This document shows, in pieces, positions 1 to 64,000 of a DNA stretch of 64,000 nucleotides. The translations under genes were made by a program, and so were the position numbers. The notes under the pieces are model-generated. The model was not told the DNA's origin, did not search any database, and saw only the letters and a list, made by a program, of their open reading frames with translations. How positions within the stretch are numbered: the first letter of the stretch is position 1; each line of letters begins with the position of its first letter. This DNA comes from Pseudomonadota bacterium (GTDB lineage: Bacteria; Pseudomonadota; Alphaproteobacteria; Caulobacterales; Caulobacteraceae): the NCBI GenBank assembly GCA_018241995.1, contig JAFECT010000004.1, forward strand, positions 310,001 to 374,000, given 5' to 3'.

Positions 1-351
1 ATTGTTCTTCTGCGTACTCGGCGATCACCTCGATCGGACCGACGATCGCGGCGTTAAAGGCGGGCAGCTCCGACGCAGGAACCCACAGCTCCTCGTGCTC
101 GCGGCCACCAACCACCTTCTTCTCGTAGGAGGCGGCCACCTCAGCCTGCACGGCGAAGCGCGTAACGAAGCCGCGCTTGTCGTCGTTGTGCTTGGCGTTC
201 CAGTCGCGGGCGATTTGGCGGGCGTATCCCTCGTTGGTCACCGGGTAGAAAATCGGCTGCTCAGGGAGCCGTGGCGGAAAAGCCTTCCAGCCTGACGCCT
301 CGATCAGCGCCAGCTCCTCGGTTCCCACGGGGCGGTAAAGCGTGATGGTGC

Positions 352-355
<4 letters not shown>
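1..355 (-). CDS. conserved unknown, ADP-ribosylation/crystallin J1-type family (3' end outside window)
   Basis: The first ~118 residues are visible; the C-terminus lies beyond base 1. The protein opens with TLYRPVG and carries [14 protein letters not shown] and IARDWN, a pattern I associate with a small conserved family labelled 'ADP-ribosylation/crystallin J1' in databases; that label may be uninformative. It begins at a GTG whose last bases form the sufB stop (GTGA overlap at 352-355), so it is probably translated by coupling to SufB. That places it inside the suf operon, presumably ahead of sufC. No signal peptide or membrane segment is seen. A role in Fe-S assembly is inferred from position only. 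Confidence 0.75.
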
Positions 356-1821
<1,466 letters not shown>

Positions 1822-1830
1822 GACGTACCT

Positions 1831-2964
1831 TCAGGCCGCGCTCTGGCGGGCGGCGTGACGCTGACGCGCCTCGAGCCAGACATCGGCGAAACGAATCCAA
1901 TCGGCCTCGGTGGTGGCCCAGCCGCCCGAGGCGCGCAGCGCCCCGGCCGCGGCGGCGCCATAGCTCATGGCCTCCAGCACGCGGCTCGGCTTGACCTTGC
2001 CGGACGAGCAGGCCGCCCCGGCCGAGACCATGACGCCGGCCAGATCGAGCGCGATGACCTGCAGTTCCGACGGCCAATCGGCCACGGCCAGGCACAAGGT
2101 GTTGGGCAGACGCGGAGCGCCCTCGCCCGCGATCGAAGCGCCGGCCTCCGCCAGACGCGCGGCGGCGGCATCGCGCCAGGCCGCCTGCGCTTCGATCGCC
2201 GAACGATCCACAGACTTCTCCACAGCCGCGGCAAAGCCTGCGATGCCTGACAGGTTCTCGGTGCCGGCCCGGCGGCCACGCTCCTGCCCGCCGCCGTGCT
2301 GGACCCGGCTCATCACCGCGCGCTCGCCCCAGGCCAGGGCGCCGACACCTTGCGGGCCACCCAGCTTGTGCGCAGACAGCGCCAGAGAATCCGCGCCCAG
2401 TGCATTGAAATCGATATCGATCTTGCCCGCCGCCTGCACCGCATCCACGTGCAGCCAGCCGTTCGCGGCGCGCACCATCGCGGCGGCCTCGGCCACCGGC
2501 TGGATCACTCCCGTCTCGTTGTTCGCCAGCATCAGGGCCACGAACGGGCGCGAGGCCTCGACCGCCTTCAGCCGCTGTTCCAGCCAGCCCAGGTCGGCGA
2601 CGCCGTGTTTATCCACAGGCAGGGGATCGAATCCCCCACAGGCTTTCGCCGTCTCGACCACCGCCTCGTGCTCGACCGCACTGACGATCAGCGGCTTGAA
2701 CCCCGCCGCCACCGCGCTCTGGATCGCCAAGGCGTTGGCCTCGGTGCCGCCGCTGGTGAAGACCAGGCTCTGGGCCGAAGCGCCGACGAAACGGGCCACG
2801 GTCTCCCGGGCCGCCTCGACCAGCGCCCGCGCCTTGCGCCCGGCCGCATGCACCGACGACGGGTTGGCCCCGATCTGCAGGGCGCGTGCGACCGCTTCGA
2901 CCGCCTCCGGGCGGATCGGGGCGGTGGCGTTGTAGTCGAGATAGATGGGTTCGGGCCTCGCCAT
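1831..2964 (-). CDS. cysteine desulfurase, NifS/IscS family
   Basis: 377-residue PLP enzyme that takes sulfur from L-cysteine as a persulfide and feeds SufB. Seen: N-terminal YLDYNATAP, SGGTEANALA phosphate loop, VDAVQ, PLP lysine in SAHKLGG (about K200), GTENLSG, and the catalytic cysteine in AACSSGKVKPSRVL (about C319). This is the group I pattern, though its loop is slightly shorter than in IscS. The start is the ATG at 2964, which overlaps the iscR stop (ATGA); a longer reading frame upstream only reads through iscR. A second, SufS-type enzyme is usual further along such operons, so I avoid naming it iscS or sufS. Confidence 0.93.
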   Translation of the reverse strand: MARPEPIYLDYNATAPIRPEAVEAVARALQIGANPSSVHAAGRKARALVEAARETVARFVGASAQSLVFTSGGTEANALAIQSAVAAGFKPLIVSAVEHEAVVETAKACGGFDPLPVDKHGVADLGWLEQRLKAVEASRPFVALMLANNETGVIQPVAEAAAMVRAANGWLHVDAVQAAGKIDIDFNALGADSLALSAHKLGGPQGVGALAWGERAVMSRVQHGGGQERGRRAGTENLSGIAGFAAAVEKSVDRSAIEAQAAWRDAAAARLAEAGASIAGEGAPRLPNTLCLAVADWPSELQVIALDLAGVMVSAGAACSSGKVKPSRVLEAMSYGAAAAGALRASGGWATTEADWIRFADVWLEARQRHAARQSAA

Positions 2965-3416
2965 CAGGCGGCCGCCTCCGCCTCGAGCGCGGCGCGCACC
3001 CCGCCGCGGCGCTCGATCACGTCGCCCAGCGAGACGGTGGACAGATAGCGGTGGATCTCGCGACCCAGGCCCTCCCACAGGTCGTGGGTGATGCAGCGTT
3101 CACCGGCGATCATGCAGCCGCGCGGCGAGCCCTGGCCGGCGCAGCGGGTGGCGCGGATCGGCTCGTCGACCGCCAGCACGATCTCGGCCACCCAGGTCTC
3201 GTTCAGGTCCTTGGCCAGGCGATAGCCGCCGCCCGGCCCGCGCACGCTCTTCACCAGGCCGGCGCGGCGCAGACGCGCGAACAGCTGCTCCAGGTAGGAC
3301 AGGGAGATTTCCTGGCGCCCGGCGATCTCGGCCAGCGACACGGCCCGCTCACGCCCGTGGCGGGCGAGGTCGGCCATGGCCATGACCGCGTAACGGCCCT
3401 TGGTGCTCAGACGCAT
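2964..3416 (-). CDS. iscR: Rrf2-family Fe-S sensing repressor IscR
   Basis: 150-residue Rrf2 regulator heading the suf operon. The N-terminal winged helix-turn-helix starts RLSTKGRYAVMAM and includes ISLSYLEQLFARLRRAGLV and the wing VRGPGGGYRLA. Three cysteines, C92, C101 and C108, plus H111 match the [2Fe-2S] ligand set of IscR, with wider spacing than in E. coli. Holo-IscR normally represses its own operon when clusters are plentiful. A promoter with an IscR-like box lies just upstream (3516-3548), consistent with autoregulation. Four-base stop/start overlap with the next gene. Confidence 0.95.
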   Translation of the reverse strand: MRLSTKGRYAVMAMADLARHGRERAVSLAEIAGRQEISLSYLEQLFARLRRAGLVKSVRGPGGGYRLAKDLNETWVAEIVLAVDEPIRATRCAGQGSPRGCMIAGERCITHDLWEGLGREIHRYLSTVSLGDVIERRGGVRAALEAEAAA

Positions 3417-3515
3417 GGCGCTGCTCCAGAATCCGCGCGCATTTCCGACGGCTTGTGCTAAACCCGCCCCCTCGCGGGGCCGGATAAGCTTGATGCGGCC
3501 ACGAGGTGTGCCGGG

Positions 3516-3548
3516 GACATAGGAAAACCGAGTCCCATGGTCAAGTAT
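3516..3548 (-). promoter_or_regulatory. predicted iscR-suf promoter with IscR type 1-like box
   Basis: On the minus strand a -35 TTGACC (3544-3539) and a -10 TATGTC (3521-3516) are separated by exactly 17 bases. Overlapping it, the 25 bases at 3548-3524 start ATACTTGACC and contain GGGACTCGG; about 18 of 25 positions agree with the E. coli type 1 IscR consensus (ATASYYGACT...AGTCRRSTAT). A box covering the -35 of iscR is the known autorepression layout. Transcription start and binding are inferred. Confidence 0.55.
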
Positions 3549-3589
3549 TTCCAGGCCTCTGACGGCCTAGCGGGAGACGGAAGAAGAGC

Positions 3590-4240
3590 ATGCCTGAGGT
3601 GATCCTGACCGGCGCGGCCGGACGCATCGAAGGCCGCTATTCGCCGGGCAAGCGCGACAACGCCCCCATCGCCCTGATCCTGCACCCCCACCCCAAGGCG
3701 GGCGGGCACATGAACAACCCGGTGGCGGTGCAGCTCTATCACCTGTTCATGAAGCGCGGCTTCGCGGTCCTGCGCTTCAACTTCCGGGGCGTGGGCCGCA
3801 GCCAGGGCGAGTTCGATTCGGGCATGGGCGAGCTGGCCGACGCGGCCACCGCGCTCGACTGGCTGCAGGCCACCAACCCCCAGGCCAGCCAGTGCTGGGT
3901 CGCCGGCTACCAGTTCGGCGCCTACATCGGCATGCAGCTCTTGATGCGCCGGCCCGAGACCGACGGCTTCATCTCGGTGTCGCCGCCGACCAACATGTAC
4001 GACTTCAGCTTCCTGGCCCCCTGCCCGGCTTCCGGCCTGATCCTGCACGGCGGGGCCGACACCATCGTCCCGGCGCCGGAGGTCGAGCGCGTGGTGGCGA
4101 AGCTCCGCACCCAGAAGGGCATCGTCATCGACTATGAGGTGACGCCGGGCGCCAACCACTTCTGGTCCGAGCACCTGCCCGAAGTCGAAAAGCGCGTCGG
4201 CACCTACCTCGACAAGCGGCTGGAGGCCGATCCGGCGTGA
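3590..4240 (+). CDS. alpha/beta-hydrolase-fold protein with Gln at the nucleophile elbow
   Basis: 216 residues with an alpha/beta-hydrolase layout: LILHPHPKAGG near the N-terminus, RFNFRGVGRSQGEF, an elbow reading AGYQFGA, an acid in HGGADTIVP and a histidine in PGANHFW. The elbow normally reads G-x-S-x-G; here residue 108 is Gln (codon CAG at 3911-3913), so the usual serine nucleophile is absent although Asp and His remain. It may be a binding protein rather than an esterase. No signal peptide, so cytoplasmic. Divergent from iscR; its stop overlaps the next gene by 4 bases (GTGA). Substrate unknown. Confidence 0.85.
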   Translation: MPEVILTGAAGRIEGRYSPGKRDNAPIALILHPHPKAGGHMNNPVAVQLYHLFMKRGFAVLRFNFRGVGRSQGEFDSGMGELADAATALDWLQATNPQASQCWVAGYQFGAYIGMQLLMRRPETDGFISVSPPTNMYDFSFLAPCPASGLILHGGADTIVPAPEVERVVAKLRTQKGIVIDYEVTPGANHFWSEHLPEVEKRVGTYLDKRLEADPA

Positions 4241-4431
4241 CGGTCGAGGCGCTTCCCACCCCCGGCGAGCTGAAGAAGGCGCTGGACTCCCGGCCCGCCG
4301 CCAAGGCCGCGTGGGAGAAGCTGCCGCCCTCGCACAAGAACGAATACATCCGCTGGATCACCGAGGCGAAGAAGCCCGAGACCCGCATGCACCGGGTCGG
4401 CCAGGCGGTCTCGAAGCTGACCGGCGCGTGA
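4237..4431 (+). CDS. small YdeI/OmpD-associated C-terminal domain protein
   Basis: 64-residue protein starting at a GTG overlapping the previous stop (GTGA). The segment AAWEKLPPSHKNEYIRWI followed by EAKKPETR is the hallmark of the C-terminal part of the YdeI/OmpD-associated (OmdA) family, here as a stand-alone short unit without the N-terminal DUF1801-like half. Function is not established; some relatives are linked to bacteriocin protection, and I would not carry that over. It lies between the hydrolase-like protein and the SDR, probably co-transcribed with both. Confidence 0.75.
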   Translation: MTVEALPTPGELKKALDSRPAAKAAWEKLPPSHKNEYIRWITEAKKPETRMHRVGQAVSKLTGA

Positions 4432-4435
4432 GCCC

Positions 4436-5188
4436 GTGGGCGACGCTCTCGCAGGCAAGTCGATCCTGATCACCGGCGCCGCGAGCGGCATCGGCAGGGC
4501 GGCGGCCGAGCTGTTCGCCGCCAACGGCGCGCGACTGACCCTGGCGGACATGGACGCGGACGGCGGCGAGGCGGTGGCCAAGGCGCTGGGCGCGCGCTTC
4601 ATCAAAGCCGATGTGACCCAGAGCGAGCAGGTCCGCGCCGCGGTGGCGCTCGCGGTCGAAGCCTACGGCCGCCTCGACGGCGCCTTCAACAACGCCGGCG
4701 TCTCACGCTACGGCGCGCCGCTGGCGCTGGGCGAGGAAGCCGAGTTCGACCGGGTCATGGCCATCAACGTCAAGGGCGTGTGGCTGTGCCTGAAGCACGA
4801 AATCGCCCAGATGCTCGGCCAGTCGCCCCACGGCGGCGCCATCGTCAACACCGCCTCGGTGGCCGGCCTCTACGGCGCCCCGATGATGGAGGCCTATGCC
4901 GCCTCCAAGCACGCGGTGGTCGGCCTGACCAAGACCGCCGCGCTCGAATACGCCAAGCTGGGCGTGCGCGTGAACAGCGTCTGCCCCGGCGTGATCCGCA
5001 CCCCGATGATGGACCAGGCCACCCAAGGCGACAGCGACGCCGAAAAGCGCATCGCCAAGGCCCACCCGATCGGCCGCGTCGGCGAGCCGGAAGAGATCGC
5101 GGCCGCCGCCATGTGGCTGCTGTCGGACGCGGCGTCGTTCGTGACGGGCCATCAGCTCGTGGTCGACGGCGGCATGACGGCGATCTGA
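4436..5188 (+). CDS. short-chain dehydrogenase/reductase (SDR)
   Basis: 250-residue classical SDR. Rossmann motif TGAASGIG near residue 14, acidic LADMDAD after beta-2 (favours NAD+ over NADP+), NNAGV, the catalytic Ser in VNTASVAGLYG, YAASK with Tyr and Lys, and the C-terminal VDGGM. All catalytic residues are present, so it should be an active oxidoreductase; the substrate cannot be read from sequence. GTG start, 4 bases after the preceding stop, so probably the third gene of a short operon. It ends just before an inverted-repeat mosaic that may terminate transcription. Confidence 0.9.
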   Translation: MGDALAGKSILITGAASGIGRAAAELFAANGARLTLADMDADGGEAVAKALGARFIKADVTQSEQVRAAVALAVEAYGRLDGAFNNAGVSRYGAPLALGEEAEFDRVMAINVKGVWLCLKHEIAQMLGQSPHGGAIVNTASVAGLYGAPMMEAYAASKHAVVGLTKTAALEYAKLGVRVNSVCPGVIRTPMMDQATQGDSDAEKRIAKAHPIGRVGEPEEIAAAAMWLLSDAASFVTGHQLVVDGGMTAI

Positions 5189-5190
5189 GG

Positions 5191-5397
5191 GATCCTTCCC
5201 CCCTTGCGGGGGAAGGATGGGCCCCGTTGCAAAGCAACGGGAGGATGGGGGGTCGCGAAGGGGGGTCAAATCCGGGCGCAGGAGCTACGCGTCAGAGGGT
5301 CACCGCGCCAAAGTTCTGACGCGCAGCGAGACCCCCCATCCTCCCATTTCGCCTGCGGCTCATGGGACCCTTCCTTCCCCCGCAAGGGGGGAAGGAC
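5191..5397. repeat. mosaic of nested inverted repeats between convergent genes
   Basis: The whole gap between the SDR and the NamZ-like gene is palindromic. Hairpin A: ATCCTTCCCCC (5192-5202) pairs with GGGGGAAGGAT (5208-5218). Hairpin B: CCCGTTGC (5223-5230) with GCAACGGG (5234-5241). Hairpin C: TCCTTCCCCC (5372-5381) with GGGGGAAGGA (5387-5396), a near copy of A. Outer pair: 16 bases at 5239-5254 match the inverse of 5330-5345 perfectly. The modular build suggests a dispersed intergenic palindrome family; it could also act as a two-way terminator. Confidence 0.85.
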
Positions 5398-6597
5398 TCA
5401 GTACAGCAGGCGCCTCCGCCGAACCTCTTCCCACGCGCGCTCATCCGGCACGGTCAGCGCGTCCAGGTCCCCCGGCGTCGCCGCCGGGTCGTCCACCCAC
5501 TCCCGCAGCAGCGGCGAGCCGTTGATCACGTGGATCGGCAGCTTGCCGTGCTCGTACTCGTACGGGAAATCGCGCCACAGGTCGTAGTCGGGATAGAGGC
5601 GCCGGATCGCCTTGAAGCCTAGCGACTGCAGCCGCCAGGGCTTGAACGCCTGGTGGTCGTAGCTCGGGTCCTCGGTGTGGATCTGCACGCCGTTGCAGAG
5701 CTTGCCGACGTGCTTGTGGAAGGTCGGCTCGAACCAGATGTCGCGCAGGCGGCAGCCGCCGAGCCACTGCGGCGCCAGGGCGTGCATCTCCTCGATCACG
5801 CGGCGCGCGTCGATGTCAGGGGCGCCGAACAGCTCCAGCGGGCGGGTGGTGCCGCGGCCTTCCGAAATGGTGGCGCCCTCGACCATCACCGTGCCGGCGT
5901 AGGCGCGGGCCATCCAGAGGTTCGCGGCGTTGGGGCTGGGATTGACCCAGGCGCGTTCACCCAGTGGCCAGCCGTAGCCGGGGCCTTCGTCCGGGCGCCA
6001 ACCCTCCATCTCGATGACGCGATAATCGAGGTCGAGCTTGAACTGCTCGATGAACCAGTGGCCGAGCTCGCCGAGTGTCAGGCCATGGCGCATCGGCATC
6101 GGCCCGGCGCCGACGAAGCTCTCCCAGCCGGGGCGCAGGGTCAGGCCCTCGACCGGGCGGCCCGCGGGGTTGGGCCGGTCCAGCACCCACACCGCCTTGC
6201 CGTGCTCGGCCGCGGCTTCCATCACATAGAGCAGGGTCGTGATGAAGGTGTAGATGCGGCAGCCCAGGTCCTGCAGGTCGACCAGCAGCACGTCGAAGGT
6301 GTGCATCGACTGGCCGGTTGGGCGGCGCACCTCGCCGTAGAGGCTGAACACCGGGATCCCGTGGGTCGGGTCGTTGAAATCCGGGCTCTCGACCATGTTG
6401 TCCTGCTTGTCGCCGCGCAGGCCGTGCTGGGGCCCGAAGGCCGCCGTCACGTTCAGGCCGGCCGCCACCAGGGCGTCAAGCGAATGGGTCAGGTCGGCTG
6501 TGACCGAGGCCGGGTGGGCGACGAGGCCGATGCGCTTGCCTTGAAGAGGCTTGCGCAGCTCAGGGTCGGCGAGCAGGCGGTCGAGGCCGAATTTCAT
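5398..6597 (-). CDS. NamZ-type exo-beta-N-acetylmuramidase (DUF1343, GH171)
   Basis: 399 residues of the DUF1343 family: GLDRLLAD, RIGLVAHPASV, FGPQHGLRGDKQDNM, PVFSLYG, LLVDLQDLGCRIYTFITT, LDRPNP, GHWFIEQF and WVNPSPNAANLW. The Bacillus member NamZ removes MurNAc from the non-reducing end of peptidoglycan fragments, so a role in cell wall turnover is likely. No clear signal peptide, so it may work on recycled cytoplasmic muropeptides. It overlaps the preceding DOMON-like gene by 4 bases (ATGA), indicating co-translation. Its 3' end abuts the inverted-repeat mosaic. Confidence 0.9.
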   Translation of the reverse strand: MKFGLDRLLADPELRKPLQGKRIGLVAHPASVTADLTHSLDALVAAGLNVTAAFGPQHGLRGDKQDNMVESPDFNDPTHGIPVFSLYGEVRRPTGQSMHTFDVLLVDLQDLGCRIYTFITTLLYVMEAAAEHGKAVWVLDRPNPAGRPVEGLTLRPGWESFVGAGPMPMRHGLTLGELGHWFIEQFKLDLDYRVIEMEGWRPDEGPGYGWPLGERAWVNPSPNAANLWMARAYAGTVMVEGATISEGRGTTRPLELFGAPDIDARRVIEEMHALAPQWLGGCRLRDIWFEPTFHKHVGKLCNGVQIHTEDPSYDHQAFKPWRLQSLGFKAIRRLYPDYDLWRDFPYEYEHGKLPIHVINGSPLLREWVDDPAATPGDLDALTVPDERAWEEVRRRRLLY

Positions 6598-7127
6598 GGA
6601 AGCTCCAGAGCAAAGGCGTGCGGACTGTGGAAGTCGGGCTTACCGGGCGCATGAGCCAGAGCCCAGTAGGATTTCGCGCCCGTCCGGTCCTCGAGAATGG
6701 CCGAGAGCCCCAGGCGCCAGGGCGACTGGACGTCCAGGCCGGGCAGGAGCGACAGGTCGAGCACCGCGTGTAGGCCGTCGGCCGCCGGTTCGATGAAGGG
6801 CGCGGGCAGTTCCGCGGGCGTCATGTCCTTGCGGTACGCCGAAAAGCGGTACGCCGCCCATTCGGTCGAGGGCGAGCAATTGAACTCGTAGTAGCCCTCG
6901 CGAGCCTGCACGAAGGCTTCGAAGCAGGTGTGGCGCCACAGCTCGTCGGTGCGGGCGCCGGGGCGCAGGGCGGGCATCAGCACGCCAACCCCGCCGCTCA
7001 CCTCATAGCGCAGGCGCAAGGCTCCCGAATGCTCGCGCACCGCCTCGACAGCGACGCCGGTGACGGCGGCTTCCTCGGACTCGGGATGGCGGTGGAGGGC
7101 CAGGCGCATGCTCGGCTTGACTGCCAT
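6594..7127 (-). CDS. DOMON-like domain protein
   Basis: 177 residues resembling the bacterial DOMON-like group: a beta-rich domain with LRYEVSGGV, DELWRHTCFEAFV, YYEFNCSPSTEWAAYRF and WRLGLSAILED. DOMON folds bind sugars or heme; which applies here is unknown. It overlaps the NamZ-like gene by 4 bases, and pairing with a MurNAc-releasing enzyme makes a sugar or muropeptide ligand the more attractive guess. No signal peptide. The first ATG (7127) is used; an in-frame ATG six codons later is an equal alternative because neither has a strong ribosome binding site. Confidence 0.75.
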   Translation of the reverse strand: MAVKPSMRLALHRHPESEEAAVTGVAVEAVREHSGALRLRYEVSGGVGVLMPALRPGARTDELWRHTCFEAFVQAREGYYEFNCSPSTEWAAYRFSAYRKDMTPAELPAPFIEPAADGLHAVLDLSLLPGLDVQSPWRLGLSAILEDRTGAKSYWALAHAPGKPDFHSPHAFALELP

Positions 7128-7291
7128 AGGCGCGCGCCGGTAGCTAGCGCGTCATGACAGCCGGCCCCTGCCTCTCCTGGAGCTATTACCGCGCCTATTC
7201 GTAGCGCGCGGCCGATCCATGCCGCCCACACCACCGGCGGCGGGTCTCAACCAGACGGTCTCCGGCCCAAAAGCCCAACTGGACCCGTCCG

Positions 7292-8569
7292 ATGACCGAA
7301 GCCGCCTCTCCTGCCCTGCCCTTCAAGTCCGACTTCCTGCGCACCCTGCAGGAGCGCGGCTTCATCCACCAGGTCACCGACGCCGGCGGCCTGGACGAGA
7401 AGGCCGCCAAGGGCCGGGTCGTCGCCTACATCGGCTTTGACGCCACGGCGCCCTCGCTGCATGCAGGCTCGCTGGTGCAGATCATGATGCTGCGCTGGCT
7501 GCAGAAGACCGGCCATAAGCCGATCGTCCTGATGGGCGGGGGCACCACCAAGGTCGGCGATCCGTCGGGCAAGGACGCCTCGCGTCAGCTCCTGACCGAG
7601 GACGACATCAAGGCCAACATCGCCTCGATCAAGCAGGCCTTCTCGCCGTTCCTGACCTTCGGGGACGGGCCTACCGACGCCATCATGATCGACAACGACG
7701 CCTGGCTGTCGGGCTACGGCTACATCCAGTTCCTGCGCGAGTTCGGCCCGCACTTCACGGTCAACCGCATGCTGACCTTCGACAGCGTGAAGATGCGGCT
7801 GGAGCGCGAGCAGCCCCTCACCTTCCTGGAATTCAACTACATGCTGATGCAGGCGGTCGACTTCCTGGAGCTGTACCAGCGCCACGGCTGCGTGCTGCAG
7901 ATGGGCGGGTCGGACCAGTGGGGCAACATCGTCAACGGCGTGGAGATCGTGCGCCGCAAGTCGGACGGCGAAGCCTTCGGCCTCACCACGCCGCTGCTCA
8001 CCACCTCGTCCGGCGCCAAGATGGGCAAGACCGCCGCCGGCGCCGTGTGGCTGAACGCCGACATGCGCAGCCCCTACGACTACTGGCAGTTCTGGCGCAA
8101 CACCGAGGACGCCGACGTGGGCCGGTTCCTCCGCCTGTTCACCGACCTGCCGATCCCCGAGATCGAGCGGCTGGAGAAGCTGCCGGGCGCGGAGATCAAC
8201 GAAGCCAAGAAGGTGCTGGCCGACGAAGCCACCGGCATGCTGCACGGCCGCGAAGCCGCCAGCCAGGCCCGCGCCGCCGCCGAGGCCGCCTTCGAGCAGG
8301 GCCGGCTCTCGGCCGACCTGCCGACGGTCGAGGTCCCGCGTGCGACGCTGGAGTCCGGCGAGACCACTATCGCCGCCCTGGCGGTCGACGCCGGCCTCGC
8401 CTCCTCGCGCGGCGAAGCCCGCCGACTAGCCGAGGGCGGCGGCCTCAGGCTCAACGACGAGCAGATCAAGGACGGCATGCGCCCGGTGACCGTGGCCGAC
8501 CTCAACGCCGACGGGGTGCTGAAGCTGGCGGCGGGGAAGAAGAAAATCGTGCTGGTTCGGCCCTTTTGA
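7292..8569 (+). CDS. tyrS: tyrosyl-tRNA synthetase
   Basis: 425-residue class I synthetase that charges tRNA-Tyr. The N-terminal catalytic domain has [16 protein letters not shown] (HIGH-type signature, about residues 50-60), [15 protein letters not shown], the tyrosine-pocket segment [21 protein letters not shown], and the KMSKS equivalent KMGKT near residue 245. The C-terminal S4-like RNA-binding domain (from about residue 355) includes [20 protein letters not shown] and ends KKKIVLVR. Length and order match bacterial TyrRS. Probably its own transcription unit, diverging from the DOMON-like/NamZ pair. Confidence 0.97.
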
Positions 8570-8579
8570 TTCCCTGAGC

Positions 8580-9011
8580 TCAGCTCTGCGCTTTCACCGG
8601 CGTGTGCTGCGAATGCCACGCGTGCCAGCGCCCGCCGGCCCAGTAGAACACGTCGACCGACGTATCCCCGCCGTTCGAGTTGGTGACGACCGCCGCGTCG
8701 CCATGCACCACGATCTGCGCCGGCGGCAGGGGCGCCATGGGCTTGGGCGGGCTGGCCGCCATCTTCTTCGCCAGGGCGATGATCTGGGCCTTGGGGCGCG
8801 GCGTTCCGGCCTGGCCGACCGAGACGTAGGCGGGGTCGAGCAGGCGATCCAGATAGGCCTCGTCGCCGCCCAGGAAAGCCTTCAGCCAATGCGCCTCGAC
8901 TGCTCGCACGCCCTCGACCGTGCGCGCCGCTTCCGGGTCGGGCTTGGCGAGGGTCGGACCGGCCAGAGGGAGGGTAAGCAGCAGGGCGGCGAGGGCGAGA
9001 GGACGCGACAT
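8580..9011 (-). CDS. exported NTF2/SnoaL-like (DUF4440-type) protein
   Basis: 143 residues with an N-terminal signal peptide (hydrophobic LALAALLLTLPLAG, cleavage likely after TLA) and a small cone-shaped NTF2-like domain: LKAFLGGDEAYLDRLLDPAYVSV, then VVHGDAAVV and a terminal WHAWHSQHTPV strand. NTF2-like exported proteins are varied; no catalytic residues can be assigned. It converges with tyrS (10 bases between stops). A perfect 7-base inverted repeat sits 18 bases before the start (9030-9050), suggesting dedicated regulation. A second NTF2-like gene, frameshifted, is at 23306-23820. Confidence 0.75.
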   Translation of the reverse strand: MSRPLALAALLLTLPLAGPTLAKPDPEAARTVEGVRAVEAHWLKAFLGGDEAYLDRLLDPAYVSVGQAGTPRPKAQIIALAKKMAASPPKPMAPLPPAQIVVHGDAAVVTNSNGGDTSVDVFYWAGGRWHAWHSQHTPVKAQS

Positions 9012-9029
9012 GGAAAGCTCCGGATCAAT

Positions 9030-9050
9030 TCTGCTAAGTTAGATAGCAGA
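9030..9050 (-). promoter_or_regulatory. possible operator: perfect inverted repeat upstream of the NTF2-like gene
   Basis: TCTGCTA (9030-9036) and TAGCAGA (9044-9050) are perfect inverse copies separated by 7 bases, in a markedly AT-rich patch between two GC-rich genes. The 21-base dyad lies 18 bases before the start codon at 9011. Size and position suit a dimeric repressor; no repressor gene is adjacent. It could also form a weak RNA hairpin in the leader. Confidence 0.35.
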
Positions 9051-9073
9051 TAACCGGCCGGTGCAAGCGTGCC

Positions 9074-12000
9074 TTAGGGTTCCCCGCCCGTCCGCGCCGC
9101 CTTGTGCTTCGGCTGCGGCGTATCCACCCCCACCGGCGGGGCCTCGAACATCCGCCTCAGGATGCCCGGCGTCAGCACTGACAGCGGATTGACCGAAACC
9201 TGCGGCTTCTCGAAGGAGCCCTTGGCCGAATAGCCCAGGCCCACCACGCCCTCGCCCTTGCGCGAGGTCAGGAGCTGGCCCAGCACCGGCACATTGCCGA
9301 CGGCCGCGTTCAGCGAATAGGCCGGGGCGATCGACCCCTGGAAGTCGAGCGTATCGGTATTCAGGTCCGCCACCCCCCGGGTGGTCAGGCCCAGCGCCGA
9401 GCCGGTGGCGCGGGACTCGCCCACGATCACGCGGCGGCCCCTGACCTGCACCGGCGCATCGACCACCGTGAACAGCACGCCCTCTCCGTTCAGGGTGTCG
9501 GCCAAGCCGCGCAGCGACGCCAGGGTCAGGATCTGGGCCATGGTCGGCGCCTTGACCAGGCGCACGTTCTTCATCTGCAGGTTCAGATCCGCCCCGCCCT
9601 CGACCAGCCGCCCGGTCAGGACCGCGGTGCCGCCCTTCAGGCTGGTGACGCCGAGCAGCGTCCGAGCCGCGTCGCCAGCGTTGGCCGCCTGCACCTGGAT
9701 GGCCGTGCCGCCGGTCAGCGGATAGAGCCGTCCGCTCATGCGGCTGCCGGCAGAGGTCAGGGCGGTCACGTCCATGCGCCGGACCGCCTCAGGCCCCCAG
9801 ACACCGGTCGCCTTCACCTCACGCAGCACCGCCTCGTCAGTGAATCGCAGGCCGTCGAGCTGGGCGTCGATCCGCACCGGCGCGCCCGATGCGCCCGACG
9901 CGACGCCGCCCGCCTCCGCCGGCTGGGCGGCTTCGGAAATCAGGCGCCGCGCATCCAGCCAGCGGCCGCGCAGGCTCAAGGCCATGCCCTGGTTGTCGCG
10001 CGAGGCGTGCACGGCGGAATCGATCAGGCCGTTCAGGCGCGCCCGCGTCAGGTCCAGCGACACCAGCCGCCCGCCTGGGCCCATCAGGGCCGAGCCCTCG
10101 ACCTCGGAGCCCACGCTCTGGCCGGAGATGCGCGTCAGCCGCACCGAGCCCTGGCCGTCGTCGAGGAAGTCCACCGTCAGGTGCGCCGCCTGGCCGCCCG
10201 GCTTCTTCCAGTCGCTCTCAGCCACGGTCAGAGTCGTGCCGGTCAGGTCGATGTCCACCCGGCCCGCAGCGGCCCCTTTTTCGATCGACGCCCAGCGCGC
10301 CGTGAGCGCCGCAGTCCCGTCCACATCGATCAGGTCGGGCAGGCCCCAGCGTCTCAGCCCGTGCCGGTCGAGATCGGCGCGCACCAAGTAGTTCACCGCC
10401 CCGCCCTTGCTGGCGGAGGTCTGGAAACGGATCGGTGTCCCATCCACGTCCGCCGCGCCGCTCATGCCGTCGCCGACATCGCGCCACACGGCCGAAACCG
10501 GGAGGGTCCGCCCCGGCCGCGCCAGCACCGTCGGCAGGCCCAGGAGCGCCATGTCGGCGGCCGAAAGGTCGGCACGCACCCGCCGCTCGGCGCCGCCGGG
10601 CGCCGCGTCGTTCCAGCTGACCGCCATGGCCACCGGTCCGGCCCGCACCTGGGCCGCGCCCTGCTCGCCGGCCCAGCTGGCGTCGACCACCACCTGGCGC
10701 GCCTGTTCGAACAGCGGCAGCTTCCCCAGGCCCAGCCGCCGCGCCTCAATCGGCGAGACGTCGGCCTGATAGACCAGCCTCGGCCGCGCGCCCGCCCAGT
10801 AGGTCGCGACGCCGGTCAGGGCGTCGGTCTTCACCGGCCCACGCCACATGTCGCTGTTCCGGCCGAACTTAGCCTCGACCGGGAAGCGGTCCGGCGCCCC
10901 ACCCAGCAGCGGCGTGCCGACCTTGCGCAGCGCCGGAGCCAAGCCCCAGCCGGACAGGATCACCCGGTCGGCGCCGTTGCCGTCCTTCCAGTTCACCCGG
11001 CCATCGAACACCGCGGAATGGATCACGCCCGAGCCCGCGCCCCGGTCCTCGCGGAACTTCCCGGCGAAGGGCGCCTTGGCCCCGGAGCGTCCGCCCAGGA
11101 TCCAGGCGTCCAGGAAGCCGTCGACCGCGACGTTCACGCCCTTCTCGCCGCGCCCCTGATAGCGCGTGGTCAGCTCGACCTTGCCGCGGTAGGGGCCGGC
11201 CACGCCGACGCCGTTGATCAGCACCTTGTCCTGGTCGCCGTCGATCTTCAGCTCGGCGTTGGTCATGTCCCAGCCGAGCGCCGCCTCGGTGACGCCGCCG
11301 TTGTGGATCACGCCCTGGTACTTGACCTTGTACTTCTCGGCCGGGACCTCGAAGAGCATCGGCCGGTCGAGCTGGAAGCGCACGTCCGCGCGGCCGGTGA
11401 CCCGGCTCGGCGAAAAGCCGTTGTGGGTGAAGAAGTTCAGCGGCGGCCGATCGAGGATCGTCATGATCTCGCGCGCGTCGCCGACGGCGCGGGCCTTGAA
11501 GTGGCCGATGGCGCCGTCCGGCTTGAAGGCGGGGATCTCGATCACGCCCTCCGACAGGGCGACGTTCTCCATCTTGCCCGACGACAGGCTGAGGTCGAAA
11601 CGGTTGCCCTGCACCAGGCCCTTGCCGACGCCCGCGGTGATCGGCGCGAGCTGATCGACGTAACGCACCGCCGCGTCCTGGAAGTCGAAACCGATGCGGA
11701 AGGCGCTGTTGGGCAGGATCGGCTTCTCGCCGACGCCCGGCGGGCTGTCGACCAGGAAGGTGGCGTTGGTCAGCCGTCCCTGCAGGATGGCGTGCTTCAG
11801 GTAATCGCGCACCGGCTGCACCACCGAGCGCGGCCAGAAAGCGAAGACCTGGGCGGGCGTCACCACCCCGCCGAGCCTGGCCTGCAGCTTCACGCCCAGA
11901 CGCTCGCGCTTGTCGCGCCAGAACACGGCCGAGGTGTCGACCGGCGAGCCGGCCAGGAGCGCATGCGCGCGCTGCAGGTCCAGCCGATGCGCCTCGGGCG

Positions 12001-13168
12001 TGAACACGGCCACCACCGCGACGTCGGTCAGCTCCTGCGGCGGGGCGTCCGAGGCCAGGCTTTCGAAGACCCGGGGGCCGGCGATGGCGATGTCGAGCCG
12101 CGCGGGAACGTGGCGGCGGGTGTCCTCCGGCACGAGGCGGAAGCGGCCGGTCAGATCGAGCTTGGTGCGCTCGGCCAGGAAGTGCAGCGAGGTCATCTCG
12201 ACCTCACCGCTCTGCGGATTGTAACGGGCGACCACGTCGGCGGACTCGAACGGCTCTCGCCCGTCACCGAGGCCCAGCGTGCCCTTGCCCGCCTGCAGGG
12301 TCAGGTCGGCCGCACGCACCCCGTCCTTGAAATCGTAGGAGACAGAACCGCGCCCTCCGACCAGGGCGTCAAGGCGCGCCAGCTGCTCGGTGGCGCCCAC
12401 CGAGGGGAACACCCGCGCCGGCGTGAGGCCCTCGAGCCGGCCCCAGGCCAGGGCGTCGCGCAGGCCGATGGCGGCCACGCCCCGGCCGTTCAGGGTCGCC
12501 GGAGCTCGGCCTGAGCCGTCATTCAGGCTGAGGTCGGCCTGGGCGCGCAGGCGCCCTCGGGCCTTCTCGAACTGCAGGGTGCGCACATCGGCGACCCAGG
12601 AGACGGTCCCGCGCACCTGGCGCAGCGCCAGGCGGCCGTTGGAGAGGTCGATGTCGCGCACGAAGCTGACCGGCCGGCCGTGGTGCGCGGCGCCGACGAT
12701 ATCGTCGAGCACGCCGCCGAGCTGCGACTTGCCGCGCGGCGCGGCGGACGCGTCATAGCCCAGGGCGTATTCGCCCTTGGGCGAGATCGAGACGGCTACG
12801 AAGAAGTCCCGCGCCCTGACCCGCCCCGGCGCCAGGGTCCAGGAGCCCAGCGCATCCGTGGCGATCCCCGCCTCCAGCATCCGAGCGCGGATCACGTCGC
12901 GGCCCTTGCCGTCGACCAGGGCGACGCCATCCAGCTCCAGCCCCAGCGAATGCGCTCGCGCGGTCCAGACGATGCGCACGCGCTCCAGCCGCGCCTTACC
13001 GCCCACCACCTGGTCTTCCAGCGCCTCGCGCACCACGGGCTTCAGCCACGGCGCGTCCATCGGCCCGAACGACAGGCCGATGGCGAACCCGGCCCAGACC
13101 AGGGCGCAGAACCCGATCAGGCCCGCGGCGATCAGCCGGCCACGCGTGACGAGGGACTTCAGCTCCAC
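9074..13168 (-). CDS. giant AsmA-like / DUF3971 (YhdP-type) membrane-anchored protein
   Basis: 1364 residues starting at GTG. One N-terminal membrane segment (about residues 12-34, IAAGLIGFCALVWAGFAIGL) is followed by a long beta-rich periplasmic region of repeated short strands, then an AsmA-like C-terminal part with LASLRGLADTLNGEGVLFT and a final section with VPVLGQLL and GEGVVGLGYSAKGSFEKPQVSVNP. This layout matches the YhdP/TamB/AsmA group of bridge proteins thought to carry phospholipids from inner to outer membrane. The assignment to the YhdP type rests on length and the C-terminal block. Probably single-gene, divergent from the peroxiredoxin. Confidence 0.85.
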   Translation of the reverse strand: MELKSLVTRGRLIAAGLIGFCALVWAGFAIGLSFGPMDAPWLKPVVREALEDQVVGGKARLERVRIVWTARAHSLGLELDGVALVDGKGRDVIRARMLEAGIATDALGSWTLAPGRVRARDFFVAVSISPKGEYALGYDASAAPRGKSQLGGVLDDIVGAAHHGRPVSFVRDIDLSNGRLALRQVRGTVSWVADVRTLQFEKARGRLRAQADLSLNDGSGRAPATLNGRGVAAIGLRDALAWGRLEGLTPARVFPSVGATEQLARLDALVGGRGSVSYDFKDGVRAADLTLQAGKGTLGLGDGREPFESADVVARYNPQSGEVEMTSLHFLAERTKLDLTGRFRLVPEDTRRHVPARLDIAIAGPRVFESLASDAPPQELTDVAVVAVFTPEAHRLDLQRAHALLAGSPVDTSAVFWRDKRERLGVKLQARLGGVVTPAQVFAFWPRSVVQPVRDYLKHAILQGRLTNATFLVDSPPGVGEKPILPNSAFRIGFDFQDAAVRYVDQLAPITAGVGKGLVQGNRFDLSLSSGKMENVALSEGVIEIPAFKPDGAIGHFKARAVGDAREIMTILDRPPLNFFTHNGFSPSRVTGRADVRFQLDRPMLFEVPAEKYKVKYQGVIHNGGVTEAALGWDMTNAELKIDGDQDKVLINGVGVAGPYRGKVELTTRYQGRGEKGVNVAVDGFLDAWILGGRSGAKAPFAGKFREDRGAGSGVIHSAVFDGRVNWKDGNGADRVILSGWGLAPALRKVGTPLLGGAPDRFPVEAKFGRNSDMWRGPVKTDALTGVATYWAGARPRLVYQADVSPIEARRLGLGKLPLFEQARQVVVDASWAGEQGAAQVRAGPVAMAVSWNDAAPGGAERRVRADLSAADMALLGLPTVLARPGRTLPVSAVWRDVGDGMSGAADVDGTPIRFQTSASKGGAVNYLVRADLDRHGLRRWGLPDLIDVDGTAALTARWASIEKGAAAGRVDIDLTGTTLTVAESDWKKPGGQAAHLTVDFLDDGQGSVRLTRISGQSVGSEVEGSALMGPGGRLVSLDLTRARLNGLIDSAVHASRDNQGMALSLRGRWLDARRLISEAAQPAEAGGVASGASGAPVRIDAQLDGLRFTDEAVLREVKATGVWGPEAVRRMDVTALTSAGSRMSGRLYPLTGGTAIQVQAANAGDAARTLLGVTSLKGGTAVLTGRLVEGGADLNLQMKNVRLVKAPTMAQILTLASLRGLADTLNGEGVLFTVVDAPVQVRGRRVIVGESRATGSALGLTTRGVADLNTDTLDFQGSIAPAYSLNAAVGNVPVLGQLLTSRKGEGVVGLGYSAKGSFEKPQVSVNPLSVLTPGILRRMFEAPPVGVDTPQPKHKAARTGGEP

Positions 13169-13251
13169 GCCACCATCCCGCCTGGCATCGCGTCTGGACG
13201 CCCGGCGCGGCCGGGGTTAGGTCCCAGGCCTACCGACGTGCGGAGATAACG

Positions 13252-13731
13252 ATGGCCGACGCGCTGCAACCTGGCTCCCCTGCTCCCGATTTCGACCTCG
13301 CCGCCGACGGCGGGGGCCGGGTCTCGCTGGCCGGCCTGAAAGGCCGCAACGTCGTGCTCTACTTCTATCCGAAAGACGACACGACGGGATGCACGAAAGA
13401 GGCCATCGAGTTCACCGCCGCGACAAAGGACTTCGCCGCCGAAGACGCCGTCGTCGTGGGCGTGTCCAAGGACACCGCCAAGAGTCATGACCGGTTCAAG
13501 GCCAAGCATCAGTTGAACGTGGTCCTGGGCGCCGATCCCGAGGGGCAGGCGGTGGAGGCGTATGGCGTGTGGATCGAGAAAAGCATGTACGGCAGGACCT
13601 ACATGGGCATCGATCGCTCGACCTGGCTGATCGACCGTCAAGGCGTGATCCGCCGCGTGTGGCGCAAGGTCAAGGTGCCGGGACACGTGGCGGAGGTGCT
13701 GAAAGCCCTACGCGATATGAATGCGGCTTGA
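13252..13731 (+). CDS. bcp: thioredoxin-dependent peroxiredoxin, BCP/PrxQ type
   Basis: 159-residue peroxiredoxin reducing H2O2 and organic peroxides in the cytoplasm. Motifs: GSPAPDFDL, LYFYPKDDTTGCTKEA with the peroxidatic Cys at residue 47, and IDRSTWLIDRQGVIRRVWRKV. In E. coli BCP a resolving Cys lies five residues after the first; here that position is Ile52 and no other Cys is present in the protein, so this is a 1-Cys form needing an outside thiol to resolve. Monocistronic in appearance, 83 bases from the divergent AsmA-like gene. Confidence 0.93.
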   Translation: MADALQPGSPAPDFDLAADGGGRVSLAGLKGRNVVLYFYPKDDTTGCTKEAIEFTAATKDFAAEDAVVVGVSKDTAKSHDRFKAKHQLNVVLGADPEGQAVEAYGVWIEKSMYGRTYMGIDRSTWLIDRQGVIRRVWRKVKVPGHVAEVLKALRDMNAA

Positions 13732-13943
13732 ACTTCCGCCAAGGGACGCGCCCGCGCGACGCGTCGCCGCACGAAGACGCCCGTACGGTCACGCCGGTGT
13801 GATCGGCCGGCCTTTCGAAACACTTCACGTGTCCTGAAATCCCAAGAATTGACGGGCCCGGCTTCTCTCTCCGGCGAATACCCCCGTTACGCGAATCTTG
13901 GTTAAGGCTTCGCTGCTACTTCCGATCCCTTGCGGTATCGTGG

Positions 13944-13958
13944 TTAACGAAGTGTTGA
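13944..13958. promoter_or_regulatory. possible CtrA-type box upstream of the M23/bactofilin pair
   Basis: The 290-base gap before the M23 gene contains TTAA (13944-13947), seven bases, then TTGA (13955-13958), one mismatch from the CtrA consensus TTAA-N7-TTAA used by Caulobacterales for cell-cycle control. The gap is AT-richer than its surroundings, as expected for a promoter region, but no clean -35/-10 pair is visible. Chance matches of this size are plausible. Confidence 0.25.
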
Positions 13959-14022
13959 CCCCCTTGCGCATGACCCGCCCGTGGAGGCATAAATACCGGG
14001 AGTTCGGTGGGTTTCGGGGGTC

Positions 14023-15165
14023 ATGGGCAGCACGCGTTCAACACCCGTGCGTCGTTGGGTGGAACGTACGTTCCCCGAGCGGCATCTTTATCTCCGCTCC
14101 GGCGGAGAGACGCGGGGCTATATTCTCACGACCGGCAAGCAGATGCTTTTCGCGAGCGGCGCTTGCCTGTTGGGAGCTTGGCTGATTCTGGCCACCGCGT
14201 CGACGGCCTACACCCTGTTCATGGAAACCAACGCCGAGCGCGAGGTGCGCCTGACCACCAACCGCTATGAGCGGCTGATGGCGGACCGCAATGCCCGCCT
14301 CGACAGCGCGGTGGCCAAGCTGAACGAGAACTCCAGCGACGAGCTGGCCCGCATGGTGGAAAAGCGCCATCACGCGCTGCAGGCGGTGTTCGCGGGCGTG
14401 CCCGGCGAGCCGCCCGCCACGACCCAGGCCTCGATCGACACCAAGAAGCTGACCCCGGTCGAGCGCATCCTGGCCGTCCGCTTCGACCAGGAGCGCCTGA
14501 TCGCCCGCGCCGAGCAGTACGCCCGCACCCGCGCCGAGCGGCTGCGCCTGGCCATCAAGCTGGCCGGCGTCGGCGCCCCGCCCTCTCCGGGCGCCTCCAC
14601 CGCGACCGCGGGCCTCGGCGGTCCCTTCATCGACGCCAAGGATCCCAAGGCGCTGGCCGTCGTGCTCGACGTGGACGAGCCCTTCGCCGCCCAGATCCAG
14701 CACGCCGTCGCCGACATGGGCGATGTGCGGACGCTGGAGGGCGCCGCCGCCAAGCTGCCGCTGTCGCGCCCCGCCTTCGGCGTGCCCCAGACCTCGGGCT
14801 TCGGCTATCGGGCCGATCCCTTTACGGGACGCGCGGCGCTGCACAATGGCCTGGACTTCGCCGGGCCCTTCCTGACGCCGATCTATTCGACGGCGCCGGG
14901 CGTCGTTTCCTTTACGGGACAACGGACGGGCTATGGCAATGTGGTCGAAATCGACCATGGCAACGGGTTCAAGACCCGCTACGCCCACCTCGCGGCATAC
15001 TCTGTGCAAGTGGGTCAGCGGGTCGCCGTCGGCCAGCGTATCGCGTCCATGGGTTCAACGGGCCGCTCCACCGGCCCACACGTGCACTACGAGATCTGGG
15101 CGGACGGTAAGCCCAGGAATCCCATCTATTTTGTGAGGGCCGGAGACTATGTTCAGCAAAAGTAA
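14023..15165 (+). CDS. membrane-anchored M23 (LytM) peptidoglycan endopeptidase, bactofilin partner (LmdC-like)
   Basis: 380 residues: a basic cytoplasmic N-terminal tail of about 45 residues (RTFPERHLYLRSGGETRGY), one membrane segment (about 47-68), a periplasmic helical region (about 75-190, likely coiled coil) and a C-terminal LytM domain. Zn ligands and catalytic residues are intact: H274 and D278 in HNGLD, H322 in RYAHL, H353 and H355 in GPHVHYE. It should cut peptide cross-links of peptidoglycan. The last 17 bases overlap the bactofilin gene. In Hyphomonas an equivalent enzyme (LmdC) is recruited by bactofilin through its N-terminal tail; the same is inferred here. Confidence 0.93.
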   Translation: MGSTRSTPVRRWVERTFPERHLYLRSGGETRGYILTTGKQMLFASGACLLGAWLILATASTAYTLFMETNAEREVRLTTNRYERLMADRNARLDSAVAKLNENSSDELARMVEKRHHALQAVFAGVPGEPPATTQASIDTKKLTPVERILAVRFDQERLIARAEQYARTRAERLRLAIKLAGVGAPPSPGASTATAGLGGPFIDAKDPKALAVVLDVDEPFAAQIQHAVADMGDVRTLEGAAAKLPLSRPAFGVPQTSGFGYRADPFTGRAALHNGLDFAGPFLTPIYSTAPGVVSFTGQRTGYGNVVEIDHGNGFKTRYAHLAAYSVQVGQRVAVGQRIASMGSTGRSTGPHVHYEIWADGKPRNPIYFVRAGDYVQQK

Positions 15166-15739
15166 GACCCCCCGCCCGGAAGCCAACCAGGTCCCGGTTC
15201 CTCCCCTGCCGGACCTGAAGGCTCCCCAGCCCCAGCAAGCCCATATGCAGGGCCAGGTCGCCGCGCAGCCGCAGCAGCGCGCGCCCCTGCCCGGCAAGGC
15301 GCCGTCCATGCTGGCCTCGGACCTCACCTTCGAGGGCAACATCACCGGCGCCGGCGACCTGCACATCGACGGCACCGTGCGCGGCGACGTCAAGGTGGGC
15401 CGCCTGACCGTGGGCGAGACCGGCAATGTCGAAGGCAATGTCCAGGCCGAGTACGTCGAGGTCCGCGGCCGCGTGGTCGGCGGCGTCAACGGCAAGCAGG
15501 TCAAGCTGATGTCCACGGCCTATGTGGACGGCGATATCAGCCACGAGCAGCTCTCGATCGACGTGGGCGCCTACTTCCAGGGCCGCTGCCTGCAGGGCCG
15601 CAAGGTCGCCGAGGCCGCCCCGCAGCATGCGCCGCAACAGCAGGCGGGCTACTCCACCCCCGTCTATTCCCAACCCGCCCCGGCGCCGGCCCCCGCGGTC
15701 GACACCGGCCAGCTGATCGAGCTGAAGCCCGCCGGCTGA
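15149..15739 (+). CDS. bacA: bactofilin
   Basis: 196 residues with the bactofilin layout: a proline/glutamine-rich N-terminal tail (to about residue 52), a beta-helical core from SDLTFEGNITGAGDLHIDG through VKVGRLTVGETGNVEGNV and VDGDISHEQLSIDVGAYFQG, and a disordered proline-rich C-terminal tail. Bactofilins polymerise without nucleotide into membrane-bound filaments that place wall enzymes, for example at the stalk base in Caulobacter. The start overlaps the M23 gene by 17 bases, so the scaffold and its hydrolase are made together. An intrinsic terminator follows 30 bases after the stop. Confidence 0.95.
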   Translation: MFSKSKTPRPEANQVPVPPLPDLKAPQPQQAHMQGQVAAQPQQRAPLPGKAPSMLASDLTFEGNITGAGDLHIDGTVRGDVKVGRLTVGETGNVEGNVQAEYVEVRGRVVGGVNGKQVKLMSTAYVDGDISHEQLSIDVGAYFQGRCLQGRKVAEAAPQHAPQQQAGYSTPVYSQPAPAPAPAVDTGQLIELKPAG

Positions 15740-15769
15740 TCCCGGTCTGAAACACCGTACCGTTTCGAG

Positions 15770-15800
15770 ACGGCCGGCGGAGCGATCCGCCGGCCGTTTT
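15770..15800. terminator. intrinsic terminator after bactofilin (bidirectional)
   Basis: A perfect 12-base stem, ACGGCCGGCGGA (15770-15781) with TCCGCCGGCCGT (15786-15797), closes a GCGA tetraloop and is followed by TTTT on the plus strand. It separates the bactofilin gene from a convergent gene ending at 15814, so it may serve both strands. Confidence 0.85.
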
Positions 15801-15813
15801 GATTTGGAACGCC

Positions 15814-17091
15814 CTATGGCGCGGGTTTGGCCGGGACGTGGGCGCGCGAGCCGATGGCGTAGCCGGCGACGAACGGCCGGCCCGGCGCCTCCAAAGCGTA
15901 GATCGTCGCTCCCCAGCCGCATTTGCCGCGCGTGCCGTTGATCCACTCCGCCGGCCGCACCGCGTCCGCCAGCGGCGAACCCGCGGGGAACGCGGCCTTG
16001 GCCGCGGCCAGGTTCATGTCGGGCAGCGTGTGCTGCGCGCCGAAGGCGCCGGCGTAGATCACCTCGCCCGCACGGAGATCGAAGGCGGGCGAACCCATGC
16101 ACAGGTTCAGCTCCGTCCCTCCGTTGGCGATGCCGGTCAGGCGCCATCGGCCGGGCGGCACGGCGAAGACCTCCGTCACCTGCCCGCTTGCGCCTGCGGC
16201 CTTGTAGGCTTCGCGTGAGCGCGATGCGAACACCTCCGAGGGCTTGCCGTCGACCCAGCCCGGCGTCTCGGCGTCGGGGCCCATGCGGTCGATCTCAAGC
16301 GACACGTCCGCCTCGCCGGTCAGGCTGACCACGATCCAGGCGAGACCCGCCTGAATGCCGGTCAGCTCCTGTGGCCCCAGGGGCTTGGGCGGACGGGCCG
16401 CGGCGATGCGGTGCGGCGGAATGGGCTTGGGCTTCTGGGATTCCAGCTCAGCCCGGCGGCGCTCCGCCGGCGTCAGGGACACCGAGCCTTGCAGCGGGAC
16501 GGGCAAGACGCCGATGACGACGCCGCGGTCATCCTTGCGGAACATCCATCCGCGTTGAACCGGGCCGGGAAATATCTGTTCGCCTGTCGCGGTGGCGGCG
16601 TCATTGTCGAACACGCGCACGACTTCTCCGTGCGGCTGGTCCGACACCATCCAGGCCAGCAGTTCCGGCGTGCGCTGGCGCCGGCTCGCCGCAGCCAGCG
16701 CCTTGCCCTCGTCATCACCCAGGCGCACCACGCGCCAGCCCTTGACCACCATGCAGTCTTCGAGCTGAGCGGGCCTGGCGTAGTTGTCGGCGGCCACCTG
16801 GGCCCCATCCGCCGCAATGGCCGCGCCCAGCGCCCCGCCGACGCCCGCGGCCAGAACCGAACCTCCGACCACCGTCACGGTGGTGTGGCCCTCGGGGGCC
16901 GGCACATGCATGCCTTCGATCTTCGCGCGGCAATCGGTGATGTCGGCGTCGTGCTGCGCGACGCTCCAGCCCGGATGATTGAAATAGGTGTACCCGCCGC
17001 TGGTCCTGGTCAGGTCGGCCGCGAAGCTGGGCGCGGCCATGCTTGAGATCGCAGCAGCGGCGGCCGCTGCGCAAAAGGTCGTCCGGCGCAT
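15814..17091 (-). CDS. exported protein of unknown function
   Basis: 425 residues with a clear signal peptide (cleavage likely after SFA, near residue 24). Mature protein: GYTYFNHPGWSVAQHDADITDC at the start, a glycine-rich hydrophobic stretch (VVGGSVLAAGVGGALGAAIA, about residues 73-92) that could be a membrane hairpin or glycine zipper, a middle basic/proline region (PKPIPPHR), and a beta-rich C-terminal domain. Cysteines near both ends may pair in the periplasm. I do not recognise the family. The glycine-zipper part recalls outer-membrane-associated lipoproteins but no lipobox is present. Monocistronic, diverging from the propeller gene. Confidence 0.7.
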   Translation of the reverse strand: MRRTTFCAAAAAAAISSMAAPSFAADLTRTSGGYTYFNHPGWSVAQHDADITDCRAKIEGMHVPAPEGHTTVTVVGGSVLAAGVGGALGAAIAADGAQVAADNYARPAQLEDCMVVKGWRVVRLGDDEGKALAAASRRQRTPELLAWMVSDQPHGEVVRVFDNDAATATGEQIFPGPVQRGWMFRKDDRGVVIGVLPVPLQGSVSLTPAERRRAELESQKPKPIPPHRIAAARPPKPLGPQELTGIQAGLAWIVVSLTGEADVSLEIDRMGPDAETPGWVDGKPSEVFASRSREAYKAAGASGQVTEVFAVPPGRWRLTGIANGGTELNLCMGSPAFDLRAGEVIYAGAFGAQHTLPDMNLAAAKAAFPAGSPLADAVRPAEWINGTRGKCGWGATIYALEAPGRPFVAGYAIGSRAHVPAKPAP

Positions 17092-17228
17092 GTGTATTCC
17101 CCCGAATGCAGCCGCAACGCTAACTCAGGACCGGCGCCGACGCGAGACCCGCGTTATCTGCGGCGGCGATGAGAGAGACGCTCTGGTTCCTGACGGTTAA
17201 GGTCACGCCCTGACCGGGGGGAGGATCA

Positions 17229-18221
17229 ATGACCAGAAGGCTGATCAGGCTCGCGATACTGGCGACGACGCTCAGCACGGCCTCGCCTGCAGCGACCGCC
17301 GATGCGCCGGGCATCCCGGGCATTCGCCATCCGGTGGCGGACCTTCACCCCGCTGCGACCCTCAAGCTCGGCAAGACCGCCGACTGGGTCGATATTACGC
17401 CAGACAGCGTTTGGGTCGGCGCCACGAGCCCGAATTCAGTCACGCGCATCGATCCCCGCACCAACCGCAAGGTCGCGACCGTCGAGCTGCCCGGCGAACC
17501 GTGCGCAGGCCTGGTCTCCGGCTTCGGCGCCCTGTGGATCCCGTTGTGCGGCGCCAAGCCCGGCTTGGCGCGGGTGGATATGAAGACCAACCGGCTCGAC
17601 CGCGTGATCCCGCTGGGGGTCAAGGCCGAGGGCGGCGTGACGGCCAGCGGCGACAGCCTGTGGCTCGTCGTGGACGATGCGGGAACCCTGGTCCGACTGG
17701 ACCCCGAGACCGGCTCGGTGCGCCAGCGGATCAAGATCGCGCCCGGCTCGCACAACCCGCTCTATGCCCAGGGCGTGGTCTGGATCACCGATGTGGCGGG
17801 CGCACAGATTACCGCCGTCGACGCCGCGACCGGCAAGGTGCTGGGCGAAACGCCCACCGGCCCTAACCCGCGCTTCCTGACCACCGGCTCCGGCGCGCTC
17901 TGGACCCTGAACCAGGGCGACGGGACCCTGACCCGCATCGACGCTCGCACCCGCAAGCCCGTGGCCACCATCGCGCTCGGCACGCCAGGCCATGGCGGAG
18001 ACATCGCCTGGGGTGGTGGCCGCATCTGGACCACGCTCAGCGGCGTGCCTTTGTCTGAGACCGATCCGCGCCGCAACCGGCCGGTGCGCCAGTGGACCGG
18101 CTCCGGCGGCGACTCGCTGAAGGTCGGCTTCGGCGCGGTTTGGCTGACGGACTACAAGGGCGGGACGGTCGCGCGACTGGCGCTGAGGGGCCTGGGACGC
18201 CCCGCGAGCAGGCCGCGCTGA
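17229..18221 (+). CDS. exported YVTN/virginiamycin B lyase-like beta-propeller protein
   Basis: 330 residues with a signal peptide (cleavage near ATA, residue 24) and at least six repeated blades with the pattern VxRIDPxTxKVxAT and GALW (SVTRIDPRTNRKVATV, GALWIPLCG, LVRLDPETG, ITAVDAATGKV, LTRIDARTRKPVATI). This is the YVTN / Vgb-like seven-bladed propeller layout. True virginiamycin B lyases use a His near the shaft; I could not confirm an equivalent, so a binding or surface role is as likely as a lyase. It converges with the TonB-type receptor gene (10 bases between stops). Confidence 0.75.
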   Translation: MTRRLIRLAILATTLSTASPAATADAPGIPGIRHPVADLHPAATLKLGKTADWVDITPDSVWVGATSPNSVTRIDPRTNRKVATVELPGEPCAGLVSGFGALWIPLCGAKPGLARVDMKTNRLDRVIPLGVKAEGGVTASGDSLWLVVDDAGTLVRLDPETGSVRQRIKIAPGSHNPLYAQGVVWITDVAGAQITAVDAATGKVLGETPTGPNPRFLTTGSGALWTLNQGDGTLTRIDARTRKPVATIALGTPGHGGDIAWGGGRIWTTLSGVPLSETDPRRNRPVRQWTGSGGDSLKVGFGAVWLTDYKGGTVARLALRGLGRPASRPR

Positions 18222-18231
18222 CGCCCTCGCC

Positions 18232-20430
18232 TCACCCGCTGTAGTCGAACCCCGGATCGCGCTTCGGCCCGTTGCCGAAGGTCCAGGTCAGTCCCACGAA
18301 CGCCGCCTGGGTGCGGGCGCGGTTGTCGATCTGCTCGCGGAAGGTGGGGGTGACGATCACCTCGTGCGCCTTGTAGCTGGCCAGCGCGTCCTGCGCCGTC
18401 ACGAACAGGCTGAGCTGGTCGTTGAACTTGTGGCGATAGCCGATGTTCACGATCGGCATTGGGCTGATGTAGCCCTGCGGCGTCAGGCGCTTGCCGATGA
18501 TCGAGGCGTTCAGCTGGGCGGTGTCGTTGGGCGTCGCCTGCCAGGTCAGGTTGCCGCGCCCGCCGATGGAGGCGGCCTCGCGTTTCTCGTTGGCGCCCAG
18601 CGACGACGGCAGGCCGGTCGGGTCGATCTCGTTCCAGTAGAGGTTGGACGAGACGTTGTAGCTCAGCGCCTTGGTCACGTGCCCGCTGGCCACCAGCTCC
18701 AGCCCGACGAAACGGCTCGACGCCAGGTTCTCGCGGGTGGACAGCTGCACCCCGCCGCCGAGGTCGGTGACCAGGTCGGTCACGCCCTTCTCGTTCTGGC
18801 GATAGTAGAGCGTCGCCAGATAGTAGGTCTGGCCCTGCTTGTACTGATAGCCGGCCTCGTAGCTGTGGGTCTCCTGCGGCTGCAGGTTCGGGTTGCCCTG
18901 GGCGATGTGGAAGGGGTCGGCGACCACCCGGAACGGGTTCAGATCCTGCGGCGTCGGCCGCTGCACCCGCTCGCTGTAGCTCAGCGTCAGGTCTTGGTGA
19001 TCATCCAGCTTCCAGCCCAGGTGCAACGAGGGATAGACCCGCGAATAGTCGTTCTTCACATGCTGGGCCGTGGTGATCGAGTTGATGTCGAGCTTCGCCT
19101 GTTCGACCCGCAAGCCGCCCAACACCGTCAGCTTGCCCAGCGGCTGCTCAAACGTGGCGTAGGCCGCCTCGATACGCTGGCCGAAGCGGAACAGGTCGGT
19201 CTGCGTCGGGTCCGGCAGCGCGCTCGCCGCCGTGGCGCCGACCTGACCCGAATTGTCGTAGTCCGAGCGGTCGTCGATCAGGTCGTAGCCGAGCTTCAGC
19301 TTCGCCCCGCTCTGGAACGGCCGCACATAGTCCGCCTTCAGCTCGGTGTGGTTGATCGAGCCGTCGCCGGTGAAGGCGTTGAACCGCGAGGACGCGACCG
19401 GCAGCGTCACCGTGTTCTGGTACTCCTGGCTGGCGGAGGAGCCGGTGCGGCTGCGCGTCAGGCTGACCGTCAGATCCTGACCCTGCTTGTCGAAGTTGTG
19501 GATCCAGGTCAGCGAGCCTTCAGTGTCGCTGCGGTCGGTATCGAAGCGGCCGGTGCGATCGAACTGCTGGGTCGGAACGCCCGAGGGCGTGTGGGCCGAC
19601 AGCTCTTCCGGATTGTTCGCCCCGAAACGGAAGTCGTTGGCGCGCACCTGGGCGCTGATCCGGTCCTTGTCGGTCAGATTGTAGTCGGCGCCGAGACGGG
19701 CGGTCCAAAGCGTCAGGTGGCCGCGGCCGCGGGTCACCGCGCGCGACAGGTTCACCGGATTGCCCCCGGCGTCGAGGTCGGTGCGCTGGTCTATGGTCTT
19801 GGGGAACTGGTCGTCGCCGCGCAGCGCCGCGTCGCCCGAGAGCGTCAGCTTGCCGTTGTTCCAGGCTCCGGTGACGCCGGTGTTCCACCGCCCGCCCGTG
19901 CCCATCGCCCCACGCAGCGAGCCCGAGGCGCCGATCTTGCGCTTCTTCTTGGAGATCAGGTTGATGATCCCCGATACGCCGTCCGGCGCCATCTCGGCCG
20001 TCGGGTTGGTGATCACCTCCACCCGCTCGAACTGGTCGGCCGGCAGGGTCTGCAGCAGCTGGCCGGCGGCGGGGCCGCTGAACATGCCTGACGGCTTGCC
20101 GTCGACCATGATCACCACTCGGTCGCCGCGCAGGCTGACATTGCCCTGCAGGTCGACATCGACCGAGGGCACATTGCGCAGAGCGTCGGCGATGGAGCCG
20201 TGGGTCGCCTGCAGGTCGGTGGTCAGGTCATAGCTGCGCCGGTCGATGGAACTCTTGAACCCCCCGGTGTTGGCGGTCACCGTCACGCCCTTGACCACGG
20301 CCGGGCCTTTCGTATCGGCGGGCTGAGCCGGCGGGGATGCGGGCGCGGGCTGAGGCGCGGCCTGGGCCAGGGCCACAGGCGGGGTCACCGCCACGGCCAG
20401 CGCGACACAAAGTATGGACGTCCTCAGCAA
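18232..20430 (-). CDS. TonB-dependent-type outer membrane receptor (OMP_b-brl_3 class)
   Basis: 732 residues: signal peptide (to about AQA, residue 24), a proline/alanine linker, a plug domain with ADALRNVPSVDVDLQGNVSLRG and FERVEVITNPTAEMAPDG, then a long barrel of alternating aromatic strands ending FGNGPKR. The plug hallmark ending in GIINLISKK is typical of the 'outer membrane beta-barrel family' group. These take up ligands too large for porins using TonB energy; the ligand is unknown. A weak VVKGVTVTAN near residue 48 could be the TonB box. No transporter gene is adjacent. Confidence 0.88.
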   Translation of the reverse strand: MLRTSILCVALAVAVTPPVALAQAAPQPAPASPPAQPADTKGPAVVKGVTVTANTGGFKSSIDRRSYDLTTDLQATHGSIADALRNVPSVDVDLQGNVSLRGDRVVIMVDGKPSGMFSGPAAGQLLQTLPADQFERVEVITNPTAEMAPDGVSGIINLISKKKRKIGASGSLRGAMGTGGRWNTGVTGAWNNGKLTLSGDAALRGDDQFPKTIDQRTDLDAGGNPVNLSRAVTRGRGHLTLWTARLGADYNLTDKDRISAQVRANDFRFGANNPEELSAHTPSGVPTQQFDRTGRFDTDRSDTEGSLTWIHNFDKQGQDLTVSLTRSRTGSSASQEYQNTVTLPVASSRFNAFTGDGSINHTELKADYVRPFQSGAKLKLGYDLIDDRSDYDNSGQVGATAASALPDPTQTDLFRFGQRIEAAYATFEQPLGKLTVLGGLRVEQAKLDINSITTAQHVKNDYSRVYPSLHLGWKLDDHQDLTLSYSERVQRPTPQDLNPFRVVADPFHIAQGNPNLQPQETHSYEAGYQYKQGQTYYLATLYYRQNEKGVTDLVTDLGGGVQLSTRENLASSRFVGLELVASGHVTKALSYNVSSNLYWNEIDPTGLPSSLGANEKREAASIGGRGNLTWQATPNDTAQLNASIIGKRLTPQGYISPMPIVNIGYRHKFNDQLSLFVTAQDALASYKAHEVIVTPTFREQIDNRARTQAAFVGLTWTFGNGPKRDPGFDYSG

Positions 20431-20545
20431 CTCACCCCCCTAACCTGCGCGCTAGTTGCGGTCGGGGGGGGGAAGAGGCAACTTAATTTGGCGCAATGTC
20501 AGGCGCTCGACTGCAAGCGATGGGGCTTGCACTCCCCTCAACCAA

Positions 20546-20755
20546 TCAAACTGCCGGGGGCTTGATGATTGCAATGAAGGGGGCGTTGACACCCAAATCC
20601 CGACGTGTGGGTGTCGGGTCTCCTGCCGGCCATGTGAGCAGATCCATGGCGTTCGAAGGCAAAGCGTCGGCGTAGATGACTTCGGCGTCATCGTATTGGC
20701 CCACGACCTGGATCATGTCAGCCTTGCTCTGGAAGGCGTGAACTGTAAGTTTCAT
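20546..20755 (-). CDS. small unknown protein in lipoprotein cluster
   Basis: 69 residues beginning MKLTVHAFQSKADMI, with GGAGA-type ribosome binding (GGAGA 7 bases before the ATG). Predicted cytoplasmic or leaderless: no signal peptide or membrane segment, acidic middle (DDAEVIYADAL). Not recognised. It starts 12 bases after the stop of the preceding lipoprotein-like gene and shares its AT-richer composition, so it belongs to the same three-gene unit (20546-21983). Confidence 0.65.
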   Translation of the reverse strand: MKLTVHAFQSKADMIQVVGQYDDAEVIYADALPSNAMDLLTWPAGDPTPTRRDLGVNAPFIAIIKPPAV

Positions 20756-20766
20756 AGACAGTTCTC

Positions 20767-21615
20767 CTATTTGGACGCGCCGCAGGCGCTCAATATTGAT
20801 GCGATGTCGGCAGCGCGGTCGGGGTAGGCTCGCACAACGTTGGTATAGCCCGCCGCATCTTTTGCCTTGCGAAAGTCCTTAACAAAATCCGTGCTTTCGT
20901 CCTTACTCGCTAAGAGGTCCACTGGGCTCTGCGGCGCCTTCAGGACCGCGCATGCCGCCAATTGCGCACCCTTGGCGGTATTGTTCTGTCTTTCTATGAG
21001 CGCCTTGGAGTAAGCCCCCGCTAGTTCGGGATCGGCGCTGTCTCGAGCACTATTCAACAAGGCCGTCGCTACGCCGGGAGAGACGCCAGGTTTTGATACC
21101 GCTGCGGCTAAAGCGCCCGATTGAGCCGCTGCAGGCGCCTGAACAGACACGGATTGCATGACGGCCGGGTTCTTGGCGATTTCCTGGGCAGCGATGCCCG
21201 TAGCGAAGAATTGCGCAGTGCCGAATGTGGCCGAAACATCGCCCCCCTTGCCGGACAAGTTCGTGCCGAGGCTGGCGAAGACCGAGTAGGCGTCACTGCC
21301 CTGTGCTCCGTCAACACCCTTGTACTTGAGCTGGTCGAGGGGTGCCGGACACGGCTGCGCCTGAGCCAAGCCGCACAGACTGGGAACCCAGCCATCCCGC
21401 AGGCCCCGGCCGTTCGCGATCAGGGGCATCCACACCGCTTCGTCTCGATTGTAGCCGATCGACAGCTGCGGCGTCGCGGCGCTGGACGGTGCGGCGCTGA
21501 CGCTCAGGCCGATCTTTGTCGTCGTCCCAAAGATGAGCACGTCATTGTGCGGCTCGGCGCAGCCGCACAACAGTATCAGGGCGGCGGTTGCGGCCCAATG
21601 TCCATGAAAGCGCAT
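20767..21615 (-). CDS. predicted lipoprotein, FGTTTK-motif family of unknown function
   Basis: 282 residues. A short hydrophobic leader ends in LLCGC, a passable lipobox, so membrane attachment through Cys is likely. The mature start DVLIFGTTTKIGLSVS is followed by LSIGYNRDEAVWMPLI, a segment I believe recurs in uncharacterised proteobacterial lipoproteins. The C-terminal half is alanine/helix-rich (AYSKALIERQNNTAKGAQLAAC). The start is ATG at 21615; a longer frame upstream reads only over the previous gene. It overlaps that gene by 40 bases. Function unknown. Confidence 0.7.
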   Translation of the reverse strand: MRFHGHWAATAALILLCGCAEPHNDVLIFGTTTKIGLSVSAAPSSAATPQLSIGYNRDEAVWMPLIANGRGLRDGWVPSLCGLAQAQPCPAPLDQLKYKGVDGAQGSDAYSVFASLGTNLSGKGGDVSATFGTAQFFATGIAAQEIAKNPAVMQSVSVQAPAAAQSGALAAAVSKPGVSPGVATALLNSARDSADPELAGAYSKALIERQNNTAKGAQLAACAVLKAPQSPVDLLASKDESTDFVKDFRKAKDAAGYTNVVRAYPDRAADIASILSACGASK

Positions 21616-21983
21616 AGCTCTCCCTTCCCGTTTGTCGCCGTCGCGATCCAGGCGGTGGCTTGGTCGAGTTGTTCCTCGGTCCGGACGTGAAAAATTACGC
21701 GGCAGTCCGCAGGGACGGTCTCCCGCAGCGTGGAACGCCACCCAACGCCGAGTCCAGTTCCCTCTGACGGCGATGAGGCTTCGCCCCAAATGCCGAGCAC
21801 CCGCACCCGAACTTGGCGGACGGCTACCCCTGAGGCGTCGTCGCGTTCAACGCGGACGTAGCCGAAATAGTGCGAGGCGCTCTTACCGGGCCCGATTTGC
21901 GCACAGCTGATCGCGAGCAGCGGCCAGGCCGCAGCCACGACCAAACGACAGGCGTTCCTGCGCACGCGAGCAAAATCGAACAT
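21576..21983 (-). CDS. small predicted lipoprotein of unknown function
   Basis: 135 residues with a hydrophobic leader (LVVAAAWPLLAISC) ending in a cysteine that could be lipidated, then a compact beta-rich domain: HYFGYVRVERDD, VRVRVLGIWG, GLGVGWRSTLRETVPADC and VIFHVRTEEQL. Two further cysteines (in PADC and ELC) could pair. Not recognised. First gene of the AT-richer cluster; its last 40 bases overlap the FGTTTK lipoprotein in another frame, pointing to coupled expression and perhaps a complex of the two. Confidence 0.65.
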   Translation of the reverse strand: MFDFARVRRNACRLVVAAAWPLLAISCAQIGPGKSASHYFGYVRVERDDASGVAVRQVRVRVLGIWGEASSPSEGTGLGVGWRSTLRETVPADCRVIFHVRTEEQLDQATAWIATATNGKGELCAFMDIGPQPPP

Positions 21984-22101
21984 TGCCGCCCCCCGAGGGC
22001 GCCGCAGTCAGCGGGCTGCATCATTCTATCGTAAAAGATGTGGCGTGGCGAGACACGTTAAGCAGTTGTGGTCGAGACGAAATTCCCTGTGTAAGCCCGG
22101 A

Positions 22102-23227
<1,126 letters not shown>

Positions 23228-23305
23228 ATGATCAACTCCGGGCCGGGGTCAGCCCCGGCGAGGCGCGGGAGATAGCGTCTATCGCCGCGCCCGGCAACGG
23301 CAGGG

Positions 23306-23820
23306 TCAGTTCGTCAGCGTGTGGCCGTAACTGATCACTCGCGACAGGCGCCAGCGGCCGTCGACCCTCTTCCAAAGGTTCACGAACTTCGACACCTCGA
23401 CCAACCGCTCCTTGCCGCCGGCCTCCAGTTTGTAGAAGCGGTGCTCGCCCAGCTCGACCGCGCCATAGTTGTTGATCGGATAGACCTGCAGGCTGCCGGC
23501 GATCAGCTCGCGCCGTGCGCGGTAGTCCACGCCGGTCCTCTGCCGCTCGCACATGGCGCGGATGCCCTGGATGAACTGGGCGCCCGAGGTCGCGGACTGG
23601 CCGTCCTTGTCGTGGAAGAACTCGAAGTCGTCGGTGACCATGCCGGCCAGATGATCAGCGTCGCAACGGCGAACAGGGCGGCGAACAGCTCCGCATCCTT
23701 GGCCGCGATCTCGTCGGTCAGGGCCTGAGACGGCGGCGGGCCGGCACGCTGGGCCAGCGCCGGCGTCGAGGCTGAGGCGGTCAGGCACACGGCGACCAGG
23801 ACGGCGGCAGGCAAGCGCAT
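23306..23820 (-). pseudogene. frameshifted exported NTF2-like (DUF4440-type) gene
   Basis: Two frames together make one protein. From ATG 23820 a signal peptide (MRLPAAVLVAVCLTASAS, ending ALAQ) runs into TDEIAAKDAELFAALF; the domain then continues in another frame with CDADHLAGMVTDDFEFFHDKDG and on to NLWKRVDGRWRLSRVISYGH at 23306. The break is near 23667-23673 and one missing base explains it (a junction like LFxRCDADHLA would be restored). This is a recent mutation or a sequencing error, since both halves keep good coding character. If intact it would be about 171 residues, periplasmic. Confidence 0.8.
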
Positions 23821-23931
23821 GGAGGGATCCCTCGAAAGGGGCGCTGCCCCCCGCGAAGAGCTAGAGGCTCCCACGCGGCCCGGCGGATGCATCCCACCGC
23901 GAAATCGGCGGCGAGCGCCCTGCCCTCGACT

Positions 23932-26385
23932 TCAGTAGAGGCCCTTCAGGTCCTCGGGCGCCTTCTTCTTCGGCGGCGGGCCCTTGGCCGGCGCCTTGCC
24001 CGGAGGCGGCGGGGCGCCCGAGGGCGGCGTGACCGCTGCGGCCGCATTGGGCGCGCCGGAGATTTCGCCGTCCTTGAACACCGCCTCATACGGCTGCGGG
24101 CCGCTGGGCGAACCGGGCGCGGGGCCGACCGGGCCCTTCGGCTCGGTGCCGGGCCGGAAGGCTTCCTCAACGCCATGCACGACCATGAACTTCGCGCCCG
24201 CCGGCTTCTTGAAGTCGACCACCGGGCGGCCCTTGAAGTTCTCCTGCATGAAGTCGATGAAGATCGGCACGGCGTCCACCGCCCCGGTCTCGCCCGATCC
24301 CAGCGAGCGGTTGTCGTCGAAGCCCACGAACACGCCCACCACGAGGTCGGGCGAGAAGCCCACGAACCAGGCGGAGCGATAGTCGTTGGTGGTGCCGGTC
24401 TTGCCCGCCACGGGCCGGCCGAGGCTGCGCGCCTGGGCCGCGGTGCCCCGCTGCACCACGCCTTCGAGCATCGAGGTGATCTGGTAGGAGGTGATCGGGT
24501 CCAGCACCTGCTGGCCCTCGGGCCCGACGCGGGGCGACTCCTCGCCGCCGAAGCCCCGGTCGCAGTTGGGGCAGCGACGATTGTCGGTCTTGAAGACGGT
24601 CTTGCCCTCTCGGTCCTGCACGAACTCGATCAGATGCGGGGTGATCTTGCGCCCGCCGTTGGGGAAGATCGAATAGGCGGCGGTCAGGCGATAGGGTGTG
24701 GTCTCCCCTGCCCCCAGAGCCATCGACAGCACCGGGTCCATCTTGTCGACGATGCCGTACTTCTTGGCGTTCTCGACGATGGAGTTCATGCCGGTGTTCA
24801 TCGCGATGTGCACCGTCATCTGGTTCCGCGACAGCTCCAGCCCCTTGCGGAACGGGAGAAGGCCCATGGAGCCGCCTTCGTAGTTCTCGGGCGTCCAGGT
24901 CTCGCCGTTGGCGCCGCGCAGGGTGATGGCGGTATCGGGCACCACGTCGGCGGGCGTGTACTTGCCGCTCTCCAGCGCCGTCGCGTAGACGAACGGCTTG
25001 AACGAAGAGCCCGGCTGACGCATCGCCTGGGTGGCGCGGTTGAAGGCCGAGATCGAGAAGCTGTAGCCGCCGACCATGGCCTGCACGCGCCCGGTCCAGG
25101 GGTCGATGGCCACCAGCGCCCCGTTCACCAGCGGCACCTGCCTCAGGCCATAGTTCCCGGCCTGGGTCGGCTCCACGAAGATCAGGTCGCCCTGGTGCAG
25201 GCCCTTGCCGGCCTTGGCCCAGGCGACGTCGGCGTGATCCAGCAGGCCGCCGCCGCCCTGCGCCAGGCGCACGCGCACGGTGTCACCCGAAACCGACTCG
25301 ACCACGGCCGCGCGCCAGGCCCGGCGTTCGGACGGCGGCGACTTGGCGGTCGCGATCTTCTCCCAGCCGGGCGCGATCGGGATGTTGGTGAGCGCGCCGC
25401 GCCAGCCGTGCTTGCGGTCATAGCGCTCCAGACCGTTCATCAGGGCCACGCGCGCGGCCGTCTGCAGGCGCGGATCAAGCGTGGTGCGGATGTAGTAGCC
25501 GCCGCGCGGCAGGTCCTCGCCCAGGCCCTTCATGGCCAGGGCCTGGCGGCGCACCTCCTCGACGAAGAAGTCGGCGTCCTTGTACTTGGCCCGCTCGGGC
25601 GCCAGCTGCACGACCAGGTCCTGGCTCTTGGCGATCTCGCCGTCGGCGCGGGTGACCCAGCGCATGCCTACCATCTGGTCGATGATCCAGTTGCGCCGCG
25701 CCATGGCCGCCTGCTTGTGCAGGATCGGCTGGTAGTTGTTCGGCCCCTTGGGCAGGGCGGCCAGATAGGCGGCCTCGGCGATGGTCAGCTTGTCGAGCGG
25801 CTTGCCAAAGTAGTTGAAGGCGGCCGAGGCCACGCCATAGGAGCGGTAGCCCAGGAAGATTTCGTTCAGATAGAGCTCGAGAATCTGCTCCTTGGACAGC
25901 GTCGCTTCCAGGCGCCGCGCCAGGATGGCTTCCTTCAGCTTGCGCCCCATCGTCTGCTTGCGATTGAGCAGGACGTTCTTGGCGACCTGCTGGGTGATGG
26001 TCGAGCCGCCCTCAAGCCTGCGCCCGCGCGCCACGTTCATAGCGTTGCGCGTCATGGCCCGGCCCATGCCGGCGACGTCCACGCCGCCGTGCTGGAAGAA
26101 GTTCTTGTCCTCCGCCGCCAGGAACGCCTGCACCACCGTCGGCGGGATCTGGTCGTAGGGGGTGAAGATGCGCCGCTCGGTCGAGAACTCACCGATCAGG
26201 GTGCCGTCCCAGGCGAACACGCGGGTCGCCACCGGGGGCCGGTACTCGGCCAGCTGGCGCGCGTCGGGCAGGTCGTGGAACAGCCAGGCGGCGTAGATCG
26301 CCAGGGCCAGGCCGGCAGCGGCCACCACGCTGAGCACAGCGACGCCCGCCATGGCGAACCAACGTTCGGCAGACTTCACGCGCAC
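23932..26385 (-). CDS. mrcA: penicillin-binding protein 1A (bifunctional transglycosylase/transpeptidase)
   Basis: 817-residue class A PBP that polymerises glycan strands and cross-links them in the periplasm. N-terminal membrane anchor (about 11-35). GT51 domain: AEDKNFFQHGG (catalytic Glu about 92), GGSTITQQVAKN, RKLKEAILARRLE. An OB-like insert follows the glycosyltransferase. Transpeptidase: PGSSFKP with the acylated Ser near 460, SRN, and GKTGTTND near 662. A long Pro/Lys/Ala-rich tail ends the protein. The insert RRCPNCDRGF (CxxC) near residue 600 is worth noting. In synteny with amiC, but separated from it here by an HxlR/flavoreductase pair. Confidence 0.96.
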   Translation of the reverse strand: MRVKSAERWFAMAGVAVLSVVAAAGLALAIYAAWLFHDLPDARQLAEYRPPVATRVFAWDGTLIGEFSTERRIFTPYDQIPPTVVQAFLAAEDKNFFQHGGVDVAGMGRAMTRNAMNVARGRRLEGGSTITQQVAKNVLLNRKQTMGRKLKEAILARRLEATLSKEQILELYLNEIFLGYRSYGVASAAFNYFGKPLDKLTIAEAAYLAALPKGPNNYQPILHKQAAMARRNWIIDQMVGMRWVTRADGEIAKSQDLVVQLAPERAKYKDADFFVEEVRRQALAMKGLGEDLPRGGYYIRTTLDPRLQTAARVALMNGLERYDRKHGWRGALTNIPIAPGWEKIATAKSPPSERRAWRAAVVESVSGDTVRVRLAQGGGGLLDHADVAWAKAGKGLHQGDLIFVEPTQAGNYGLRQVPLVNGALVAIDPWTGRVQAMVGGYSFSISAFNRATQAMRQPGSSFKPFVYATALESGKYTPADVVPDTAITLRGANGETWTPENYEGGSMGLLPFRKGLELSRNQMTVHIAMNTGMNSIVENAKKYGIVDKMDPVLSMALGAGETTPYRLTAAYSIFPNGGRKITPHLIEFVQDREGKTVFKTDNRRCPNCDRGFGGEESPRVGPEGQQVLDPITSYQITSMLEGVVQRGTAAQARSLGRPVAGKTGTTNDYRSAWFVGFSPDLVVGVFVGFDDNRSLGSGETGAVDAVPIFIDFMQENFKGRPVVDFKKPAGAKFMVVHGVEEAFRPGTEPKGPVGPAPGSPSGPQPYEAVFKDGEISGAPNAAAAVTPPSGAPPPPGKAPAKGPPPKKKAPEDLKGLY

Positions 26386-26540
26386 AACCTCCCTGACGCC
26401 CCCGAGAGCTCGGAGAGCGGGCTCTTGGTCTTAGCGAGTCGCCACGGCGAAGGCAAAGGCTTGAAGGCCGCAGGCGAGCGGCCCGCGCCGGTCGCGCCAT
26501 TTTCGCCGCAGCGGGCTTACAGGCTGATTTCGCGAAGCTT

Positions 26541-26945
26541 TCATGCGGCCTCGGCGCGCGCGTCGAAGGCCAGACGCGCCGCCTCGACACGCCGCCGATT
26601 CTCGATCGCCCAGGCGCCCAGCGCCCCGACGGGGACCAAGAGCTCGCGCCCGAGGTCGGTCAGGGCGTAGTCGACTCGCGGCGGGATGGTCGGGAACACG
26701 GTGCGCGTGACGAAGCCGTCGCGTTCCAGGGCGCGCAGGGTCGTGGTCAGCATCTTCTGGGAGACGCCGTCGATGGTGCGTCTGAGTTCGCTGAACCGGC
26801 GCGTGCCGTCGCCCAGCCGCATCACAACCTGCACCGACCACTTGTCGCCGATCCGGGCGAGCAGTTCGCTCACCGCCCCGCAGTTGCTCTCGGTCTCTTC
26901 GGGGTTACCGGGTTTCAAAATCGTGCCTCCTTCACGGCGCCGCAA
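26541..26945 (-). CDS. HxlR-family transcriptional regulator
   Basis: 134-residue winged-helix regulator: C22 followed by GAVSELLARIGDKWSVQVV, RRFSELRRTIDGVSQKMLTTTLRALERDGFVTR and the wing TIPPRVDYALTDLG. HxlR proteins sense aldehydes, quinones or redox change, often through the N-terminal Cys, which is present. Divergent from a flavoreductase whose promoter region it likely controls; an 11-base palindrome lies between the two starts. The pair appears inserted between PBP1A and amiC. Confidence 0.9.
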   Translation of the reverse strand: MRRREGGTILKPGNPEETESNCGAVSELLARIGDKWSVQVVMRLGDGTRRFSELRRTIDGVSQKMLTTTLRALERDGFVTRTVFPTIPPRVDYALTDLGRELLVPVGALGAWAIENRRRVEAARLAFDARAEAA

Positions 26946-26962
26946 CAGTCACCGATATGAAC

Positions 26963-26973
26963 CTGGTCACCAG
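26963..26973. promoter_or_regulatory. possible HxlR operator
   Basis: CTGGTCACCAG is a perfect 5+1+5 palindrome located 17 bases beyond the HxlR start and 57 bases before the flavoreductase start, inside the 85-base divergent gap. A partial repeat (ACACCAG) follows at once. Position is right for control of both genes; binding is inferred. Confidence 0.35.
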
Positions 26974-27030
26974 CAGACACCAGCGCCGTCGCTCCGGCGA
27001 AGGTCCCTCCCCGTTCAAGGAAAGCCTCCC

Positions 27031-27603
27031 ATGCTCAAGATCGGTATCATCGTCGGCAGCACGCGACCGGGCCGCAAGGCCGACGCGGTCGCCAAGTGGG
27101 TGCTCGACGTCGCGTCGAAGCGCACCGACGCCCAGTACGAGCTGGTCGACCTGGAAACCTTCAACCTGCCCCTGCTCGACGAAGCCATCCCACCGTCGCT
27201 GGGCAAGTACGAGAAGGATCACACCAAGGCCTGGGCCGCGAAGATCGCCTCGCTGGACGGCTTCATCTTTGTGACGCCCGAGTACAACCACTCCACCTCC
27301 GGCGCCCTGAAGAACGCCATCGACTTCATCTATGCGGAGTGGACCAACAAGGCTGCCGCCTTCGTCAGCTACGGCAGCGCCAACGGCGTGCGCGCGGTCG
27401 AGCACCTGCGCGGCGTCATGGCCGAGATTCAGGTCGCCGATGTGCGCGCCCACGTAGGCCTGTCGCTGTTCGAGGACTTCGAGGCCTTCACCACCTTCAA
27501 GCCGCGCGACATCCACACGCCGCTGGTCGGCGCGCTGCTGGATCAGCTGGTGGGTTGGACCCGCGCGCTGCAGGCGCTCAGGGCTGGCACGCTACCGGCC
27601 TAA
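27031..27603 (+). CDS. NADPH-dependent FMN reductase (flavodoxin-like)
   Basis: 190 residues. N-terminal IGIIVGSTRPGRKADAVAKWV is the FMN phosphate loop of the ChrR/YieF/SsuE-like group, followed by FVTPEYNHSTSGALKNAIDF, the conserved signature that packs on the flavin, and YGSANGVRAVEHLR. It likely reduces quinones, azo dyes or metals with NAD(P)H in the cytoplasm. The ATG at 27031 is chosen because the P-loop begins there; frames reading further upstream cover the HxlR promoter. Divergent from HxlR, which probably regulates it. Confidence 0.92.
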   Translation: MLKIGIIVGSTRPGRKADAVAKWVLDVASKRTDAQYELVDLETFNLPLLDEAIPPSLGKYEKDHTKAWAAKIASLDGFIFVTPEYNHSTSGALKNAIDFIYAEWTNKAAAFVSYGSANGVRAVEHLRGVMAEIQVADVRAHVGLSLFEDFEAFTTFKPRDIHTPLVGALLDQLVGWTRALQALRAGTLPA

Positions 27604-27613
27604 ACTCGAGGGA

Positions 27614-28840
27614 TCAGGGGAGCGCCGCCAGGGTCGACGAGCGGCGCTCGCTCTCGAAATAGTCATCCACCGCCGAGGCCACGCCGTCGACCAGCCGCTC
27701 GCGGCGGACCGGGTCGGTCAGGGTCGCCTCGTCCTGCGGGTTGGTGATGAAGCCCATCTCCAGCAGCACCGCCGGCACGTCCGGGGCCAGCAAGACCACA
27801 AAGCCCGCGTCGCGGTGGCTCTTCTGCAGCAGCGGCGCACGGCCATCCAGGCGGTCGAGCAGCACCCGCGCGAAAGCCGAGGAGCGGTTCTGGGTGGCGC
27901 GCTGGGTCAGGTCGAGCAGGATGCGGTTCACCTGCGGGTCGCGGCCGGACAGCTGCGAGCCGCCGGCCAGCCAGTCGCCGCCGGTCATCACCTTGCGCGC
28001 GGCGCGGTCGGCCCCGCGCTCGGACAGGGTGTAGACGCTAGCGCCGTGCAGGCTCCGTTCGGTCCCGGAATCGGCGTGCATGGAAATGAACAGGTCCGCG
28101 CCGGACCGGCGCGCCACCGCCACGCGCTCGGGCAGCGGAATGAACACGTCGGTGGAGCGGGTCAGGATCACCCGATAGCGACCGGTCTTCTCCAGCTTCG
28201 CCTTCAGCGAGCGGGCCGCGGCCAGGGTTACGGTCTTTTCCAGGATGGCGGCGCCGCTGGCGCCGGGGTCCTTGCCGCCGTGGCCGGCGTCGATGACCAC
28301 GAGCCGCTTGCCGGTCTTGGCCGGCGCGACGGACAGAGCCTGAACCATCTGCCTGGCCGCCGCGCCGCGCTGGGGCGGCTCCGGCAGGGCCGCGCCCTCT
28401 CGCGCCTCCAGGTCCATGACGTAGCGATAGACCTTCACCCCGTCGCCCGGCGGCAGCAGGAAGCGGCGCTTCACCGTGACCTGGCGAGAGACGTTGAAAC
28501 GGATGCGCACCGCGCCCAGGCCGTCATCGACGCGCCAGTCGCGCACCAGCCCCGCGCCCGACCCCCTGCGTTCGCCCGAAGCGTTGACGCCGGACAGGGC
28601 CAGAACCACGGCCGAAGGGTCCTTGTCGTCGGAAACCAGCTCGCCACGGGCCGAGCGGTCGAGCTCGACCACCACGCGGGTGGACTGGCGGTCGCCGCCC
28701 AGGCGCACGCGCATCAGGCCGGAGTTGGCAGCGCGGGTCTGGCCGAACCACAGGGCGGCGAGCAGCAGCGCCAACAGCGCAGGCGCCAGCGTCCACCACC
28801 GCAAACGCGGCCCGGACAGCGCTCTGGCCAGAGCGACCAT
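27614..28840 (-). CDS. amiC: N-acetylmuramoyl-L-alanine amidase, AmiC type with AMIN domain
   Basis: 408 residues from the ATG at 28840 (a TTG five codons upstream is possible). A hydrophobic leader (LAPALLALLLAALWFG) exports it. An AMIN-like beta domain (about residues 35-150, with VVVELDRSARGEL and VRIRFNVSRQV) targets the septum. The catalytic Amidase_3 domain has VIDAGHGGKDPGA, an ILEKTV glutamate, FISMHADSG and the C-terminal Glu in LLEMGFITN: all Zn ligands and the catalytic Glu are present. It cleaves stem peptides from glycan during daughter-cell separation. EnvC/NlpD-type activators are not in the window unless the M23 protein plays that part. Confidence 0.95.
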   Translation of the reverse strand: MVALARALSGPRLRWWTLAPALLALLLAALWFGQTRAANSGLMRVRLGGDRQSTRVVVELDRSARGELVSDDKDPSAVVLALSGVNASGERRGSGAGLVRDWRVDDGLGAVRIRFNVSRQVTVKRRFLLPPGDGVKVYRYVMDLEAREGAALPEPPQRGAAARQMVQALSVAPAKTGKRLVVIDAGHGGKDPGASGAAILEKTVTLAAARSLKAKLEKTGRYRVILTRSTDVFIPLPERVAVARRSGADLFISMHADSGTERSLHGASVYTLSERGADRAARKVMTGGDWLAGGSQLSGRDPQVNRILLDLTQRATQNRSSAFARVLLDRLDGRAPLLQKSHRDAGFVVLLAPDVPAVLLEMGFITNPQDEATLTDPVRRERLVDGVASAVDDYFESERRSSTLAALP

Positions 28841-29244
28841 GCTCCCCACTCCCAAAGTCCCGGATCAGACCTTATCTATAGCCCGCACAGGCCCGTGATG
28901 GGTTAATCCTAATTAGGAAACGCGCGCCGCTTGCATTTCGTCGCGCCCCTGGGGCACATTCCCGCCGCGCGCGCCCGGCCGAGGCTCTTCAAAGCAGCCC
29001 CCGCGAGCGAGCGCACCCCGCGTCGTCCCTCTCCCAAACATCGGAGTTCGGCGCTTTATCCGGACCGGAGCCTCAGGCTCCGGGCTTGAGGACACTAAAC
29101 TCATGGGCTGCGTCGCACCCGCCCTCCACCGGCATCTAGCCGACCTCGCCGCTCCCCGCGGCCGGGTGGATCGTGCGCGCGCCATCCTACAACAGCACCG
29201 GCGCCCGGCCGAAAGGCCACGCGCGCGCCGTGGAGACCCCCTTG
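28841..29244 (+). other. amiC-rne intergenic region and rne leader
   Basis: About 400 bases without a credible gene. Two structures stand out. TCCTAATTAGGA (28907-28918) is a perfect 12-base palindrome in an AT-rich patch, preceded by TTAA, so it may be a protein site for either divergent gene. CCGGAGCC-TCA-GGCTCCGG (29065-29083) is a perfect 8-base hairpin 160 bases before the rne start. In other bacteria RNase E controls its own level by cutting a structured rne leader; this hairpin is a candidate for such an element. Promoters were not pinned down. Confidence 0.5.
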
Positions 29245-31884
29245 ATGTCCAAGAATATGTTGATCGATGCGGCGCATGCGGAAGAAACCCGCGTCGCCGT
29301 GGTGGACGGCCACCGGGTTGAGGAATTCGACTTCGAAAGCCGCTCAAAGAAGCAGCTTCGCGGGAATATCTATCTGGCCAAGGTGACGCGGGTCGAACCC
29401 AGTCTCCAGGCAGCCTTCATCGAATACGGCGGGAACCGGCACGGCTTCCTCGCCTTCAATGAAATCCACCCGGACTACTACCAGATCCCGGTCGCCGATC
29501 GTCAGGCCATAATGGCCGAGGCGGACGACGACGACGACCTGGACCACGACGAGCACGACGAGGACGACGAAGGCGTCTCCCTCGAGGAGGCCAAGCTGCG
29601 CCGGCGCATGATGCGCCGCTACAAGATCCAGGAGGTGCTGAAGCGCCGCCAGATCCTGCTGGTCCAGGTCGTCAAGGAAGAGCGCGGCACCAAGGGCGCG
29701 GCCCTGACCACCTACCTCTCGCTGGCCGGCCGCTACTGCGTGCTGATGCCCAACACCGCGCGCGGCGGCGGCATCAGCCGCAAGATCACCCAGGCCACCG
29801 ACCGCAAGCGCCTGAAGGCGGCAGCCGCCAGCCTGGAAGTGCCGCAGGGCATGGGTCTGATCATCCGCACCGCGGGCGCCAAGCGCACCAAGCAGGAGAT
29901 CAAGCGCGACTACGAATATTTGATGCGGCTGTGGGAAAACATCCGCGAGACCACGCTCAAGTCGATCGCGCCCTCGCTGATCTACGAGGAAGAGGACCTC
30001 GTGAAGAGGGCCATACGCGACATGTACGACAAGGACGTGGACAACATCTTTGTCGACGGCGAGGAAGGCTACCGATCCGCGCGTGAGTTCATGCGCATGA
30101 TCATGCCCTCCCAGGCCAAGAAGATTCAGCTTTACCGCGAACCGACCCCCTTGTTCGTCAAGTACAGGGTCGAGGACGTCCTCCAGCAGATCCACTCCCC
30201 GACCGTGCCGCTGAAGTCCGGCGGCTATCTGGTGATCAACCAGACCGAGGCGCTGGTCGCGATCGACGTGAACTCGGGGCGGTCGACCAAGGAGCGGAAT
30301 ATCGAGGCCACGGCCTTGAAGACCAATATGGAAGCCGCCGAGGAGGCCGCGCGCCAGTTGCGCCTGCGCGACCTCGCCGGCCTGGTGGTCATCGACTTCA
30401 TCGACATGGACGAGGCCAAGAACAACCGGGCCGTCGAGAAGAAGCTGAAGGACGCGCTGGCCGAAGACCGCGCCCGCGTGCAGATGGGCAAGATCTCCGG
30501 CTTCGGCCTGATGGAGATCAGCCGCCAGCGCCGCCGTTCCGGCATCCTGGAAGGCACCACCCACGTCTGCGAACACTGCCAAGGCGCCGGTCGCGTGCGC
30601 TCGGTCGAGTCCTCGGCCCTGCAGGCCCTGCGCGCGGTCGAGATGGAGCTTGTGCGCGGCGGGGCGGGCGCGGTGACCATCCGCGTGCCGTCCGAGGTGG
30701 CCTTCTACCTGCTGAACGAGAAGCGCGCCTTCCTGGCCCGCCTTCTGGAAGTGGCGGGCCTGTTCGTGACCGTCCAGGTCGACGACACCCTGGCCCGCGC
30801 CGATCACCAGATCGAGCGCACCGAGACCGCCGAACACCAGCCCGACCTCGCCGCCGTGCCCCTGCGCGGCGCGGCGCGCTACATGGACACGCCGCTCGAC
30901 GACAGCGACGACGACATCGAGGATGAAGTCGAGGACGACGAGGACGAGGAAGAAGAAGAGCGCGAGGACACCGACGACGACGAGCCCATCGCGCGCAGTG
31001 CGGAGCGCGGCGAAGAGCGTCCCCGCCGCGACGATGACGAGGGCCGCCGTGGCGGTCGCCGCCGTCGCCGTCGGCGCGGCGGCCGTGGCCGTGACGAGGA
31101 GTTCGAGGCGCGACCGGCCCGCGATGGCGAAGCCGACGCTGAAGGCGATGAGGACGAAGGCGACGAGGAACGGGGCGCGGAAGGCCATGACGACGGCGAT
31201 TCCGAAGGCGGCCGTGGTCGCCGTCGCCGTCGCGGCCGTCGCGGCGGCCGTCGCACCCGCGACGAGGACCGCGCGCGCGATCCCTACGGCTGGGTGCGCG
31301 CTCGCACGCCGTCGCTCGACGATCCCTACGTCTGGTTTGACCCGATCGAGGCCTCGCAGGGCGGGCGTCCGCCGCGTGACGCCGATCGACCGTCCCAAGC
31401 CGCGCCGGGCCAAGCCACCCAGGCCGCCCAGGCTACGCAGACTGAAGCCGTCGCCCACGAGGGCGCCGAGGAGTCCCCTGAGGGCCGCTCCGAGCGTGGC
31501 GGACGTGGCGGTCGCGGCCGCCGCAGCCGTGGCGGGCGTGGTCGCGGCCGGGGCGAGGCCCCCGCGGCCGAACGTCACGAAACCGAGGCCTTAGCGGCGC
31601 CGGAGTCCGCCGAGGCGCCGGCACCGGAGGCTGCGCCCGAACCGACTCCGGTGGTTGAGGAGGAAGCGCCCAAGCGCCGCCGTGTCCGGGCCAAGAAGCC
31701 GGCCGCCGCGGAAGCTGAAACCGTTGCGGAGTCGGCGCCTGAACCTGCGGCCGAAACCGCGCCGGAAGTTCCGGCGGAGCCTGAGCCTGCCCCTGTCGAG
31801 GCCCCTGCCCCGGCCGAACCGGACCCGGCGGAGATCACCGCGCCGCCCGTTCAACCGAAGCGCGGTTGGTGGCGCCGGGGCTGA
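29245..31884 (+). CDS. rne: ribonuclease E
   Basis: 879-residue RNase E, the endonuclease scaffold of the RNA degradosome. The start MSKNMLIDAAHAEETRVAVV is used. The S1 domain carries an acidic insert typical of alphaproteobacteria (DDDDDLDHDEHDEDDEG, about residues 94-110). Catalytic DNase I-like part: AIDVNSGRSTKERNIE and VVIDFIDMDEAKNN; the Zn-link is CEHC near residue 443. The C-terminal third alternates acidic and Arg/Gly-rich blocks (disordered, RNA-binding) and ends KRGWWRRG, like the Caulobacter tail that binds PNPase. Confidence 0.96.
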   Translation: MSKNMLIDAAHAEETRVAVVDGHRVEEFDFESRSKKQLRGNIYLAKVTRVEPSLQAAFIEYGGNRHGFLAFNEIHPDYYQIPVADRQAIMAEADDDDDLDHDEHDEDDEGVSLEEAKLRRRMMRRYKIQEVLKRRQILLVQVVKEERGTKGAALTTYLSLAGRYCVLMPNTARGGGISRKITQATDRKRLKAAAASLEVPQGMGLIIRTAGAKRTKQEIKRDYEYLMRLWENIRETTLKSIAPSLIYEEEDLVKRAIRDMYDKDVDNIFVDGEEGYRSAREFMRMIMPSQAKKIQLYREPTPLFVKYRVEDVLQQIHSPTVPLKSGGYLVINQTEALVAIDVNSGRSTKERNIEATALKTNMEAAEEAARQLRLRDLAGLVVIDFIDMDEAKNNRAVEKKLKDALAEDRARVQMGKISGFGLMEISRQRRRSGILEGTTHVCEHCQGAGRVRSVESSALQALRAVEMELVRGGAGAVTIRVPSEVAFYLLNEKRAFLARLLEVAGLFVTVQVDDTLARADHQIERTETAEHQPDLAAVPLRGAARYMDTPLDDSDDDIEDEVEDDEDEEEEEREDTDDDEPIARSAERGEERPRRDDDEGRRGGRRRRRRRGGRGRDEEFEARPARDGEADAEGDEDEGDEERGAEGHDDGDSEGGRGRRRRRGRRGGRRTRDEDRARDPYGWVRARTPSLDDPYVWFDPIEASQGGRPPRDADRPSQAAPGQATQAAQATQTEAVAHEGAEESPEGRSERGGRGGRGRRSRGGRGRGRGEAPAAERHETEALAAPESAEAPAPEAAPEPTPVVEEEAPKRRRVRAKKPAAAEAETVAESAPEPAAETAPEVPAEPEPAPVEAPAPAEPDPAEITAPPVQPKRGWWRRG

Positions 31885-31958
31885 TCCGGCGCTAGTCTCC
31901 CTTCCGGGCGCTGTTCGTAAGGGCCGTGGGGGGCCTGTTGACGAGGAATGAGTTGACC

Positions 31959-33374
31959 ATGGCCTCCCCGAAACGCGTCGCGAGCATCGTGGCCGGGCTT
32001 CTGTCGGCGACGACGCTGTTCGCCGGCGCCCAGGCCCACGCCCAGTCTTTGAACCTGATCCGGGACACCGAGATCGAAGAGACCATCAAGAAGGAGTCCA
32101 CGCCGGTGATCGTGGCCTCGGGCCTGCGGCCGGAGGACGTGCACTTCTACCTGGTGGGCGACAAGGAGCTGAACGCCTTCTCGGCCGGCGGACAGAACAT
32201 CTTCCTCAACACCGGCCTGATCCAGGAGACCGACAGCCCCAACCAGCTGATCGGTGTGGTGGCTCACGAGGCCGGCCACATCGCCGGCGGCCATCTGGTG
32301 CGCGGCGATATCCAACGCGCGGGGATGAAGCCGTTCCTGCTGACGATGGGCCTAGGCGTGCTGGCGGCGATCGCGGGCGCGCCGGACGCGGCCGGGGCCC
32401 TGATCGTCTCCTCGACCCAGATGGGCGCGATGGGGGCGATGACCTATTCGCGGGTGCAGGAAGCCTCCGCCGACCAGGCGGCGGCCAATGCGCTGGAGAA
32501 GTCGGGCGAGTCCGGCAAGGGCCTGCTCGAGTTCTTCGAGAACTACCGCTACCAGGAAGTCTTCTCAGACGGGCGCAAGTACGAATACTTCCGCGATCAC
32601 CCGCTGTCGGAAGACCGGATCGAAGCCCTGCGCCGCCGGGTCGAGGCCGCGCCGCACTACAATGAGGTCGATACGCCGGAGATGGTGGCCGCCCACCAGA
32701 TCATGAAGGCCAAGCTTCACGCCTTCATGGACGCGCCGCAGCAGACCTTCATCAAGTACAAGGAAACCGACACCTCCTTCATCGCCCGCTACGCCCGCGC
32801 CATCGCCTATTACAAGGAGACGGAGCCGGAGAAGGCGCTGAAGCAGATCGACAGCCTGCTCGCCGACAACCCCAACAACCCCTACATCTGGGAGCTGAAG
32901 GGCCAGGTGCTGCTGGAATCCGGCCGCCCCGCCGACGCGGAGGCCGCGCACCGCCGCTCGGTCGAGCTGAAGCCAGACGCGCCCCTGCTGCGCATCAACC
33001 TGGCCCAGGCCCTGATCGCCCAGCAGCAGCAGGGCGGGACCTCCCTGAAGGACATCGCGCGCCTGGACGACGCCATCGGCGAGCTGAAGCACGCCCTGGT
33101 GACCGAACAGGACAATGCGGTGGCCTTCCAGATGCTGTCACAGGCCTATGACGCCAAGCACATGGACGGCCAGGCCCGCCTGGCCGCCGCCGAGGCGCAC
33201 TACGCCCAGGGCGAACTGCGCGACGCCAAGGCGTTCGCCATGCGCGCCCGCGAAAAGCTGACCAAGGACAGCCCCGAGTGGCGGCGCGCCACCGACATCA
33301 TCCTGGTCTCGGCCCCGACCCAGGACGACCTGCGCCAATTGGCCCGCTCCGACCGCGGCGCCGGCGACAACTGA
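31959..33374 (+). CDS. periplasmic M48 metalloprotease with TPR domain (BepA-like)
   Basis: 471 residues. Signal peptide (AGLLSATTLFAGAQAHAQ), an M48 domain with VAHEAGHIAGGH (H103, E104, H107) and the third ligand region RVQEASADQAAA, then TPR helices from about residue 265 (NPYIWELKGQVLLESGRPADAEAAHRRS). In E. coli BepA degrades or helps assemble stalled outer membrane proteins such as LptD. ATG at 31959 is chosen because the signal peptide starts there. Followed after 14 bases by a DsbA-like gene, so an envelope quality-control pair. Confidence 0.92.
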   Translation: MASPKRVASIVAGLLSATTLFAGAQAHAQSLNLIRDTEIEETIKKESTPVIVASGLRPEDVHFYLVGDKELNAFSAGGQNIFLNTGLIQETDSPNQLIGVVAHEAGHIAGGHLVRGDIQRAGMKPFLLTMGLGVLAAIAGAPDAAGALIVSSTQMGAMGAMTYSRVQEASADQAAANALEKSGESGKGLLEFFENYRYQEVFSDGRKYEYFRDHPLSEDRIEALRRRVEAAPHYNEVDTPEMVAAHQIMKAKLHAFMDAPQQTFIKYKETDTSFIARYARAIAYYKETEPEKALKQIDSLLADNPNNPYIWELKGQVLLESGRPADAEAAHRRSVELKPDAPLLRINLAQALIAQQQQGGTSLKDIARLDDAIGELKHALVTEQDNAVAFQMLSQAYDAKHMDGQARLAAAEAHYAQGELRDAKAFAMRAREKLTKDSPEWRRATDIILVSAPTQDDLRQLARSDRGAGDN

Positions 33375-33388
33375 GAGCGGACCCCCTG

Positions 33389-34105
33389 ATGAAATTCCAG
33401 CTGAACGCGACGGCCGTCGTCCTGATCGTGGGCGCGGTCGCCGGGGGGACCTTCCTCGGCGTGAAGGGCTTCGAGTGGGGCGTGCACCACTACATCGTCT
33501 CCCACCCCGAGGTGCTGCTGGAGGCCGAGCAGGCCTACGCCGCCAAGCAGGACGCGGCGATGGTGGCCAAGGCGAAGCTGGCGATCCAGGCCCACAAGGC
33601 CGAGATTTTCAGCGATGCGCGCGACCCGTTCGTGGGCCCGGCCAACGCCAAGGTGACAGTGGTGCAGTTCGCCGACTACCGCTGCCCGCACTGCAAGGCC
33701 GAAGCCGCCCCGGCGGTCCTGGCCATGATCCGGAAGCACCCGGACGTGAAGTTCGTCTTCAAGGAATGGCCGATCTTCGGCGCGCCGTCGCAAGCCGCCG
33801 CGCACGCGGCCCTGGGCGCCTGGAAACAGGGCAAGTACCTGCCGGTCTATCAGGCCTTCATGGCCGAAAAGACCATCGACCAGGCCGCCATTGACCGGAT
33901 TCTGCGCGAGCAGGGCCTGGACCCCGCCAAGACGATGGCGCTGGGCTCCACTGCTGACACCGCCAAGCAGATGCTCGACACCGAGCGGTTGGCCATGCAG
34001 CTCGGCGCCCAGGGCACGCCTGCCTTCATTATCGGCGACACCATGGTGCCCGGCGCCCACATGGACGACGTCGAGGCTTTGATCCAAAAGGGCCGCAAGG
34101 GCTGA
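33389..34105 (+). CDS. DsbA-family thiol oxidoreductase, membrane-anchored or exported
   Basis: 238 residues: N-terminal hydrophobic segment (about 8-27), a helical region and a thioredoxin-fold DsbA domain. FADYRCPHCKAEA has the active site C99-P-H-C102, the same dipeptide as E. coli DsbA, and the cis-proline loop is GTPAF. It should form or isomerise disulfides in the periplasm. It follows the BepA-like protease at 14 bases. Several neighbours with Cys pairs (pentapeptide proteins, DUF2155 product) are possible clients. Confidence 0.9.
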   Translation: MKFQLNATAVVLIVGAVAGGTFLGVKGFEWGVHHYIVSHPEVLLEAEQAYAAKQDAAMVAKAKLAIQAHKAEIFSDARDPFVGPANAKVTVVQFADYRCPHCKAEAAPAVLAMIRKHPDVKFVFKEWPIFGAPSQAAAHAALGAWKQGKYLPVYQAFMAEKTIDQAAIDRILREQGLDPAKTMALGSTADTAKQMLDTERLAMQLGAQGTPAFIIGDTMVPGAHMDDVEALIQKGRKG

Positions 34106-34127
34106 GGCCCCCTGCTGCCCTTGCCTC

Positions 34128-35798
34128 CTACGCGCCCTTGAGGTCGTAAGCCGCCAGATCGCCCTTCCAGCCCTTGCGCGCCTGCGCCAGGTCGCGGTCG
34201 GCGTCGGCTGTCTGGCCGAGGCGCCGCTCGGCTTCGGCCTTGAGCTTCAGGGCGATGGGATCATTGGGCCAGGCCGCGAGCGAGGCGGCGGCTTCCTTCG
34301 CCGCGTCCGCATTGCGCCCCTGGGCCAGGGCCACGGCGGCGACGGAGCGGCGGACCGGATACCACCACAGGGGCGGATCGGCGCTGTCGGAGACCTTGGC
34401 CTGCAGGCTCCAGGCCTTGCGGAAGTCGCGGTCGGCGGTGCGGAAGTCGCCGGCGGCGAGCGCGATCCGCCCGTCCAGCACCTGGCGCGCGATCTCGGCC
34501 AGCATGTCGGCCGTCCCGGCCATGCCGCCGAACGCCTTGAAGGCGCCGCCGCGGGTCGACATCAGGCCGAGCTCGCGCCGCGCGGAGGCCAGGTCGCCCT
34601 TGCGCGCGAAGGCCTCGCCCCGCGCGTAGTGGTACATGAGGTTGGCATAGGGCCGGTCGGCCGGCGGCGCGGGGATCGCGTCGGGCCCCGAGCCATAGCG
34701 GGCGTAGGCATAATAGCCCGACGACGTCGACACCTGCAGCCAGCCCTCATCGGGCTTCAGCGTCTTCTGCACCGCCAGGAAGGTGTCGGCGAGCTTCAGC
34801 GCATCGGCGCCCTCGCCGGACATCATCGCCCCGCCGATGCCGAAGTGCACGTTGTGGCCATGGTAGGAGCGGCGGAAGTTGTCGGGCGGCAGGCCCATCT
34901 TGGCCAGGTGCGCATCGTCCACCGCCACCGCCTTCACATTGGCCTGGGCCGCGTCTGCGTAGCGCCCGACCCAGAAGAAGGTGTGGGACGGCATGTGCAC
35001 CAGGTGCCCGGCCGAGGGCGCCAGGGTCCCGAGCTTGTCGGCATAGGGCTCGGCCTTGGCGGGCAGACCTGCGAACTCGGTGGCGTGGATGTAGAAGTGG
35101 ATGGCCCCGGTGTCGTCGGGACGCGCGCGCAGGACGCCTTCCAGCAGGTTGATGGCCCGCTGCAGGCCGGACTTGTCGTTGTAGAGCGAGGCCCGGATCA
35201 GATGGGCGTCGGCGGTAAGGATGGCGATCTCGCTGTCGTCGGGGTAGCGGTCGGCCACCTTGTCCATGGCCTCGGCGAAGGCCTTGTCGCCCGAGCCCTT
35301 GCCGGCGGTGTCGTGGTAGCGCTTGGCGACCGCGTCGGCGAGCAGGCGCTCGCGCTCCGGCCCGGTCTTGGCCAGCACCACCGCCTTGTCGGCCACAGCG
35401 GCGGCGGCCTTCATGTCGTCAGCCGAGATGCCGAAGTTGATGGTCGGCCCCCGGCTCCAGGCCTCGCCCCAGGCGCACATGGCGCAGGTGGGGTCCTGCT
35501 TCTCCGATTCCTTAAAGGCGTCGGTGGCCTCAGCGTGGTTGAAGGCATGGGCCAGGCGCATGCCCTGGTCGAACCAGGCCTGGGCGTCCTTGCTGTCCGT
35601 GGTCACGCGGAACCCGCCCGTGCCGAAGCCCGGCAGGATGCCGACCTTGTCGATGGAGGGAGATTGCGGCGCGCCGCCGCTCACGTCCGCGCCGTCGGCG
35701 ATACAGAAGCTGCGCCAGCCCGTCGGGCCGACCGGCCCCTCGGCCGCCGTCATGGCCGGAATCGCGGCCAGAAGGACCGCCAGCGAAACTGCGCGCAT
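34128..35798 (-). CDS. exported TPR-repeat protein
   Basis: 556 residues with a signal peptide (AVLLAAIPAMTAAE). The mature protein is built of TPR-like helix pairs, including FDQGMRLAHAFNHAEATDAF, DPTCAMCAWGEAWSRGP, LLADAHLIRASLYN and AEPYADKLGTLAPSAGHLVHMPSH. Conserved-looking Cys (CAMC) and His-rich stretches (SYHGHNVHFG, HLVHMPSH) might bind metal or heme, but there is no CxxCH. I know similar proteins only as unannotated TPR proteins. The ATG at 35798 is chosen because the signal peptide begins there. Function unknown. Confidence 0.8.
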   Translation of the reverse strand: MRAVSLAVLLAAIPAMTAAEGPVGPTGWRSFCIADGADVSGGAPQSPSIDKVGILPGFGTGGFRVTTDSKDAQAWFDQGMRLAHAFNHAEATDAFKESEKQDPTCAMCAWGEAWSRGPTINFGISADDMKAAAAVADKAVVLAKTGPERERLLADAVAKRYHDTAGKGSGDKAFAEAMDKVADRYPDDSEIAILTADAHLIRASLYNDKSGLQRAINLLEGVLRARPDDTGAIHFYIHATEFAGLPAKAEPYADKLGTLAPSAGHLVHMPSHTFFWVGRYADAAQANVKAVAVDDAHLAKMGLPPDNFRRSYHGHNVHFGIGGAMMSGEGADALKLADTFLAVQKTLKPDEGWLQVSTSSGYYAYARYGSGPDAIPAPPADRPYANLMYHYARGEAFARKGDLASARRELGLMSTRGGAFKAFGGMAGTADMLAEIARQVLDGRIALAAGDFRTADRDFRKAWSLQAKVSDSADPPLWWYPVRRSVAAVALAQGRNADAAKEAAASLAAWPNDPIALKLKAEAERRLGQTADADRDLAQARKGWKGDLAAYDLKGA

Positions 35799-35850
35799 GC
35801 TCTCACCCCCGTGAGCCGCCAAGAATGACAGCTACGGCCAGAGGGTAAAG

Positions 35851-36642
35851 TCAGATCAGCCCGGCGAGGGGTGAGGACGGGTCGGCGTAGCGCTTCTTGG
35901 GCATGCGGCCGGCCAGGTAGCTCTCGCGGCCGGCGATCACCGCGTGCTTCATGGCCCGGGCCATACGGATCGGGTCCTTGGCCTCGGCGATGGCGGTGTT
36001 CATCAGGATGCCGTCGCAGCCGAGCTCCATGCCGACCGCGGCGTCCGAGGCCGTGCCGACGCCCGCATCCACCAGCACCGGCACCTTGGACTGCTCGACA
36101 ATCAGGCGGATGTTCACCGGGTTCTGGATGCCGAGACCCGAACCGATCGGCGCCCCCAGCGGCATGATGGCGGCGGCGCCCGCGTCCTCGAGCTTGCGGC
36201 AATACACGGGGTCGTCAGAGCAATAGACCATCACGTCGAAGCCCTCGGCGACGAGGATCTTGAGCGCGCTGAGCGTCTCCTCCATGTCCGGATAGAGCGT
36301 CTTGGCGTCGGACAGCACCTCCAGCTTCACCAGGCTCCAGCCGCCCGCCTCGCGCGCCAGCCTCAGGGTGCGCAGGGCGTCGTCGCCGGTGAAACAGCCC
36401 GCGGTGTTAGGCAGGTAGGTGAAGCGGTCAGGCTTCAGATAGTCCACCAGCATGGGCTGGCTGGGATCGGTCAGATTCACCCGGCGCACCGCCACGGTCA
36501 CGATCTCCGCCCCAGCCGCCTCGGCGGCGGCGGCGTTGGTGGCGTAGTCCTTGTACTTGCCCGTGCCCACGATCAAGCGCGAGCGGAAGGTGCGGCCGGC
36601 GACCTGCCAAGTGTCTTCAGAAGTCATCTGCGCGCCGTCCAT
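35851..36642 (-). CDS. thiG: thiazole synthase ThiG
   Basis: 263-residue TIM-barrel enzyme that makes the thiazole phosphate of thiamine from deoxyxylulose phosphate, ThiS-thiocarboxylate and dehydroglycine. Motifs: [38 protein letters not shown] (the Schiff-base lysine region), [20 protein letters not shown] and [22 protein letters not shown]. The ATG overlaps the thiS stop by one base (TGATG); MTSEDTW five codons in is an alternative start. Only thiSG are present here. Confidence 0.96.
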
Positions 36643-36842
36643 CAGCCGCCTCCTACAAACTGCACAAGTTCGATGCGGTCACCGTCCGCAAGCGGGGTGG
36701 AGCCATGCAGCGAGCGCGGCACGATCTCCAGGTTTCGCTCCACCGCCACCTTGCGCGCGTCCAGGCCCAGTTCGGCGATCAGGCCCGCGATGTCGCGCGC
36801 GCCCACCTCTCGATCCTCGCCATTGACGGTAAGCTTCATCAC
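36642..36842 (-). CDS. thiS: sulfur carrier protein ThiS
   Basis: 66-residue ubiquitin-fold protein, [12 protein letters not shown] at the start and the obligatory C-terminal GlyGly (FVGGG), which is adenylated and thiocarboxylated before giving sulfur to ThiG. Immediately ahead of and overlapping thiG. Only 80 bases separate it from aroQ on the other strand, so no TPP riboswitch fits in front of it; thiamine control, if any, acts elsewhere. Confidence 0.93.
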
Positions 36843-36922
36843 GCCCGCCGGTTCGCCTTCGGTTTGCGGAGCTTGTGACGCCGGATCGGCGACGATACAA
36901 GACGCGGATTCGACGGCGGGCC

Positions 36923-37375
36923 ATGTCCAAACCGATCTACGTCCTCAACGGCCCCAACCTCAACCTGCTCGGGGTCCGGGAGCCGCACCTCTACGGGTCC
37001 GTCACGCTGGAGCAGATCCGCGGGCTGTGTGAGGCGCGCGCCAATGCGGGCGGACGCGAGATCGTGTTCCGGCAGAGCAACCGAGAGGGTGAACTGATCG
37101 ACTGGGTGCAGGAAGCGCGCGAGAAGGCCTCGGCGGTGGTGATCAATCCCGCCGGCTATGGTCACACCTCGATCGCCCTGCTCGACGCCCTCAAGGCGGT
37201 CGATGTGCCCGTGGTCGAGTGCCACCTGTCGAACATTTCGCAGCGCGAGCCGTTTCGGCATCACTCCTATGTGTCGCTTGCGGCGCAAGGCGTGATCCAG
37301 GGACTGGGTCCGCTCAGTTACGAACTGGCCATCGACGCGGCCCTGCGCCTGACCGGCGCGGACCGTGTGGCCTAA
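36923..37375 (+). CDS. aroQ: type II 3-dehydroquinate dehydratase
   Basis: 150-residue dodecameric enzyme of the shikimate pathway. [19 protein letters not shown] holds the flexible lid with the catalytic Arg, followed by [31 protein letters not shown] and [20 protein letters not shown], where His is the acid catalyst. Starts at ATG 36923. It is followed 13 bases later by accB; an aroQ-accB-accC run is common in bacteria, so co-transcription is likely. Confidence 0.96.
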
Positions 37376-37388
37376 GCAAGGTAGTCCT

Positions 37389-37877
37389 ATGCCCAACGGC
37401 AAAACCCCGGCCGACCCCATCGACGCCCGCCTGGTGCGCAAGCTGGCCGATATTCTGCGTGACACCGAACTGACCGAAATCGAGGTCGAACAGGGCGAGC
37501 TGCGCATCCGCGTCGCCCGCGAGCTGACGGTCCAGGCGGCGCCCGCCCAGGCCTACGTCGCAGCCCCTGCTCCCGTGGCCCACGCCCCGGCCGCTGCCGC
37601 CCCTGCGCCCGCGGCCCCTGTCGGCGGGCCCGATCCGCTCAAGGGCGATCTGGTGAAGTCGCCGATGGTCGGCACGGTCTATATGCAGGCCACGCCGGGC
37701 GCCGAGCCCTTCATCAAGCCGGGCTCCAAGGTCAAGCAGGGCCAGACCCTGCTGATCATCGAGGCCATGAAGACCATGAACCCGATCCCCGCCCCGCGCG
37801 ACGGCGTCGTGCTGAGCGTGCTGGTCGGCGACGCCCAGCCGGTCGAGTTCGGCGAACCGCTCGTCACCCTCGAGTAG
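37389..37877 (+). CDS. accB: biotin carboxyl carrier protein of acetyl-CoA carboxylase
   Basis: 162 residues. An N-terminal helical part ([25 protein letters not shown]) is joined by an Ala/Pro linker (about 60-85) to a biotinyl domain with the EAMKTM motif; biotin goes on K128. It carries the carboxyl group between AccC and the AccAD carboxyltransferase, which are not in the window. Start chosen at ATG 37389. accC begins 5 bases after its stop. Confidence 0.97.
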
Positions 37878-37882
37878 TCGCC

Positions 37883-39235
<1,353 letters not shown>

Positions 39236-39248
39236 CGCGGGCGTGGCG

Positions 39249-39566
39249 ATGAAGCTGTTCGAAATCCGCATGAAGGTCGCGCCGGGCCCCGACGCGCCCC
39301 CAGGCGTGACAGAGACCTTCGCCTGCTGCTTCGCCTCCGCCGCGGATTACGGTCAGGCCGTCGGCAATGCGCTGGGCTATGCGCGCGACAGCGGTGTCGA
39401 GGTGCTGGACGTGCTGAGCCCGGTGCGCGAACTGGAGCCCGAGCGCTGGGGCGAGTACGTCGCCGTGACCTGGCCCGAGTACGCCGCGAACCTGCCGACC
39501 CAGGCCGAGATCGGCGCCCTGGTCGAAAGCCAGAGCCTGTTCTTCAGTCCGTTCGTAGCGCTTTGA
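39249..39566 (+). CDS. small conserved-looking hypothetical after accC
   Basis: 105 residues from ATG 39249 (a GTG two codons earlier is possible). Reads KLFEIRMKVAPGPDAPPGV, a TETFACCFASAADY segment and GVEVLDVLSPVRELEPERWGEYV. Leaderless, acidic, no membrane helix; the two adjacent cysteines are its only odd residues. I do not recognise the family. Spacing to accC suggests co-transcription. Confidence 0.7.
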   Translation: MKLFEIRMKVAPGPDAPPGVTETFACCFASAADYGQAVGNALGYARDSGVEVLDVLSPVRELEPERWGEYVAVTWPEYAANLPTQAEIGALVESQSLFFSPFVAL

Positions 39567-39607
39567 GGCGACCTGACGCGCCGGTCGCGCTGTGATAGGT
39601 TCGAGTC

Positions 39608-39781
39608 ATGACCGCCAAGCCCGCCGCAGCGCCTGACCGGGACGAGGAAGCCTTCAAGGCCGCCGTCGAAGCCGGTATCGAGGCCGCCGATCAAGGCCGC
39701 ACCATTCCCTACGAACGCGTGCGAAAGTGGCTGCTGTCCTGGGGTTCGGACAAGGAACTTCCGCCTCCCGAATGCCCGTAG
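39608..39781 (+). CDS. antitoxin of a ParE/RelE-type module
   Basis: 57 residues, MTAKPAAAPDRDEEAF at the start, then EAGIEAADQGRTIPYERVRKWLLSWGSDKELPPP. The pattern GIEAADxGRxxPxExVxxWLxSWG is typical of short antitoxins that pair with RelE/ParE toxins; part of it resembles a ribbon-helix-helix family tail. Its stop lies inside the toxin gene (10-base overlap, 39772-39781), the normal antitoxin-first arrangement. It should bind and mask the toxin and repress its own promoter. Confidence 0.8.
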   Translation: MTAKPAAAPDRDEEAFKAAVEAGIEAADQGRTIPYERVRKWLLSWGSDKELPPPECP

Positions 39782-40044
39782 TCTTTGCCGACGAAGCTCA
39801 ACGGGACCTGGTCGCCATCCGCGCCTACATCGGCGAGGAAAGTCCGCTTGCAGCCTCACGAGTAGCCATACAGATCGTCGCGGCCTGCGATAGGCTGGAG
39901 CACCTGCCTGAGCGAGGACGGCCTGGCCTAGTGCCAGGAACGCGTGAACTCACTGCCCTCTGGCCCTATGTCATCGTCTATCGTGTCAGGGCCGACGTGG
40001 TGGAAATCCTTCGCATTTGGCACGGAGCGCAGGACCGCTGGTGA
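39772..40044 (+). CDS. RelE/ParE-family toxin
   Basis: 90 residues from ATG 39772: [49 protein letters not shown] and the C-terminal [25 protein letters not shown]. This is the ParE/RelE fold with conserved basic residues in the GRP and [10 protein letters not shown] segments. ParE members inhibit gyrase and RelE members cut mRNA; the tail looks more ParE-like. Both genes sit between the accC unit and aat, a likely recent arrival in an otherwise housekeeping block. Confidence 0.88.
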
Positions 40045-40069
40045 CAGCGCCTCGTCAGTTCTCCAGATC

Positions 40070-40720
40070 ATGCCCGCCTTCACCCTCGACGACCTGATCG
40101 CCTGCTACGCCGAGGGCGTGTTCCCGATGGCGGACGCGCGCGACGACGATCGGGTCTATCTGGTCGATCCGGAGCTCAGGGGCGTGTTGCCGCTGGATGG
40201 CTTCCACATCTCCTCGCGCCTCGCCCGCACGGTGCGCTCGGACCGGTTCGAGGTCAGGGTCGACACCGCCTTCGAGCGCGTGGTCTCGGCCTGCGCCGAG
40301 CCCCGGCCCGATCATCCCGACACCTGGATCAACGGCCCGATCCAGGCGCTCTACACCGCTCTCTTCGCGCGCGGCCATGCCCACAGCGTCGAATGCTGGC
40401 GCGAGGGCGAACTGGTCGGCGGGCTCTATGGCGTGACCCTGGGCGCCGCCTTCTTCGGCGAGAGCATGTTCTCACGCGAGCGGGATGCGTCGAAGGTCGC
40501 CCTCACCCATCTGGTCGCGCGCCTGAGAGCAGGGCGTTACCACCTGCTCGACGCCCAGTTCATGACCGAGCACCTGGCCCGCTTTGGCGCGCAGGAGATC
40601 GTGCGGCGCGAATACCGCGAGCGCCTGTCCGAGGCGCTGGAGCATCAGGGGGACTTCTTCGCCCTGTCGCGGGCGACGACCGGGGCTCAGGCCTTACAGG
40701 CGATCAGCCAGGCGTCGTAG
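40070..40720 (+). CDS. aat: leucyl/phenylalanyl-tRNA-protein transferase
   Basis: 216-residue GNAT-like enzyme that adds Leu or Phe to proteins with N-terminal Arg or Lys, marking them for ClpAP. Motifs: [80 protein letters not shown] and [16 protein letters not shown]. Full length. Starts at ATG 40070, 25 bases after the toxin stop. Its last 34 bases overlap the 3' end of the convergent DUF2155 gene. Confidence 0.96.
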
Positions 40721-41322
40721 ACCGGGTGCTGCAGGCCGTTGAGGCCGGGCGAGGACGCGAACATCCAGCCGTGGAACACCTGCTTGGAGGGCTGCTCCTC
40801 GGTCTGGGCCTTGGGCTCGGAGCGGACTTCCAGATAGGCCATGGAGTCCGGCATGGGCTCGTCGCCGGCCGAGGTCTCGCAGGAGCGCACGTTGAAGACC
40901 AGGCCCTTGTAGCGGACCGGACGGCCGACCTTGGCCTCGAAGCGCATGGTCTCGGCGGTGATCTTGTCCAGCGCCTGGATGATGGCCGAGCCGTGGCGCG
41001 CGCGCTTCTCGGTCGGGGCGGCGGGCTCAACAATCTCGGCCGCCTTCGAGGCCTTGTCGCTGGCAGGCGCCTTGTCGCCGTCGTCGACGGGCGGGGCGGT
41101 GACGGGCGTGGGCCCGGCGCCCGGAGGCACGACCGCTGGGGTCTGGCTGGGCGTGGGGGGCGCGACCTCGGGCGGCGCCGGCTCCTGCGGCGGCAGCTGG
41201 GTCGAGGGATCATTGTGCGGCGGGGTCGAGGGCGGCGTCGGCTGGGCGTGGGCGGCCACGGTCGCCAGCGCGCAGACCGCGCCGGTGATCATCAGGGCTT
41301 TCAGGCGCCGGTCGAACTTCAT
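40687..41322 (-). CDS. exported DUF2155 protein
   Basis: 211 residues. Signal peptide ([21 protein letters not shown]), a long Pro/Thr-rich linker (about 33-95, repeated PP), then a DUF2155 domain: [70 protein letters not shown]. Two Cys (RSC and IAC) likely form a disulfide. Function is unknown. The neighbouring gene encodes a complex I accessory protein and the two commonly travel together in alphaproteobacteria, so a link with the membrane respiratory chain is possible. Start ATG 41322. Confidence 0.88.
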
Positions 41323-41338
41323 CGCACTCCAGCCTTCG

Positions 41339-41734
41339 CTACTCGGGCTTCCAGGCCTCGTAGTCGCCCGCGGCGGAAGCGCGTTCCCCGCCGTTGGCCA
41401 ACGAGCCCTTCGGACGCCAAGCATACGGCGTTCCGGACAGGTTGGGGAGATGGTCCTTTTCCCACGCCTTGCGCGGCAAAGGGGCGCGGGTCGGCGGCTC
41501 GTCGAAGGTGTAGCGCAGCCAGCCGTGCCACTCCGCCGGCACCTTCGAGGCCTCGGCATAGCCGTTGTAGGTCACCCAGCGGCGCTTGCGGCCGTCGTAG
41601 GAGTCCTTGGTGTCCTTGGCTTCGTAGTAGCGATTGCCGAAGGCGTCGGAGCCGATGAACACGCCGCGCTTGGCGATGGTGAAGAGGGTGCCGAGGGTGG
41701 CGCCGTTCCACCAGCTGAAGATCTTCGTGAGCAC
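41339..41734 (-). CDS. NADH:ubiquinone oxidoreductase NDUFA12-type subunit
   Basis: 131 residues from a GTG at 41734: LTKIFSWWNGATLGTLF, then GSDAFGNRYYEAK, RRWVTYNGYAEASKVPAEWHGWLRY and a terminal PTRAPLPRKAWEKDHLPNLSGTPYAW. This is the alphaproteobacterial homolog of mitochondrial NDUFA12 (B17.2), a peripheral complex I subunit. Upstream ATG-initiated frames have no family similarity, so GTG is preferred. It precedes the DUF2155 gene by 16 bases, likely co-transcribed. The gap up to 41948 holds no further gene. Confidence 0.93.
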   Translation of the reverse strand: MLTKIFSWWNGATLGTLFTIAKRGVFIGSDAFGNRYYEAKDTKDSYDGRKRRWVTYNGYAEASKVPAEWHGWLRYTFDEPPTRAPLPRKAWEKDHLPNLSGTPYAWRPKGSLANGGERASAAGDYEAWKPE

Positions 41735-41948
41735 TGTGGCGACCGGTCCTGCGAAGGCGAAAAGGGCGAAGCAGCCCTCGTGAAATCGCGCGGACCATAG
41801 CCCCCGGCCCCCGCCCCGTCCAGAAGCGCCAAAGACAAGACGACGCACCAACATCTTGTGGGTAACCCCGCCTCCACACGCCACATCTATTGTCCGAGCC
41901 CGACCTGAGGCCTAGCGTCGGGGGTCAGGCGGCGAAGAGGGTCTGCTC

Positions 41949-44786
41949 ATGCGCTTTGAGCGGCGGTTTTCCAGCGAGGGTCACGCGGGCGTCGAGCGGG
42001 CGATGCGCTCGGTCGAGACGGCGCGTGGCGTGGTGCGCGTCGAGGCGCCGCGCGACTGGTCCGATGCGGCGGTCGAAGCCTGGCTCGACTGGGGCGCAGG
42101 GCTTGCCGACGACTATCCCAATCTGGCGCCGGCCTCCCTGTCGCCCGATCGCGAGTTCGACCCCCTGCTCGGCGGCGCGCCGGACCGCTATGCGCGGCGG
42201 CTGGCGGCCTGGGGCTTCGCCATAGGCCTGTTCGACAACGTCCATGACGCCGAGACCTTCGCAAGCGAACTGTTCGTCACGCTGGTCCAGGGCCTGGCCG
42301 CCCCGGCGTCCGGCCGCGCCGCCGGAGCGCGCGTCCACCCGGTGGCCCAGGACCGCCTGGCGCCGCAGGCCGAGACCGCGCCGCTGCAGCTGGAAGCCTT
42401 CGAATTCGGCGCAGCGCTGGAGCGGCTGATCGCCGACGTGCAGGGCTCTGCCTTGGCGCGTGCAGGCGCCGAGGCCCTGGCCGCTCGGCTGGAGGCGGTG
42501 GGCGACGCCGTGGCGCGCTGCGACGGCGACGCGCGCGCCTGCGCCGACCCCTCGCGCAACCTCGCCCTGGCCCGCGCTGCGCTCGCCGCACGCGAAGCCG
42601 GCGCCTCCGACGCCTTGATCCTGTCCGCCATCCGCGGCGGCGGCGAAGCGCCCGCCTTCGAACCGCCCGCCGTGCCGCAGCCTGCGCCCCTGGTGGTGCT
42701 GGCCGACGCCGATGTGGTCGAGGCCGGCTCGCCCGAGGCCGCGCGCGCTGCGGCCGCCGGGGCCGAGACCGGGGCCGTGCACATGGCCTTCTCGCCTCGT
42801 GACGCCGAGGCCTTGGCGCGCGCCCGCTCGGCGCCCAGGGCGGCGCTCGACGTCCTGGCCTTCATCGACTCTACGGGCGAGACCGACCTGGACGCGCTCA
42901 GCGACGCCGCGCGGCTGTGGACCGTGGCGCTTGAGATCGAAGGCGCCTGCGGCTTCCACGCCGGGTTCGACGACGCGCGACTGCAGCACGGCTGGCGCCC
43001 GTTGGGCCTGACCCTCTCGGGCCTGTCGGCCGCCCTGGTCTGGCAGGACCTGGCCTACGATTCCGACGCCGGGCGCATCCGCGCCGCCTCGCTGTTCGCC
43101 GTGGTCGATGCCGCCGCCAACCTGGCTTCCGCCGAAATGGCCGAGCGCATCGGCGCCTATGCCGAACACGACCAGGACAAGGCCGCCCGGTTGGCCGCCG
43201 TAGAGCATGCCGCCCAGGCCGCGGGCGTGCTGGCCGAGGCCGGAGAGCCTGCCGCGGCGCGGGCCCAGGCCCTCTACGCCCAGGCGCTGAAGCAGGCGCG
43301 GCGCACCGGCTTCCGCAACGCCGAGGCCACAGCCGTCTTCGCCGATCCTGAACTGTCGCTGCGCCTGGGCCGTCCGGTCGGCGCCGCAGCGCCCTGGGCC
43401 GGCCCAGTGGGCCTGGCGGAGACGGCGGACGGCGAGAGCGTGCGCGCCATCACCGAGGAGGCCGCCGCCCGCCTGGCCGCCGCGGATGCGGACCTGTGGT
43501 CGGCCGAGGCGCACCTGCTGGGCCGGCGGACCCTTCACGAAGCGCCGGGTTTGGATCACGCGACCCTGCGCGCCAAGGGCTTCACCGATCTTGAAATCGA
43601 CGCGGTCGAGGCGGTGCTGGCCTCGGCCCCCGACCTGGAATCCGCCTTCTCGCCCGCCGTGCTCGGCGACGGCTTCGTGCAGGACGTGCTGGGGCTGAGC
43701 GCCGAAGAGGCCGCCGATCCCTGGTTCGACGTGCTCGGGCGATTGGAGCTGGAGCCCGTGGCGCTGGATGCGGCGCGCGCCTGGGTCTTCGGCGCCGCGT
43801 CGCTGTCCGACTGGCCGGGCCTGCCCGACAGCCTCAAGCCGGTCTTCGCCGAGCCCGGCCGCGCGGCGCTCCTGGCCATGACCGCCGCGGTCGAGACCTT
43901 CTCCGGCGCACCAAGCCTCGCGCCGCTGATGCTGGACTGGCGCGACGGGGCGTCCGACGCCGCGCGGGTGCAATCCGCGGCAGCGGCCGCGGGCCTTCGG
44001 GCCGTGCGCCTGCAGCGGGCCACAGCGCCCGCCGGCCCCCTGCTCGAGTTGCCGAACGTGGAGCCGGTCCGGACCAGCCCGCCTGCCTCGGAACGGGTGG
44101 TCGAGCGCGTGGTCGAAAAGGTGGTCGAACGCGACCGCCAGCGCCGCAAGCTGCCCGACCGCCGCAAGGGCTATATCCAGAAGGCGGCCATCGGCGGCCA
44201 CAAGATCTATCTGCACACCGGCGAATACGAGGACGGCGAGCTCGGCGAGATCTTCCTCGACATGCACAAGGAAGGCGCCGCCTTCCGCTCGCTGATGAAC
44301 AACTTCGCCATCGCCATCTCCATCGGCCTGCAATACGGCGTGCCGCTGGAGGAGTTCGTCGACGCCTTCGTGTTCACGCGGTTCGAGCCGGCGGGACGGG
44401 TTTCGGGCAACGACTCGATCAAGTCGGCGACCTCGATCCTCGACTACATCTTCCGCGAGCTCGGCGTGTCGTACCTGGACCGCTCCGACCTCGCCAACGC
44501 CGACCCGGACCAGCTGACCGCCGAGGGCCTGGGCCGCATGTACGACGACAGCCTGCCGGAAGAGCCCCTGCCCGCCTCGAAGTTCATCTCCAAGGGCTTC
44601 TCGCGCGGCGCGGCGGGCGACAACCTCGTGGTGGTGCCGTTCGGCGCCCGCAAGGCCAAGCTGGACATGCCCGAAGCCTCGATCCAGGCCGACGTCTGCC
44701 CGGCCTGCGGCGACCTGTCGCTGGTGCGCAAGGGAGCGGGTTTCGAGTGCGTCAGCTGTGGCCAGGCGCCGGGGATGGCGGGCTAG
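41949..44786 (+). CDS. degenerate class II (B12-dependent) ribonucleotide reductase-like protein with intact TSCPD/Zn-ribbon C-terminus
   Basis: 945 residues, uninterrupted. It starts MRFERRF like alphaproteobacterial NrdJ and keeps landmarks in the same order: [20 protein letters not shown] (~195-215), [14 protein letters not shown] with AYDSDAGR (~322-375), [16 protein letters not shown] (~530). The C-terminal part is close to Nrd[70 protein letters not shown], then two CxxC (~917, ~933). The catalytic NPCSE-type segment and thiyl cysteine are absent, as are the phosphate-binding and cobalamin-contact stretches I would expect. Hence a pseudoenzyme: perhaps a regulator or partner of NrdJ. 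Family comparison is from memory. Confidence 0.8.
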
Positions 44787-44842
44787 CGCCGATGGCGCGA
44801 ATCTTGCTCGGCGACAGGCCTCTGTTCCGGGAGCCCGACCGC

Positions 44843-45328
44843 ATGAAAGCCGCCCTCGCCGCCCTCCTCGCGATCGCCCTCGCAGCGGGCCCCGCCGCCG
44901 CCCAGAACGCCTCGCAGATCGCGCGGGTGAAGGCGGGCGCCAGCTGCCCCGGCTGCAACCTGTTCCAGGCCGATCTCGGCAACCTGCAGCTCAAGGGCCG
45001 AAACTACTCGGGCGCGCGCCTGCGCCAAGCGGACCTGAGCTTGGCGACCATGAACCACAGCCGCTTCAGCTACGCCGACCTCCGCGATGTGAACGCCTAC
45101 GGCGCCCTGTTCTCCAGCGCCGATTTCTCGGGCGCCAACCTGACCCACGCCAGCTTCGTCGGGACCTATCTTGAGGGTGCGAACTTCACTGGCGCCGTGC
45201 TGGACGGGACCAACTTCTCCGGCGCAGAGATGGACCGCGCCCGCGGCCTGACCCAGGCGCGCCTAAACCACGCGTGCGGCGACGCCCAGACCCGTCTGCC
45301 GCGCGGCTTGACCATACCTGCCTGCTGA
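44843..45328 (+). CDS. exported pentapeptide-repeat protein with cysteine caps
   Basis: 161 residues: signal peptide (ALAALLAIALAAGPAAAQ), a Cys pair SCPGCN, then a run of pentapeptide coils of the A(D/N)LxX type (FQADLGNLQLKG, ARLRQADLSLAT, FSSADFSGANLTHASF, LEGANFTGAVLDGTNFSG), closing with ACGDAQTRLPRGLTIPAC. The repeat forms a right-handed quadrilateral beta helix. Cysteines at both ends may tie the caps by disulfides in the periplasm. Start is ATG 44843, where the leader begins. A longer paralogue follows after 84 bases. Confidence 0.85.
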   Translation: MKAALAALLAIALAAGPAAAQNASQIARVKAGASCPGCNLFQADLGNLQLKGRNYSGARLRQADLSLATMNHSRFSYADLRDVNAYGALFSSADFSGANLTHASFVGTYLEGANFTGAVLDGTNFSGAEMDRARGLTQARLNHACGDAQTRLPRGLTIPAC

Positions 45329-45412
45329 GCTGCAACGACCGATCGTCGCCGTTTGGCGTCCATTACGCATATTTAAGTGGCGTGGCGGGGGCATAGGGGC
45401 CACATCGGAATC

Positions 45413-46327
45413 ATGAAGTTGGTTCGTAACGCCTTTTTCGCCTTCGCCGCCCAAGCCGCGGCGGCCGTCGCCGTCCTCGGCGGAGCGGGCCAGGCGCACG
45501 CCCTGTCGCTGACCCTGTCGGTCACCGGAGAGCACGACGTGGCCAAGACCTGGTCGTTCGGCGGCTCGTGCCAGCACTGCGAACTGTCCGGCCGCAAACT
45601 GATCGGCGCCTCCTTCACCGGCGCCAACTTCGACCACGCCACCCTGATCGGCGCTGACCTGCGCGGCTCCGTGCTGCTGGGCTCGATCTTCACCCACTCG
45701 AATTTCAGCCGCGCGGACCTGCGCAACGCCCAGATGGTCGGCGGCCAGTTCGTGGACGCGGTCTTCACCAGCGCCCGGCTCGACGGCATCGAGGCCCAGG
45801 GCGCCTACTTCACCCGCGCCGACCTCAGCCGCGCGCAGCTCAGCGAAGCCTCGCTGACCGGAGCCAAGTTCACCGGCGCGGTGATGATCAAGACCCACAT
45901 CAACGACAGCGACCTGGAGTACGCCGATCTGTCTCTGGTGAACGCCGCCGGCCTGGTCGCCCATGACGCCAACCTGACCGGAGCGAACCTCTCGGGCGGG
46001 ACCTTCACCGGCGCGGACTTCCACGACGCGAGCCTGAGCTATGCGGTGCTGCGCAAGGCCAACTTCAATGGCGCGGACTTCCGCGACGCCAACCTGGGCT
46101 CGGCCGATATCCGCGGCGTGGACCTGTCGGGCGTGCGCAACCTGACTCAAGAGCAGATCGACGAGGCCTGCGCCGACCGCACGACGCAGCTGCCGCGAGG
46201 CCTGTCGGTGCAGCACAGCTGCCAGAAGGTCATCGTCATCCGCCACGGCTCGCGGCCGCCTGCGGCGCCCGCTGCGCCGGCGGCCCCCGCCGCCCCGCGC
46301 TATCTGGTGGCGGGCGAGCACCACTGA
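45413..46327 (+). CDS. exported pentapeptide-repeat protein with cysteine caps, longer paralogue
   Basis: 304 residues. Signal peptide (FFAFAAQAAAAVAVLGGAGQAHA), a Cys pair GSCQHCELSG, about 150 residues of pentapeptide coils (GASFTGANFDHATLIGADLRGS, NLTGANLSGGTFTGADFHDA), then EACADRTTQLPRGLSVQHSC and a Pro/Ala tail (PPAAPAAPAAPAAP). The start and end caps copy those of the shorter neighbour, so the pair is a tandem duplication with solenoid expansion. ATG 45413 begins the signal peptide. Function unknown; related solenoids mimic DNA or act as protein surfaces, but those are cytoplasmic. Confidence 0.85.
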   Translation: MKLVRNAFFAFAAQAAAAVAVLGGAGQAHALSLTLSVTGEHDVAKTWSFGGSCQHCELSGRKLIGASFTGANFDHATLIGADLRGSVLLGSIFTHSNFSRADLRNAQMVGGQFVDAVFTSARLDGIEAQGAYFTRADLSRAQLSEASLTGAKFTGAVMIKTHINDSDLEYADLSLVNAAGLVAHDANLTGANLSGGTFTGADFHDASLSYAVLRKANFNGADFRDANLGSADIRGVDLSGVRNLTQEQIDEACADRTTQLPRGLSVQHSCQKVIVIRHGSRPPAAPAAPAAPAAPRYLVAGEHH

Positions 46328-46367
46328 GCGGCGGAGCCTCGCGGCTTCGCGCTACAGCGATCCGGCC

Positions 46368-48152
46368 TCACGCCTTGATCGGCAGCGCCAGGCGGATGTG
46401 CAGCTCCTTCAGCTGACGGTCCGTCACTTCCGAAGGCGCGTTCATCATCAGGTCCATGCCCTGCTGGTTCAGCGGGAAGGCGATGACCTCGCGGATGTTC
46501 TCGGCGCCGGCCAGCAGCATGACGATGCGGTCGATGCCCGGCGCCAGGCCGCCGTGGGGCGGTGCGCCGTAGCGGAAGGCGTTCAGCATGCCGCCGAACT
46601 TGTCTTCCACGACCTCAGGGCCATAGCCGGCGATGCCGAAGGCCTTGATCATGATGTCCGGGCGGTGGTTCCGGATCGCGCCGGAGCACAGCTCGATGCC
46701 GTTGCAGACGATGTCGTACTGGTAGGCCAGGACGTCGAGCGGGTCCTTGGTCTCGAGCGCTTCCAGCTCGCCCTGCGGCATGGAGAAGGGGTTGTGCGAG
46801 AAGTCGACGCGCTTCTCCTCCTCGTTCCACTCGAACATCGGGTAGTCGACCACCCAGCACAGCTCGAAGCGGTCCTTCTGGGTCAGGCCCAGGTCTTCGC
46901 CGACCTTGGTGCGGGCGGCGCCGGCGAAGCGTGCGAAAGCGTCCGGGTCGCCGGCGGCGAAGAAGGCGGCGTCGCCGTTCTTCAGGCCGAGCGAGGTCAT
47001 CAGCGCCTGGGCCTGGTCCGCACCGAGGTTCTTGGCGATCGGGCCGCCCCAGCCGCCCTGGTCCTCGCTCCAGAACACATAGCCCAGGCCCGGCTGGCCT
47101 TCGCCCTGGGCCCAGCTGTTCATGCGGTCGCAGAAGGCGCGGCTGCCGCCGGTCGGCGCGGGGATGGCCCACACGCGGTGCTTTTCCGAGGCGTCCAGGA
47201 TCTTGGCGAACAGGCCGAAGCCGCCGCCGCGGAAGTGCTCACTCACGTCCTGCATGCGGATCGGGTTGCGCAGGTCCGGCTTGTCGGAGCCGAATTGCTG
47301 GATCGCGTCCTTGTAGGCGATGCGCGGGAAGCTCATCGGCGTGACGTGGCGGCCTTCGGCGAATTCCTCGAACACGCCATGGATAACCGGCTCGATGGCG
47401 GCGAACACGTCTTCCTGGGTGACGAAGCTCATCTCGACGTCGAGCTGGTAGAACTCGCCTGGCGAACGGTCGGCGCGCGCGTCCTCGTCGCGGAAGCAGG
47501 GCGCGATCTGGAAGTAGCGGTCGAAGCCCGAGACCATCAGCAGCTGCTTGAACTGCTGCGGCGCCTGCGGAAGGGCGTAGAACTTGCCGGGGTGCAGGCG
47601 CGAAGGCACCAGGAAGTCGCGCGCGCCTTCCGGCGACGAGGCCGTCAGGATCGGCGTCTGGAACTCGGTGAAGCCCTGCTCGACCATCCGCCGGCGGATC
47701 GAGGTGATCACCTTCGAGCGCAGCATGATGTTCTTGTGCAGGCTGTCGCGGCGCAGGTCGAGGAAGCGGTACTTCAGGCGCAGATCTTCGGGGTAGTCCG
47801 GCTCGCCGAACACCGGCACGGGCAGCTCGGCCGCCTCGCCCAGCACCTCCACGCCATGCACGCGCACTTCGATCTCGCCGGTCGGCAGGTTCGGGTTGAT
47901 GGTCTCCGGCGTGCGCGCCAGCACCTCGCCGTCGATGCGCACGACGCTTTCCGCGCGCAGGCGTTCGGCCAGTTCGAAGCCGGGCGTGCCCGGATGCAGC
48001 ACGAACTGGGTCAGGCCATAGTGGTCTCTGAGGTCGATGAACAGCAGGCCGCCGTGATCGCGCTTGCGGTGAATCCAGCCCGAAAGGCGGACCGTCTTGC
48101 CGGCGTCGGCGAGGCGCAGGGCGCCGCAGGTATGGGTGCGATAGGCGTGCAT
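46368..48152 (-). CDS. aspS: aspartyl-tRNA synthetase
   Basis: 594-residue class IIb synthetase: OB-fold anticodon domain from [23 protein letters not shown] and [20 protein letters not shown]; catalytic core with motif 2 ([20 protein letters not shown]), a GAD insert in the middle and motif 3 ([13 protein letters not shown]). Alphaproteobacterial AspRS is often non-discriminating when no AsnRS is present; I could not check this. ATG 48152 is chosen because the OB fold starts there. Diverges from hdaA, with about 255 bases between starts. Confidence 0.97.
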
Positions 48153-48407
48153 GAATCCGGCTGTGTGCAGGTGCGAAAAGAAGGCGCTGTAGGGCGCATG
48201 CAGACCTTGTGTTGTCAAGGTCGGGCGGGATTTGCGGCCCGGCGGCAAAGGCCGCATCCGCAGGCTCGGGCAATCCATCCCCCGCCCGCCCACAGGCAAT
48301 CGCGGAATATTCAGCGCAAAGGGAACCTTCGCCGTTCCCGCGCGTCGATAGCGGCTGTGGCGTTTGGTAAAGACCGAGTCGTTCTTTTCATCTCCCGGAC
48401 CGGATCC

Positions 48408-49064
48408 TTGGGCCGCCAGCTACGCCTAGACCTCCAGAGCGCCATACCGCAGACGCGCGACGATTTCGTCGTGTCGCCGGCCAACGAGCGTGCGGTCGCG
48501 ATGCTGGACACGTGGCCGAGCAGCCAGGGCGGGGTGTTGGCCCTGGTCGGGCCGGAGGGTTCCGGCAAGAGCCACCTCGCCTCCAACTGGGCCGAGCGCA
48601 CCGGAGCCGAGTTCCTGCAGGACGTGGCGGCGGACCTGGCCGACCTGCCCTCGCTCGAAGGCCGGACGGTCGCCATCGACGACGCCGACCGCGTCGATGA
48701 CGAGACCCTGTTTCACCTGATCAACCAGGCGCACATGCCCGGCGGCGGACTGCTCTTGATCTCGCGCCGGCGCCCCGCCGCGTGGAGTGCGGAACTGCCC
48801 GACCTGCGTTCGCGGCTGGACGCCATCCGCGTGATCGAGCTGGGGTCGCCCGACGACGTCGTGCTGTGGGGCGTGCTGGACCGCTTCTTCCGCCAGCGCT
48901 CGATCACGCCCTCGCCCGATCTGCTTGAATATCTGGTGCGGCGCATCGAACGCTCGGTGCCGCACGCGCGCGAGATCGTGGCGCGCATGGCCGCCGACCA
49001 CCGCCCGCCAACCAGGGCGCTGGCGCGCGAGCTGCTGGAGCAGGACGGCGGCGAGAACGACTAG
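48408..49064 (+). CDS. hdaA: HdaA, regulatory inactivator of DnaA (AAA+)
   Basis: About 218 residues using a TTG at 48408; a GTG at 48357 would add 17. Either way the N-terminus carries GRQLRLDL, matching the QL(S/D)LPL-type sliding-clamp binding motif of Hda. AAA+ part: [16 protein letters not shown] (Walker A), [18 protein letters not shown] (Walker B), [12 protein letters not shown] (sensor 1) and [10 protein letters not shown] near the C-terminus (sensor 2). Clamp-bound Hda stimulates ATP hydrolysis by DnaA and limits replication initiation. No robust ribosome site favours either start. Followed by ppk. Confidence 0.88.
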
Positions 49065-49177
49065 GCCCGCCTTCGGCGCTTCAAGGAAACGTCAGAGATT
49101 TCGGCGTAAAAAGCGGTTTCACGCGCTTGCCGGGGGGCGGCGTAAGCGCCAAGACTGAGACCTACGCCAGGAAATCC

Positions 49178-51385
49178 ATGTCCGACGCCGCGATCGCAGA
49201 CGCTGAAGTCCCTCCGTCACACGCCCCGAAGCTGAGGCTCGACGAGGACCTGATCGCGTCCCCCGAACGGTTCTTCAACCGCGAGCTCTCCTGGCTGGCG
49301 TTCAACAGGCGGGTGCTGGAAGAGGCCTGCAACGAGCGCCATCCGCTGCTTGAGCGCGTGCGCTTCCTGTCGATCTCGGCCAACAACCTCGACGAATTCT
49401 ACATGGTGCGCGTGGCCGGGGTGAAAGGCCAGGTGCGCGAACGCGTGCGCACCGTCAGCCAGGACGGCCTGACCCCGATGGAGGTCCTGGAGCGCATCAA
49501 CGACGCGGCCACCACCCTGATGCAGGACCAGCAGCGGCAATGGCGCACCCTGCGCGGCCTTCTGGCCAAGGAGGGCATGGAGGTCATCGATTCCGGTCAG
49601 GTCTCGAAGTTCGAGCGCGCGCGCATCGAGCCCGAGTTCCTGAGCCAGCTGTTCCCGATCCTGACCCCTCTGGCGATCGACCCGGCCCACCCCTTCCCCT
49701 TCATCCCGAACCTCGGCTTCTGCCTGGCGCTGAAGCTGCGCCGCACCTCCGACGGCAAACCGCTCTACGCCCTCGTGCCGATCCCGCAGCAGGTGCGCCG
49801 GTTCTGGGAGCTTCCGGGGGCCGCGCGGCGCACGAACAAGGCGCATCGGCGCTATCTGTCGCTGGAAAGCCTGCTTGCCCTGTTCATCGATCACCTGTTC
49901 CCGGGGTGCGAAGTCGAGATGTGCGGCGTGTTCCGCGTCATCCGCGACAGCGACATCGAGATGGAGGAAGAGGCCGAGGACCTGGTCCGCGAATACGAGG
50001 CGCTCTTGAAACAGCGGCGCCTGGGCGGCGTCGTGCGGGTCAAGATCGAGGCGGGGATGCCCGCCGAACTGCGCAAGTTCATCGTCGAGCACCTGAACGC
50101 CTCGGCCGAGGACACGGTGCTGGTGGACGGCATGCTGGGCCTGGCGCAGCTGAACCAGCTGATCCCGCCCGACCGCCCCGACCTGAAGTTCCCGCAGTTC
50201 GACCCGCGCTTTCCCGAGCGTATCCGCGACCACGGCGGCGACTGCTTCTCGGCCATCCGTGAGAAGGACATCCTGGTCCACCACCCGTTCGAGAGCTTCG
50301 ACGTGGTGGTCCAGTTCCTGCGCCAGGCCGCCCGTGATCCGAACGTGGTGGCGATCAAGCAGACCCTCTATCGCACCTCCAAGGACAGCCCGATCGTGGC
50401 CGCCCTGATCGAGGCCGCCGACAACGGCAAGAACGTCACCGCCCTGATCGAGATCAAGGCGCGCTTCGACGAGCAGGCCAACATCGGCTGGGCCAAGGCC
50501 ATGGAGCGGGCGGGCATCCACGTCGTGTTCGGCTTCGTCGAGTACAAGACCCACGCCAAGCTGAGCGTGGTGGTGCGCCGCGAGGGCGAGGCCTTGCGCA
50601 CCTACTGCCACTTCGGCACCGGCAACTATCATCCGGTCACGGCCAAGGTTTACACTGACCTGTCGCTGTTCACGACCGACCCGGCCCTGGCCCGCGATAG
50701 CGTGCGCATCTTCAACTACATCACCGGCTATGCGCGGCCCGAGGACATGGAGAAGCTCAACTTCTCGCCCTTCACGCTCAAGCCCACCCTCCTGGAGCTG
50801 ATCGGCCAGGAGGTGAAGAACGCCAAGGCCGGCAAGCCTGCCGCGATCTGGGCCAAGCTGAACTCCATCGTCGACCCGGTGATCATCGACGCGCTCTATC
50901 GCGCCAGCCAGGCCGGCGTGCGCATCGAGCTGATCGTGCGCGGCGTCTGCTGCCTCAGACCCGGCGTGCCGGGCCTGTCGGAGAACATCCGCGTCAAGTC
51001 GATCATCGGCCGCTTCCTGGAGCACAGCCGCATCGTCTGTTTCGCCAACGGCAAGGAGCTGCCCAGCGACGACGCGCGGGTGTTCATCTCCTCCGCCGAC
51101 TGGATGCCCCGCAACCTGGACCGCCGTATCGAGACCCTGGTTCCGGTCGAGAACCCCACCGTGCACCGCCAGGTGCTGAACCAGATCATGGTCGCCAACT
51201 TCAAGGACGAGGCGCAGACATGGTGGCTGGAACCGGACGGCCGCTATCGGCGCTTCGATCTCAGCGGGGTCGAGAAGCCGTTCTCCGCCCACGATTACTT
51301 CATGACCAACCCGAGCCTGTCTGGTAGAGGCCGCAGCGTGAAGAACCTCCCGGGCGTCATCGAATATGCCGGCGTTCGGCGATAG
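49178..51385 (+). CDS. ppk: polyphosphate kinase 1
   Basis: 735 residues making polyphosphate from ATP reversibly. N-terminal [39 protein letters not shown]; body [12 protein letters not shown] and [15 protein letters not shown], where the His near 478 region relates to the autophosphorylated and catalytic residues; C-terminal [18 protein letters not shown] 49178 is chosen since the conserved N-domain starts soon after. Overlaps ppx by 20 bases, so synthesis and breakdown enzymes are made together. Confidence 0.97.
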
Positions 51386-52907
51386 GATCGCGGGGGCGCG
51401 CGACGTCGCGGTCATCGACGTCGGCTCCAACTCCGTCCGCCTGGTGATCTATCGCCTGGAGGGCCGGGCGATCTGGACCGTCTTCAACGAGAAGGTGCTG
51501 GCGGGCCTCGGCCGTGGCGTGGAGACCACCGGCCAGCTGCCGCCCGACGGCGTGACCGAGGCCATCCAGGCGCTGCGCCGCTTCAAGGCCGTACTCGACG
51601 CCGCCCGCCCCTCCGAAATCCACACCGCCGCCACCGCCGCCGTGCGCGCCGCCGCCGACGGGCCGGACTTCATCGGCCTAGTGCAAGCCGAGACGGGTCT
51701 GAAGCTGCGCGTCCTGACCGGCGAGGAGGAGGCGCGCTATTCGGCGCTGGGCGTCCTGGCCGGATATCCGCAGGCGCAAGGGGTCGTCGGCGACCTTGGC
51801 GGTTCGAGCCTGGAGCTGGTGCGCGTCGGCGCAGGCCGCGTCGAGGGCGGGGTCACCCTGCCGCTCGGCCCATTTGCGCTCGGGGCGCCCAAGGGGTTCG
51901 ACGCCGGCGCCGTGCGCGCCCTGGCGCAACAGCGGATGAAGGCGGTGGCGGGTCGGTTCTCGACCAGAACCTTCCATGCGGTCGGCGGGGCCTGGCGCAG
52001 CCTCGCCCTGATCCACATGGAGATGGCCGACTATCCGCTGAAGATCGTGCACCTCTACCAGATGACCGGCCGCGAGGCCCTCGACGTCGCCCGCTTCATC
52101 GCCAAGCAGTCCAAGAGTTCTTTGGAGCGCATGCGCGGCGTCACCCGCAAGCGCGCCGAAACCATGCCCTACGCCGCCATGGCCATGGAGGCGGTGGTCG
52201 AGAGCCTGGGCGTCGAACGCCTGAAGATCTCGGCCTTCGGCATCCGCGAGGGCCTGATCTTCGACGCCATGGACGAGGAACTGCGCCGCCAGGACCCGCT
52301 GGTGGAAGGCTGCGCCGCCGTGGGGGCCCGCCAGGGTGTGGCCGAAGGCCTGGGCGCGCCCCTGGCCGCCTGGCTCAGGCCCGCGTTCGCGCGCCTGGAG
52401 CGGGTGTTCGAAGACCGCGACGACACCCTGATCGAGGCCGCCTGCCGCCTGGCCGACGTGGGCGCGCGCCTGCACCCCGACCACCGGGCCGACCTCGCCT
52501 TCACCCAGGTGCTGCGTGCGCCGGTCGCCGGCCAGACCCACGCCGAGCGCGTGTTCGTCTCGCTCGCGGTGCATGCCCGCTATGGCGGCCCGCCGGAGAC
52601 GCCTGAGCCGGACGTGGTGCGCAAGCTGCTGTCGCGCGAACGGATCGCGCGCGCCCGCGCGGTCGGACTTGCCATGCGCCTGGGCTGCGACCTCTCGGGA
52701 CGCACCGCCGCGCTGCTCTGCGAATCAGCGCTGGACATCGAGGACGGCCGTCTCGTCCTGACCGCGCGCCCCGCCTGGGCGGACATGCTGCTGGGCGAAC
52801 AGACCGCCAAGCGGGCCAATGCCCTGGCGACGGCGCTGGACCTGAAGCTGGACATGCACGCCGCCGCGCCTGCGGACGCGGCGGCCTGGGCGCGCCTCGG
52901 CCGCTGA
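51366..52907 (+). CDS. ppx: exopolyphosphatase, Ppx/GppA family
   Basis: 513 residues. ASKHA-fold signatures [14 protein letters not shown] (phosphate 1), [15 protein letters not shown] with the catalytic Glu, [10 protein letters not shown] (phosphate 2), then an HD-like C-terminal region ([10 protein letters not shown]). It hydrolyses terminal phosphates of polyphosphate and may act on pppGpp. Overlaps ppk by 20 bases in another frame. An EcfG-type promoter begins 20 bases beyond its stop and serves the next gene. Confidence 0.94.
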
Positions 52908-52927
52908 GTCTCGTCCCCGCCGCTGAC

Positions 52928-52952
52928 GGAACGCCTTGGCTCTCCCCTCGTT
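52928..52952 (+). promoter_or_regulatory. EcfG/sigma-T (general stress) promoter for the CsbD gene
   Basis: GGAAC (52928-52932), 16 bases, CGTT (52949-52952): an exact match to the GGAAC-N16/17-CGTT consensus of EcfG-type sigma factors (SigT in Caulobacter). It lies 35 bases before the CsbD start, an appropriate distance. CsbD proteins are usual members of the alphaproteobacterial general stress regulon. Confidence 0.85.
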
Positions 52953-52986
52953 TGCTCTGGGTCGGGACAGTCAAGTGAGGTTTGAG

Positions 52987-53157
52987 ATGAACAGGGATCG
53001 GATCGACGGCGCCGGCAAGAAGGCCATGGGCTCGATGAAGGACGCGGCCGGCAAGGTGACCGGCGACACCAAGTTGCGCGTGGAAGGCAAGGCCGAAGAG
53101 GCCGCGGGTTCGGTGCAGAACGCGGCGGGCAAGGCTCGGGATGGCTTGAAGCACTAA
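52987..53157 (+). CDS. CsbD-family stress protein
   Basis: 56 residues, NRDRIDGAGKKAMGSMKD, then AAGKVTGDTKLRVEGKAEEAAGSVQNAAGKARD: the Lys/Ala/Gly-rich amphipathic repeat of CsbD. Such proteins are soluble, partly disordered and induced by osmotic, oxidative or stationary-phase stress; molecular function is unknown. A perfect EcfG-type promoter precedes it and a strong inverted repeat follows, so it is a one-gene stress unit. Confidence 0.92.
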   Translation: MNRDRIDGAGKKAMGSMKDAAGKVTGDTKLRVEGKAEEAAGSVQNAAGKARDGLKH

Positions 53158-53169
53158 GCGCTCGAAATT

Positions 53170-53217
53170 GGGACCCGGCCCTCTCTCACGGGTTGGGGGG
53201 CCGTTGGGCCGGGTCCC
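53170..53217 (+). terminator. large hairpin after CsbD, probable terminator
   Basis: GGGACCCGGCCC (53170-53181) and GGGCCGGGTCCC (53206-53217) are perfect inverse 12-mers around a 24-base loop. There is no T-run after the stem, so termination may be Rho-assisted or the hairpin may stabilise the transcript 3' end. Confidence 0.55.
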
Positions 53218-53382
53218 TAGTCGCGCATCAGCCAGGAAACCCTAGTCTCCACGCCTTTCAGGCAGCTTGCACAAACGGCGTGACGCGAAAAAATCCGAGG
53301 CGCCTGTCAGGTCCGAAACCCGCCAGACGGTCGCGAGCCGCTACGACATCCTGCCTCCCGAAGCCGAACCGGGAGCAAGGCC

Positions 53383-53781
53383 ATGGCCGCCATCCACATC
53401 GACATTCCCCTGAACACGCCTGCGCAAACCGCCTGGGACGCCGTGCGCGACGTCGGCGCCATCCACACGCGCCTGGCCAGGGGTTTCGTCACCGATACCC
53501 AGCTTGAAGGCGACAGCCGCGTGGTCACCTTCGCCAACGGGTTCGTGGCCCGAGAAGCCATCATCGACCTCGACGACAAGCGGCGGCGGTTGGCCTATTC
53601 GGTGCGCAGCGAGGCGCTGGAGCATCACCACGCCTCCATCGAGATCGTCGAAGGCGTCGATGGCCGGGCGCGCATGATCTGGCAGGCGGACCTGAAGCCC
53701 GACTCTGCCGCCGAGCGGATCGAGCCAATGATGCAGGCGGGAGCAAAAGCCATGCAGGCGACGCTGGAAGGCGTCGTCTAG
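53383..53781 (+). CDS. SRPBCC (START-like) family protein
   Basis: 132 residues: AIHIDIPLNTPAQTAWDAVRDVGAIHTRLA, VTFANGFVAREAIIDLD and WQADLKPDSAAERIEPMM fit the helix-grip SRPBCC fold (Bet v 1/polyketide cyclase-like), which holds a hydrophobic ligand in a deep pocket. No signal peptide; cytoplasmic. Ligand unknown. Its TAG overlaps the stop of the convergent rnd gene (shared CTAG at 53778-53781). The 225 bases before it contain only the CsbD hairpin. Confidence 0.85.
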   Translation: MAAIHIDIPLNTPAQTAWDAVRDVGAIHTRLARGFVTDTQLEGDSRVVTFANGFVAREAIIDLDDKRRRLAYSVRSEALEHHHASIEIVEGVDGRARMIWQADLKPDSAAERIEPMMQAGAKAMQATLEGVV

Positions 53782-54938
53782 GCTCCTTCGATCTCCACCA
53801 CCTCGACCTTGGCGCCATTCAGCACCAGGGCCAGCTCGCCGCGCTTCAGCTTCAGCGCGTTCTCCCCGAACAGCTTGCGCCGCCAGCCCTGCAGGGCCTC
53901 GACGTCGGCCTCGTCGTCGACGGCGATCTTTTCCAGGTCGGCGACCGTGGCGATCAGTTTCGGCGCGACGTTGGAGTCTTCCGAGCAGGCCTTGAGCAGC
54001 ACCTTCAGCAGTTCGACCACAGAGCCCGGCGCCGGCTCGCGGCGCGGCTCGCGCTCCACCTCCGGCGCGTGAGCGTCGGGGTCCTCCAGCGCGGCCTTCA
54101 GGGCGTCGATCAGGTCCAGGCCGAACTTCGAGGAGCCGAAGCCCTTGGAAACCGAGCGCAGGCGGTTGAAGGCGTCGGGGTCGAGCGGCAGCTGGGTGGC
54201 GATCTCGTCGATGGCCTCGTCCTTCAGGATGCGGCCGCGCGGCTGGTCACGCTCCTGCGCTGTGCGCTCGCGCCAGGCGGCGGTCGCCTTGAACGCGGCG
54301 AGGTACTTGGACGAGAAGCGGCGGGGCTTGAGCCGCCGCCAGGCCTTCTCCGGATCGGTGTCGTAGAGGGCGGGATTGGTGAGCGCGGCCATCTCTTCCG
54401 ACACCCAGGTCAGGCGGCCTTCGCGCTGCAGGCGGTCGCGCAGCAGCGGGTAGAGCTTCGCCAGCCAGATTACATCGGCGGCGGCGTACTTCAGCTGGGC
54501 GTCGGACAGCGGGCGTCGGGCCCAATCGGTGAAGCGGCTGGCCTTGTCCAGGTCCTTCTTCAGCATCTGCCGGACCAGCGAATCATAGCTGACCTGGTCG
54601 CCGAAGCCCGCGGCCATGGCGGCGACCTGGGTGTCGAACAGCGGCTGGGGAATCACACCCAGGTTGTTGAAGATCTCCACGTCCTGGCGCGCGGCATGGA
54701 ACACCTTGGTGATGGCCGTGTCCGCGAACAGGCGCAGAAGCGGAGCCAGATCAAGGCCTTCCGCCAGGGGATCGATGTTCCAAGCGTCCTCGGACGTGGC
54801 GACCTGCACCAGGCACAGCTTGGGCCAGAAGGTGGTTTCGCGCATGAACTCGGTGTCCACGGCGATGAAAGGAGCGGATTGGAGGCTGGAACAGAGGCTT
54901 TCAAGCGCCTCGTTGGTCGTGATCGGCTGCATGACCAT
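53778..54938 (-). CDS. rnd: ribonuclease D
   Basis: 386 residues. DEDDy exonuclease: AVDTEFMRETTFW (Asp and Glu), FHAARQDVEIFNN, then YAAADVIWLAKLYP with Tyr and Asp. One or two HRDC domains fill the C-terminal half (AFKATAAWRERTAQERDQPRGRILKDEAIDEIA). RNase D trims the 3' ends of tRNAs and other stable RNAs. Start is ATG 54938 (MVMQPITTNEAL; a second ATG two codons on is possible). Divergent from purM. Confidence 0.95.
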   Translation of the reverse strand: MVMQPITTNEALESLCSSLQSAPFIAVDTEFMRETTFWPKLCLVQVATSEDAWNIDPLAEGLDLAPLLRLFADTAITKVFHAARQDVEIFNNLGVIPQPLFDTQVAAMAAGFGDQVSYDSLVRQMLKKDLDKASRFTDWARRPLSDAQLKYAAADVIWLAKLYPLLRDRLQREGRLTWVSEEMAALTNPALYDTDPEKAWRRLKPRRFSSKYLAAFKATAAWRERTAQERDQPRGRILKDEAIDEIATQLPLDPDAFNRLRSVSKGFGSSKFGLDLIDALKAALEDPDAHAPEVEREPRREPAPGSVVELLKVLLKACSEDSNVAPKLIATVADLEKIAVDDEADVEALQGWRRKLFGENALKLKRGELALVLNGAKVEVVEIEGA

Positions 54939-55023
54939 GCTATAGCCCCGCCGCGCGCGGGTTGCACAAGTCGCTTGGTCGCAGTTTTCGCGCTTCAGGA
55001 CGCAGTTTCGAGGAAAACGTCGC

Positions 55024-56055
<1,032 letters not shown>

Positions 56056-56056
56056 G

Positions 56057-56677
56057 ATGACGCGCAAGAAGGTCGGGGTGCTGATCTCGGGCCGCGGCTC
56101 GAACATGCAGGCCTTGTGTGAGGCGGCGAAAGACGCCGCCTACCCGGCAGAGATCGTGCTGGTGGCCTCCAACAGGTCAGACGCCGGGGGGCTGGAGATC
56201 GCGCGCGGGTACGGCGCCGAGACCTTTGCCCTGGACCACCGCCCGTTCGGCAAGGACCGCGAGGCGCACGAGCGCGAGATGGACGCGGCCCTGCGCGCTC
56301 ACGGCGTCGAGATCGTCGCCCTGGCCGGCTATATGCGCGTGCTGTCGCCCTGGCTGGTGGCGCAGTGGCAAGGCCGGATGATCAACATCCACCCCTCGCT
56401 GCTGCCGCTGTTTCCGGGCCTCGACACCCACAAGCGCGCGCTCGAAGCCGGGGTGAAGCTGCACGGCTGCACCGTGCACCTGGTCTCCGACGGCGTGGAC
56501 GAAGGCCCGATCCTGGGCCAGGCGGCCGTGCCCGTGCTGGCCGGCGACGACGAGGCGGCCCTGGCGGCGCGGGTGCTGAAGGTGGAGCACCGGCTCTATC
56601 CGGCTTGTCTGGCCGCGCTGGCGTCGGGCAAGCATTGGGTCGAGACGGACGCGGCGGCGAGCCTGATCAGCGTCTAG
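56057..56677 (+). CDS. purN: phosphoribosylglycinamide formyltransferase
   Basis: 206 residues. KVGVLISGRGSNMQAL at the start, VALAGYMRVLSPW, the catalytic NIHPSLLPLFPGLDTHKRALEAG with its His, and TVHLVSDGVDEGPILGQ with the catalytic Asp. Transfers formyl from 10-formyl-THF to GAR. Immediately follows purM and ends overlapping by 11 bases the 3' end of a convergent hypothetical gene. Confidence 0.97.
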   Translation: MTRKKVGVLISGRGSNMQALCEAAKDAAYPAEIVLVASNRSDAGGLEIARGYGAETFALDHRPFGKDREAHEREMDAALRAHGVEIVALAGYMRVLSPWLVAQWQGRMINIHPSLLPLFPGLDTHKRALEAGVKLHGCTVHLVSDGVDEGPILGQAAVPVLAGDDEAALAARVLKVEHRLYPACLAALASGKHWVETDAAASLISV

Positions 56678-57122
56678 GAGGCCACCACAGCCACAGGGCT
56701 GCATCATCGCGCCCCCAGATCACATAGTCACCTTCGCCAGTCCGCATGTCGCTGACCGCTGCGCGCAACGCCTCAAGCGCCTCGTCGCCTGCGCTCAGCC
56801 TCGCGTGGCCATCCTCGTCTGCATCAATCGACCAGGTATCCCCAGGCCAGTCGCGCGAATAGCTCAGCGTCAGGCTAGCCGCAGGCCGCTTGGGTTCGGT
56901 GTTGCCCCGAAAGGGTTCAGGGAGGTCGCGTTGCTCGACTGCAATCTTCAAGCGACCTGGATAGCGCGCAGCCTGCAGCAGGTTCAGCGCTTCATCGAGA
57001 CAATCGCAGCCTTCCGCGTCCGCCGCAAAATGCCAGCCCTTCAGACTGGCGCGGTGACTTTTCGGATAGCGCCACAAATAGATGCGACCCCACGGGCGCC
57101 AGCGCTCCAAAGCCGGGTCCAC
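56667..57122 (-). CDS. hypothetical acidic protein
   Basis: 151 residues from a GTG at 57122 (an ATG at 57155 would overlap the esterase gene). Tryptophan-rich: PWGRIYLWRYPKSHRASLKGWHFAA, DLPEPFRGNTEP, SYSRDWPGDTWSIDADEDG, YVIWGRDDAALWLWW. No signal peptide. Not recognised; a paired cysteine in GCDC may bind something. It lies 5 bases after the esterase gene on the same strand, so the two are probably co-transcribed. Lacks internal features to assign function. Confidence 0.55.
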   Translation of the reverse strand: MDPALERWRPWGRIYLWRYPKSHRASLKGWHFAADAEGCDCLDEALNLLQAARYPGRLKIAVEQRDLPEPFRGNTEPKRPAASLTLSYSRDWPGDTWSIDADEDGHARLSAGDEALEALRAAVSDMRTGEGDYVIWGRDDAALWLWWPPRR

Positions 57123-57127
57123 GTCCC

Positions 57128-57976
57128 CTACCCCACCGGCGCCGCGAACAGCCACCGGATCGCCTTGATCGCCGCCGGGTCGTAGATACCTGCGTGCTTC
57201 TCCTGGGGCATGGGATCGAAGCGCCAGTTCAGGCCCTTCGGCGCCTGGGCCTTCAGGGTGTCGGCCAGCAGATAGGTGCCTGCCTCTAGCCCGCCGCCGT
57301 CGCCGGCCTCAGCAAAGTACAGCGACTTGCCGGCATAGTTCCCTGCCTTCAGCCGCTCGGCAGCCGACTTGGCGAGACTTTGTTTGTCCCACCACAGGCT
57401 GGGGCTCATGGCGATGTAGTCGTCGAACATCTGGGGTCGGGTCAGGAAGGTCTCGACCACGAACAGCCCCGCGAGCGACTCGCCCATCAGCGCGGTGGGA
57501 CCAGTGGTGCGGTAACGCGCCTTGATCCAGGGCTTCAGCTCCTCGCCGATGAAGTCGCGGAACTTGGCGGAGCCCCCTCCGGTCGGGACCAGCTTGTGGT
57601 CGCGGGGGTCGCTCGAGGGATGGGTCAGGTCATGGCGCCGGTCGATGCCCTCGATGCCGACCACGATGACGTCCTGCAGCAGGCCATTCGCGGCGCCGAC
57701 ATAGAACAGGCCCGTGGCGTGATGGAAGTCTTCGTGTTCGCCGCCGTCGAGCAGCACCACCACCGGATAGGCCTTGGTCGACGTCTCATAGCCGTCCGGC
57801 AGCCAGACATTGATGCGCCGGGTCTGACCGAGGATGCGCGAGTCCAGGGTGTAGGAGCGCCCGATCACGATGGGCCGGCCCTCCTGACGCGCGGAGTCGT
57901 CGCCCGCCGGGGCGCCGGCAAGCGCGGGGCCGGCCAAGGCGCAAGCCGCGAACAGGGAAATCAGAAACCGACGCAT
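57128..57976 (-). CDS. exported alpha/beta-hydrolase, Fes/IroE-like esterase
   Basis: 282 residues with a signal peptide (FLISLFAACALAGPALAG). INVWLPDGYETSTKAYPVVVLLDGGEHEDFHHA, IVVGIEGIDRRHDLTHPSSDP, nucleophile elbow GESLAGLFV, and PMPQEKHAGIY near the end. This is the putative esterase fold of siderophore hydrolases (Fes, IroE) and S-formylglutathione hydrolase-like proteins. Serine is present, so it is probably active in the periplasm; substrate unknown. ATG 57976 begins the leader. Confidence 0.85.
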   Translation of the reverse strand: MRRFLISLFAACALAGPALAGAPAGDDSARQEGRPIVIGRSYTLDSRILGQTRRINVWLPDGYETSTKAYPVVVLLDGGEHEDFHHATGLFYVGAANGLLQDVIVVGIEGIDRRHDLTHPSSDPRDHKLVPTGGGSAKFRDFIGEELKPWIKARYRTTGPTALMGESLAGLFVVETFLTRPQMFDDYIAMSPSLWWDKQSLAKSAAERLKAGNYAGKSLYFAEAGDGGGLEAGTYLLADTLKAQAPKGLNWRFDPMPQEKHAGIYDPAAIKAIRWLFAAPVG

Positions 57977-58084
57977 GCGGACGCGCTCCAGACACGACAA
58001 AGGCCGGAGCTTACGCCCCGGCCCTCGCGAATTCGCAACCTCAATGTCGCCGATGACCGACAGTCACCGGGCGACCAAGTCGCC

Positions 58085-58504
58085 TCAGCCGACGATCTGA
58101 TCGTCGGTGAAGAACTGGGCGATCTCGATCTTGGCGTTCTCGGCCGAGTCCGAGCCGTGCACCGAGTTCTCACCCACGTTGCGGGCGTAGAGCTTGCGGA
58201 TGGTGCCCTCAGCCGCGTTCTCGGGGTTGGTGGCGCCCATCACGTCGCGATAACGCTGCACGGCGTTGTCGCCTTCCAGCACCTGCACGACCACGGGGCC
58301 GGAGGTCATGAAGTCCACCAGCTCGCCGAAGAACGGGCGCTCCTTGTGGATTTCGTAGAACTTTTCAGCCTGGGCGCGGCTCATCTTGATGCGGCGCTGG
58401 GCGACGATGCGCAGGCCCGCGTCCTCGATCACGGCGTTGACCTTGCCGGTCAGGTTCCGCTCGGTGGCGTCGGGCTTGATGATGGAGAAGGTACGTTCGG
58501 TCAT
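58085..58504 (-). CDS. ndk: nucleoside diphosphate kinase
   Basis: 139 residues. [17 protein letters not shown] at the start, [41 protein letters not shown], and the phosphorylated His about H116 in [12 protein letters not shown]. Balances NTP and dNTP pools. Full length for the family. Divergent from the ABC-F gene. Confidence 0.98.
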
Positions 58505-58607
58505 TCCACACACGAGAGTTGGCGTTCTTGGGGTCGCGGGCTTATAGCCGTGCGCCCCCGGATAGCAAATACCGCATTCGCCCCCGCTCGATTGGCCGCC
58601 TCGACCT

Positions 58608-60491
58608 ATGCTCCAGATCAAGGACCTGAGTTTCACCGCCTGGGGCCGGCGCTTCTTCAACGACGCCAGCGTGACGCTGCCCGCGGGCGTGAAGGCCGGG
58701 CTGGTGGGCAGGAACGGTGCGGGCAAGACAACCCTGTTCAAGCTGATCCTCGGGGAGCACTCGCCCGGCGGCGGCGATATCCTGACGCCCAAGGGCTGGC
58801 GCATCGCCACCGTCGACCAGGAGGTCGCGGCCTCCCCCACCCTGTTGCTGGACGCGGTGCTGGCGCTGGATACCCGCCGAGCCAGGCTGATGGCCGAGTT
58901 GGACACCGCGCCGCCCGAACGACAGGCCGAGCTGCACGCCGACCTCTACGCCATCGGCGCGGACCGGGCGCCCTCGCGCGCCGCGGAAATCCTTAGCGGC
59001 CTGGGCTTCACGCCTGAGGACCTGTCGCGGCCGGTGTCCTATTTCTCCGGCGGCTGGCGCATGCGCGCGACGCTCGCCGGCGCCCTGCTGGCCGAACCCG
59101 ACCTGCTGCTGCTCGACGAACCGACCAACTATCTCGACCTTGAAGGCGCCCTCTGGCTCGAAGCCCGGCTGAAGCGCTATCCGAACACCGCCCTGGTGAT
59201 CAGCCACGACCGCGAGCTGCTCAACAACTCCGTCACCGCCATCGTCCACCTGAACGACGGCAAGCTCGACTACTACACCGGCGGCTACGACCAGTTCGAA
59301 CACATGCGCGCCGAGAAGATGCGCCTGAAGGACGCCGCGCGCGTCAAGCAGGAGGCCGAGCGGGCGCACCTGCAGTCCTTCGTCGACCGCTTCCGCGCCA
59401 AGGCGTCCAAGGCCAGCCAGGCCCAGTCGCGCCTGAAGCGGCTGGAGAAGCTGACCCCCATCGAGGCCACCATCGAGCAGCGCGTGGCGCCGTTCCGCCT
59501 GCCCTCGCCCGAGCGCAAGCTGAACCCGCCCCTGATCCGCATGGAAGGCGCCGCGGTCGGCTATGGCGACAAGGCCATCCTGCGCAATCTGACCCTGCGC
59601 CTCGACGAGGAGGACCGCATCGGCCTCCTGGGCGTCAACGGCGCGGGCAAGTCCACCTTCGCCAAACTGCTGGCCGGCGCCCTGCAGCCCATGGCCGGCG
59701 AGGTCTCGCGCGACCGCAGGCTGAAGGCCGGCTGGTTCCACCAGCACCAGATCGAGGCCCTGGACCCGCGCGACACCCCGCTCGACATCATCCGCCGGCG
59801 CATGCCCGACGCCGGCGAGGCGCAGCGGCGCGCCAAGCTGGGCGGCTTCGGCTTCGACGCCGGCCGCGCCGAGACCCAGGCCATCGACCTCTCGGGCGGC
59901 GAGCGCGCGCGCCTGCTGCTCAATATGGTGGCGATGGACGCGCCGCACCTGCTCATCCTCGACGAGCCGACCAACCACCTGGACATCGACAGCAGGCGGG
60001 CTCTGCTCGACGGACTGAACGACTACGAGGGCGCGGTGGTGATCATCACCCACGACCGCTCGCTGATGGAGTTGGTGGCCGACCGCCTGTGGCTGACCGC
60101 CGACGGGGCGGTGAAGCCGTTTGACGGCGACATGGACGACTACGCCAAGTTCGTGCTCGACCGCGCCAAGGCGGCGGGCGCCGGCGCCGCCTCGAAGTCC
60201 CAGGTCCCCTCCGCCAAGGACCAGCGCAAGGCGGCCGCGGACGCGCGCCAACGCATTTCACCCCTGAAGAAGGTCGTCGACGCCACTGAAAAGAAGATGG
60301 AAATGCTGAGCGCCGAAATCGCGCGCCTGAACCGCGACCTGGCCGATCCCGCCTTCTTCGAGGACGCGGGCAAGACCATCGACCTGGGCCGCGCGCTCGG
60401 CCGCGCCGAGAAGGCCCTGGCCGAGGTCGAGGCCCAGTGGCTGGAGGCGGCGGAAGTCTATGAGGCGGCGAAGGCCGAGGCGGGGCTGTAA
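58608..60491 (+). CDS. ABC-F family ATPase (YheS/Uup type)
   Basis: 627 residues with two nucleotide-binding domains. Walker [10 protein letters not shown] and GVNGAGKST; signature SGGWRMR and SGGERARL; Walker [13 protein letters not shown] and [12 protein letters not shown]. The ABC-F linker between domains (about 240-310) is helical and charged ([12 protein letters not shown]). No membrane helices. The C-terminal tail ([17 protein letters not shown]...) is an alpha-helical coiled coil as in YheS/Uup, which act on ribosomes. Specific ribosomal site unknown. Confidence 0.92.
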
Positions 60492-60527
60492 TCCTCTCCC
60501 ACGGCCTTCGGCCCGGGGGAGGATTTT
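60491..60527. terminator. intrinsic terminator between convergent genes
   Basis: ATCCTC (60491-60496) pairs with GAGGAT (60519-60524), CCC with GGG inside it, and an inner GGCC-TTC-GGCC stem-loop (60503-60513); TTTT follows at 60524-60527. It lies between the ABC-F gene and the convergent I78 gene ending at 60533. Confidence 0.75.
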
Positions 60528-60532
60528 GCGCG

Positions 60533-60799
60533 TCAGCCGCAGGTCACGCGCACGATCTTATACGTCTTGGCGTCCCAGACGATGTTCATGCGCGTCTCGA
60601 CATAGTCCTGGGTCACCGCGTCGGCGGTGGAATAGATCCGCACATTGGGGCCGCGAAGGCTCCGCGGAATGGCCGAGACTGGCTGGCCGACCAGCGACTG
60701 GTGCTGCGCCGCGCCGCAGGTGTCCTTGGGCGCATCGGCGGCGACGGCGCCGCCGTTCATCATCAGGGTGGCGAGGGCGGCGGCGCTCAGGGCCTTCAT
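60533..60799 (-). CDS. exported I78-family peptidase inhibitor-like protein
   Basis: 88 residues: leader (ALSAAALATLMMNGGAVAA), then DTCGAAQHQSLVGQPVSAIP, RIYSTADAVTQDYVETRMNIVWDAKTYKIVRVTCG. The (C)GAAxxQxLVGQ start and the (R)hNIxhD end are the I78 pattern (PF11720); two cysteines may link. Members inhibit serine proteases in fungi; the bacterial role is not established, perhaps shielding against periplasmic or environmental proteases. Confidence 0.88.
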   Translation of the reverse strand: MKALSAAALATLMMNGGAVAADAPKDTCGAAQHQSLVGQPVSAIPRSLRGPNVRIYSTADAVTQDYVETRMNIVWDAKTYKIVRVTCG

Positions 60800-60839
60800 T
60801 GGGAGATCTCCACAACGTCGGCCCCGAGCCTAACACGCC

Positions 60840-61841
<1,002 letters not shown>

Positions 61842-61872
61842 GGCGAGGGCTCCTGCGAGGCTAGGTCCTCCC

Positions 61873-61897
61873 AACAACCCAAAGCGCATGGCGTTCC
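61873..61897 (-). promoter_or_regulatory. EcfG/sigma-T-like promoter for the extended SDR gene
   Basis: On the minus strand GGAAC (61897-61893), 16 bases, TGTT (61876-61873): one mismatch from GGAAC-N16-CGTT, 31 bases from the start codon at 61841. Weaker than the CsbD promoter but in the same spacing and in front of a protein of stress type. Confidence 0.6.
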
Positions 61898-61957
61898 CGC
61901 GGAGCATGTCAGGGAAAGTGGCCCCACTTTCCCGCCCGGACATGCGCCAACTTGAAT

Positions 61958-62416
61958 CTAAGCCTGCTTCTCCCAGCCGCGTTCGCCCTGGCGCCAGTAG
62001 GAGATCGGCAGGCCCTGGCCCTTGAAGGCCTTCCAGCGCTTGCGCGCCTCGCCGACCGCCGCCTCGTCGCGGCCGTCGAACAGCTGGATGCAGCGCTGGT
62101 AGCCGTCCAGCGCCCCGGTCTCGGCCGCGTCGACGATGAACAGGGCCTGGGCGCCGTTCGGATTGTCCATGGCGGTGGTCAGGAGGATCGGCTGGCGCTC
62201 GACATGGGGCTCCCCCGCCACGCCGTGCGGCAGGAAGCTGTCGTCGCGCCAGGCCCACAGCCAGCCGTCCAGATGCTCGATGCGGTCGCTGGAAGGGGCG
62301 CGCACGACCGCGCGCCACCCCTTGGCCAGGGTCTTCTCAAGAAGCTCGGGCAAGGCCTGGTCGAGCGGCGTGCGCTCCAGATGGTAGAACCAGACCTCGC
62401 AGCCGCCCTCAGCCAT
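61958..62416 (-). CDS. holC: DNA polymerase III subunit chi
   Basis: 152 residues: CEVWFYHLERTPLDQALPELLEKTLAKGWRAVVR, HLDGWLWAWRDDSFLPHG, PILLTTAMDNPNGAQALFIVD, RWKAFKGQGLPISYWRQ. This is the HolC fold, the clamp-loader arm that binds SSB and holds the replisome on lagging-strand DNA. Its ATG overlaps the pepA stop (ATGA), the widespread pepA-holC pairing. Length as usual. Confidence 0.95.
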   Translation of the reverse strand: MAEGGCEVWFYHLERTPLDQALPELLEKTLAKGWRAVVRAPSSDRIEHLDGWLWAWRDDSFLPHGVAGEPHVERQPILLTTAMDNPNGAQALFIVDAAETGALDGYQRCIQLFDGRDEAAVGEARKRWKAFKGQGLPISYWRQGERGWEKQA

Positions 62417-63894
62417 CAGGCTTCGTAGCGGTCGGCCACCAGGCGGTCGAGCAGGATGACGCCGAAGCCGGCCGGGCCGTCGGGCACGGTCGAGACCTTG
62501 GAGTCCTTGCGCCAGGCCACCGGCGCGATGTCGAGGTGCGCCCAGGGCACGCCGTTGGTGAAGCGCTGCAGGAACAGGGCCGCCGAGATCGAGCCGCCCA
62601 GGCGCCCCTTGCCGGTGTTCTTGATGTCGGCGATCGGGCTGTCGATCATCCGCTCGTAGGACGCAGGCAGCGGCATGCGCCACAGCGGCTCGCCGGTGGC
62701 CTTGGACGCGGCCAGCAGATTGTCGGCCAGCTCGTCGGAGTTGGAGAACACGCCCGCGATCTCGTCGCCCAGGGCGATCAGCATGGCGCCGGTGAGCGTC
62801 GCCAGATCGACCATGAACTTCGGCTTGAAGCGATCCTGCGTGTACCACAGCGCGTCGGCCAGAACGAGGCGGCCTTCCGCGTCGGTGTTCAAGACCTCGA
62901 CCGTCTGGCCCGACATGGTCACCACCACGTCGCCGGGGCGCTGGGCGTTGCCGTCGGGCATGTTTTCGACGAGGCCGATCACGCCCACCACGTTGACCTT
63001 GGCCTTGCGGCCGGCCAGCGCGCACATCAGGCCCGCGACCGCGCCGCCGCCGCCCATGTCCCACTTCATGTCTTCCATCGCGTCGGCCGGCTTCAGCGAC
63101 AGGCCACCGGAATCGAAGCACACGCCCTTGCCCACGAAGGCGATCGGCTGGGCGTTCTTGTCGGCCGCGCCGTTCCAGCGCATGACCACCAGCTGGCTCT
63201 GCTTGGTCGAGCCCATGCCGACGGCGAGCAGAGTGCGCATGCCGAGCTTCTCCATCTCGGCCTCGCCCAGCACCTCGACCGTGAGGCCCAGCTTCTCCAG
63301 CCCCTTGCAGCGCTTGGCGAACTCTTCGGGATAAAGAACGTTGGCGGGCTCGGCCACCAGATCGCGGGTGAAGAAGACGCCGTCGGCGATGGCCGAGAGC
63401 GGCGCGTAGGCGGCCTCGGCGGCCTTGGCGTCGGCGGCCACCACCTGGATGGTGGTGATCGACGGCTTCTTATCGGCGGGGGTCTTGGTCAGGTACTTGT
63501 CGAAGCGGTAGCTGGCCAGGCGTGCGGCGAAGGCGGCGCGGGCGGCCTGGTCGGCCGAGAGGTCCGAGGCCTCGATGGCCAGGGTGTCGAAGCCCAGCAG
63601 CTTCACCGCCGAATAGGCCTGGCCCGCCGCATGCTCCAGCACCAGATCGTCGAAGCCGTCCTTGGCGCCCACGCCGATGGCGACGATGGCCGGGGCGGAG
63701 ACGCCCGCCGGCGCGGTCAGCAGCAACGTCTGGCCCTTGGCCCCGGTGAAGCGGCCCGCGCCGATGGCCCGCGACAGGGCGCCGCCGCACTGCTGGTCGT
63801 AGGCCTGGGCGCCCTTCGAGAGCTTGCGTTCGTCCTGCACGAACACGGCCACGACCGCGGACCCAGACGCCGCGCCAACGAACTCGATCTTCAT
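62416..63894 (-). CDS. pepA: leucyl aminopeptidase (M17)
   Basis: 492 residues. The catalytic half has FVGKGVCFDSGGLSLKPADAM (Zn ligands Lys and Asp), KWDMGGGGAVAG, LVENMPDGNAQRPGD and the family signature NTDAEGRLVLAD with the remaining ligands; GDEIAGVFSNSDELADNL and VPWAHLDIAPVAW follow. Removes N-terminal residues from peptides in the cytoplasm; also a DNA-binding protein in E. coli. ATG 63894 starts KIEFVGAA. Overlaps holC by ATGA. The remaining 106 bases to the window end show no feature. Confidence 0.97.
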   Translation of the reverse strand: MKIEFVGAASGSAVVAVFVQDERKLSKGAQAYDQQCGGALSRAIGAGRFTGAKGQTLLLTAPAGVSAPAIVAIGVGAKDGFDDLVLEHAAGQAYSAVKLLGFDTLAIEASDLSADQAARAAFAARLASYRFDKYLTKTPADKKPSITTIQVVAADAKAAEAAYAPLSAIADGVFFTRDLVAEPANVLYPEEFAKRCKGLEKLGLTVEVLGEAEMEKLGMRTLLAVGMGSTKQSQLVVMRWNGAADKNAQPIAFVGKGVCFDSGGLSLKPADAMEDMKWDMGGGGAVAGLMCALAGRKAKVNVVGVIGLVENMPDGNAQRPGDVVVTMSGQTVEVLNTDAEGRLVLADALWYTQDRFKPKFMVDLATLTGAMLIALGDEIAGVFSNSDELADNLLAASKATGEPLWRMPLPASYERMIDSPIADIKNTGKGRLGGSISAALFLQRFTNGVPWAHLDIAPVAWRKDSKVSTVPDGPAGFGVILLDRLVADRYEA

Positions 63895-64000
63895 ACTCGA
63901 CAACTCCCGACCGGCGCGCCCCCCACAGGCGGGCCTACGAATCAAAGCAACGGCGGTTGTCGCCGTCCGTTCGGCGCGTGTAATACATGCCCCGCCCGCA

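What the first reader, a model, noticed from the sequence alone, without database searches (positions are those of the whole stretch)
20546..21983. AT-richer three-gene lipoprotein cluster of unknown function
Two predicted lipoproteins whose genes overlap by 40 bases and a 69-residue leaderless partner lie between a TonB-type receptor and prfB, in a stretch visibly poorer in GC than its flanks. The FGTTTK lipoprotein segment recalls an uncharacterised recurring family. Overlap plus co-direction suggests a complex. This is the best candidate in the window for acquired genes with a new envelope role.
Basis: partly seen in the sequence, partly recalled or inferred. Interest (0 to 1): 0.55.

Follow-up and report, generated by a model that had tools for sequence, protein, structure and literature searches.

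The report
Undescribed three-gene outer-membrane lipoprotein module
This stretch holds a real, rare, probably acquired set of three genes for two lipid-anchored envelope proteins and a small partner that keep together in distantly related bacteria, sometimes next to enzymes that cut cell walls or membranes, and that no family library we could search names.

Summary
Genes A (135 aa), B (282 aa) and C (69 aa) lie where stated; A and B overlap by 40 bases; GC3 is 0.72, 0.71 and 0.67 against 0.88 for window genes. The reading largely holds too. Profile searches found the same A-B pair in 24 genomes of Alpha-, Beta- and Gammaproteobacteria and Desulfobacteraceae, plus one inverted relative. A adjoined B in 24 of 24, genes overlapped in 22, and a C-sized ORF followed in 20. 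In one set of 199 genomes an independent A search hit clearly in exactly the seven with B. Both carry a lipobox Cys in 24 of 24, never Asp at +2 (outer-membrane sorting expected). Family libraries and PDB sequences name none of them. It is rare (2 of 199 family members) and absent from the plasmid, phage and viral collections searched. New here: 8 of 25 loci have leaderless peptidoglycan hydrolases or phospholipases nearby, in five as one tight gene run, of five enzyme families. I propose an obligate outer-membrane lipoprotein complex partnering interchangeable envelope hydrolases. Existence is well supported; function is inferred. The window copy has no neighbouring hydrolase, and C homology there is unproven by sequence.

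The parts
21576..21983 (-). Gene A: small lipoprotein, 135 aa; lipobox Cys27; conserved Gly64, Gly81 and Cys pair Cys94/Cys124
   Evidence: Translation; conservation of C27, G64, G81, C94, C124 in 24 of 24; model pLDDT 82.3, pTM 0.60: three long strands then strand-helix-strand
20767..21615 (-). Gene B: lipoprotein, 282 aa; lipobox Cys19; two conserved hairpin-like blocks and a variable helical tail
   Evidence: Translation; C19, P64, D108, S111, V112, F137, T139, G140, A142, A143 invariant in 24 of 24; model poor, pLDDT 58.3
21576..21615 (-). 40-base overlap of the end of A with the start of B
   Evidence: overlap in 22 of 24 loci, in the same relative frame in 21 of those 22
21418..21549 (-).
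   Evidence: Alignment; residues 23-66 of B
21181..21300 (-). B block 2 (DAYSVFASLG...TAQFFATGIAAQ)
   Evidence: Alignment; residues 106-145 of B
20546..20755 (-). Gene C: 69 aa, no signal sequence; small cytoplasmic partner by position
   Evidence: Translation; C-like ORF in 20 of 24 loci against 43 of 218 stand-in genes; its own sequence does not beat shuffles (15 of 196 shuffles score as high)
22023..22051 (-). Promoter-like match 40 bases before A (weak)
   Evidence: 1 found, 0.3 expected; a consensus match only

Best explanation
A and B are two outer-membrane lipoproteins made in a coupled way and working as one obligate complex on the periplasmic face of the outer membrane, with C as a small cytoplasmic helper or regulator. 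The module is horizontally acquired and self-contained. Its most likely role is as the constant outer-membrane part of a system whose variable part is a leaderless envelope-cutting enzyme (peptidoglycan hydrolase or phospholipase), encoded in the same operon in some hosts and elsewhere, or lost, in others such as this one; the pair would dock, gate or restrain that enzyme at the outer membrane. Shown: the genes, lipoboxes, obligate pairing, overlap, low GC3, rarity, and hydrolase genes in the same tight gene run in five lineages. Inferred: outer-membrane location, physical complex, role of C, and the functional link with hydrolases.
For: A-B adjacency in 24 of 24 genomes and, inverted, in one more. 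A-profile search of 199 genomes hits clearly only the 7 with B. One B per genome in 18 of 18. Overlap in 22 of 24, 21 of 22 in one frame relation. Lipobox Cys in 24 of 24 for both, no Asp at +2 in 48 proteins. A folds with fair confidence. Hydrolases or phospholipases within 2.6 kb in 8 of 25 loci, in five of them on the same strand in a run with gaps of at most 39 bases: patatin in L010, Tle1-like in L011, M15_4 in L019, GH19 in L038, M15_3 in L043. Genome-wide, 3 of 10 GH19, 2 of 8 Tle1-like and 1 of 5 M15_4 copies lie within 4 kb of the module, 0.066 expected in all.
Against: 17 of 25 loci, the window among them, show no such enzyme in the flank read (flanks unequal, 0.85 to 8 kb). The three enzyme families counted genome-wide were chosen after they were seen near the module, and the GH19 trio come from one family of bacteria, so the chance figures overstate. 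GH24, Amidase_3, M15_3 and patatin were not counted genome-wide. No physical interaction, location or phenotype is shown. B was not modelled reliably.
Confidence: 0.42

Rival explanations
1. Immunity module: A and/or B are outer-membrane lipoproteins that protect the cell against periplasm-acting toxins, as Tli proteins do for Tle phospholipases; stand-alone copies such as this one are orphan immunity genes.
For: Known Tli proteins are outer-membrane lipoproteins encoded next to Tle (PMC9860674, passages read). Tle1-like genes stand near A in L010 and L011. Sporadic occurrence and low GC3 fit.
Against: The same A-B pair stands beside chemically unrelated enzymes (GH19, M15, amidase, phospholipases), which one inhibitor pair is unlikely to fit; two co-conserved lipoproteins are more than an immunity gene needs.
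Confidence: 0.2
2. Outer-membrane step of a domesticated lysis or type 10-like release cassette: a small membrane protein (holin-like), a leaderless hydrolase and an overlapping lipoprotein pair in the place of spanins.
For: Hydrolases are leaderless by hydropathy; small proteins with 2-4 hydrophobic segments abut A in L015 and L037 and lie two genes before it in L011; overlapping pair of envelope proteins.
Against: No i-spanin-like protein: both A and B have lipoboxes. No relative in phage, plasmid or viral collections. The three small membrane proteins are not alike by BLAST (best E 0.19). The window has none.
Confidence: 0.15
3. Envelope anti-phage module, blocking adsorption or DNA entry at the outer membrane.
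For: Rare, sporadic, low GC3; downstream genes in L042 match HEC-01A (E 6e-146) and in L010 an AAA protein matching PDC-M37B/DolB and a weak Cap4-type nuclease.
Against: A, B and C match nothing in PADLOC; only 2 of 25 loci showed such neighbours, only selected neighbours were scanned, and no genome-wide rate was taken.
Confidence: 0.12
4. An acquired islet with some niche role and no link to hydrolases; the enzyme neighbours are coincidence.
For: Most loci have ordinary housekeeping neighbours.
Against: Five operon-like links with five enzyme families are hard to call coincidence.
Confidence: 0.11

Closest known systems
Tle-Tli phospholipase effector and lipoprotein immunity pairs (type VI secretion)
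   Same: Outer-membrane lipoproteins encoded beside Tle1-like phospholipases in two of 25 loci
   Different: Two obligate lipoproteins rather than one; other loci carry peptidoglycan hydrolases or none; A and B match no named family in any library searched
Type 10 secretion / phage lysis cassettes (holin, peptidoglycan hydrolase, spanins; chiWXYZ)
   Same: Leaderless peptidoglycan hydrolase, in places a small membrane protein, and an overlapping pair of envelope genes
   Different: Both overlapping products have lipoboxes, so there is no inner-membrane spanin; no relative found in phages; the window copy has no hydrolase or holin beside it
LptE (outer-membrane lipoprotein of LPS export)
   Same: Small lipoprotein; LptE chains recur among the top Foldseek rows for A
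   Different: E 0.2-0.9 and TM about 0.2 only, not above unrelated chains

Membership tests
Tle-Tli effector-immunity pair | Encoded next to a cognate Tle phospholipase | tested here: not met
   For this locus: G000 has no PF09994 match and no such neighbour in the window; a Tle1-like neighbour is present in L010 and L011 only
Tle-Tli effector-immunity pair | Immunity protein binds and inhibits its effector | not testable with these tools
   Needs biochemistry
Tle-Tli effector-immunity pair | T6SS apparatus in the genome | not tested
   No T6SS search was run
Type 10 secretion / lysis cassette | Holin plus peptidoglycan hydrolase in the cluster (core as stated in PMC13284979, passages) | tested here: not met
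   Window neighbours are prfB, an NTF2-like ORF, a PBP1A-like gene and a TonB receptor (names other than the receptor by eye); the one M15_4 gene of G000 is on another contig
Two-component spanin (Rz/Rz1 type) | One inner-membrane protein with a TM segment plus one lipoprotein | tested here: not met
   Lipobox Cys in A and in B in 24 of 24
Known Pfam / NCBIfam / PHROGs / PADLOC families | Profile match over cut-off | tested here: not met
   window proteins; relatives; stray single-member hits only
Proteins of solved structure | Sequence or fold match | tested here: inconclusive
   Sequence: none convincing for A and B. Fold of A: best E 0.21, best Z 4.0. B model too poor to search; C not searched or modelled

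The most novel reading that the evidence does not exclude
A-B-C is the constant chassis of an undescribed polymorphic envelope system: two outer-membrane lipoproteins plus a small cytoplasmic protein to which different lineages attach different leaderless lytic enzymes (GH19, M15, amidase, phospholipases), forming a lysis, release or attack apparatus of a kind separate from type 6 and type 10 systems.
Probability: 0.2. Interest if true: 0.82.

Novelty: categorically new. Interest (0 to 1): 0.58.

Why it matters
An obligate lipoprotein pair conserved across proteobacterial classes, with unnamed protein families, is a new handle on the outer membrane. If it partners interchangeable wall- and lipid-cutting enzymes, it would show how leaderless hydrolases are handled at the outer membrane, a step that is poorly understood in lysis and type 10 release. 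The module is small, single copy and dispensable (most relatives lack it), so it can be deleted and expressed easily. The rating 'categorically new' rests on the absence of any named family or described module in the sources searched, not on a proven mechanism.

Tried and rejected
A single-protein scan of genome contigs found no relative; the four-row profile found 16 loci, three of them genomes already seen. L005 is a C-terminal match without lipobox or motif and was dropped. G740 (L025/L035/L043) has both genes but in the order B-A with a doubled B; it was left out of the 24-row counts and named as the 25th locus. Scans of viral contigs with A1 and A6 matched 18 and 16 stretches but no relative.

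Foldseek of A gave nothing below E 0.2; LptE chains at ranks 1, 6, 12, 18 and 31 were not accepted (TM about 0.2). VIA-align gave Z of at most 4.0, with transcription pre-initiation and TFIIA chains first; families not listed there are not excluded. The B model (pLDDT 58) was not searched.

Homology of A and B to each other: with signal peptides, hhalign gives probability 70.6; with them cut away only 2.6 (score 18.4; 0 of 100 column shuffles as high, reversed B 13.5). A shared hairpin motif is possible, not shown.

The three small membrane proteins upstream of A are not alike by BLAST. Motif strings FGTTTK, AQFFATG, VFGTNT, GYKRQEA and EAVWMPL occur in no paper of the library. No empty site could be defined: the TonB receptor was not found beside prfB in any of 29 relatives read, so that flank is variable. 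No tRNA in the window; of 24 loci scanned two hold a tRNA gene, and one of these abuts the module, in L017.

Full report
What is there. On the minus strand between a prfB gene and a TonB receptor lie A (21983-21576), B (21615-20767) and C (20755-20546). A and B each have a lipobox; C has no signal sequence. Good Shine-Dalgarno-like stretches precede B and C (read).

Host. The genome has a same-family member, G085, whose contig 34 (182,853 bases) matches in length the Caulobacter zeae record of L008. I infer Caulobacteraceae. prfB is in 31 of 31 genomes searched, the window's own included. In the 29 relatives whose flank was read, a PBP1A-like gene lies upstream in 24, and A, B, C and the TonB receptor are found in none.

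No named family. Window A, B and C have no Pfam match up to E 1, none above noise in NCBIfam or PHROGs, and none in PADLOC. The relatives have none either: Pfam 18 A, 18 B and 16 C sequences (single-member stray hits, best a collagen-like tail at E 0.0013), NCBIfam 24 A and 24 B (one stray hit at 0.0084). PDB sequence searches with A and B gave nothing convincing.

The pair recurs. B alone found 2 of 199 family members and 4 of 385 class members, one of them spurious; the window's own genome is one of the hits in each. All three new true hits had an A-like gene directly upstream, overlapping B. A profile of these found 16 named loci, three of them the genomes already seen: Alphaproteobacteria (Caulobacter, Phenylobacterium, Sphingomonas, Hyphomonas and others), a Lysobacterales MAG, Saccharophagus, Leptothrix and a Desulfobacteraceae MAG. 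Phylum-wide it found 3 of 398, and 3 of 249 with the larger profile, the own genome included. In the family of L020's genome it found 7 of 199. In all, 24 distinct genomes carry A directly before B. All-against-all BLAST of ORFs from the window, 16 loci and L024 put all 18 A and all 18 B into two families. The only other family spanning more than 4 of the 18 loci was an antisense frame inside B. A 25th, G740 (L043), has B then A (hhalign E 2.8e-11 and 1.1e-8).

Independent test of pairing. The A profile, searched in the same family sample of 199 genomes as the B profile, hit 9: the 7 with B at E 3.2e-20 or better, each next to B, and two at E 0.006-0.009 that I take as noise and did not read. 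B is single copy in 18 of 18 genomes. The genes overlap in 22 of 24 loci, by 4 to 49 bases, 21 of the 22 in the same relative frame; L019 has a gap of 51 and L031 of 1. Some starts were chosen by me, so lengths of overlap are approximate.

C. A same-strand ATG ORF of 55-106 aa begins within -16 to +60 bases of the B stop in 20 of 24 loci, against 43 of 218 stand-in genes from the same loci. The four without are L017, L024, L031 and L032. Left-out tests: 13 of 20 C sequences beat all their shuffles; the window's C does not (15 of 196 shuffles as high). C is therefore a positional member; its homology in the window is unproven by sequence.

Protein features. Lipobox Cys in 24 of 24 A and 24 of 24 B; no Asp at +2 in 48, which by the E. 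coli Lol rule (recalled) predicts the outer membrane. A keeps G64, G81, C94 and C124 in 24 of 24, the cysteines suggesting a disulfide. A's model: three long strands, then strand-helix-strand (pLDDT 82.3, pTM 0.60). B keeps P64, D108, S111, V112, F137, T139, G140, A142, A143 in two blocks that look like two hairpins; its model is poor. L031 and L032 carry a long insert between the blocks.

Neighbours. Peptidoglycan hydrolases or phospholipases lie within 2.6 kb in 8 of 25 loci: L010 (Tle1-like, patatin), L011 (Tle1-like), L017 (Amidase_3+SH3, divergent), L019 (M15_4; also C92 and 3D proteins), L036 (GH24 and GH19), L037 (GH19+PG_binding), L038 (GH19, just below the cut-off at 23.4 of 25.5 bits) and L043 (M15_3). 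In five they are in one co-directional run with gaps of at most 39 bases: L010 patatin, L011 Tle1-like, L019, L038 and L043. None of these enzymes shows an N-terminal hydrophobic segment by a 19-residue hydropathy scan from the ORF start used (the 3D protein of L019 has a signal-like stretch further in, by eye). Genome-wide copies within 4 kb of the module: GH19 3 of 10, Tle1-like 2 of 8, M15_4 1 of 5 (each over 25 genomes); expected by random placement 0.066 together, P about 5e-11, or 6e-7 counting the GH19 trio once. These P values are too small, because the families were picked after being seen and the genomes are related. The remaining 17 loci, the window included, show none in the flank read.

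Mobility. No relative in plasmids (B proteins of the window, L024, L032, L015 and L043), phages (B of the window, L024, L010, L043) or viral contigs. So acquisition is by routes not seen here; no tRNA or long flanking repeat marks the window copy.

Mechanism. I commit to an outer-membrane A-B complex that serves as the constant part of envelope-hydrolase systems (0.42). Immunity, lysis/release and anti-phage readings remain (0.2, 0.15, 0.12). Tli proteins are known outer-membrane lipoproteins encoded by Tle genes (PMC9860674, passages); type 10 systems need a holin and a hydrolase, with spanins optional (PMC13284979, passages). The window copy meets neither definition.

Not in print, as far as searched: motif strings gave no paper; the library lacks most subscription journals. 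The other papers were seen as search listings only.

Noticed in passing
L010:2234-11699: Run of nine co-directional genes with short gaps: Tle1-like hydrolase, 156 aa ORF, patatin, 158 aa ORF, A, B, C, ClpB/AAA-type ATPase (PADLOC PDC-M37B/DolB) and a protein with a weak Cap4-nuclease match.
   Followed up: partly
L043 (reverse strand), 4661-6194: M15_3 peptidase followed by a doubled B-like protein (two ATG-x-AA type motifs) and an A-like lipoprotein, order reversed; a JAMM/MPN-like ORF (by eye) follows.
   Followed up: partly
L042:9122-10207: AAA_21 protein matching PADLOC HEC-01A (E 6e-146) just downstream of a diverged A-B pair.
   Followed up: no
L017:6963-7039: tRNA-Met gene lies 32 bases after the end of B on the other strand, a possible integration boundary.
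   Followed up: no
window 39377-39859, 48426-49001, 56667-57155: Other putative ORFs with low GC3 (0.74, 0.74, 0.69), possible further acquired genes or false gene calls.
   Followed up: no
window A/B proteins, 20767-21983: A and B may share a short hairpin motif (G-x-x ... G-[WY]-x-R ... P); the mature-profile score beats 100 of 100 column shuffles but the probability is only 2.6.
   Followed up: partly
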